Part shown: positions 1 to 35,697 of the stretch, piece after piece
How positions within the stretch are numbered: the first letter of the stretch is position 1
Layout: every line of letters begins with the position of its first letter
DNA from: an uncultured bacterium
GTDB taxonomy: Bacteria > Bacillota_I > Bacilli_A > RF39 > UBA660
Reading direction: 5' to 3'
DNA: 35,697 nt
NCBI GenBank assembly: GCA_949291575.1
Contig: CASEWH010000014.1
Coordinates: forward strand, 1 to 35,697
The notes under the pieces: model-generated
What the model saw: the letters and a program-made list of their open reading frames with translations, nothing else
The model's database searches: none
What the model was told of the DNA's origin: nothing
Translations under genes and position numbers: made by a program

Positions 1-88
1 ATTTACCTTTATAATCTTCTGGATTTTTAATTAGGTATTTACAATTATTTAGTATTTCTTCTTTATCTTTAACATTTCTTAATCTCAT
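1..88 (-). CDS. trmB: tRNA (guanine-N7-)-methyltransferase, N-terminal fragment
   Basis: Only the first 29 codons lie in the window; the gene runs off the left edge. The peptide begins MRLRN and reaches a PEDYKGK stretch near residues 23-29. That pairing of an MRxR start with a (D/E)YKGKW segment is typical of TrmB, the SAM-dependent enzyme that makes m7G46 in tRNA. A GGAGTG ribosome site sits 7 nt before the ATG. A possible extended -10 (TGATAAAAT on minus, 115-123) would give a short leader. The SAM-binding and catalytic motifs are outside the window, so the call rests on the N-terminus alone. Confidence 0.7.
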   Translation of the reverse strand, partial: MRLRNVKDKEEILNNCKYLIKNPEDYKGK

Positions 89-174
89 AATAATCACTCC
101 ATGTCATATTTAGTATTTTATCATAAATAGAATAAGTATGGAATAAAATAAACCAGAAAGTGAGGTTAAATTTT

Positions 175-420
175 ATGAATCAAGGTATGCCTATGTGGCC
201 AAATAATCCTAATATGAATCCTAATATGGGAGGATGGCAAAACTTTAATAATATGAATCAAAGACTTAATAGTCTAGAAAATCAAGTAAATAGACTTGAA
301 AGACAAATGAGAAGACTTGAGAATAGGGTTAATAGAATTGAATCTACTATGATTAGTCCAAGAAATTACGATAGTCAATCTACTGGTTATGGTAATAGTA
401 ATGATAAATATATGATGTAA
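175..420 (+). CDS. Small Asn/Met/Pro-rich coiled-coil protein of unknown function
   Basis: An 81-residue protein. I chose ATG 175 over the in-frame GTG at 160 because the purine-rich AAAGTGAGG lies about 9 nt before it. Residues 1-25 are rich in N, P, M, G and W with short NPN/NMN repeats. Residues about 27-60 form a heptad coiled coil with L or V at regular a/d positions and many R, N and E (LENQV, LERQM, LENRV units). The last ~20 residues are polar and probably disordered. No signal peptide or membrane segment is seen. The architecture recalls small structural or coat-type proteins of Bacillota, but I do not recognise a family. A strong terminator follows at once, so it is monocistronic. 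Confidence 0.75.
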   Translation: MNQGMPMWPNNPNMNPNMGGWQNFNNMNQRLNSLENQVNRLERQMRRLENRVNRIESTMISPRNYDSQSTGYGNSNDKYMM

Positions 421-446
421 AAAGATATGAGAGAAATTCTCATATC
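419..446 (-). terminator. Terminator for the leftward 96-residue gene
   Basis: A perfect 9-bp stem (424-432 with 438-446, 5-nt loop) is followed on the minus strand by TTTTT. It lies about 40 nt past the stop at 489, inside the 3' flank of the convergent gene. Confidence 0.65.
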
Positions 447-457
447 CTAGAGATTTT

Positions 458-490
458 GACAGATAGGTTTTTTACTTATTTGTCTTTTTT
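458..490 (+). terminator. Rho-independent terminator of the small coiled-coil gene
   Basis: An 11-bp stem (458-468 with 474-484, including two G-U pairs possible only in the plus-strand RNA) closes a U5 loop and is followed by six T. The T-run touches the stop codon of the convergent gene that ends at 489. Confidence 0.8.
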
Positions 491-779
491 ATATTCTTTT
501 TCCCATGGTAGTTTCTTCTAAACTTGTTGTTAAATCCCTCTTTTTGTCATCTATTCTATCCATTAATGATACTGCATCATCTGTACGACAATATGATCCT
601 ACAAGTGACTCTTGGGTAGATAACATTCTTTTGCCTAGATTGCCTAACGCATCTAAAAGTTGATAATTAGATTCATCACTAGGATTTTCTTTTATTTTTT
701 CGTAAACTGCTCCCATTATTGTTTGTAAATAGTTATAATTATCATTCATTTTCTCAAATAATAAATCAAAATTTCCCAT
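489..779 (-). CDS. Hypothetical protein, 96 residues
   Basis: A small acidic to neutral soluble protein predicted to be mostly helical, beginning MGNFDLLFEKMNDNY. There is no membrane segment, no signal peptide and only one Cys, in SYCRTDD around residue 63. AAGGAG lies about 9 nt before the ATG, and a TGCTATAAT extended -10 lies upstream at 813-821, so it is clearly expressed on its own. I do not recognise the family. It converges on the small coiled-coil gene, and the terminators of the two are interleaved. Confidence 0.7.
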   Translation of the reverse strand: MGNFDLLFEKMNDNYNYLQTIMGAVYEKIKENPSDESNYQLLDALGNLGKRMLSTQESLVGSYCRTDDAVSLMDRIDDKKRDLTTSLEETTMGKRI

Positions 780-812
780 ATATGTTATTCTCCTTTTCTT
801 TAATTTACTTAT

Positions 813-821
813 ATTATAGCA
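813..821 (-). promoter_or_regulatory. Extended -10 promoter for the 96-residue gene
   Basis: TGCTATAAT on the minus strand, about 34 nt before the ATG. No good -35 is seen at 17 bp, as is common with extended -10 promoters. Confidence 0.55.
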
Positions 822-869
822 TTAGTTTAGGTTAAATTACTATTTTTTTTGTTTTGGGGTATACTAAAA

Positions 870-898
870 TTGACAGTTACCAGCAAATAAATTATACT
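870..898 (+). promoter_or_regulatory. Sigma-A promoter of femX1-femX2
   Basis: Consensus TTGACA (870-875), 17-bp spacer, TATACT (893-898). The predicted start near 905 leaves only about 14 nt of leader before the ATG at 919, barely enough for the AGGTTGTGA ribosome site. Confidence 0.85.
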
Positions 899-918
899 TT
901 ATATAGGTTGTGATAAGA

Positions 919-2220
919 ATGGAATTAAGAGTTTTAGAAAAAGATAAATATGAAAATTTTGTAAAGACTAATCCTTATAAGAGTCATTTTTTACAGTCTT
1001 ATGATTGGGGACAGCTTTCTAAGAAAGAAAGAGGGCTTACTCCTTATTATTTAGGACTTGATGATAATGGTAAAATAGTAGGAGCGACTCTCTTACTTAA
1101 GAAAAGTCTTCCTTTAGGATTATGCTATTTGTATGCACCAAGAGGTTATGTTATTAACTTTAGTGACAAAGAAATACTAGACAAGTTTACAGAAGAGATT
1201 GTTAAGTTTGCTAAGAGGAAGAAGGCAATTTACGTAAAGATTGATCCTGATATTATCTGGAAGAAGGAAGACTATAAAGGTGAAGTTACAGAAGTTGAGT
1301 CTAAAGATAAAAATATTTATAATGAGTTACTTAGACTAGGTTATAAGCATATGGGATTTACTAAAAATTTTGAAAGTGCACAACCTAGATATACTTTTAG
1401 AATTGATTTAAATCAGTCTATGGAAGAAATAGAGAGTCATTTTTCTAAGACAACGAAACAAAGAATTGCTAAGTCTCTTAAACTTAAGACTAAAGTCGAA
1501 ATAGGAACAGAAAAGGATATACCAACTTTTTATCATTTAATGATGTTAACGGAGTCTAGAAAAGATTTTGTTTCTTATGGAATTGATTATTATAAGACTC
1601 TATATAAATTATTTAATGAAGATAATAAGGCAACTTTATTTTTAGGTAAAGTTAATATTAAAGATAGTTTGGAAGTATTAAGTAGTGATCTAGAGGAAGT
1701 TAATAAAAAGATAGATGAGCTTCCTAAAGAGAATATGTCTAAGAGTGCTAAGAATAAGCTTAAGGAACTTTCTAGACAAAAAGAAAATTTAGAAAAAGAT
1801 GTAGAGAAATATAACAATTATTTAAAAGAGTATGGCGAAGAAGTAACTCTATCTGCTCATATGATTTTAGAGTATGGTGATAAAGCTTGGGTTCTATATG
1901 CAGGAAATCATAATATCTTGACAGAGACTTATGTTAATTATCATACTTATTATGAACATTTAAAGTTTTGTAAAGATAGAGGATTAAAGATATATGATCA
2001 GTTTGGTACTATTGGTGATTTATCTAAAGATAATCCTAGACTTGGTCTACACGAGTTTAAAAAGAAATTTGGTGGGGATTATGTTGAATTTATGGGAGAG
2101 TTTGATTATGTAGTTAAACCTCTTTACTACTTTGCTTTTACTAAGGTAGTACCAATTTATCGAAATATGATTAAGAAAAGAAAGAAGAAGGAACTTAAAG
2201 ATGAAATTGAAAGAGATTAG
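919..2220 (+). CDS. FemABX-type peptidoglycan bridge aminoacyltransferase, paralogue 1
   Basis: Fem-family enzymes transfer amino acids from aminoacyl-tRNA to the lipid II stem peptide in the cytoplasm, building the interpeptide bridge. The 433-residue product has the family layout: a GNAT-like domain with APRG at residues 73-76 followed by a KIDP motif, then a TxxxR-rich segment (TTKQRIAKSLK), a charged coiled-coil arm at about 245-308, and a second GNAT-like part with YDQFGTIG and HEFKKKFGG near the end. ATG 919 is preferred to GTG 910: all four paralogues then align at MxL(K/R), and the ribosome site fits. It overlaps femX2 by 20 nt, so the two are co-translated. Which amino acid is added cannot be read from the sequence. 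Confidence 0.9.
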   Translation: MELRVLEKDKYENFVKTNPYKSHFLQSYDWGQLSKKERGLTPYYLGLDDNGKIVGATLLLKKSLPLGLCYLYAPRGYVINFSDKEILDKFTEEIVKFAKRKKAIYVKIDPDIIWKKEDYKGEVTEVESKDKNIYNELLRLGYKHMGFTKNFESAQPRYTFRIDLNQSMEEIESHFSKTTKQRIAKSLKLKTKVEIGTEKDIPTFYHLMMLTESRKDFVSYGIDYYKTLYKLFNEDNKATLFLGKVNIKDSLEVLSSDLEEVNKKIDELPKENMSKSAKNKLKELSRQKENLEKDVEKYNNYLKEYGEEVTLSAHMILEYGDKAWVLYAGNHNILTETYVNYHTYYEHLKFCKDRGLKIYDQFGTIGDLSKDNPRLGLHEFKKKFGGDYVEFMGEFDYVVKPLYYFAFTKVVPIYRNMIKKRKKKELKDEIERD

Positions 2221-3490
2221 TTTTGAAGAGTTAGAGAAATTTGCTTTAACTACTGATGAAGCGACATTTCATCAGACTAAAGGTTGGGCTAAGTTAAAAG
2301 AGCATAATGGATGGTGTCATTATGTTGTAGGTTTATATGATGAAGATGAGATAAAAGCGGCTGCTTTACTTCTTGCAAAGCGTGTACCTATTGTTAAGAA
2401 GTATATGTTTTATTCACCTAGAGGTTTTTTAATAGATTATCATAATTTTGATTTATTAAAAGAGTTTACAGAAGAAGTTAAGAAATTTGTTAAAAGTAAA
2501 GAAGGTATATTTGTAAAGATAGACCCTTATGTTATGTATAAACAAAGAGATTTAAATGGTGATTTAGTTAAAGATGGTATAGATAATAGTGATACTGTTG
2601 ATAACTTAAAGAAGTTAGGTTATAAACATTTTGGATTTAACTTAATGCAAGATGCTTTACAACCTAGATGGATGCATACTATTACGGTTAAAGATAGAAC
2701 TCTTGATGATGTTATGAAGGATATGGATTCTAAGACAAGACAGATTTTAAGAAAGAATGAAAGACTTGGTGTAAGGGTGCGCGAGATCACAAGAGATGAA
2801 TTACCTATATTCAAAGATATTATGCAACATACAGGAGAACGTCGGGAATTTATTGATAGACCTTTATCTTATTATGAGAATATGTGGGATAGTTTACACG
2901 ATGATGGCATTCTAAAAATATTAATTGCGGAAATAGATTTTGATGAAGAGATTGAAAATACAAAAAAAGAAATAGAAGCTTTAGAGAAATCTATTAAAGC
3001 AAGGAAGAAGCAGTATGAAGATAAAAGTAAACCTATGAATGAGAAGAAGTATCATAGTAAGCAAGAGTTTGAAAAGAATGAGATTAAGAGATTACAAAAA
3101 AATATTGAAAAAACTAAAGATATGAAAGAAAAGTATGGAGATAAGCCTATACTTGGAGGAATTCTATTCTTAATCTATGGTAAAGAAGTATTATCACTAT
3201 ACGGTGGTTCTAAAGCAGAACTTATGAGTTTTCAATCTGCTTATACTCTTCATTTTGCAGGGGTTAAGTATGCAATAGAAAATGGATATGATACATATAA
3301 CTTCTATGGTATTACAGGTGACTTTAGTGAGAATAATCCTTTACTTGGACTTTATCTATTTAAGAAAAGTTTTGGAGGTCAAGTAGTAGAACTAATTGGG
3401 GAATTTGATCTTATTATTAGTCCTTTCTGGTATCATGCTTATAAGATTAGTTATGCTCTTTATCATAAACTTAAAAATATTAAAAGATGA
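2201..3490 (+). CDS. FemABX-type peptidoglycan bridge aminoacyltransferase, paralogue 2
   Basis: The 429-residue product begins inside the end of femX1, with AAGGAAC as ribosome site. It has the same plan as its neighbour: SPRG at residues 72-75, KIDP, a TRQILRKNERLG segment, a long Lys/Glu-rich coiled-coil arm at about 243-313, YNFYGITGD and YLFKKSFGG. In staphylococci and pneumococci paired Fem/Mur enzymes add successive residues of the bridge; by analogy femX1 and femX2 may act in sequence, but that is inference. The two proteins are clearly diverged paralogues rather than a recent duplication. A strong terminator follows. Confidence 0.9.
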   Translation: MKLKEISFEELEKFALTTDEATFHQTKGWAKLKEHNGWCHYVVGLYDEDEIKAAALLLAKRVPIVKKYMFYSPRGFLIDYHNFDLLKEFTEEVKKFVKSKEGIFVKIDPYVMYKQRDLNGDLVKDGIDNSDTVDNLKKLGYKHFGFNLMQDALQPRWMHTITVKDRTLDDVMKDMDSKTRQILRKNERLGVRVREITRDELPIFKDIMQHTGERREFIDRPLSYYENMWDSLHDDGILKILIAEIDFDEEIENTKKEIEALEKSIKARKKQYEDKSKPMNEKKYHSKQEFEKNEIKRLQKNIEKTKDMKEKYGDKPILGGILFLIYGKEVLSLYGGSKAELMSFQSAYTLHFAGVKYAIENGYDTYNFYGITGDFSENNPLLGLYLFKKSFGGQVVELIGEFDLIISPFWYHAYKISYALYHKLKNIKR

Positions 3491-3512
3491 CTTGATTTTA
3501 GGTCATCTTTTT
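3482..3512. terminator. Bidirectional terminator between femX2 and the ATPase gene
   Basis: A 10-bp stem (3482-3491 with 3502-3511) has A-runs on the left and T-runs on the right, so it can stop transcripts from either side. It overlaps the femX2 stop codon. Confidence 0.8.
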
Positions 3513-3522
3513 AAATTACTTT

Positions 3523-4725
3523 TTAAAACTCATCATTCATTAGAAAATCAAATATATTTAAATGCTTTATGCCATCTTTAGAATAGTCTTTTTTATCTAA
3601 AGAAATAACATATTTATCATTATCATCGTCTAGACAGTTAAAAGCCTCAAATTCTCTTTTGATTGTTTCTTCTTTATCTAGTTTATAACAAACTTGGATA
3701 TATTTTATTTTATTACTTTTTACAGCAATAAAGTCAATTTCACCCTTTTTTGTTTTGCCTATGTAGACTTTATAATTTTTTCCTATTAAATCATTATAAA
3801 CGATGTTTTCAAGAGCAATAGAGTAATTTAAATCTCTTCCTGTTGTTTTTATTTGTTTAATTCCCAAATCATTAGAATAATATTTATTTAAAGTTTTTAG
3901 AATAGTTTTACCGTGTATATCATACCTATATACTTTATTCATAATGAATGTTGATGTAAATGCCTCTAAATAATTATAAAGAGTGTCATTAGCAATATTA
4001 TGATGTTCTTGTTTTAAGAAGTTAATAACGTGATCTCTTGAGAACTCTTTTCCTTCTGTATCTAGTATATATTGTAATACTTTGTTAAAAGAAGAAATGT
4101 CTTTTATACCTAGTCTTTCTACAATGTCTTTTAAAATAATTGAGTCATAAACACTTTCTAAGTAGTTAATTTTATCATTATCATTTTCAAATAAAAATCT
4201 CTGTGGTAGACTTCCCCATTTGAAAATATCTAATAGAAGTTCTTCATATTTATCTTCTTTAGTATTAGTTAGTTCTACTACTTCTTTGAATGATAATGGA
4301 TTAATTTTAAAACTGACATATCTACCCGAAAGATCTGTTGATAGTTCTAATAAAGTCATTCTACTATTAGACCCAGTTATAAATATACTATATTTGTCTG
4401 TAATTCTAAGAGAATTAATACCTTTTTCAAAATCTTCTACTTTCTGAATTTCATCTAAAAATACATAATACTTATTATTATCTATTGTTAATGACTCTAT
4501 ATAATTATATAAATCCTTAGCTGTTTTAATAAAATCATATTTTAACGATTCAAAATTAATATATATTATATTTTTTTCATTAACACCCTTATTTTTTATT
4601 TCATCCATAATTTGAGTTAAAATAACAGACTTACCACTTCTTCTCATACCATAAATTATTTTTATTAAAGATGTAATATCATAGAAATCTCTTATTTTAG
4701 ACAGATATTTTTCTCTTATAAGCAT
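3523..4725 (-). CDS. AAA_14/DUF4143 family ATPase with PD-(D/E)XK-like C-terminus
   Basis: The 400-residue protein has an N-terminal P-loop GMRRSGKS (26-33), Walker B YVFLDEI (87-93) and a sensor-type TGSNS (about 118-122), the signature of the AAA_14 ATPases that are paired with DUF4143. The C-terminal part (from about residue 315) holds GEIDF followed by YIQVCYKL, a pattern typical of the nuclease-like core of DUF4143. These proteins are widespread in anaerobes and their role is not settled; defence or mobile-element roles are only suggested. The gene has its own strong promoter and AGGTGA ribosome site, so it is independent of the cell-wall operon upstream. The family call is firm; the function is unknown. 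Confidence 0.88.
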   Translation of the reverse strand: MLIREKYLSKIRDFYDITSLIKIIYGMRRSGKSVILTQIMDEIKNKGVNEKNIIYINFESLKYDFIKTAKDLYNYIESLTIDNNKYYVFLDEIQKVEDFEKGINSLRITDKYSIFITGSNSRMTLLELSTDLSGRYVSFKINPLSFKEVVELTNTKEDKYEELLLDIFKWGSLPQRFLFENDNDKINYLESVYDSIILKDIVERLGIKDISSFNKVLQYILDTEGKEFSRDHVINFLKQEHHNIANDTLYNYLEAFTSTFIMNKVYRYDIHGKTILKTLNKYYSNDLGIKQIKTTGRDLNYSIALENIVYNDLIGKNYKVYIGKTKKGEIDFIAVKSNKIKYIQVCYKLDKEETIKREFEAFNCLDDDNDKYVISLDKKDYSKDGIKHLNIFDFLMNDEF

Positions 4726-4743
4726 AATTCATCACCTATTTAT

Positions 4744-4772
4744 ATTATAATATATCTTTATATATTTGTAAA
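4744..4772 (-). promoter_or_regulatory. Promoter of the DUF4143 ATPase gene
   Basis: TTTACA (4767-4772), 17-bp spacer, TATAAT (4744-4749) on the minus strand. The -35 box lies inside the terminator stem of the preceding carboxypeptidase gene. Confidence 0.75.
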
Positions 4773-4799
4773 GTTATTCCAGTACAATGGAATAACTTT
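4770..4799 (-). terminator. Hairpin after the LD-carboxypeptidase gene
   Basis: An 11-bp inverted repeat (4770-4780 with 4789-4799, 8-nt loop) begins at the stop codon. Its minus-strand T-run is only three long, so it may be leaky and allow read-through into the ATPase gene. Confidence 0.5.
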
Positions 4800-5809
4800 T
4801 ATTTTAAAGTGAATTTTATTTTTCCTTTTCCTTTAGATGAAGTAATAGTTGCTATTGCTCCATTTATAATAGTCATTCTAGGAGAAACGTGTCCTATATC
4901 TGCATTTATAATTATAGGTATATTTAAATCTTTTAGAGATTCATAAATTGCCTCTTCATAAGTAATATCATAATAACTATTACAACTATAAACTCTGCTG
5001 AAAAGTATTCCTTTAGTATATTTAAAATAGCCATTATCTTTTAATTTCCAAAGGGTTCTAATAAGAGATTCACTAGATAACTCACAAACATCAAAGTACC
5101 AAATAATACCATCATCTTTGTACTTTTCTAGAAAAGCTTTAGTTTTATCAAATCTTGTGCCGAAAAGTTCTGTAATAAGGTCAAGGCATCCACCAATCAT
5201 TCTTCCTTTTATGTTAATAACATCTTCATTATTTAAGTTCTTCCAATAGACTTTCTTTGTTAGATTAAAAGGTTCTAATCCTGTTATTAATTTCTTATCT
5301 TCTTCATATTTAGAAAAACTTGTCTGTTCTATAATATTACCTTTTAATATTTCAAGATTATTTTCTAATGATTTATGCCAAGGCTCCATTCCAAATGTTT
5401 TAAAATTATCAGAGTAAACTGTGGCAATATCTAGGTTAGTTGTAATTGTAAATAGTAGTCCTGTTGGATCAGAATAACCTTGTAACCATTTAGGATTATC
5501 TTTAATTACATTAAAGTCTAATTCACTTAGCATTTCAAGTAAGAAGTCACCTCCGCCTGATGTAATAATTGTTTTAACATTATCGTCTTTATAAAGGCTT
5601 TCTAGTTCCTCTGCTCTTTCTTTAGAAGAACTACTTCTTCCTTTAACACTACATCTAACATTAGGTGTTTCTTTTATTATAAAGCTTCTATCTTCAAAGT
5701 TTTTAATGGCATTATCTAATCTTTTAAGTTTAACTTCATCAATAATACCATCTGATGGTGCAGTTACACCGATAGTATCGTGTTCTTTTAAAAATTCTGG
5801 ATAAATCAT
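4799..5809 (-). CDS. S66 serine peptidase: muramoyltetrapeptide LD-carboxypeptidase / MccF-like
   Basis: The 336-residue protein has the full S66 catalytic set: nucleophile Ser113 in GYSDPT, Glu243 in FDVCE and His307 in IGHVSPR. S66 enzymes either remove the terminal D-Ala of murein tetrapeptides at the L,D bond (LdcA) or hydrolyse peptide-nucleotide antibiotics such as microcin C (MccF). The length is closer to MccF-type members, yet the place at the end of an operon with murJ and a Fem enzyme favours a murein role. AAAAGGAGGA lies just before the ATG. There is no signal peptide, so it acts in the cytoplasm, which fits muropeptide recycling. Sure of the family, less so of the substrate. Confidence 0.85.
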   Translation of the reverse strand: MIYPEFLKEHDTIGVTAPSDGIIDEVKLKRLDNAIKNFEDRSFIIKETPNVRCSVKGRSSSSKERAEELESLYKDDNVKTIITSGGGDFLLEMLSELDFNVIKDNPKWLQGYSDPTGLLFTITTNLDIATVYSDNFKTFGMEPWHKSLENNLEILKGNIIEQTSFSKYEEDKKLITGLEPFNLTKKVYWKNLNNEDVINIKGRMIGGCLDLITELFGTRFDKTKAFLEKYKDDGIIWYFDVCELSSESLIRTLWKLKDNGYFKYTKGILFSRVYSCNSYYDITYEEAIYESLKDLNIPIIINADIGHVSPRMTIINGAIATITSSKGKGKIKFTLK

Positions 5810-5822
5810 AAGTCCTCCTTTT

Positions 5823-6248
5823 CTACTTAGACATAAAATTTAAAATTTCTAGCAATTTAGATTCATTAATAACATTTTTCTTTTTAAAATCTATAGCCCT
5901 AGGCCAATCATCATCATGCCAAATTTCGTTAAATATTTCTATATCATTATCATATCTTGGAAAAGCATGATAATGAACAAAATTGTCGTGCATCATCATT
6001 ATTAGATAATTAAACTTAACAGCACCAAATTTTTCTTTGCATGTTTCTTCATACCACTTTATTACAGAAGGAAATTCGGCTGCTTCTTCTTTTAAAACTT
6101 TTCCAACCGATTCTGTTTGTCTTTTTAACAATATAACAGCAGAACCCAATGTTGTTTGACTCTCTCGTATACATACTATCCAATATTTAAAATCCTTTAT
6201 ACATCTTTCTTTTGGTTTAAACTTTTCCATAAAATCTAAATTATCCAT
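5823..6248 (-). CDS. HIT-superfamily (histidine triad) protein
   Basis: The 141-residue protein carries F-V-H92-Y-H94-A-F-P-R-Y (90-99), matching the HxHxHxxPR(Y) motif of HIT nucleotide hydrolases and transferases. The central nucleophilic His (H92) and the third His (H94) are present; the first is replaced by Phe90. The N-terminal half resembles the substrate-pocket strands of COG0537-type proteins. A nucleotidyl phosphoester substrate is likely but not identifiable. Its start overlaps the end of the upstream nucleotidyltransferase gene by 8 nt, so the two are coupled. It is about the usual HIT length. Confidence 0.75.
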   Translation of the reverse strand: MDNLDFMEKFKPKERCIKDFKYWIVCIRESQTTLGSAVILLKRQTESVGKVLKEEAAEFPSVIKWYEETCKEKFGAVKFNYLIMMMHDNFVHYHAFPRYDNDIEIFNEIWHDDDWPRAIDFKKKNVINESKLLEILNFMSK

Positions 6249-6843
6249 TTTTTTCCTCCTCTTTCCACGGCATAATTGTTAATTTAGGCCATTTCTTTTT
6301 CCACTTATTTACTTTCTTTAAATAATCTTCTTCTTTGAAATCTATTTTTACTGGTCTTATTATCATATTAAACAAATCATTAAGTCCATATGGAGCGGTT
6401 ACTATTAATTTATTATTCTCAAGTCTTACACCTATACAAGTTATAGTTGTTCCCCATCTTGCAATTGCATCTTCAACACTTGTATATGGTTTTATGTTTT
6501 TTCCATATTTTTCGTTATACCATATATGTACTCTTGCTTCATTTTTTATATCTAGTTTTATAGTTAAATCACTTAACAAGTCTTCTACATATTTAATTAC
6601 TATATCTTCTTTTTCATAAGAGGTATCTTCATCATAATAAACAATATCATAATCATTTATATTTGCATCTATTTTAAAACCATGTAGATAGTTAAAGACA
6701 GTCTGATTAACACATCCTGCTCCTACATAATAATTTTTTAAGTTAGATTTCTCTAATCGTCTTAATACTTCTTTTAAAGTTTCATTTTTGAATAGTATTT
6801 CTTCTAAGTCTTTTAATTGTTCATTTAAGTTTTTACTTTCCAT
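6241..6843 (-). CDS. Nucleotidyltransferase family protein (DUF925-like)
   Basis: The 200-residue protein has GAGCVNQTVFNYLHG (41-55) followed by NDYDIVYYDED (63-73). This is the pattern of the DUF925 branch of nucleotidyltransferases (GAG...WxxLHG...NDxDVxYxD), where D64 and D66 would bind metal. The natural substrate of the family is not known to me. It is the third gene of the leftward operon, starting 8 nt after femX3 and overlapping the HIT gene. The C-terminus is rich in Lys and Trp. Fused or coupled nucleotidyltransferase/HIT pairs suggest making and breaking of a nucleotidyl bond, which is inference. Confidence 0.8.
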   Translation of the reverse strand: MESKNLNEQLKDLEEILFKNETLKEVLRRLEKSNLKNYYVGAGCVNQTVFNYLHGFKIDANINDYDIVYYDEDTSYEKEDIVIKYVEDLLSDLTIKLDIKNEARVHIWYNEKYGKNIKPYTSVEDAIARWGTTITCIGVRLENNKLIVTAPYGLNDLFNMIIRPVKIDFKEEDYLKKVNKWKKKWPKLTIMPWKEEEKNG

Positions 6844-6851
6844 AATACTCC

Positions 6852-8078
6852 TTAATGTCTTATTTTATGAATTAGTTTTATTAAGTAATAGATAGGAGAT
6901 GTTTTTATTTCAAATTCACCTATTAACTCTTCTATATAGCCATTAAAACCTGTTTTAAACTCATAAATTCCATAGTCTTTATCATTTTTATCATCAAAGG
7001 TATTAGGTATCCCATAGAAGTTATATCTATCATAGCCATTATTAATAGCATATTTAATCATTTCCCACTGGATTAAGTACTGTGAATTATAAGATAAGAA
7101 TTCTTCATAATTACCACTAGATAGATATACTACTTCCGGTTTAGTCATTATGAACATAGAACCTGATAGAGTGATAACATCTCCATATTTTTCTTTTTCT
7201 TCCTTCGCTAGTTCTATCTTCTTATTCAAACCATTAATAGTCTCATCTAAAGCTTTTCTTTTACCATCATTATTTTTATTATCACTAAGCTTATTCTTCT
7301 TATCAATATTACTTTCTAATTCATTTTCTAGCATTTTAATATATTTAGATAAATCTAGTTTAGTTACTAAATATTTTATTTCATTTTTCTTACTAAACAA
7401 GTCATACATGTTTTGGTAATAGTTAATATTTCTAATATCAAATCCTTTTCTTGAACCAGTACTTTGCATTATTTTATAAAATTCATCTAAATTATCTTTT
7501 GTTAGTTCTATTATCTCTACTCCATTTTTAATATTTTTTCTAATTAAGTTTCTAGTATTAGGTTTCATATTTTTCATTATTTCATCTTCAGTTTTATCTT
7601 TTGTATCTAGGGCATACATATAGGTTACTTGTTCTCTATCATCATAGGGAATACTAGTAAAACCAGCCTTTAAAATCGTATTCACAATATTAGTATTATC
7701 ATAACCATCTTTAATTATTTCTCCTTTACCATTACGTTCTTTATATGGTACATAAGGGTCAATTCTTAGAACATAGCCTTGGTGTTTTTTAACGAAAATA
7801 GTTAATAGTTTTAGAAACTCAGTTAATGTTTTTTCATCATTATAATCTACTAAAGGTCCACGTGGGGCATAAAATTCATACTTATTAAAGTGTCTTTTCT
7901 TACCTACTAGAAGAGTCGCTCCTACTAACTTGTCATTATCATATAATCCTAAATAATAAGGAGTCCAACCATTTAATTCTCTTAATTTACCTATTTCTTC
8001 TGTTTGCATAAAAGTCCTATAAGGACTCTTTTTAGCATAATTTTCAAACGTCTTAACATCTATTTCTTTTAATGTCAT
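6852..8078 (-). CDS. FemABX-type peptidoglycan bridge aminoacyltransferase, paralogue 3
   Basis: The 408-residue protein shares the Fem layout: QTEEIGKL near the start, APRG (71-74) followed by DYN, a RIDP motif, TRNLIRKNIKNGV, a Lys/Asn-rich coiled-coil arm at about 237-300, YNFYGIPN, and YEFKTGFNG at the end. The last motif is FNG where the other paralogues read FGG. It starts 1 nt after the murJ stop codon, so it is translated together with the flippase. This makes a direct functional link between bridge formation on lipid II and lipid II export likely. Amino-acid specificity is unknown. Confidence 0.9.
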   Translation of the reverse strand: MTLKEIDVKTFENYAKKSPYRTFMQTEEIGKLRELNGWTPYYLGLYDNDKLVGATLLVGKKRHFNKYEFYAPRGPLVDYNDEKTLTEFLKLLTIFVKKHQGYVLRIDPYVPYKERNGKGEIIKDGYDNTNIVNTILKAGFTSIPYDDREQVTYMYALDTKDKTEDEIMKNMKPNTRNLIRKNIKNGVEIIELTKDNLDEFYKIMQSTGSRKGFDIRNINYYQNMYDLFSKKNEIKYLVTKLDLSKYIKMLENELESNIDKKNKLSDNKNNDGKRKALDETINGLNKKIELAKEEKEKYGDVITLSGSMFIMTKPEVVYLSSGNYEEFLSYNSQYLIQWEMIKYAINNGYDRYNFYGIPNTFDDKNDKDYGIYEFKTGFNGYIEELIGEFEIKTSPIYYLIKLIHKIRH

Positions 8079-8079
8079 T

Positions 8080-9750
8080 TTATTTCCTCCTAAACTTACT
8101 AGTTATCTTATTTATTAGTTTACTCCCAAATACTTCTTCTATTAAATTAAATTTGTGTGCAACAAAGAAATATACTATTACACCAATAAGAGCATAAATA
8201 GCGATAATTGGAATGTTTAATAATCTTACTGATGAAGAAATTGGTATTACTAGTTTTACAAGTGATAAAACAATAAGCATAACGACATCTGCTAGAAGTA
8301 TTTTACCTAATAGTCTAAATGTTGGCATATAACTGACTCCACATTTTCTTCTTAGGAAAATTAAACATAGAATAATTCCTACGGCATAACCTAATATAGT
8401 TGCAGTTATTGAACCGTAGACTGGGACAAAACCTAAGTTATGGAAAAGATTTATTAGAGGAACATTTAATACTAATTTTATTAGTACTCCTATTACTAGA
8501 GAAATTAAAACTTCTTTATAGTATTTTAAAACTTGAACTATTGATACTAAAGCTGTATAAGTTGATATTGTTAAAGCGACAAAGACAAAGTATTTAATTA
8601 TAACGGCACCATATGCACTATTATTACCATAGAATACTTCCCAGACAGGTTCACTTAAGAAAGATAGTCCTAAAGTCATAGGAACTGATATGAATAGTAA
8701 TACTTGTAGAGTTTGATTTATCTTATGATGAATATCTTTTTTATCTTTTTTAACAGATGCTGAAGTTAAATTTGGTATTAAACTTACAATGATACCTGTT
8801 GAGATAGAAACAATTATCATATTGATTTTATTTCCCCAAGTAGAGATTACACTCATAATGTTTTCAGCTTGAGTGGTAGTATAACCAATATCATTTACCA
8901 TGGTCTTAACAATAGTTGTCATATCAATAAAGTCATAACATGATTTAAAAACATCTATCATTATAAAAGGTAGGGCATACCATAATATCTTTTTTAATAT
9001 TTCTTTAGTTTTAATTACTGGCTCTTCTACTTCTATAGTCTTTTCGTGTAATTGTTTTTTATTCTTTTTAACTTTATCTAATAAATAGAAATAAGCGAAT
9101 ATCGCTCCTGCTGTCGCACCAAATACGGCAACTCCTACTCCTGTTTGTAATGATAAATCAAAGACATTGATAGCAAGGAAACTACCTGCAACGATTACTA
9201 TTACTCTTGCAAGTTGTTCTAATACTTGACTAATAGATGGAGGCGTTATAAATTTATGTCCTTCTAAATAACCTCTATAAATACTTAGAGTTGGTACAAT
9301 AAGTATGGCTGTGGCAATTACTCTTACTACCATTGTTACGTCTTCTAGAGTATTACCACCTTCTAAGTCTCCAAGAATCGCTCTTGCAATAGATGGAGCG
9401 AAGACAAAGAGAATTATAAAGATAGTAATTCCCATAATAATGGCAAGACGTCTACCTAGTTTAAAAGCTTTCTCCTTAGCATTATAATAACCTAAGGTCT
9501 GATACTCACTAATTATTTTACTAATAGCATTAGGAATACCTGCACAGCTTAGGGATTGAAATAAATTATAGATTGTATAGGCATAACCATATAAGGCTCC
9601 ACCTTGTCCTCCTATAATAGCATAAAATGGTATTACATAAAGCATACCTAGTATTTTACTACCTACTATACCAAGTGTAGCAATAAAGGCTCCATTTAAA
9701 AATGAGTTTTGTTTTAATTCTTTATTTTTCTTTGTCTTTGTTTTTGCCAT
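8080..9750 (-). CDS. murJ: MurJ/SpoVB-type lipid II flippase (MOP superfamily)
   Basis: The 556-residue polytopic membrane protein has about 14 hydrophobic segments and a basic N-terminal tail of Lys-rich residues (1-14). The opening FLNGAFIATLGIVGSKILG and the GGxxxxLYGYAYTIYNLF segment match the YtgP/SpoVB group of MOP flippases, which in Bacillota export lipid II (MurJ) or act in the spore cortex (SpoVB). The size and the presence of Fem genes on both sides support the lipid II role. GGAGG lies about 7 nt before the ATG. It heads a five-gene leftward operon whose next gene is 1 nt away. The symbol murJ is by family; SpoVB-like specialisation cannot be excluded. Confidence 0.82.
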   Translation of the reverse strand: MAKTKTKKNKELKQNSFLNGAFIATLGIVGSKILGMLYVIPFYAIIGGQGGALYGYAYTIYNLFQSLSCAGIPNAISKIISEYQTLGYYNAKEKAFKLGRRLAIIMGITIFIILFVFAPSIARAILGDLEGGNTLEDVTMVVRVIATAILIVPTLSIYRGYLEGHKFITPPSISQVLEQLARVIVIVAGSFLAINVFDLSLQTGVGVAVFGATAGAIFAYFYLLDKVKKNKKQLHEKTIEVEEPVIKTKEILKKILWYALPFIMIDVFKSCYDFIDMTTIVKTMVNDIGYTTTQAENIMSVISTWGNKINMIIVSISTGIIVSLIPNLTSASVKKDKKDIHHKINQTLQVLLFISVPMTLGLSFLSEPVWEVFYGNNSAYGAVIIKYFVFVALTISTYTALVSIVQVLKYYKEVLISLVIGVLIKLVLNVPLINLFHNLGFVPVYGSITATILGYAVGIILCLIFLRRKCGVSYMPTFRLLGKILLADVVMLIVLSLVKLVIPISSSVRLLNIPIIAIYALIGVIVYFFVAHKFNLIEEVFGSKLINKITSKFRRK

Positions 9751-9775
9751 TTTACGTCCTCCAATTTCTTTAAAT

Positions 9776-9784
9776 ATAATACCA
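9776..9784 (-). promoter_or_regulatory. Extended -10 of the murJ operon
   Basis: TGGTATTAT on the minus strand, about 26 nt before the murJ ATG. The upstream region overlaps the -35 of the divergent femX4 promoter, so the two may compete or share a regulator. Confidence 0.45.
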
Positions 9785-9789
9785 TATTA

Positions 9790-9818
9790 TTGAAAAGTTT
9801 TAAAGTAACTTGTATAAT
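9790..9818 (+). promoter_or_regulatory. Promoter of femX4
   Basis: TTGAAA (9790-9795), 17-bp spacer, TATAAT (9813-9818). The predicted start near 9825 leaves about 16 nt of leader before GTG 9841, the same very short layout as femX1. Confidence 0.8.
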
Positions 9819-9840
9819 TAAAGAAGATAGAGGTGATTTT

Positions 9841-11091
9841 GTGGAACTTAGAGAATTAACAAGAAAAGAGTTTGATAGCTATGCTCTTAATCACCCCTTA
9901 AGTAGTTTTCAACAAACAAGTTCTTGGGGGAGATTTATGGAAGGAGATAAATTCCATGCTTATTATGTAGGGGGATTTATTAAAGAAAAAATAGTAGGAG
10001 CGAGTTTACTCCTTTCTTATGAGAGAAAAAAAGATAAGGCGAGATTATTCTATGCTCCTCGTGGATTTTTAATAGATTATAAGAATGAGGAACTATTAAA
10101 AGAGTTCACAGAAGAAGTTAAGAAGTTTATTATAGAAAAACATGGTGTCTTTTTAAAGATAGATCCTTATATTTTAGTAAGAGATAGAAATAGTGAAGGT
10201 AATATCATAGAAGGTGGAGTCTATAATGACTTTGTAGAGATTAATCTTACTAATTCCAACTTTACTAAAGTTAATGATAGGATTCAACCTAAATGGCTTA
10301 GTAGAATTAATTTAAAAGAGAAGACTATAGATGATATCTTTAATAACTTTAGTCCTAAAGCAAGACAGACTGTTCGAAGAAATGAAAGACTAGGATTTAA
10401 AGTAAGAGACTTTGATTTTAAGGATATAGATAAATTTATAGATATTATAAATAATGAAAGTAAAAAATATAATACTATCGTACCTACTAAAACTTTCTAT
10501 CTGGATTTAAAGCAATCTTTTGATGGTAATATTAAGTTTATAGAAGTTTATTTTAAGAAAGATGAAGTTATTAGCAATATTGATAAGATGATTATTGATG
10601 TTAATAAGGAAAAGGAAGTTAGAATAAATAATTACCATAACTCAAAGATGACTGCAGAATATTTTATTGATAAAGAACTTGAAGATGAAGAAGAGATTAA
10701 AAGACTAGATAATTTAAAAGATTATTTTTCTAAATGTAGGGATGATGTTAGTATGGGTATTTATATGTTTATAACTATAGGTAATGAAGTTGTGGCATTA
10801 AATGGAGGAATTGTAGATGAGTATAATAAGTTAGATGCTTCTTATACACTTCATTATGAGATGATTAAGTATGCAATAGATAATGGTTATAAGTATTATA
10901 ATTTATATGAAATTGGTGATATTACTAATCCTAATAATAAATTAAAAAATTCATATAACTATAAAAAGAACTTTGGAGGAGAAGTTATTGAACTAGTTGG
11001 AGAGTATGATTTAGTAATTAATCCTAAGTATACTGATATAGCGAGAAAATATTTCCCAGAATATTTTGGTGTTAAGACTATATTTAAGTAA
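9841..11091 (+). CDS. FemABX-type peptidoglycan bridge aminoacyltransferase, paralogue 4
   Basis: The start is GTG 9841, preceded by AGAGGTGAT; an upstream in-frame TTG at 9790 is the promoter -35 box itself and is rejected. The 416-residue product begins MELREL like the other paralogues. It has APRG (72-75), KIDP, ARQTVRRNERLGF, a coiled-coil arm at about 238-301 and YNYKKNFGGEV. It is the most divergent of the four: the arm is acidic with an EDEEEIKRLD stretch, and the YNFYG(I) motif reads YNLYEIGD, replacing Gly with Glu. That may alter or abolish one binding site. It stands alone, divergent from murJ. The antisense RNA promoter begins 17 nt past its stop. Confidence 0.88.
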   Translation: MELRELTRKEFDSYALNHPLSSFQQTSSWGRFMEGDKFHAYYVGGFIKEKIVGASLLLSYERKKDKARLFYAPRGFLIDYKNEELLKEFTEEVKKFIIEKHGVFLKIDPYILVRDRNSEGNIIEGGVYNDFVEINLTNSNFTKVNDRIQPKWLSRINLKEKTIDDIFNNFSPKARQTVRRNERLGFKVRDFDFKDIDKFIDIINNESKKYNTIVPTKTFYLDLKQSFDGNIKFIEVYFKKDEVISNIDKMIIDVNKEKEVRINNYHNSKMTAEYFIDKELEDEEEIKRLDNLKDYFSKCRDDVSMGIYMFITIGNEVVALNGGIVDEYNKLDASYTLHYEMIKYAIDNGYKYYNLYEIGDITNPNNKLKNSYNYKKNFGGEVIELVGEYDLVINPKYTDIARKYFPEYFGVKTIFK

Positions 11092-11107
11092 ATTCATATC
11101 TGATACT

Positions 11108-11136
11108 TTGACATCAATATAAAAGTATGGTATTAT
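11108..11136 (+). promoter_or_regulatory. Promoter of the plus-strand antisense RNA
   Basis: TTGACA (11108-11113), 17-bp spacer, TATTAT (11131-11136) preceded by TGG. It is followed by no ribosome site or ORF, only structured RNA. Confidence 0.8.
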
Positions 11137-11142
11137 GTATTT

Positions 11143-11250
11143 AGCAAAGAGATTTGCATAAAATAAAAATGAATACATCTATTAGAATAGATGCTTTCAT
11201 AGAATGGTTTATAAGCATCTAATTCCCAAAGGAATTAGATGTCTTATTTA
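11143..11250 (+). ncRNA. Putative antisense (antitoxin-like) RNA, about 108 nt
   Basis: The RNA runs from the promoter at 11108-11136 to a strong terminator. It starts with a small hairpin (GCAAA-GAGA-TTTGC), contains AGATGCTT (11189-11196) able to pair with AAGCATCT (11213-11220), and ends in an 11-bp perfect terminator stem (11216-11226 with 11231-11241) plus TCTTATTTA. The AAGCATCT half can pair either way, so the two folds are exclusive. It is complementary to the 3' part of the minus-strand peptide mRNA and just touches its stop codon. A second copy of AAGCATCTAATTCC at 11372-11386 means it can also pair with the 5' leader of that mRNA. The layout resembles txpA/RatA, bsrG/SR4 or par-type antitoxin RNAs. 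Confidence 0.7.
11160..11193 (-). terminator. Terminator of the peptide mRNA
   Basis: A 7-bp stem (11176-11182 with 11187-11193) is followed on the minus strand by a T-rich stretch down to 11160. It lies within the 5' half of the plus-strand RNA, so the two transcripts overlap completely over that RNA. Confidence 0.55.
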
Positions 11251-11401
11251 TATGAGTAGATAAATAAGTGAGATGATTATGAATAACAAGATAAGGATAA
11301 TAACAAAGTAAGCTATTTCTCTTTTTGTCATACACTCTTTCTCCTTTCTATAAGATTATAAATGTTATAGAAAGCATCTAATTCCAAATAAATGTATTCA
11401 T
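11169..11401. repeat. Imperfect inverted repeats bounding the peptide/antisense locus
   Basis: The left arm (11169-11198) reads ATGAATACATCTATTAG then AATAGATGCTTTC on plus. The right arm (11368-11401) reads ATGAATACATTTATTTGG then AATTAGATGCTTTC on minus. The arms contain the 5' parts of both transcripts, so each RNA carries a near-copy of the other's start. Confidence 0.7.
11248..11331 (-). CDS. 27-residue hydrophobic single-TM peptide, putative type I toxin
   Basis: ATG at 11331, stop at 11248-11250. The peptide opens M-T-K-R-E and then runs as one uninterrupted hydrophobic helix of about 20 residues made of I, L, V, F, Y, A with a single Ser, ending L-L-I. AAAGGAG lies about 10 nt before the ATG and an extended -10 promoter about 75 nt upstream, so it is a designed gene rather than chance. 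In the leader, CTTTCTATAA and TTATAGAAAG can form a 10-bp hairpin that buries the first half of the ribosome site. Small peptides of this shape are the toxins of type I systems, acting at the membrane. No known toxin family is recognised; a regulatory small membrane protein is the alternative. Confidence 0.7.
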   Translation of the reverse strand: MTKREIAYFVIILILLFIIISLIYLLI

Positions 11402-11405
11402 ATAT

Positions 11406-11414
11406 AGTATAGCA
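11406..11414 (-). promoter_or_regulatory. Extended -10 promoter of the peptide gene
   Basis: TGCTATACT on the minus strand, predicted start near 11399. The -35 region is poor and overlaps the hairpin at 11417-11443. Confidence 0.6.
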
Positions 11415-11416
11415 TT

Positions 11417-11443
11417 AAACCCGTATCTTTCTAGTACGGGTTT
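11417..11443. terminator. Candidate bidirectional terminator between pheT and the peptide locus
   Basis: A 9-bp GC-containing stem (11417-11425 with 11435-11443) is followed by TTTT on plus and TTT on minus. It lies about 110 nt beyond the pheT stop. The 11444-11552 stretch also holds a weaker hairpin followed by TTTTTT on minus (about 11477-11508). Nothing else was recognised there. Confidence 0.5.
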
Positions 11444-11552
11444 TCGTAAATATATTATTTGCAACAACTAATAAAAAAGTATATTCTTACACACTTCAAG
11501 TCAGTGTTAATTACATTTTTTTACTAAGATTCTTCATTTATTTTCGTTTTAT

Positions 11553-13976
11553 TTATTCAGTTCTAAGTTCTGCACCACATTTCTTGTTTAAGACCTTTAA
11601 GACATTATTAATTTTCTCATTTATTTGTTCAGATGTCATTGTAGTAAATTCATTAATCATTTTTACTTTTAAGGTGATTGATTTTTTATCACTAGGGATT
11701 TGATTACCTTTATATTCATCAACAAATTCTATTTCCTTAACCATTGATTTTATACTCTCTTCAATTTTATTCCATTCAACTTCTTTATCAACTAAAATAG
11801 ATAAATCCTTTTCAACCAACGGTAACTCTGGTAATCTCTCATATTTATTTGTTCTAGAATTATAAGCATCCAATTTATCAGAATTAATTTCAAAGATAGC
11901 TACATTAGTTCTTTTGATTTTTGAATCAGACATAACTTGTACTGACAATAACCCTAAAGATCCTATTATTTCATCATCTTTAGTTACATTTAAATATGCA
12001 TTAATATCAGCATAATTAGGTTTCTCTATTTTTTCCAATTTAATATTTTCCATATGACAGTACCTAGCCATATTTTCAATTACACCTTTTGCTTCATAAA
12101 ATATTTCTTTAGCATTTTTTCCTACTATACATCCAGTTAAATAATTACTTTGAACTGGTAATATTTCATCATTTGAAGATGGTCTATAATCTCCTCTTTG
12201 ATATACTTCAGCTTTTTCAAATAATTTAAATTCATTATAGTATCTTAAGTTTTTAGCGATTGCCTCTAACATTCCTGGTATTAAAGAACTTCTTAAATAT
12301 GCTAAAGACGGAGCTGGTGGTGTTGCTAATTTTAAAGATTTACTTATATCTATTTTAGCAGCATGAATGTATTTTTCATCAATCCATGGATAAGTATATA
12401 TTTCATAGAAACCACATCTACTTGATAAATATTCTTCTATTCTTCTATTAAGTAAAACATCATTTTGAATTATAGGATGTTCTATAGTTATATTTATTGG
12501 TTTAGCTTCAAAACTATCAAAAGAAAGTATTCTAGCAATATCTCCCATTACATCATCTTTAATTGTTACATCACCAGTTGATCTCCAAGTGGGAACTATT
12601 ACATCATATACTCCATTATTATATGATACTTTATATCCAAGAGATATTAAAATCTGTTTAATTTTATCTTTTGATATTTTCTTACCTAATCTTGTGTCTA
12701 AAAATTCCTCGCTTACTTTTATTTCATTCTTTTTAGTTCTGTTAGGATAAACATCACTATATTTAATTATTTTGCTATCTGGAAATATTTCTTTAATTAA
12801 CTCTAAGGCTAAACTTAATCCCTCATCTATCCTTTGTGTATCAATACCTTTCTCATATCTAATAGATGCATCTGTTTTTTCAGCGAATCTTTTGCCTGTT
12901 TTTCTAATTGCACTTGCAGAAAAATTTGCAACTTCTAATACAATTCCTTTTGTATCGGGTAAAATAGAGTCTTTCTTTCCACCCCTAATACCTGCTAAAG
13001 CCATGGCGTCTTTTTCATCACAAATTACTAGGTCATCTGTTGTAAGTTTAATTGTATTGTTATCAAGTAATAATAATTCTTCATTTTCTTTAGCATTTCT
13101 TACTATTATTTTTTCTCCATTAACATGGGTTCTATCAAAGGCATGAAGTGGTTGACCTACTGCCATCATTACATAATTTGTAATATCAACAATAGCATTT
13201 ATTGGTCTTTGTCCAGTTTTAGATAATAGTGATTTCATCCAGATTGGTGATTCTTTTTCATAAATACCATCAATTTCCACTGCTACGTATCTATTACACT
13301 TAGTTGTATCTTCTATTTCAACATTATACTTTGGTAAATTTTTATCTAATTCATATTTAGATAAATTCTTTAGAGGAACGTTGTAAATAGTAGACAATTC
13401 TCTTGCAATGCCATAGTGTCCCCATAAGTCTGGTCTGTTAGAAAGAGACTTATTATCTATTTCTAACACCGTATCATTCATGCCTATTAAATTAGCGATA
13501 GCATCTCCTGGTTTACAGTCAATACCTTTTAAATCAATTATTTCATTTTCACTATTAGCAGGAAAGAAATCATCTAAGTAAACTTCTGATGCTGCACAAA
13601 TCATTCCATAAGAAGTCTCCCCTCTCATTTTTGTTTCTTCTACTTTTACAGGTTCTCCTTCCCCATGCCAGACTACTTCTGCACCTGGTTTTGATACAAC
13701 TACATATTCACCATCATAAAGGTTAGAGCCTCCACAAACAATTTGGACAGGTTTATCTTCTCCAATATCAGTTATACATATTTTTAATCTATCTGCGTTG
13801 GGATGTTTTTTTACTTCTAAAATTTTTCCTACTACAATATTATGATATTTTAAAGAGACATCTTCTACTTTGTCTACTTCAACTGTTCTAAGTGTCATAT
13901 CGTAAGCTATTTGTTTATCAGTTAAATTTTTAGGTAAATCAACATACTTTTTTATTAAATTTAATGATACTCTCAT
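11553..13976 (-). CDS. pheT: Phenylalanine-tRNA ligase beta subunit
   Basis: The 807-residue beta subunit of the alpha2-beta2 synthetase. In order: an EMAP-type tRNA-binding domain with KKHPNADRLKIC (about 55-66), the B3/B4 editing domain with GQPLHAFDRTHV near residue 273, the B5 domain, a catalytic-like core and a C-terminal FDX-ACB anticodon-binding domain (about 710-807, ending in AELRTE). Length is normal. It starts 11 nt after pheS and must be read from the T-box promoter. A good SD (GGAGGAGAT) precedes the ATG. Confidence 0.97.
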   Translation of the reverse strand: MRVSLNLIKKYVDLPKNLTDKQIAYDMTLRTVEVDKVEDVSLKYHNIVVGKILEVKKHPNADRLKICITDIGEDKPVQIVCGGSNLYDGEYVVVSKPGAEVVWHGEGEPVKVEETKMRGETSYGMICAASEVYLDDFFPANSENEIIDLKGIDCKPGDAIANLIGMNDTVLEIDNKSLSNRPDLWGHYGIARELSTIYNVPLKNLSKYELDKNLPKYNVEIEDTTKCNRYVAVEIDGIYEKESPIWMKSLLSKTGQRPINAIVDITNYVMMAVGQPLHAFDRTHVNGEKIIVRNAKENEELLLLDNNTIKLTTDDLVICDEKDAMALAGIRGGKKDSILPDTKGIVLEVANFSASAIRKTGKRFAEKTDASIRYEKGIDTQRIDEGLSLALELIKEIFPDSKIIKYSDVYPNRTKKNEIKVSEEFLDTRLGKKISKDKIKQILISLGYKVSYNNGVYDVIVPTWRSTGDVTIKDDVMGDIARILSFDSFEAKPINITIEHPIIQNDVLLNRRIEEYLSSRCGFYEIYTYPWIDEKYIHAAKIDISKSLKLATPPAPSLAYLRSSLIPGMLEAIAKNLRYYNEFKLFEKAEVYQRGDYRPSSNDEILPVQSNYLTGCIVGKNAKEIFYEAKGVIENMARYCHMENIKLEKIEKPNYADINAYLNVTKDDEIIGSLGLLSVQVMSDSKIKRTNVAIFEINSDKLDAYNSRTNKYERLPELPLVEKDLSILVDKEVEWNKIEESIKSMVKEIEFVDEYKGNQIPSDKKSITLKVKMINEFTTMTSEQINEKINNVLKVLNKKCGAELRTE

Positions 13977-13987
13977 ATTATCTCCTC

Positions 13988-15025
13988 CTATTTAAATTGT
14001 TTTAGAAATCTTAAATCAGCACTGTGAAATAGTCTTACATCATCTACTCCATATCTCATCATTACTAATCTATCTAATCCTATATTAATATAGAATCCTG
14101 TCCATTCCTCTGGATTTAATCCTGCTGATTTTAATACGTTTGGATGAATTACACCTCCTGGCATAACTTCAATCCAACCATTATGGTTACATACTTTACA
14201 ACCTTTACCACCGCAAACTAAACATTCCATATCAATTTCATAACCTGGTTCTGTGAATGGGAAGAATCCTTCTCTCATTCTTGTATTAATTTTTCTACCA
14301 AAAACTTTTTCTAAAATAGTTTGAATAAGAACCATTCCTGATGAAAATGAAATATCTTTATCAACAATTAATGCTTCATACTGAAAGAAAGCTCTTTCAT
14401 GTCTTGCATCTGTTGTTTCATTTCTATATGCTCCTCCTGGATATACAAATCTTGCTGGTGCTCCGTGTTTTTGTAAATATCTAACAGAGCCGCCAGTTAA
14501 ATGTGGTCTTAAACATAATCTTTCGGCTCCTTCTTTGCCTTCAGTTCCTTCAAGCCAATATGTATCCATAGATTGACGAGCTGGATGGTCTTTAGCAAAG
14601 TTTAGGTTATCAAATGCATATTTTTCACTACTAATATCATCTTCACTATAAACTTCAAAACCTAGTGATAAGAAAGCATCATTTAAATCATTTCTCATCT
14701 GTGTTATAGGATGAAGTGCCCCTTCATTTACTTTTTTTCCTGGTAAAGTCAAATCAATAGGTTCTTCCAATACACTCAAAGAAGCGATAAGCTCTTCTTC
14801 TTTAAGATTCAATTTTTCTACAAAAGATGTTTTTATTTCAGTAGTTAGCATACCTATTGATTTTTTTTCATCTGATGACAAATCGCTCATTGATTTTAAA
14901 ACCTTTGATAATTCACTTTTCTTACCGGTTAAGTCTTTTCTAACTTGTTCAAGCTCAGTAATGTTCTTTACGTTTTTAATTTTTTCTAAACCTCTAGTTT
15001 TAATTTCTTCTAATCTTTCTTTCAT
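13988..15025 (-). CDS. pheS: Phenylalanine-tRNA ligase alpha subunit
   Basis: The 345-residue catalytic subunit charges tRNA-Phe. An N-terminal coiled coil (about 1-85) binds tRNA. Class II motif 2 is seen at YRNETTDARHERAFFQYE and motif 3 at GLDRLVMMRYGVDDVR near the C-terminus. A Cys-rich stretch MECLVCGGKGCKVCNHNG (about 266-283) resembles the Cys cluster found in many bacterial alpha subunits. The ribosome site is GAGAGGAT. It lies directly after a T-box leader, so expression rises when uncharged tRNA-Phe accumulates. Confidence 0.97.
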   Translation of the reverse strand: MKERLEEIKTRGLEKIKNVKNITELEQVRKDLTGKKSELSKVLKSMSDLSSDEKKSIGMLTTEIKTSFVEKLNLKEEELIASLSVLEEPIDLTLPGKKVNEGALHPITQMRNDLNDAFLSLGFEVYSEDDISSEKYAFDNLNFAKDHPARQSMDTYWLEGTEGKEGAERLCLRPHLTGGSVRYLQKHGAPARFVYPGGAYRNETTDARHERAFFQYEALIVDKDISFSSGMVLIQTILEKVFGRKINTRMREGFFPFTEPGYEIDMECLVCGGKGCKVCNHNGWIEVMPGGVIHPNVLKSAGLNPEEWTGFYINIGLDRLVMMRYGVDDVRLFHSADLRFLKQFK

Positions 15026-15129
15026 AAAATTTATCCTCTCTTTCTGATATTAACTTATATTTAACGTAATTAATCTAAAATCACTATTAAAACCATTTTC
15101 CAAATTAACCACTTCCTTCCATATTTTTA

Positions 15130-15355
15130 ATAAATTAAAACGAGCAGTCCATCCATAAAGGACGAATTGCTCGTGGTACCACCTTTTTTTATAGTATTAC
15201 TACTACCTCATTATAGATTAACGCTCATACACGATTTGACTCCATCATTGAAATTCATTAAATTCCCTTATCTATTGTGGCTCTCAGTCGCTGACCACAT
15301 TTCCTTTTAGAGTTTGAAATTAACTACTTGGATGACTTCTTCATCAACAAAATTC
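15130..15355 (-). promoter_or_regulatory. T-box riboswitch (Phe) of pheST
   Basis: The leader runs from the start near 15355. Stem I has an AAGTAG strand opposite GAATTTCAATG; the specifier is TTC (15250-15252 on the complement), a Phe codon. The conserved GGTGGTACCACG (about 15172-15184) forms the antiterminator with its tRNA-binding bulge. The competing terminator is the CGAGCA...TGCTCG stem (15141-15182) followed by TTTTAATTT. About 100 nt separate the terminator from pheS and contain only the ribosome site and a doubtful mini-ORF. Confidence 0.9.
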
Positions 15356-15361
15356 TATTTG

Positions 15362-15390
15362 ATTATATTATTGTTTTATACTTTTGTCAA
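15362..15390 (-). promoter_or_regulatory. Promoter of the pheST operon
   Basis: Perfect TTGACA (15385-15390), 17-bp spacer, TATAAT (15362-15367) on the minus strand, just after the stop of the unknown 195-residue gene. Confidence 0.9.
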
Positions 15391-15414
15391 ATTTTCTAGG
15401 AAGTTTTTCTACAT

Positions 15415-16002
15415 TTATTTTAATTCTTTTTGAACATCTCTTTTTGACATATCAGAATATGGTTTAATGTCTTCTTCATCACGGTCATAACCATAAACAC
15501 CATACTTATCGGCCATGCCATATATTAATGTTTCATGAGAACAATGTATATCATTATTTTTAGACATAACATCTAAAATATCACACACTACTTGTTCTTT
15601 AGGTAATCCTAACATTTTATAATGTTCATTATCAAAGTCACTTAAATCCCAATAACTTTTATCTGTAATAAATTTACTTTGATATAGTTTTCTTTCATGG
15701 AAAAATAAAGTGGCAATAGTTGCAATATGCTTAGTGCCAGCATCTTCTTTATTAAAGCCTGCCCATTCTAAATCATCTAAAAGTCTTTGTCTAATACTTG
15801 GTTTTTGTACATGATATAAATAATTTTTAGCTTCACGATAATCATATCTTGAAGAAAGCTCTTCCTTAGGATATTTATCTTCCATATACTCTACCCAAGA
15901 TTTAACCTTATTATACTCTTCTGCTTTTTTATAAACTTCTTTGCAGGAAGCACCAACTACTTCTTTTCTAAGCTCTGCAAATATTTTTTTATCATACATC
16001 AT
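15415..16002 (-). CDS. Hypothetical protein, 195 residues
   Basis: A soluble, highly charged protein with many Lys, Glu, Asp and Tyr. The centre has KHIATIATLFFHERK (about 91-105) and the C-terminal half holds HCSHETLIYGMADKYGVYGYDRDEED. No membrane segment or signal peptide. AAAGGGGG lies about 9 nt before the first of two consecutive ATG codons, and an ideal promoter lies just upstream, so it is a real, separately transcribed gene. I do not recognise the family. It is followed at once by the pheST promoter without an evident terminator, so read-through into the T-box is possible. Confidence 0.75.
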   Translation of the reverse strand: MMYDKKIFAELRKEVVGASCKEVYKKAEEYNKVKSWVEYMEDKYPKEELSSRYDYREAKNYLYHVQKPSIRQRLLDDLEWAGFNKEDAGTKHIATIATLFFHERKLYQSKFITDKSYWDLSDFDNEHYKMLGLPKEQVVCDILDVMSKNNDIHCSHETLIYGMADKYGVYGYDRDEEDIKPYSDMSKRDVQKELK

Positions 16003-16034
16003 AATATAATTCCCCCTTTAATTAATATGTGCAT

Positions 16035-16063
16035 ATTATAACACTAACCACATTTAATGTCAA
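16035..16063 (-). promoter_or_regulatory. Promoter of the 195-residue unknown gene
   Basis: TTGACA (16058-16063), 17-bp spacer, TATAAT (16035-16040) with an upstream TGT extended -10. Divergent from the orphan antisense RNA promoter 19 bp away. Confidence 0.85.
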
Positions 16064-16081
16064 TTTTTCTTATTTGATACT

Positions 16082-16111
16082 TTGACAATTACCTAGAAAA
16101 TATGATACTAT
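16082..16111 (+). promoter_or_regulatory. Promoter of the orphan antitoxin-like RNA
   Basis: TTGACA (16082-16087), 18-bp spacer, TACTAT (16106-16111) preceded by TGA. The surrounding bases GATACTTTGACA and TATGTATTTAGC also match the copy at 11101-11145. Confidence 0.7.
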
Positions 16112-16117
16112 GTATTT

Positions 16118-16200
16118 AGCAAAGAGATTTGTAATAAGAATAGATGCTTTCAAAAGTGATTTGGTTTGCATCTAATTCAAGAATTAGATGTCTTATTTAT
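16118..16200 (+). ncRNA. Second copy of the antitoxin-like RNA, without a toxin ORF
   Basis: About 83 nt. It shares with the RNA at 11143-11250 the start GTATTTAGCAAAGAGATTTG, the block AATAGATGCTTTCA, and the terminator arms GCATCTAATTC / GAATTAGATG followed by TCTTATTTAT. The internal spacer differs. On the opposite strand no ATG-initiated peptide exists between the terminator and the cse60-like gene. The RNA half, including its promoter, has been kept while the peptide half is gone. It may be an orphan antitoxin acting in trans on the first locus or a stand-alone sRNA. Confidence 0.65.
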
Positions 16201-16230
16201 TGTTAAATAGGGGAGATAATAATAGGAGGA

Positions 16231-16262
16231 AGAAAAATAACTTAGTATGTTATTTTTCTTTT
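16231..16262. terminator. Bidirectional terminator after the cse60-like gene
   Basis: An 11-bp stem (16231-16241 with 16249-16259, 7-nt loop) with A-rich left arm and T-rich right arm. It lies 7 nt past the stop at 16269 and also faces any plus-strand read-through of the orphan RNA. Confidence 0.7.
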
Positions 16263-16268
16263 GTCTTT

Positions 16269-16439
16269 TTAATAGTAAATTATCATAGCAGAAAAACAAT
16301 ATATCTGCTCTTCTCCACTAGGAAAAGAACTAACGGCATACTTAATATCTACAACTTCTCCATCTAAATCGCCTAAAAACTCATTCATTGCTTTTTGTAA
16401 ATCACTCTCATCTTCATAGTCGAATATTTTTACTTTCAT
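16269..16439 (-). CDS. Cse60-like small protein (sporulation-associated family)
   Basis: A 56-residue ORF. It reads MKVKIFDYEDESDLQKAMN at the start, has IDIKYAVSSF in the middle and ends EQIYCFSAMIIYY. The combination of a VKxFD start, an N-terminal helix, a DIKY strand and the terminal EQIYCFSAMIIY block is the pattern of the small Cse60 proteins of Bacillota, first noted in sporulating Bacillus. The biochemical role is unknown. AAAGG lies about 10 nt before the ATG. A candidate promoter (TTGTGG, 16 bp, TATAGT on minus) overlaps the hairpin that ends leuS. Its presence does not prove sporulation, since non-spore formers also carry relatives. Confidence 0.72.
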   Translation of the reverse strand: MKVKIFDYEDESDLQKAMNEFLGDLDGEVVDIKYAVSSFPSGEEQIYCFSAMIIYY

Positions 16440-16473
16440 ATAGTCACAACCTTTCTACTATATTTTAAAACAC

Positions 16474-16530
16474 TTTTTCCACAAAAATTGTGGAAAAAGC
16501 AAAGAGAATTATAAGCACCACCTTTGCTTG
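16474..16530 (-). terminator. Tandem hairpins ending the leuS operon
   Basis: The first stem is AAGCAAAG with CTTTGCTT (16522-16529 with 16497-16504) followed on minus by TTTTT. A second 11-bp stem (16474-16484 with 16488-16498, 3-nt loop) follows and shares bases with the first, so the two may compete. Confidence 0.7.
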
Positions 16531-16537
16531 TTTAAAA

Positions 16538-18940
16538 CTATTTTACAACTATATTTACTATTTTACCTTTGATAACTATTATCTTAACAATTTCTTTACC
16601 TTCAGTGAATCTCTTTACATTTTCTTGTTCTAAAGCTTTTTCTTTTACTACTTCTTCACTATCATTAACATTTATTGTTATAGTAGCTCGTACTTTACCA
16701 TTTACTTGAACTGCTATTTCTTTTTCTGTTTCTACAAGTTTAGACTCATCATATGTAGGCCATTTTTCATAGCATAATGGTTCATATCCTAAAGATTCAT
16801 TTAACTCTTCTGTAATATGAGGAGCGACTGGATTTAATAGTGTTAAAAGCAAATGATAATCTTCTTTAGTTATACTATCTAAATCATCATAGGCATTAGT
16901 TAATATCATTAATGAAGATATATAAGTGTTATAACTCATCCTTGAAAGTGATGAATCTAAGTCTTTTACTGTCTTATTTTGTAAAACAACTAAACTATCA
17001 GTAAAGCCAGTTTTATCATTAACTTTAGACTTTAGACGTTCTACTTTATCTAAGAATCTCTTACATCCTCTTAGGGAATCTGTACTCCATGGTACATCTT
17101 GAGTATAGTCACCCATAAACATTTCATAAGTTCTAAGAGTATCAGCACCATATTCATTAACTATATCATCAGGATTTATTACATTACCTTTACTCTTACT
17201 CATCTTTTGATTATCTGGTCCTAAAACCATACCATGACTAACACGGACATCAATCATTTCTTTAGATGGAACTAGTCCAATATTATATAAGAACTGTACC
17301 CAGAATCTTGCATATAGTAAATGTCTTGCTGTATGTTCCATACCTCCATTGTACCAATTTACTTTCTGCCAATATTTCATAGCATCCATAGAAGCAAATT
17401 CTTTGTCATTATCTGCATCCATAAATCTTAAGAAATACCAAGATGAACCTGCCCAGTTAGGCATAGTATCAGTCTCACGTCTTGCAGGACCACCACAGCA
17501 TGGACAAGTTGTATTAACCCAGTCTGTTATTTTTGCAAGAGGTGATTCTCCTGTATCTGTTGGTTCATATTCTGCAACATCTGGAAGTAATAGCGGTAGG
17601 TCTTTCTCATCCATAGGTTGCCATCCACATTTTTCACAGTATATCATTGGTATTGGTTCTCCCCAGAATCTTTGTCTTGAGAAAATCCAGTCTTGTAAAC
17701 GATAGTTAGTTTTTTCTCTTCCTAAATTGTTTTCTTTTAAGTACTCTAACATTCTATTTATAGAGTCTTTCTTATTGGTATAACCATTTAAGAAGTCTGA
17801 GTTAATCATTTTACCATCACCAGTATAGGCTTCTTTAGAAATATCTCCCCCTTCAATTACTTCGATGATAGGAATATTATATTTCTTAGCAAAGTCATAA
17901 TCTCTTTGGTCATGTGCAGGAACTGCCATAATTGCACCTGTTCCATAACCCATCATAACATAGTCAGAGATAAAGACGTCAACAGTCTTACCACTTACAG
18001 GATTCTTTACAGTTATACCTTCTAATTTTACACCGGTTTTATCTTTGTTTACTTCTACTCTTTCAAAAGCACTTTTACTTTTAGCATACTCTTGATACTT
18101 TCTTACTTCATCCATATTAGTAATTATATCTTTTAGTTTTTCTAATATTGGATGTTCTGGTGCCACTACCATGAAAGTTACACCAAATAATGTATCACAT
18201 CTTGTAGTATAGACAGTTAATTTATCATTAGTCTCTTCAATAGTAAAATCTATCTCTGCACCTGTTGACTTACCTATCCAGTTTATTTGTCCTAGTTTTA
18301 CACGTTCTGCAAAGTTTGTATCATCTAAACCTTTAAGTAAATCTTCGGCATAATCACTCATTCTTAACATCCATTGTTCTTTTTCTTTTTGAACAACTTT
18401 ACTACCACATCTCTCACATACACCACCAGCGGCATCTTCATTTGACAATACACTTTTACAAGTTGGACACCAATTTACATCTTTCTTATCTTTATAGGCC
18501 ATACCATGTTTGTAAAATTGTAAGAACTGCCACTGTGTCCATTTATAGTATTCTGGGTCTGTTGTTGAAAATTCTCTATCCCAGTCAAATGAGAATCCAA
18601 GTGACATCATTTGTCCTTTAAAGGTTTTTATATTTTCTTTAACAGCATCTTTTGGATGAATATGATTTTTAATAGCATATTGTTCTGCAGGTGCACCAAA
18701 GGCATCCCACCCCATTGGGAATAAAACGTTATATCCTTGCATACGTTTTACTCTTGCAAGTACATCTTGAGCAGTATAACTTCTAACATGACCTACATGT
18801 AATCCTGCTCCCGATGGATAAGGAAACTCTACTAAAATATAGTATGGTTCTTTATCTTTTTCTCCTGTTACAGCTTTAAAGCACTTATTATTTAGCCAAT
18901 AATCTTGCCATTTCTTTTCTATATCATTAATTTTTTCCAT
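16538..18940 (-). CDS. leuS: Leucine-tRNA ligase
   Basis: The 800-residue class I synthetase charges tRNA-Leu. The HIGH signature appears as HVGH (48-51) after YPSGAGL, a zinc-binding CPTC...CERC pair lies near residues 155-180, the CP1 editing domain spans about 220-410 (with TTRCDTLFG), a second Cys cluster follows near 430-480, and KMSKS is near residue 578. The C-terminal anticodon and stem-contact domains are complete. It overlaps the upstream membrane-protein gene by 14 nt and shares its T-box leader, so both are induced by leucine limitation. Length is typical of bacterial LeuRS. Confidence 0.97.
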   Translation of the reverse strand: MEKINDIEKKWQDYWLNNKCFKAVTGEKDKEPYYILVEFPYPSGAGLHVGHVRSYTAQDVLARVKRMQGYNVLFPMGWDAFGAPAEQYAIKNHIHPKDAVKENIKTFKGQMMSLGFSFDWDREFSTTDPEYYKWTQWQFLQFYKHGMAYKDKKDVNWCPTCKSVLSNEDAAGGVCERCGSKVVQKEKEQWMLRMSDYAEDLLKGLDDTNFAERVKLGQINWIGKSTGAEIDFTIEETNDKLTVYTTRCDTLFGVTFMVVAPEHPILEKLKDIITNMDEVRKYQEYAKSKSAFERVEVNKDKTGVKLEGITVKNPVSGKTVDVFISDYVMMGYGTGAIMAVPAHDQRDYDFAKKYNIPIIEVIEGGDISKEAYTGDGKMINSDFLNGYTNKKDSINRMLEYLKENNLGREKTNYRLQDWIFSRQRFWGEPIPMIYCEKCGWQPMDEKDLPLLLPDVAEYEPTDTGESPLAKITDWVNTTCPCCGGPARRETDTMPNWAGSSWYFLRFMDADNDKEFASMDAMKYWQKVNWYNGGMEHTARHLLYARFWVQFLYNIGLVPSKEMIDVRVSHGMVLGPDNQKMSKSKGNVINPDDIVNEYGADTLRTYEMFMGDYTQDVPWSTDSLRGCKRFLDKVERLKSKVNDKTGFTDSLVVLQNKTVKDLDSSLSRMSYNTYISSLMILTNAYDDLDSITKEDYHLLLTLLNPVAPHITEELNESLGYEPLCYEKWPTYDESKLVETEKEIAVQVNGKVRATITINVNDSEEVVKEKALEQENVKRFTEGKEIVKIIVIKGKIVNIVVK

Positions 18941-19289
18941 TCTTACAACATCCTTTCTTCTTGTATATTCTTCCTACTATATCATAACTTACAAGTATTA
19001 ATAGCATTATTAAGATAAAGCCTATTAATAACTGTAAATAAAAACTATCTAATAATGAGACTATTGTTACTACTAATGAAATATCAAAAGCACTAACTGC
19101 ACTTATTATATTTAAGAGTCTCTTATAGTTTAGTTTATCTAAATCAAGGTTATATTTACCTATCAAGTAATTAACCTCAACTGGTTTCTTTCTTCTTTTA
19201 TCTTTTTTAGATTTTCTTACTAAAAATAATTCATAAATTATAAAAACTAGTAAGAAAGTCATAATAAATAATATTAACTCATCTAACAT
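18927..19289 (-). CDS. Small three-TM membrane protein co-transcribed with leuS
   Basis: The 120-residue protein has hydrophobic segments at about 4-23, 64-82 and 85-107, separated by a basic loop (KSKKDKRRKK, 26-36) and ending in a Lys/Cys tail (KKKGCCKNGKN). The basic loop after TM1 predicts a cytoplasmic loop. I do not recognise the family. AGGAGGAG precedes the ATG. It sits between the Leu T-box and leuS, overlapping leuS by 14 nt, so it is under leucine-tRNA control; an amino-acid-related membrane function is possible but unproven. The size is too small for a known transporter. Confidence 0.75.
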   Translation of the reverse strand: MLDELILFIMTFLLVFIIYELFLVRKSKKDKRRKKPVEVNYLIGKYNLDLDKLNYKRLLNIISAVSAFDISLVVTIVSLLDSFYLQLLIGFILIMLLILVSYDIVGRIYKKKGCCKNGKN

Positions 19290-19314
19290 AATACTCCTCC
19301 TAACAAAAATAGAT

Positions 19315-19509
19315 TCCTATTAACAAGAACGAGTTAAACCCGTGGTACCATCTTGCTTCATAGAAATCTATGCACTTTAAAGTTATATCGGACTTATCCG
19401 TAAATGTTTAAGGTTATCAAGTTCAAAAAGCTATTATGTTTGTTTCCATCAACCACAAACTCTCTATTAAAATAGGTCTTTTTTACTACTACAACCACAT
19501 TTAAAATCT
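19315..19509 (-). promoter_or_regulatory. T-box riboswitch (Leu) of the leuS operon
   Basis: Stem I has an AGTAGTA strand opposite GAACTTGAT; the specifier is CTT (19419-19421 on the complement), a Leu codon, closed by GGTT/AACC. The conserved ATGGTACCACG is at about 19341-19351. The competing terminator stem is short: ACGGG-TTTAA-CTCGT (19329-19343), with one G-U pair and only a mixed TTCTTGTT tail. Termination may therefore be weaker than in the Phe leader. Confidence 0.85.
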
Positions 19510-19515
19510 AGTATT

Positions 19516-19544
19516 ATTATACGAAATATTAAAGCTTAATGCAA
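19516..19544 (-). promoter_or_regulatory. Promoter of the leuS T-box operon
   Basis: TTGCAT (19539-19544), 17-bp spacer, TATAAT (19516-19521) on minus, placed directly after the stop of the TPR protein gene. Confidence 0.7.
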
Positions 19545-20405
19545 CTACTTTTTGTTAATACTATACGTCTTTTCTCTGTAAATTCTATCAGTATGAACAA
19601 TAGAATTACATATTGGAAGCATATCTTGTTTTGAAAGATAACAAAGACTAGAAGACTTTCTGTTAAAAGTAGGAAACATTGTAATTATCTTATTAGTATT
19701 AGGAATCGTTGCCACCCTAAAAAAGTTTAAACTTAAACCAGTTTCACTTCTACCAATATCTTTAAAATAAAATATATAGGTATCTGAGAAGTCCCACTTA
19801 AGTTTTATTTCTCTTTTTTCAAATTCTATATTTCTAGTAGCTACTAAAAATAGTTCTTCTAAATCATAATGACTATAAAATATAGAACTAGTATTTTCAT
19901 TAGGATTATTATTAGGACTAGTATGTCTTAATTCAATATGTTCTAAGGCCCTATTATAATCGTATTTTACATATTGCTGTTCTTTATAATCTAACTCTTT
20001 AGGTATTTCTATTCTTTTACTTACAAATAATTTTAGAAATACTTGTACTCTTTTTAAATATTGTGATGCTTTTTTTAAATCTTTTTCTTTCTTTAAATCT
20101 TGGAAGTTTCTATTTTTACTTTTCTTCCATAAATTGTATAGTTTGTCATATTTTTCTAATTTAATATAGACTTCACTTAGACTTTTATAAACACAAAAAT
20201 AATTAGAATCTTGGCTTTTTAATATCTCTAGTGCTTCCTTTAGTTCTCCTCTTTGGGTGTAAATGTTTGCAAGTAAGGCGGCAACTTCAGCATCTTTATT
20301 AAAATCAAGATATCCTTTAAGTAATAATTCTGCTTTATTTATATATCCGTTTTCAATACTTTCTTTTGCTTCATTTAAAATTGTAATTTTTATATTGTTT
20401 TCCAT
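19545..20405 (-). CDS. TPR protein with BECR-fold nuclease-like C-terminal domain
   Basis: The 286-residue cytoplasmic protein has two parts. Residues about 5-95 are tetratricopeptide-like helices (AALLANIYTQRGELKEALEI is typical). Residues about 145-250 carry ALEHIELRH (H156, R160, H161), then an S-x-F...DLEEL stretch, a beta-rich segment, and FFRVATIPNTNKIITMFP (228-245). The order HIxxRH, then S-x-F and EEL, then (F/V)RV...I(I/V)TxxP is what I know from the BECR (barnase-EndoU-colicin E5/D-RelE) nuclease families linked to phages and toxins. That assignment is by pattern only. GGAGAAGAG precedes the ATG. It is downstream of the two-TM protein gene with an 80-nt gap. Confidence 0.65.
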   Translation of the reverse strand: MENNIKITILNEAKESIENGYINKAELLLKGYLDFNKDAEVAALLANIYTQRGELKEALEILKSQDSNYFCVYKSLSEVYIKLEKYDKLYNLWKKSKNRNFQDLKKEKDLKKASQYLKRVQVFLKLFVSKRIEIPKELDYKEQQYVKYDYNRALEHIELRHTSPNNNPNENTSSIFYSHYDLEELFLVATRNIEFEKREIKLKWDFSDTYIFYFKDIGRSETGLSLNFFRVATIPNTNKIITMFPTFNRKSSSLCYLSKQDMLPICNSIVHTDRIYREKTYSINKK

Positions 20406-20485
20406 AGCTCTTCTCCATTTTAATCATTGTAGTACAGAATGAAGAGATGAGCAAGTGGAAATTATAGCCAAATAATGACATTATT

Positions 20486-21103
20486 TTATTTTTTAATCTT
20501 TTTCTTTGCTGATTGATAAGTAATTCCCCCCAATAAGTAACCATAAAAAGATCCAAGAGCTGTACCAAAAATCCAAAAAGCTGTATCTTCTATATTATAT
20601 TCTCTACTTTCTCTTACCTTTATTACACTATTATGATTAACACTTTTAATACTTATTTCTTCTAGAATATTTTCATAACTTGCAGGTAATTCTCTAGCTT
20701 CTACTTGATATTCATCGTGGTTATCATAATTAGTTATTGTAGATAAAGAGTTCCCATTCTCAAATTGATTTTGTTTTGTGGTTATTTCTTCATCTGTTAA
20801 ACTACCATTTGAAAAACCATAGGTTTCTACATCATAATTATCTCCAGCTTGTGTATAGCTTTTTACTTCTAATTCATTCATACTTTCAAGTTCATCTTCA
20901 GTTAAGAACTGTGAAGTTGGATTTAATCTAGTTAAACCTTCTGTTGTCCTAATAGTGGCATCTGTGGTTACTTGATAATTCTCTATATAATCTCTTACAA
21001 ATGGTTTCCTGTCAATTAAGACAAGATTTAATCCTCCTATTATTAAACCTCCTGTTACAGCTCCTATTGTTAAGTTTCCAACATATTTATTTTTTCTTTG
21101 CAT
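20486..21103 (-). CDS. Two-TM membrane protein of unknown function
   Basis: The 205-residue protein has a Gly-rich membrane segment at about 9-30 after a basic start (QRKNK), a polar 140-residue middle with many Asp, Glu, Asn, Thr and Tyr, and a second membrane segment at about 173-196 (Phe/Gly/Tyr-rich) ending in KKKIKK. The topology predicts both ends inside and the middle outside. No Cys or catalytic motif stands out. AGGAGG lies 7 nt before the ATG. I do not recognise the family; it may form a transcription unit with the TPR-nuclease-like gene. Confidence 0.72.
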   Translation of the reverse strand: MQRKNKYVGNLTIGAVTGGLIIGGLNLVLIDRKPFVRDYIENYQVTTDATIRTTEGLTRLNPTSQFLTEDELESMNELEVKSYTQAGDNYDVETYGFSNGSLTDEEITTKQNQFENGNSLSTITNYDNHDEYQVEARELPASYENILEEISIKSVNHNSVIKVRESREYNIEDTAFWIFGTALGSFYGYLLGGITYQSAKKKIKK

Positions 21104-21129
21104 ACTACTTCCTCCTCAAGATACGTTTT

Positions 21130-21138
21130 ATTATAGCA
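21130..21138 (-). promoter_or_regulatory. Extended -10 promoter of the two-TM protein gene
   Basis: TGCTATAAT on minus about 27 nt before the ATG, just after the T-rich end of the RNA element. The -35 region falls in that T-rich stretch. Confidence 0.6.
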
Positions 21139-21147
21139 CTGTTTAAG

Positions 21148-21255
21148 ACAAAATAAAAGATGAAATACCCCGGGCGAGATGAATTCTCACATACATTCTG
21201 TATGCTTACTGGCTTTGCCAACACATCGTTATTCCCTCACAAGTATTTCATCTGT
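21148..21255 (-). ncRNA. Structured RNA downstream of rplQ, about 107 nt
   Basis: A 10-bp closing stem (21243-21252 with 21159-21168) encloses at least three hairpins: TGGC-AAA-GCCA, a 7-bp GCATACA-GAA-TGTATGT, and GAGA-ATTCA-TCTC, and is followed on minus by TTTTATTTT. Its predicted start (7 nt past the -10 at 21262-21267) falls at the foot of the closing stem, so it looks like an independent transcript. It lacks the GGAAGCAGCC-type core of SRP RNA and has no ORF. Its place after the L17 gene recalls the L17 downstream element reported in lactic acid bacteria and Listeria. I could not compare the sequences. Confidence 0.65.
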
Positions 21256-21261
21256 ATAGAT

Positions 21262-21270
21262 ATTATATCA
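21262..21270 (-). promoter_or_regulatory. Extended -10 promoter of the RNA element after rplQ
   Basis: TGATATAAT on minus, immediately after the rplQ terminator. No good -35; the region is the T-run of the terminator. Confidence 0.6.
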
Positions 21271-21279
21271 TACTTGTAC

Positions 21280-21305
21280 AAAAAAAAGAGACATTATTTT
21301 GCCTC
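21280..21305 (-). terminator. Terminator of the ribosomal protein operon
   Basis: GAGGCA and TGTCTC pair (6 bp with one G-U) around AAATAA and are followed by eight T on minus. The stem overlaps the last codons of rplQ. Confidence 0.75.
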
Positions 21306-21662
21306 TTCTTTAGTCTCTTCATCTACTAATTTAATGATAGCAAGTAATGCTCCATCTCCACGACGTTCACCTAATTTTAATATTTGTGTATATCCACCAT
21401 TTCTACTTGCATAACGTGGAGCTAGTTCATTAAATATTTTATTTACAACAGCTTTATCATTGTGAAGAAAAGCTAGGGCTCTACGACGACTACCAAGATC
21501 TCCCTTCTTACCATAAGTAATCATTTTATCAACAGCTTTTCTAACTTCTTTAGCTCTTGTTTCAGTAGTTGTTATTTGGCCATTCATAATTACTTGTTTA
21601 GTAAGAGTTGCTAACATACTTCTTCTGTGTTTATTATCAACGCCTAATTTTCTATATGCCAT
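21294..21662 (-). CDS. rplQ: 50S ribosomal protein L17
   Basis: The 122-residue protein starts [20 protein letters not shown], close to the canonical L17 start, and has the [14 protein letters not shown] segment and the [16 protein letters not shown] motif of the family. L17 lies near the exit-tunnel rim of the large subunit. Length is normal for a Bacilli L17. It ends the alpha operon 12 nt after rpoA and its stop overlaps the operon terminator. An independently promoted RNA element follows. Confidence 0.97.
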
Positions 21663-21674
21663 AAGTTTACCTCC

Positions 21675-22625
21675 TTAATCATCTTCTCTTAGGTCAAGCC
21701 CTAATTCTTTAATTTTATCTAATACTTCTTTTAATGATTTCTTTCCTAAGTTACGGATTTTCATCATATCGTTTTCACTCTTATTAACTAAGTCTTGTAA
21801 GGTATGAACACCTGCTCTTTTTAAGCAGTTATATGCTCTTACTGAGAAGTCTAAATCTTCAATAGATGTTTCTAATGCTTTTGTCTTAGGATCTTCTGTT
21901 TTTTCTATCATCATACCACTTACATTAGAGATATCACTTAATTCTGTAACTAGTTTAAAGTGTTCAATTAAGATTTTAGCTGCTAAAGCGATAGACTCTT
22001 CTGGTTTAATAGAACCATTAGTCCATACTTCCATTACTAATTTATCATAACTTTCATCTTGTCCAACTCTAGCACTTTCTACTTCATATGAAACTCTTTC
22101 AATTGGAGAATAGATTGCATCCATAGCGATGAAACCATTTTTCTTATCATCTTCTCTAAGATTAGAATCTTCACTCTTAACATAACCACGACCATTAGTA
22201 ACAATCATAGTCATATTTATTGATCCACCTTTAGCAAGAGTAGCGATAACGTGGTCTTTATTGATTATTTCAATATCACTATCTGCTTCAATATCAGCAG
22301 CTGTTACTACTCCTTCTCCAACTTTATTAAGAGTAATTATTTTAGTATCTTCTGTATGATTCTTAACAACTACTCCTTTTAAGTTAAGGATAATTGTAGT
22401 TACATCTTCTATAACTCCATCCATAGTTTGGAATTCATGTAATACACCATCAATTTTAACAGCGCTAATTGCACTACCTGGTAGTGATGATAACATTACT
22501 CTTCTTAAAGCATTTCCTAAAGTTGTACCAAAACCTCTTTCTAGTGGTTCTAGTTCAAATTTTCCATAGAAATTATTTTCTACATAATCAGTAATTTTAT
22601 AAACTGGTTTTTCAAATTCTATCAA
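21675..22625 (-). CDS. rpoA: DNA-directed RNA polymerase alpha subunit
   Basis: 316 residues: the N-terminal dimerisation and assembly domain (about 1-230, with RGFGTTLGNALRRVMLSSLPG) and the C-terminal DNA-binding domain (about 240-310, with SVRAYNCLKRAGVHTLQDLV). I place the start at TTG 22625, 7 nt after GGGAGGT and 20 nt past the rpsK stop, because the product then begins (M)IEFEKP as expected. A longer in-frame reading from 22700 would add residues overlapping rpsK with no ribosome site and is rejected. A TTG start is unusual among its neighbours. Confidence 0.96.
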   Translation of the reverse strand: MIEFEKPVYKITDYVENNFYGKFELEPLERGFGTTLGNALRRVMLSSLPGSAISAVKIDGVLHEFQTMDGVIEDVTTIILNLKGVVVKNHTEDTKIITLNKVGEGVVTAADIEADSDIEIINKDHVIATLAKGGSINMTMIVTNGRGYVKSEDSNLREDDKKNGFIAMDAIYSPIERVSYEVESARVGQDESYDKLVMEVWTNGSIKPEESIALAAKILIEHFKLVTELSDISNVSGMMIEKTEDPKTKALETSIEDLDFSVRAYNCLKRAGVHTLQDLVNKSENDMMKIRNLGKKSLKEVLDKIKELGLDLREDD

Positions 22626-22644
22626 TTTATTAACCTCCCTTTTA

Positions 22645-23028
22645 TTATCCACGAGGACGCTTTGGTGGACGGCATCCATTATGTGGAATTGGTGTAACAT
22701 CAGTAATTCCTGTTACTTCAAGACCTGCTGTTTGAAGTGATCTAATTGCTGTTTCTCTTCCTGGTCCTAATCCTTTAACAAATACTTCTACTTTACGCAT
22801 TCCCATATCATATGCAGCTTTTCCTGCTTGTTCTGCTGCCATACCTGCTGCGAATGGTGTTGATTTCTTACTTCCTTTAAATCCTAGTGCACCAGCTGAT
22901 GCCCAACTTACAGTGTTACCTTCTTTATCAGTAATAGTAATAATTGTATTATTAAAAGTTGCACCAATATGTACTACACCTTCAGGTATATTCTTTTTAA
23001 CTTTTCTTTTTCTTGTTTTATAAGCCAT
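22645..23028 (-). CDS. rpsK: 30S ribosomal protein S11
   Basis: 127 residues, platform of the small subunit. Family blocks are visible: [44 protein letters not shown] and the C-terminal [16 protein letters not shown]. Normal length. It follows rpsM by 13 nt; a good ribosome site (AGGAGG) precedes the ATG. Confidence 0.98.
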
Positions 23029-23041
23029 AATAACCTCCTAA

Positions 23042-23407
23042 CTACTTTTTCTTGTTAGCTACTACTTTACCTCTACCCTTACGAGTACGAGCGTTTCTAT
23101 TTGTTCTTTGACCTCTTACAGGTAATCCTTTTTTATGACGTGTTCCTTCATATGAATTAATTTCCATTTTAGTTTTGATATTCATACTAACTTCACGACG
23201 TAGATCACCTTCAGTTGGATGTTTATTGATTTCATCTCTTAGAGCGATTAACTCGTCTTGAGTTAAATCTCCTGCTTTCTTAGTTGGGTCAACTTTAGCA
23301 TTTTTACAGATTTTCTTTGCTAAACTTCTACCAATACCATAGATATATGTAAGTGATATACATATATGCTTGTCATTTGGAATATCTACACCTTTAATAC
23401 GTGCCAT
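23042..23407 (-). CDS. rpsM: 30S ribosomal protein S13
   Basis: 121 residues, head of the small subunit and contact to the large subunit. It begins [14 protein letters not shown], has the [13 protein letters not shown] helix-hairpin segment near 24-36, and ends in the basic tail with [14 protein letters not shown]. Normal length. AGGAGGAG precedes the ATG, and rpmJ ends 15 nt upstream. Confidence 0.98.
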
Positions 23408-23422
23408 AACTTCTCCTCCTTA

Positions 23423-23536
23423 TTAACCTTGTACTTGTTTGTGTTTTGGATTTTCACAAATTACTCTGATTTTACCTTTTCTTCTTACTATTTTGCATTT
23501 TGGGCAAATTTTCTTTACACTTGCTCTTACTTTCAT
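23423..23536 (-). CDS. rpmJ: 50S ribosomal protein L36, zinc-binding form
   Basis: The ORF of 37 codons starts at ATG 23536 behind AGGAGGG. The product begins [15 protein letters not shown] and ends with [10 protein letters not shown]11, C14, C27 and H32 give the zinc-ribbon set of the C+ form of L36. It sits in its standard place between infA and rpsM. Confidence 0.97.
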
Positions 23537-23550
23537 TTTTATCCCTCCTA

Positions 23551-23766
23551 CTATTTACGATAGGTAATACGCCCACGTGTTAAATCATAAGGTGATAGTT
23601 CTAACATAACGGTATCCCCCGGTAAGATGCGAATGTAGTTCATTCGTATTTTACCAGAAACGTGAGCTTCTACAACATGTCCGTTTTCTAGTTTAACTTT
23701 GAACTTACCACCTGGTATAATTTCTAGAACTTTACCTTCAACTTCAATAACATCATCTTTAGCCAT
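23551..23766 (-). CDS. infA: Translation initiation factor IF-1
   Basis: 71 residues forming a single S1/OB fold. The start [13 protein letters not shown], the central [20 protein letters not shown] and the end [10 protein letters not shown] match IF-1 of Bacilli almost exactly in position. It binds the ribosomal A site during initiation. It lies 4 nt after map, with AGGAG inside the end of map, and before rpmJ. Confidence 0.98.
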
Positions 23767-23770
23767 TCTT

Positions 23771-24517
23771 TCACTCTCCTGTTAATATAATAACTCCATC
23801 ATTAGTAACCCCTATTGTATGCTCAAAATGTGCTGATAATGAAGAGTCTTCTGTTTTAACGGTCCAGTCATTATCTTCTATATAGATATCTGGACTTCCT
23901 AAAGTTAACATTGGTTCAATGGCAATAACCATGCCATCTCTAATTTTAGGTCCTGTTCCTTTAGTACCATAGTTTGGAACATCTGGTGCTTCATGAACAC
24001 TAGTTCCAACACCATGTCCTACTAATTCTTTAACGACACCTAAGTTATGTTCGGTTGCATATTTTTCAACGGCATAACTGATATCGCCTATTCTATTACC
24101 GACTTTCGCTTGTTTAATACCTTCATACAAAGCTTTTTCTGTATGTTCTAATAGGTATTTAGCATCATCACTTACTTCACCTACGGTGTAAGTCCAAGCT
24201 GAATCGCCATGATAACCTTTATAACAAGCGCCAATATCTATTGATATTATATCACCATCTTGTAGAACTCTATCACTTGGAAAGCCATGAACAACCTCAT
24301 CATTAATACTTATACAAAGTGTAGAAGGAAATCCTTCATAACCTTTAAATGATGGTGTCGCTCCTTTACTTCTTATGAATTCTTCGGCAAGTCGGTCTAA
24401 CTCTTTTGTTTTGATACCATCTTTAATATGGGGACGTAAATACTGATGAGTAAGATAGACAATATGTCCAGCTTCTTTTAATAACTCAATTTCTCTTTTA
24501 CTTTTTAAAGTAATCAT
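23771..24517 (-). CDS. map: Methionine aminopeptidase, type I
   Basis: The 248-residue enzyme removes N-terminal Met from nascent proteins. All five metal ligands are present: D94, D105, H168, E201 and E232, with substrate-contact H77 and H175. The pita-bread fold motifs [18 protein letters not shown] and [12 protein letters not shown] are clear. No N-terminal zinc extension. It starts 3 nt after adk in the usual secY-adk-map order, so it is made together with the export channel and ribosome parts. Confidence 0.98.
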
Positions 24518-24520
24518 TCT

Positions 24521-25180
24521 TTACATCCCCTTTTTTAAAACGGCATCTATTCTTTTAGAAACTTCCTCAACTGAGTCATTTCCATTGATTACATATAATA
24601 TACCTTTTTTAGCATAATAGTCAAGTAGTGGTTTAGTTTTTTCTATATATAAATTATATCTATTCTTAAATGAAGTTATGTTATCATCGTTTCTTTGATA
24701 TAATTTACCATTACATTTATCACATATTGACTCTTGTTTTGGTTTCTCATTATCAGAATTTATGTTATAAACACTTCCACAGTCTTCACAGATTCTTCTT
24801 CCAGTTATTCTTTTCTCAAGTATTTCTTCAGAAATATCTAACTGAATGACATAGCCTAGTTCTTGATTAAGACTATAAAGTATCTCATCATATTTATAGG
24901 CTTGCTCTATGTTTCTTGGAAAACCATCTAAGATATAACCATTTTTACAGTCATCTTGTGATAAACGATTTCTTAGAAGTTCATAAGTAACTTCATCTTT
25001 TACTAAGCCTCCACTACTTAATACTTCAGAAATATATCTACCTAATTCACTATCTTTTTTAGATTCTTCTCTTAAGATGTCTCCTGTTGAGATATGTGGT
25101 AGGTTATATTTCTTTTCTAAAATAGCACTTTGGGTCCCCTTACCTGCTGCAGGTGGGGCGATAAAAATTATATTTTTCAT
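24521..25180 (-). CDS. adk: Adenylate kinase, zinc LID form
   Basis: The 219-residue enzyme interconverts ATP + AMP and 2 ADP. LID residues C130, C133, C152 and C155 form the zinc site common in Bacillota. The AMP-binding STGDILRE (31-38) and DGFPRN (84-89) motifs are intact. The P-loop reads A8-P-P-A-A-G-K-G-T16, so two of the usual Gly residues of GxPGxGKGT are Ala; K14 and T16 remain. The start overlaps the secY stop by 4 nt (ATGA), so translation is coupled. Confidence 0.96.
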   Translation of the reverse strand: MKNIIFIAPPAAGKGTQSAILEKKYNLPHISTGDILREESKKDSELGRYISEVLSSGGLVKDEVTYELLRNRLSQDDCKNGYILDGFPRNIEQAYKYDEILYSLNQELGYVIQLDISEEILEKRITGRRICEDCGSVYNINSDNEKPKQESICDKCNGKLYQRNDDNITSFKNRYNLYIEKTKPLLDYYAKKGILYVINGNDSVEEVSKRIDAVLKKGM

Positions 25181-26439
25181 CTTCTACTATAACCCTTCTT
25201 ATAATTTCTAGAAAGAAGACTTCCTTCTATTTGTTTATAAGTTTCTAGGGCAACTCCTACAACAATTAGTAAACCTGTACCTCCAATACTAACACTTGTT
25301 GGTAAACTTGTTACATTAGAGAATATTATTGGTAAGGCTACGATAATTGCAAGGAATACTGAGCCTAGACAAGTTATTCTTGTTAATACTTTTGATAAGT
25401 AAGTTTTAGTTTCATTACCTGGTCTAATTCCTGGAATGTAACCTCCACTTTCTTGAAGATTTTTAGCAAAGTCTTCTGGTTTGAAAACCATATAAGTATA
25501 TACAAATCCAAATAGGAATATAAATATTACATAGATTATAAATCCTACAGGTGTTGTATATGTTAAATAGTTTTGTACGAAAAGACTAAAGCTTTCATTA
25601 TTTATTAGGCTAGCGATTATTCCTGGAATTGCCATTAAGCTTGATGCGAATATCACAGGTACAACCCCAGCGGTATTTACTTTAATTGGAACATAAGATG
25701 CGCTTTGTCCATATGTTGTTGATTTATTAGCATATTGAATTGGAACTTTTCTCTCTGCCATTTGTACGAAGATAACTCCAACGATGATAGCAAAGTAGAT
25801 TATTACAAATAGGATAAATTTAACTATTCCTAATGTTATTTCTTGAGTAGTACCATCAAATACTACTAATCCCTGGAAAGCATCAATAAACATTTGTGGT
25901 AGTGTGGCAATAATTCCTGCCATAATTATTAGACTTAAACCATTACCTATACCTTTTCTTGTAATTTGATCTCCTAACCAAAGTAGGAATGCTGTACCTG
26001 CTGTTAATACTACTGATATATAGATATATTCAGTGGCACTTGCACTTCTACCTAAGAACATAAATGAGAAGGCATAACCTTGTAAAAGTGCAAATAGTAT
26101 TCCCATATATCTTGAATAGGTATTAATTTTTTGTCTACCTACATGTCCTTGTTTATTTAGCTCTTGGAAATAAGGAATTAGTTCTCCTAATAGTTGCATA
26201 ACAATCGTTGCTGTAATATAAGGCATAACACCTAAAGCAAAGATTGAAAAGTTTTGTAAAGCTCCACCACCCATAGTATTAACTAATTCTAAGAATCCTA
26301 GGTTTTTAGTAATACTTTCAGTTCCTGGAACTTGAATAGTTGTTCCTATTATAAATATTGCTAATGCTACTAAAGTAAAACCAATTCTTTTTAGTAAATC
26401 TCTATTTGTAGGTTTAAATAATTGCTTCAATAGAGGCAT
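25177..26439 (-). CDS. secY: Preprotein translocase subunit SecY
   Basis: The 420-residue channel subunit of the Sec translocon has ten membrane segments. The first segment follows the basic stretch NRDLLKRIGF. The TM2 plug region (about 55-70) contains GGGALQNFSIFALGVMPYI, and the cytoplasmic loop motif ERKVPIQYA is near residue 229. It handles secretion and membrane insertion. The gene begins 1 nt after rplO, with its ribosome site GAGGTGAT inside rplO, and is coupled to adk downstream. Confidence 0.98.
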   Translation of the reverse strand: MPLLKQLFKPTNRDLLKRIGFTLVALAIFIIGTTIQVPGTESITKNLGFLELVNTMGGGALQNFSIFALGVMPYITATIVMQLLGELIPYFQELNKQGHVGRQKINTYSRYMGILFALLQGYAFSFMFLGRSASATEYIYISVVLTAGTAFLLWLGDQITRKGIGNGLSLIIMAGIIATLPQMFIDAFQGLVVFDGTTQEITLGIVKFILFVIIYFAIIVGVIFVQMAERKVPIQYANKSTTYGQSASYVPIKVNTAGVVPVIFASSLMAIPGIIASLINNESFSLFVQNYLTYTTPVGFIIYVIFIFLFGFVYTYMVFKPEDFAKNLQESGGYIPGIRPGNETKTYLSKVLTRITCLGSVFLAIIVALPIIFSNVTSLPTSVSIGGTGLLIVVGVALETYKQIEGSLLSRNYKKGYSRR

Positions 26440-26440
26440 C

Positions 26441-26884
26441 TTAGATCACCTCGGCTTTACTTCCTGATTCTTCTATTTTTCTTAGTGCACTACTTGAAAA
26501 TCTATGAGCTTGAATTGTAATTTTCTTTTCAAGTGTACCATTTCCTAATACTTTAATTCCATCTAGTTGTTTTTTAACAATTCCTTTTTCTTTAAGTAAT
26601 GCTGGTGTAACAACATCTCCATCATTAAATACATTTAAATCTCCGACATTGATAACTGCATATACTGTTTTAAAATCATGATTACTAAATCCTCTTTTTG
26701 GAAGTCTTCTATATAGTGGTAATTGTCCACCTTCGAATACTGGTGAAACTCCTCCACCACTACGAGCGTTTTGTCCTTTTTGTCCACGTCCTGATGTTTT
26801 TCCTGATCCTGAACCAGGTCCACGTCCTACTATCTTTTTACGGAAAGTAGCACCTTCATTTTTCTTTAATTCATGTAACTTCAT
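26441..26884 (-). CDS. rplO: 50S ribosomal protein L15
   Basis: 147 residues. The basic, Gly-rich N-terminal extension ([19 protein letters not shown]) enters the 23S RNA, and the globular domain has [17 protein letters not shown]. Normal length. Its ATG overlaps the rpsE stop (TAATG). In most Bacilli rpmD (L30) lies between rpsE and rplO; here there is no room for it. Confidence 0.98.
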
Positions 26885-27393
26885 TATCCTAAAATCTCCT
26901 CTACACTTTTACCACGAAGTTTTGCAACCTCTTCTGGTGTTTTAATACTCTTAAGACCATTTATAGCAGCATTTGCCATATTTAGTTTAGTTCTAGCTCC
27001 AAGAGATTTTGATACAACATCACGAATTCCAGCTAGTTCAAGGACAGCTCTTACACTACCTCCAGCAATGATACCAGTACCTTCTTTAGCTGGTTTTAAC
27101 ATTACTCTAGCAGCTCCACTTACTCCTATTACTTCATGAGCAATAGTTCTTCCATCAATTAATTCTATAGTAATCATATTCTTATTAGCATTGCTTATTG
27201 CTTTCTTAATAGCATCTGGTACTTCAAAAGCTTTTCCTGTACCGATACCAACATGTCCTTTACGATCTCCAACAACAACAACTGCTGAAAAACGACGTTG
27301 ACGTCCACCTTTTGTAACTTTAACTACACTTTTAAGTTGAACGACTAGTTCTTCAGTTTGTTTTTCTTTGGCATCGTTTGTTTGTTTTTGCAT
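26884..27393 (-). CDS. rpsE: 30S ribosomal protein S5
   Basis: 169 residues. The N-terminal double-stranded-RNA-binding-like domain has [21 protein letters not shown], and the C-terminal domain ends [19 protein letters not shown]5 acts in decoding fidelity at the mRNA entry side. A short Gln/Lys/Glu-rich N-tail (1-18) is within the usual range. AGGAGGGT precedes the ATG; it overlaps rplO by one base. Confidence 0.98.
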
Positions 27394-27404
27394 ATTTACC
27401 CTCC

Positions 27405-27767
27405 TTAGAACTCTAGTCCATTTTCACGTGCAGCATCTGCTAATGCTTTAACACGTCCATGATAAAGATATCCACCTCTATCAAATACTACTTTTTTAAT
27501 GCCAGCTTCACTACATTTTTTAGCGATACTAACACCTACAGCAGTAGCTGCTTCAATGTTTGATTTATTCTTTAAATTTAAATCTTTATCTCTAGAAGAA
27601 GCAGATACTAAAGTAGTAGAACTCTCATCATCGATAACTTGTGCATAAATTGCAGTGTTTGATCTAAATACATTTAGTCTTGGAATCTCACTTGTTCCAC
27701 ATAAATGAGTTCTAATTCTAGCATGACGTACCCCGCGCATGCTATTTCTTGACTTTTTATTAATCAT
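27405..27767 (-). CDS. rplR: 50S ribosomal protein L18
   Basis: 120 residues, binds 5S rRNA with L5. Family blocks: [23 protein letters not shown] (read as separate conserved stretches around residues 14-36), the IYAQVIDDE strand and the end [15 protein letters not shown]. Slightly basic N-terminus as usual. GGAAGGAGAG precedes the ATG. It lies between rplF and rpsE in standard order. Confidence 0.97.
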
Positions 27768-27790
27768 ATATTTCTCTCCTTCCTACTAGC

Positions 27791-28321
27791 TTAAGCAGCT
27801 TTCTTTCCTTCTTTACGTCTAATATGTTCATCTTTATAGCGAATACCTTTACCTTTATATGGTTCAGGGCGACGTACTTTTCTTACGTTGGCAGCAAATT
27901 CACCAACTAAGGCTTTATCAATACCTTTAACTGTTATTTCTGTATTAGATGATGCTTCTACAGTAAGCCCTTCAGGTATAGTCATTTCTACAGGATGAGA
28001 ATACCCAGCATTGATAGTTAATTTTTTACCACTTACATTGAAACGATATCCAACACCTACTATTTCTAGTCCCTTCTCATATCCTTTAGTTACACCTGTA
28101 ATCATATTTTGAAGAAGTGCATTCATTGTTCCATGCATTGCTTTTACTGCATCGCTTACTCTTGTTAATGTTATTTCATTATCTTTTTGTTCCATTGAAA
28201 TACCTTTCAACATCTTTTGGCTCAAGCTTCCCTTTGGGCCAGTAACTGTTACGATTCCGTTGTCTTCAGTAACTGTTACTCCTGTGGGAACTTCAATTTT
28301 ACGATTTCCAATACGGCTCAT
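27791..28321 (-). CDS. rplF: 50S ribosomal protein L6
   Basis: 176 residues in two related domains. The start MSRIGNRKIEVPTGV and the C-terminal RRPEPYKGKGIRYKDEHIR, the rRNA-binding signature of L6, are clear. It supports the base of the factor-binding stalk. AAAGGAGGTG lies 7 nt before the ATG. The spacing to rpsH is 15 nt. Confidence 0.98.
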   Translation of the reverse strand: MSRIGNRKIEVPTGVTVTEDNGIVTVTGPKGSLSQKMLKGISMEQKDNEITLTRVSDAVKAMHGTMNALLQNMITGVTKGYEKGLEIVGVGYRFNVSGKKLTINAGYSHPVEMTIPEGLTVEASSNTEITVKGIDKALVGEFAANVRKVRRPEPYKGKGIRYKDEHIRRKEGKKAA

Positions 28322-28336
28322 TCAAAACACCTCCTT

Positions 28337-28738
28337 TTACCAAACATAAGCTAAGACTTCGCCACCAAGTTTTTGTCTTCTTGCTTCTTTATCTGTCATA
28401 ATTCCCTTAGATGTAGAAACTATTGCAATTCCTAGTCCATTTAATACTACTGGAATTTCATCAGTTTTAGCATATACTCTAAGTCCTGGTTTAGAAATTC
28501 TCTTTAAGCCTGTTATTACTCTTTCTTTGTTTTCACCATATTTTAATGTTAGAACGATTGTACCTTGTACATCATTTTTTTCTAACTTGTAATCTTTAAT
28601 AAATCCTTCTTCTTTTAAAATTCTTGCTATTTCTAATTTTAATTTTGATGAAGGAACTTTTACTTCTTCATAACGCATAGCGTTAGCATTACGAATACGA
28701 GTTAACATATCTGCAATTGTATCTGTAACTACAGCCAT
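28337..28738 (-). CDS. rpsH: 30S ribosomal protein S8
   Basis: 133 residues with the expected start [18 protein letters not shown] and the C-terminal [29 protein letters not shown] set the start at ATG 28738, behind AGGAGG. A longer in-frame reading from 28831 would run into the rpsN coding region without a ribosome site and is rejected. In many bacteria S8 is the repressor of the spc operon; no such site was located here. Confidence 0.97.
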
Positions 28739-28754
28739 CTTTTTTCCTCCTTTT

Positions 28755-28940
28755 CTACCAGCTTGATTTTTTAACGCCTGGTATTTGTCCTTTATAAGCC
28801 AATTCACGGAAGCAAATACGGCAGATTCCAAATTTACTCATAACTGCATGTGGTCTGCCACAACGTGAACAACGTGTATATTCACGTACTTTGTATTTTG
28901 GCTTTCTACTTTGTTTTACAACCATACTTTTTCTTGCCAT
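28755..28940 (-). CDS. rpsN: 30S ribosomal protein S14, type Z (zinc form)
   Basis: 61 residues. C24, C27, C40 and C43 form the zinc ribbon (CSRCGRPH...[10 protein letters not shown]). This short zinc form is typical in the spc operon of Bacillota, in contrast to the longer zinc-free paralogue used under zinc limitation, which is not in the window. GGAGGGT precedes the ATG. Confidence 0.98.
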
Positions 28941-28953
28941 CTTTTACCCTCCA

Positions 28954-29490
28954 TTACTTTCTAAAAGGAATTCCTAAACCTTTTAATAAGTCATAAGCTT
29001 CTTCATTAGTTTTAGCAGTTGTTACGAATATAATATCCATACCACGTACTTTTACTATTTCATCATAGTTTATTTCACTAAAGATTAATTGTTCTTTAAT
29101 ACCTAATGTATAGTTACCACGACCATCGAAAGATTTTGGATTAACTCCTCTAAAATCACGAACTTGTGGAAGTGAGATAGAAATTAGTTTATCAACAAAG
29201 TTATACATGTTATCACTTCTAAGTGTTACTTTACAACCTATCTTTTGTCCTTCTCTAATCTTGAAACCAGCGATTGATTTCTTTGCTTTTGTAACTACTG
29301 GTTTTTGTCCTGAGATTTTTTCAAGGTCTGAAAGCGCAGCATCTAATAGTTTAGAATTTGTAGTAGCATCTCCAACACCCATATTGATAACAACTTTTTC
29401 TAGTTTTGGTACTTCCATTATTGATTTATAACCATATTTACTCATAAGAGCTGGAACTACTTCTTTATTATACTTTTCTTTTAATGTCAT
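28954..29490 (-). CDS. rplE: 50S ribosomal protein L5
   Basis: 178 residues. The start [16 protein letters not shown], the [21 protein letters not shown] segment (in part around residues 74-94) and the C-terminal [20 protein letters not shown] define L5, which binds 5S rRNA and contacts S13 at the subunit bridge. Length normal. AGGAGGT precedes the ATG and rplX lies 18 nt upstream. Confidence 0.98.
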
Positions 29491-29508
29491 TTATGTAACC
29501 TCCTTCCA

Positions 29509-29817
29509 CTAATCTAGTACTTCTTTAGATTTTGTACTTATTCTTACTTTTTTTCCATTTTTGTCTGTTGTATGTCCGATTCTTGTGCCTTTTTTAGTCT
29601 TAGGATCAATTATCATTACATTAGAGGCATCAATAGGTGCTTCTATTTCAAGAATTCCACCTGAGTTATTTCCTGTAGGTTTTTGATGTTTCTTAACAAT
29701 ATGTACTCCTTCTACAATAACTTTATTTTCGCTTCTAAGTGTTTTGATGATTTTTCCTTCTTTACCTTTATCAGCACCACTTATAACAACGACTTTATCT
29801 CCAACTTTTAACTTCAT
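29509..29817 (-). CDS. rplX: 50S ribosomal protein L24
   Basis: 102 residues. The KOW motif is near the start (KVGDKVVVISGADKGKEG), followed by VIVEGVHIVKKHQKPTG. An assembly initiator of the large subunit. AAGGAGGAAA precedes the ATG. It follows rplN by 11 nt. Confidence 0.98.
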   Translation of the reverse strand: MKLKVGDKVVVISGADKGKEGKIIKTLRSENKVIVEGVHIVKKHQKPTGNNSGGILEIEAPIDASNVMIIDPKTKKGTRIGHTTDKNGKKVRISTKSKEVLD

Positions 29818-29828
29818 AACTTTCCTCC

Positions 29829-30197
29829 TTATAGTACTTCTTTCGCAAGACTTACTATCTTCATATAGTCTTTATCACGAAGTTCACGTGCTACTGGACC
29901 AAAGACACGAGTTCCGACTGGACTTTTATCATCTCTAATGATTACACATGCGTTATCATCAAATTTGATATAACTACCATCTTCACGTCTTACTCCTCTT
30001 TTGCTTCTTACGATTACAGCTTTTACAACTTTACCTTTAGGAAGTGGTGAATTTGGTATAGCATTTTTAACGGTTCCAACAACTACATCTCCGATATTTC
30101 CAGTTTTAACATGACTTCCTCCTAGCACTCTGATTACTAATAATTCACGTGCTCCTGAGTTGTCTGCAACTTTTAATCTACTTTCTTGTTGTAACAT
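29829..30197 (-). CDS. rplN: 50S ribosomal protein L14
   Basis: 122 residues, the standard L14 length. It begins [18 protein letters not shown] and ends VSLAKEVL, with [20 protein letters not shown] in the middle. L14 forms an intersubunit bridge near the factor-binding site. AAGGAGGAT precedes the ATG. Confidence 0.98.
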
Positions 30198-30222
30198 AGA
30201 TTATCCTCCTTTACCTTAAGAG

Positions 30223-30483
30223 TTATAGAATAACTGCTTCTTTTACGATTTCTTTTAAGTAGAAATGTTTAGTCTTAGAAATTGGTTTTGTTTCAACGAT
30301 TCTAACTACATCTCCTACTTTTGCTTTATTTGTTTCATCGTGTACACTGTATTTTTTAGATGATTTAACTCTTTTGTGATATTTTGGGTGCATTTTATGT
30401 GTTTCTACTAAAACTGTAATAGTTTTATTGTTTTTTGTACTAACAACTTTACCAACTACTTCATGTGTCATTTTCTTTTCCAT
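30223..30483 (-). CDS. rpsQ: 30S ribosomal protein S17
   Basis: 86 residues, one OB fold. The strands [18 protein letters not shown] and the KYSVHDE...[17 protein letters not shown] segment match the family. A primary 16S rRNA binder. AGGAGGTAAGTT lies before the ATG, and rpmC ends 10 nt upstream. Confidence 0.98.
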
Positions 30484-30493
30484 AACTTACCTC

Positions 30494-30697
30494 CTAATCA
30501 ACCTTTTCTTCTTTCTCGCGTTCTTTTAAAACGGTTTTTAGTCTTGCTACTTGGTGTCTTAATTCTCTAAGGCGTGAAGGTTTTTCTAGGTTACCCATTG
30601 CTCCACTAAATCTTAAGTTGAATAGTTCTTCTTTAGATTCTTTAAGTTTTGCATTGATCTCTTCGTTTGATAATTCTCTAATTTCTTTAACCTTCAT
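30494..30697 (-). CDS. rpmC: 50S ribosomal protein L29
   Basis: 67 residues, two long helices. It begins [15 protein letters not shown] and has the signature [31 protein letters not shown] in parts at about 28-58. I take ATG 30697, 8 nt after AGGAGG, over an in-frame GTG at 30706. It overlaps the end of rplP by 11 nt, a coupled arrangement that is usual for rplP-rpmC. Confidence 0.97.
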
Positions 30698-31127
30698 TAG
30701 TAACACCTCCTGCTACTTTATCTTCTTTCTTTACAAATTTGCAAGTTATTGGTAATTTATGGCTTGCTAGTCTTAATGCTTCACGAGCTACTTCTTCAGA
30801 AACACCTGCTACTTCAAACATGATTTTTCCTTCTTTAACTACTGCTACCCATTCTTCAACATTACCTTTACCTTTACCTTGACGAGTACCGATAGGTTTT
30901 TTAGTTAGTGGCATGTGTGGGAATATGTTTATCCATACTTTACCACCACGTTTCATATAACGAGTCATGGCAACACGAGCTGCTTCGATTTGATTTGCTG
31001 TGATCCATGCTCCTTCTTTAGCTTGTAATCCATACTCACCAAAGTGTAACTCACGATTACCTCTTGATTTGCCTTCGTAAGGTAATCTGTGAACACGACG
31101 ATATTTAGTTCTTGATGGTATTAACAC
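30687..31127 (-). CDS. rplP: 50S ribosomal protein L16
   Basis: 146 residues with GTG start at 31127, one base after the rpsC stop and behind AAAGGAGG. The protein begins (M)[13 protein letters not shown], has [17 protein letters not shown] and [17 protein letters not shown], and organises the A-site side of the peptidyl-transferase region. A few residues longer than the common form at the C-terminus ([13 protein letters not shown]). Confidence 0.97.
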
Positions 31128-31128
31128 T

Positions 31129-31821
31129 CTAATTACCTCCTTTAGCTTTTCTTTCTTTACTTTCTTTAGTATCTTTACTTACTTTATTCTTTGATGGTAG
31201 GATTTCGCCTTTGTAAATCCATACTTTTACACCAATTTTACCATATGTTGTATCTGCTTCACTTGTAGCATAATCAACATCTGCTCTTAATGTATGTAGT
31301 GGGATAGTTCCTTCTGTATATCCTTCACTACGAGCCATATCAGCACCACCTAAACGTCCTGATACTTTTGTTTTGATACCTTTAGCTCCTGCTTTCATTG
31401 CATTTCTAATTGCACGTTTTTGAGCCATTCTAAATGATGCTCTATTTGTAATTTGACTTGCAATTGAATCTGCAACTAATTGTGCATTAAGGTCTGCTTT
31501 CTTAATATCAACGATTGATATATTAATGTTTTCACCAACGACTTTTGATAGTTTATCCTTAAGTTTTGTAATTTCTTCTCCACCACGACCGATGATAACA
31601 CCTGGACGTGATGTATGGATAGAAACTTCACATTTCTTTGGAGTTCTTTCTATTTCGACTTTGGCAATTCCTGCATTTTTAAGATTTTTTTCAAGGTATT
31701 CTCTAATTTTAATATCATTTACTAATGTTTTAGATACTTCACCTTTAGGAGCATACCATTTAGCTTCCCAATCTTTGTTGATGCCAAGTCTTAGTCCGTT
31801 TGGATTAACTTTTTGTCCCAT
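31129..31821 (-). CDS. rpsC: 30S ribosomal protein S3
   Basis: 230 residues. An N-terminal KH type II domain has the GxxG loop in IIGRGG (76-81), and the C-terminal domain holds [20 protein letters not shown] in parts. The last ~20 residues are Lys/Ser/Glu-rich and variable. S3 lines the mRNA entry tunnel. It follows rplV by 15 nt with AAGGAGG before the ATG. Confidence 0.98.
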
Positions 31822-31836
31822 TATAGTTCCTCCTTA

Positions 31837-32169
31837 TTATTTTGCAGCCACTACAATAACTATGTGACTTGTTCTTTTATCATTATGTCCGATGCGTCCA
31901 CGTGAATCGAATAATACTCTTTTCATTACTGGACCAGCATCTACACGTGCTTCCTTTACATATAAATCGTCAGCTTCCATACCGTTATTATTAACGGCAT
32001 TTGCTACTGCTGAATTTAAGACTTTCTTAGTAAGGCGAGCCGCTTTTTTATTTGTATTTTCTAATATTGCTAGAGCATCACTTACTTTTTTACCACGAAT
32101 AGTATCAATTACTAAACGAGCTTTGATAGGTGATATTCTTTGCATTTTAGCGATTGCTTTTGCTTCCAT
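31837..32169 (-). CDS. rplV: 50S ribosomal protein L22
   Basis: 110 residues. Start MEAKAIAKMQRISPIKARLV; the extended beta hairpin region (about 80-100) lines the exit tunnel and contains the GPVMKRVLFDSRGRIG stretch; it ends TSHIVIVVAAK. Standard length. AGGAGG precedes the ATG. Confidence 0.98.
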   Translation of the reverse strand: MEAKAIAKMQRISPIKARLVIDTIRGKKVSDALAILENTNKKAARLTKKVLNSAVANAVNNNGMEADDLYVKEARVDAGPVMKRVLFDSRGRIGHNDKRTSHIVIVVAAK

Positions 32170-32191
32170 TTTTAACTCCTCCTAGTCTTTA

Positions 32192-32458
32192 TTATTTTTT
32201 GTCAGAGCCATGTCCACCATTTTTACGAGTTAAAGCAAATTCTCCTAATTTGTGTCCAACCATATCTTCAGTAACATAAACAGGGATAAATTCTTTACCG
32301 TTATGAACTGCAAAGGTGTGGCCGATAAATTCAGGAAAGATAGTAGAACGGCGTGACCAAGTTTTAATTACTTCTTTTTTTCCAGTTTCATTTAATTTTT
32401 GAACCTTTTTTAATAGTCTTGGAAATACATAAGGTCCTTTTTTTAAACTTCTAGCCAT
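32192..32458 (-). CDS. rpsS: 30S ribosomal protein S19
   Basis: 88 residues, a few shorter than common S19. It begins [19 protein letters not shown] and has [24 protein letters not shown] in parts, ending with [19 protein letters not shown]. Head of the small subunit, with S13. It follows rplB by 11 nt. Confidence 0.98.
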
Positions 32459-32469
32459 ATTTTATCCTC

Positions 32470-33300
32470 CTATTTACTATTACGACGACGTACAATAAAT
32501 TTGTCTGTCTTTTTATTATTTCTTGTTTTATATCCAAGAGCAGGTTTACCCCATGGAGTAAGAGGTGCCTTACGTCCAACTGGAGCACGTCCTTCACCAC
32601 CACCGTGTGGATGGTCATTAGGGTTCATAACAGAACCACGAACTGTTGGGCGAATTCCCATATGACGTTTACGTCCTGCTTTACCAAGTTTAACTAAGCT
32701 AGCATCTTCGTTACCAACAACACCAACTGTAGCCATACAAGTACCAAGTACTTTTCTTTGTTCTCCACTTGATAATCTAATCATTACATATTTTCCTTCA
32801 CGTCCAAGGATTTGAGCAGATGTTCCAGCACTTCTTGCTAGAGCTGCTCCTTTACCTGGGCGAAGTTCAATGTTATGAATAACAGTACCTACTGGAATAT
32901 TCATAATAGGAAGAGCATTTCCTACTTTGATATCTACGTTTTCACCGCTTATTACTTTGTCTCCTACTTTTAAGTTCTTAGGAGCGATGATGTATCTCTT
33001 TTCTCCATCCATATAGTTGATTAATGCAATGTTTGCTGTTCTATTTGGATCGTATTCTATGCTTGCTACAACACCAGCGATATCTTTCTTATCTCTTTTG
33101 AAATCGATAAGACGATATTTTCTTTTAACTCCGCCACCTTGATGACGAACAGTTATTTTTCCTTGATTGTTACGTCCAGAGTTTTTCTTAAGTGTTACTG
33201 TTAAGCTTTTCTCTGGAGTAGATTTAGTAATCTCTTCGTTTGTTAGAGTACTCATTCCTCTACGTCCTGGTGTAGTAGGTTTATAATTTCTTATTGCCAT
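32470..33300 (-). CDS. rplB: 50S ribosomal protein L2
   Basis: 276 residues. The start has [13 protein letters not shown], the RNA-binding domain is central, and the C-terminal signature [17 protein letters not shown] contains the conserved His residue near the peptidyl-transferase centre. Needed for subunit joining. AGGAGGAAC precedes the ATG. Confidence 0.98.
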
Positions 33301-33316
33301 ATTTTAGTTCCTCCTT

Positions 33317-33598
33317 CTAACCAAGATCAATTTGTTCACCATCTCTTAGAGTTACAATAGCTTTCTTATATCTATTTGTAAGTCCAGTATAGCGACCAAC
33401 TCTTCTTTTTTTAGGTTTAACATTTAATGTTCTTATTTCTTTTACATGTACTTTAAAGATTTTTTCAATAGCTTGTTTAATTTCAATTTTATTAGCTTTA
33501 GAAGAAACCTTAAATACATATTGATTCTTCTCTCCTAGAGAACCACTTTTTTCAGTGATAACAGGAGCTTTGATTATTTCTAAGTATTTAGTATCCAT
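33317..33598 (-). CDS. rplW: 50S ribosomal protein L23
   Basis: 93 residues. The start is MDTKYLEIIKAPVITEKS, the middle has VSSKANKIEIKQAIEKIF, and a basic loop KPKKRRVGRYTGLTNRYKK (67-85) is present. L23 is the docking site for SRP and trigger factor at the tunnel exit. Its ATG overlaps the rplD stop by one base. Confidence 0.98.
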   Translation of the reverse strand: MDTKYLEIIKAPVITEKSGSLGEKNQYVFKVSSKANKIEIKQAIEKIFKVHVKEIRTLNVKPKKRRVGRYTGLTNRYKKAIVTLRDGEQIDLG

Positions 33599-34224
33599 TA
33601 TTTAAGAGCCTCCTCTATCTTTTTAATAGCTTCACTAGTAAAGACTACGACATCAGAGTTAACTAAGTCTAATACATTTAATTCATTAGCTGCTATTAAG
33701 GCAACACTAGGAATATTTCTAGATGCTAATATTACATTTTCTGTGAAGTCTTCTACTACGAATAGTACTTTTTTATCAGCTATTTTTAATGTATTTAATA
33801 ATGTAATCATTTCTTTTGTTTTTGGAGTAGTAAATGATAACTCTTCCATAACGATTACTTCATTATCATTAAACTTATGACTTAAAGCACTCTTTAATGC
33901 TAATCTTCTTTCTTTACGATTTTGTTTCTTACTGTAATCTCTTGGTACTGGAGTTCCATATCTTCCTCCACCTACCCATTGTACAGCTCTAATTGAACCT
34001 TGACGTGCATGTCCAGTTCCTTTTTGTCTCCAAGGTTTACGTCCTCCACCGCTAACTTCTGAACGGTTTTTAGTAGAGTGTGTTCCTTGTCTTAATGATG
34101 CTCTTGCTAAAATAATTGCATCATATAATACTTTATCATTTGGGGTAATAGAAAATATTTCTTCATTTAATTTTAATTCATTTACTTTTTCACCTTTAAG
34201 ATTTAAAAGATCTATCTTTTTCAT
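33598..34224 (-). CDS. rplD: 50S ribosomal protein L4
   Basis: 208 residues. The start is ATG 34224; the in-frame GTG at 34242 is rejected since the ribosome site AAAGGAGG lies between them. The long tunnel loop is seen at KNRSEVSGGGRKPWRQKGTG and the following ARQGSIRAVQWVGGG. In gamma-proteobacteria L4 represses its own operon through the S10 leader; a structured leader exists upstream here, but a link is only inferred. Confidence 0.97.
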   Translation of the reverse strand: MKKIDLLNLKGEKVNELKLNEEIFSITPNDKVLYDAIILARASLRQGTHSTKNRSEVSGGGRKPWRQKGTGHARQGSIRAVQWVGGGRYGTPVPRDYSKKQNRKERRLALKSALSHKFNDNEVIVMEELSFTTPKTKEMITLLNTLKIADKKVLFVVEDFTENVILASRNIPSVALIAANELNVLDLVNSDVVVFTSEAIKKIEEALK

Positions 34225-34277
34225 ACTTTTTCCTCCTTTCACTACATAACATAATTTTATTTAAACTGTAGTGATGA

Positions 34278-35045
34278 TTATTCGTTTGTTGTTTCTGTTG
34301 ACTCAGTAGTTGCAGCTTCTACTACTTCTTCAGTATTAGTATTTTCTTCTACTTCAGTAGTAACTTCAGCTTCTTTCATCTCTTCATAAGTGATTAAGTC
34401 TTTAGCAGTATTTTTCTTACCTGGCTTCTTAACAGCTGTTTTAATTACTACTAGCCCTTCTTTTGGTCCAGGCACATTACCTTTAATTAAAATTACATTA
34501 TTTTCTAAGTCTACTGCTACTACTTCTAAGTTTTGAACAGTAGAGTTTACATTACCCATTTGTCCTGGTAATTTCTTACCTTTTAATACGTGCATTGGTC
34601 TCATTGTTCCAAGAGATCCTACTCCACGATGATATTGTGAACCATGTCCCATAGGTCCACGGCTCCCGTTGTGACGTTTAATTACACCTTGGAAACCTTT
34701 TCCTTTGCTAACTCCACTAACGTCTACAATTTCACCAGCAACAAACGTGCTAGCATCTAATACTTGTCCTAAAGTGTAATCAGCTACATTTACGCCTTTT
34801 ATTTCTCTTAAGAAGCGCTTAGGTTCAGTATTAGCTTTAGTGGTATGACCCATCTTTGGTTTGTTACTTAGTTTTTCTCTAACTGTTTTATAACCTAATT
34901 GAATTGCTTCATAACCATCTGTTTCATTAGTTTTGATTTGTGTAACAACATTAGGTTCAACTTCTACAACAGTTACAGGAATAAGCTTACCATCAGTAGT
35001 GAATACTTGAGTCATTCCTTTTTTTGTACCTAAGATTCCTTTCAT
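34278..35045 (-). CDS. rplC: 50S ribosomal protein L3 with acidic C-terminal extension
   Basis: 255 residues. ATG 35045 is chosen, 8 nt after AGGAGG, giving the family start [15 protein letters not shown]. The core contains [19 protein letters not shown] and ends near KKPGKK at about residue 211. Beyond this lies a tail of about 40 residues rich in Glu and Thr (for example [20 protein letters not shown]), absent from usual L3 proteins of about 209 residues. The tail is in frame and followed by a normal intergenic gap, so it is not a frameshift artefact on sight. Confidence 0.96.
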
Positions 35046-35062
35046 TTTCATTTCCTCCTATT

Positions 35063-35374
35063 TTAGATTGTTTTGATTTTGATATCGACACCACTTGGTA
35101 AATCAAGATGTGCTAATGCATCAATCGTTTCTTTACTTGGGCTTTTAATGTCAATTAATCTCTTGTGTGTTCTTCTTTCGAATTGTTCACGACTATCTTT
35201 ATATTTGTGAACAGCTCTTAAAATTGTGAATTTCTCAATTTCTGTTGGTAGAGGTACAGGTCCAACTATATCTCCTCCAGTTCTTTTGATTGTTTCAACA
35301 ATTTTAGTTACAGCATTGTCAAGTATCTTATGATCATATGCTTTTAACTTAATACGAATCTTTTGTGTTGACAC
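35063..35374 (-). CDS. rpsJ: 30S ribosomal protein S10
   Basis: 103 residues with GTG start, behind GGGAGG at about 10 nt. It begins (M)[18 protein letters not shown] and has [24 protein letters not shown] in parts and the end [13 protein letters not shown]10 serves in the small subunit head and, in other bacteria, in NusB-dependent antitermination. It is the first gene of the 29-gene cluster and follows a structured leader of about 118 nt. Confidence 0.98.
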
Positions 35375-35493
35375 TATTTACGTCCTCCCTTCGCCTATAT
35401 CTAGTATAGACTTGCTCCGTGTGAATAACCCGATAGCTGATTAACAACTTAACCTGGCGTATCGACAACCTCCCACATCTAAGCAGTCACACG
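35375..35493 (-). promoter_or_regulatory. Structured leader of the S10 operon
   Basis: The predicted transcript starts at about 35493, exactly at a 7-bp closing stem CGTGTGA/TCACACG (35487-35493 with 35418-35424). Within it GC-richer stretches (GTGGGAGG, ACGCCAGG, CTATCGGG) suggest further helices. A second hairpin CTATA-CTAGA-TATAG follows just before the ribosome site. The length and place fit an autoregulatory ribosomal protein leader (L4-type in other bacteria); which protein binds is unknown. Confidence 0.6.
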
Positions 35494-35499
35494 TAATTA

Positions 35500-35528
35500 A
35501 TATTATCATAGAAATCCTTGAAATACAA
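35500..35528 (-). promoter_or_regulatory. Promoter of the S10-spc-alpha cluster
   Basis: TTGTAT (35523-35528), 17-bp spacer, TAATAT (35500-35505) with a TGA extended -10 on minus. It is the only clear promoter I saw for the cluster; internal ones cannot be excluded. Confidence 0.7.
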
Positions 35529-35559
35529 GCATTTTTTGAAAGTTTTTATATAATTTTGT

Positions 35560-35673
35560 GATTTTTCAGTAAATATTTGACTTAATTATGTAGTTAATTT
35601 TCAGAGAAAATTTTACATCATATTATCATAATACTAAAAACATATTATAGTCATTTTTCAGTGATTATTTTAC
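35560..35673. repeat. Three degenerate ~22-bp direct repeats upstream of the S10 promoter
   Basis: Copies at 35560-35581, 35596-35616 and 35652-35673 share ATTTTTCAG, a 5-bp variable A/T part and ATTTTAC or ATTTGAC on plus. They lie 32 to 145 bp upstream of the promoter -35 in a gene-free AT-rich stretch (35529-35697) in which nothing else was recognised. Confidence 0.6.
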
Positions 35674-35697
35674 ATTATTCATGTTGCGTTATTTCAA

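What the first reader, a model, noticed from the sequence alone, without database searches (positions are those of the whole stretch)
16082..16200. Orphan second copy of the antitoxin-like RNA
Promoter, 5' hairpin, AGATGCTTTCA block and terminator arms of the RNA at 11143-11250 recur here, but the opposite strand has lost the peptide ORF; a cse60-like gene lies where its promoter would be. Selective retention of the RNA half suggests cross-silencing in trans (an anti-addiction module) or a general sRNA role.
Basis: partly seen in the sequence, partly recalled or inferred. Interest (0 to 1): 0.62.

Follow-up and report, generated by a model that had tools for sequence, protein, structure and literature searches.

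The report
Decayed toxin locus, antitoxin RNA retained
Next to a small sporulation-type gene sits the shared remnant of a two-part toxin/antitoxin module whose toxin gene is dead and whose antitoxin RNA is still there but damaged; on its own it is an ordinary fossil, but it belongs to a large, apparently undescribed family of RNA-controlled toxin modules with about 16-27 copies per genome in three uncultured gut Bacilli.

Summary
Window 16082-16275 is a second copy of the RNA at 11143-11250 (alignment score 207, shuffles mean 76.5, max 121). Its opposite strand carries a recognisable but dead toxin gene: start codon, leader and promoter deleted at a TTTGTC repeat, in-frame stop at about codon 9, Spore_Cse60 gene abutting. 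The same allele, with the same lesions, sits between femAB and cse60 in 9 other Ca. Onthousia species; at that position other species have an intact module or none. A model of the RNA finds 16 copies in this genome (14 with an intact 22-31 aa hydrophobic toxin), 27 and 24 in two relatives, and members in 212 of 288 genomes of the order; no Rfam, Pfam or NCBIfam family covers it. So it is not a plain repeat, but selective retention of the RNA is not supported: the RNA lost 22 nt including one arm of its conserved hairpin, its predicted fold is weak, it is the weakest convincing family member here, and it is no better conserved than the dead toxin. It keeps an 11-nt match to toxin 1's leader, but in most orphan-bearing relatives no such target was found. 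Best reading: a relic of a par-like type I module, probably still transcribed, its transcript possibly now ending in the toxin remnant.

The parts
16082..16111 (+). promoter of the orphan RNA: TTGACA, 18 nt, TACTAT with TG
   Evidence: -35 invariant in 8 orphan alleles (changed in G010); hexamers vary at 1/12 columns, spacer at 10/18, Fisher p 0.018; much of the spacer variation is one two-haplotype split
16119..16132 (+). 5' hairpin GCAAA-GAGA-TTTGT (family 5' hairpin, last pair weakened in the window copy)
16142..16152 (+). AGATGCTTTCA block; in the orphan it has lost its upstream pairing arm (22-nt deletion)
   Evidence: the intact hairpin has 7 of 9 pairs with compensatory changes
16168..16178 (+). 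GCATCTAATTC, 11 nt perfectly complementary to the leader of toxin 1 mRNA; also 5' arm of terminator 1
   Evidence: target GAATTAGATGCTTTC at 11370-11384 minus
16168..16191 (+). terminator-1 stem, in predicted competition with 16138-16147 pairing to 16168-16178
   Evidence: competing hairpin -11.8 kcal/mol, terminator hairpin -8.6
16196..16265 (-). dead toxin gene remnant: no start codon, in-frame stop at about codon 9
16230..16260 (+). 12-bp perfect palindrome within the remnant, then TTGTCTTTTT: possible new terminator of the orphan RNA
   Evidence: 1 of 3000 shuffles reaches a 12-bp stem; toxin 1 has none above 6; stem kept in orphan alleles with one A-to-G change that still pairs
16260..16265 (.). 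TTTGTC, inferred junction of the deletion that removed the toxin start, leader and promoter
   Evidence: TTTGTC occurs at toxin 1's start and before cse60 in G001
16269..16439 (-). cse60-like gene (56 aa)
   Evidence: PF10957, E 6.2e-22
15415..16002 (-). ORF195, unknown, divergent from the orphan promoter; own promoter 16063-16035 (12/12)
11108..11250 (+). intact antitoxin RNA 1 with its promoter
   Evidence: (fold z -6.4)
11248..11331 (-). toxin 1, MTKREIAYFVIILILLFIIISLIYLLI
11370..11384 (-). target site GAATTAGATGCTTTC in the toxin 1 leader

Best explanation
The orphan is the fossil of a par-like type I toxin-antitoxin module in the femAB-cse60 intergenic spot. Most likely history (inferred): a deletion between TTTGTC repeats removed the toxin's start codon, leader and promoter and brought cse60 next to it; point and small indel changes killed the rest; a 22-nt deletion removed one arm of the antitoxin's recognition hairpin. 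The allele arose once (shared lesions) and spread among species by inheritance and recombination. The RNA is probably still made from its conserved promoter, but it is a damaged antitoxin with no cognate toxin. Its freed AGATGC box is predicted to pair with the first terminator's 5' arm, so transcripts may run on to the palindrome in the toxin remnant. What it may still do is mark transcript ends between femAB and cse60. Shown: lesions, synteny, family, copy numbers. Predicted only: folds and termination. Inferred: transcription and order of events.
For: Dead toxin and shared lesions in 10 species. Intact modules at the same position in relatives, including the same gene order as the window in G001 (femAB-TA-pheT-pheS-ORF195-TA-cse60). 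RNA fold z -1.6 against -6.4 for RNA 1; weakest convincing family member in the genome, 42 bits against 53-103. RNA and dead remnant about equally conserved. Further toxin loss is common: an apparent mobile-element insertion inside the remnant in G010 and G029, truncated modules at the locus in G002 and G028, and toxin-less relics among the 67 family RNAs of three genomes, about 7 by an ORF scan. The tree of femAB does not group orphan carriers, at least 4 changes forced.
Against: Promoter hexamers vary less than the spacer, and RNA and remnant are both more conserved than 4-fold sites of femAB in most pairs, so something in the segment may be constrained. Five species without any module at this spot have femAB (or murJ) and cse60 adjacent or close, so a terminator role is dispensable.
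Confidence: 0.6

Rival explanations
1. Cross-silencing: the orphan RNA is kept because it represses toxin 1 (or relatives arriving on mobile DNA) in trans, an anti-addiction RNA.
For: 11-nt perfect complement to the toxin 1 leader, against 6-8 nt for this RNA with the other toxin leaders of the genome; second best duplex for toxin 1 after its own antitoxin (-30.7 against -35.7 kcal/mol; 17 of 1000 shuffles as good).
Against: In G007, G013, G021, G029 and G031 the related second-site toxin leader lacks the target (8-nt chance match); in G012 and G014 no toxin-1-type toxin was found with the searches used. No match to the module in the plasmid, phage or viral-contig collections searched. The recognition hairpin is broken. 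An accessibility-weighted score gave no signal even for the true pair, so it could not decide.
Confidence: 0.15
2. New RNA: run-on transcription into the toxin remnant makes an RNA of about 155 nt ending at the cse60 stop codon, which acts on the 3' end of cse60 mRNA or simply insulates the convergent genes.
For: Predicted competition of the first terminator, palindrome with a U-rich tail on the + strand only, remnant as conserved as the RNA; in nine orphan species femAB ends 15-18 nt before the RNA promoter.
Against: Overlap with the cse60 reading frame is at most a few nt. The remnant is interrupted by an insertion in G010 and G029. Termination is only predicted; few independent changes in the palindrome.
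Confidence: 0.13
3. General sRNA role on unrelated mRNAs.
For: AGATGC block invariant among orphan alleles.
Against: No more conserved than the dead toxin; no target search beyond toxin leaders was made.
Confidence: 0.05
4. Chance similarity or a plain repeat.
For: The region is A+T-rich and promoter-like sites occur at the chance rate.
Against: Alignment and model scores far above shuffles; 14 of 16 copies have a convergent toxin.
Confidence: 0.01

Closest known systems
par/Fst type I modules (parpAD1; review PMC7472228)
   Same: Convergent short toxin mRNA and antitoxin RNA, short direct repeats giving RNA-RNA complementarity, hairpin over the toxin ribosome site, shared 3' stem; parEF0409 also has no terminator between the upstream gene and its antitoxin (PMC7472228).
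   Different: Toxins lack the tryptophan, PXXXG motif and charged C-terminus of Fst/Ldr; no Pfam or NCBIfam match; 16-27 copies per genome; the orphan has no toxin.
Inactivated hok/sok loci of E. coli K-12
   Same: Multi-copy chromosomal type I family with copies killed by insertion, point mutation or rearrangement (PMC2654758).
   Different: Here the lesion removes the toxin promoter and start but leaves the antitoxin promoter; one dead allele is shared by ten species.
Chromosomal anti-addiction module (ccd of Erwinia chrysanthemi, described in PMC2654758)
   Same: A chromosomal antitoxin that could act against a related toxin elsewhere.
   Different: That one is a protein antitoxin in an intact module tested by experiment; here only an 11-nt match, and the target is missing in most relatives.

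Membership tests
par/Fst type I module (tested on the intact partner, 11108-11433) | convergent promoters | tested here: met
   + 11108-11136 (11/12), - 11433-11406 (9/12 with TG); consensus matches only
par/Fst type I module (tested on the intact partner, 11108-11433) | direct repeats giving complementarity at the toxin leader | tested here: met
   AAGCATCTAATTCC, 14 nt
par/Fst type I module (tested on the intact partner, 11108-11433) | bidirectional terminator | tested here: inconclusive
   found on + (11215-11242), not on -
par/Fst type I module (tested on the intact partner, 11108-11433) | leader hairpin over the Shine-Dalgarno | tested here: met
   predicted 10-bp stem reaching AAAG of AAAGGAG; whole fold no better than shuffles (z -0.45)
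par/Fst type I module (tested on the intact partner, 11108-11433) | Fst/Ldr toxin signature (W, PXXXG, charged C-terminus) | tested here: not met
   signature from PMC7472228
functional type I module (tested on the orphan) | intact toxin gene | tested here: not met
functional type I module (tested on the orphan) | intact antitoxin recognition hairpin | tested here: not met
anti-addiction antitoxin | complementarity to a toxin mRNA in the same cell | tested here: inconclusive
   11 nt in G000, 10 in G010, 8-9 in G015; 8-nt chance level in five other carriers
anti-addiction antitoxin | neutralises the toxin in trans | not testable with these tools
   needs an assay
known RNA family | match in Rfam 15 | tested here: not met
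   E up to 10, window; gathering, ten loci

The most novel reading that the evidence does not exclude
The orphan allele is a 'cure' allele: because it still carries a weak antitoxin against toxin-1-type modules, cells that acquire it by recombination at the femAB-cse60 spot survive losing the intact module, so it spreads between species by disarming a selfish locus.
Probability: 0.1. Interest if true: 0.7.

Novelty: new member of a known kind. Interest (0 to 1): 0.42.

Why it matters
The orphan itself shows how a type I module dies: toxin half cut off by a short-repeat deletion, RNA half left behind damaged, one dead allele found across species. The wider point is the family around it: many RNA-controlled membrane-peptide modules per small genome, across most sampled genera of one uncultured group, with no entry in the RNA and protein libraries searched. 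Natural series of intact, damaged and empty alleles at one spot make it testable whether antitoxin RNAs outlive toxins because they are needed or only because they decay later.

Tried and rejected
Accessibility-weighted duplex scoring gave no signal even for the cognate pair, so it was dropped as a test; whole-length duplex energies allow unrealistic loops and are only supportive. Searches for the module in plasmids, phages and viral contigs found nothing; the viral scan was an exact pattern only. A new peptide encoded by the remnant was rejected: a 4-nt indel and a 1-nt indel break its frames between species. No paper on toxin-antitoxin systems in Onthousia was found in the library. The toxin ORF scan uses simple hydrophobicity and ribosome-site rules and its 'none' calls were not all inspected by eye.

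Full report
What is there. Window 16082-16275 is a real second copy of the RNA at 11143-11250 (score 207; shuffles mean 76.5, max 121). On the minus strand the toxin gene is still recognisable at 16196-16265 (score 65; shuffles mean 31, max 56) but dead: start codon, ribosome site, leader and promoter are gone and a stop lies at about codon 9. The junction is TTTGTC, a hexamer found both at toxin 1's start and just before cse60 in G001, so a short-repeat deletion is the likely origin (inferred). The abutting gene is Spore_Cse60.

Locus across species. The window lies in a 1.22-Mb MAG; close relatives in the named collection are Candidatus Onthousia MAGs. Of the genomes whose femAB-cse60 or leuS flank could be read, ten including the window carry the same orphan allele, others an intact module, others none. 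G001 has the window's gene order with an intact module where the window has the orphan. A tree of femAB does not group the carriers (at least 4 changes forced), while the lesions are shared; one origin and spread by inheritance and recombination is the simplest account (inferred).

The family. A covariance model from 24 intact antitoxins (one helix, 7 of 9 pairs with compensatory changes) finds 16 members in this genome, 27 and 24 in G013 and G015, and matches in 212 of 288 genomes of the order, 79 of 102 genera; the listed genomes are all of one family. In a class-wide draw only one of 15 positive genomes lay outside that family. Rfam has no match at the tested thresholds; the toxins tested have no Pfam or NCBIfam family. 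By ORF scan 14 of the 16 have an intact convergent hydrophobic toxin; the other two are the orphan and C42:2764-2886. E-values of this model are rough.

Is the RNA half selectively kept? The orphan lacks 22 nt including the 5' arm of the conserved hairpin, folds at z -1.6 against -6.4, and scores 42 bits against 53-103 for the others. Among 8 species the RNA regions other than the promoter and the dead remnant differ at about 0.01-0.04 per site; both are below 4-fold sites in most comparisons. Promoter hexamers vary less than their spacer (p 0.018), though much of that is one two-haplotype split. So the segment may be constrained, but not the RNA more than the dead gene.

Cross-silencing. The orphan keeps GCATCTAATTC, complementary over 11 nt to toxin 1's leader, and makes the second-best duplex with it. 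In five other carriers the related leader lacks the target, in G010 and G015 the match is 8-10 nt, and in G012 and G014 I found no such toxin by the DNA and pattern searches used. Chemically possible in this genome, not a shared reason for retention.

Predicted new ending. The AGATGC block, freed by the deletion, is predicted to pair with the first terminator's 5' arm (-11.8 against -8.6 kcal/mol) before the terminator is complete; a 12-bp palindrome with a U-rich tail in the toxin remnant could end the transcript (1 of 3000 shuffles reaches such a stem). This is prediction only.

Verdict. A decayed par-like type I module with a damaged antitoxin RNA, probably still transcribed: a new member of a known kind. 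The larger novelty is the family around it.

Noticed in passing
whole genome; e.g. L201, L230-L242: Large multi-copy type I toxin-antitoxin family (16-27 RNAs per genome in three genomes, several toxin sequence groups) across most sampled genera of the order, without Rfam, Pfam or NCBIfam entry.
   Followed up: partly
window 11553-15025: PheST here is a divergent second PheRS: the other PheS at G000:C107 is 36% identical; 96-97% copies only in G001, G024, G025 and G028, placed between two module copies at the femAB-cse60 spot, with a T-box at 15155-15350.
   Followed up: partly
window 16538-18940: LeuS beside the locus occurs in the genus in a near-identical form (about 88-99%) and in forms near 46-53% identity; in several of the latter cse60 is nearly unchanged.
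   Followed up: no
G000:C42:2764-2886 (L242, L306): Second toxin-less family RNA, followed on the same strand by a 72-aa protein with a CTGC motif resembling a heavy-metal-associated domain; not searched in Pfam.
   Followed up: partly
L069, L096, L097: Apparent mobile-element insertion inside the toxin remnant in G010 and G029; ends read as inverted repeats, element not identified.
   Followed up: no
L021-L025 (second-site modules): In five relatives the second-site toxin leader lacks the sequence its own antitoxin would match; in G029 the toxin start codon is ATA.
   Followed up: partly
L285, L286, L290, L291, L104, L109: Several family members lie close to tRNA genes.
   Followed up: no
L066, L070, L089, L094, L095: A 182-aa NUDIX-like gene (name from memory) lies between module and cse60 in some species; in G025 it is split in two frames.
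   Followed up: no
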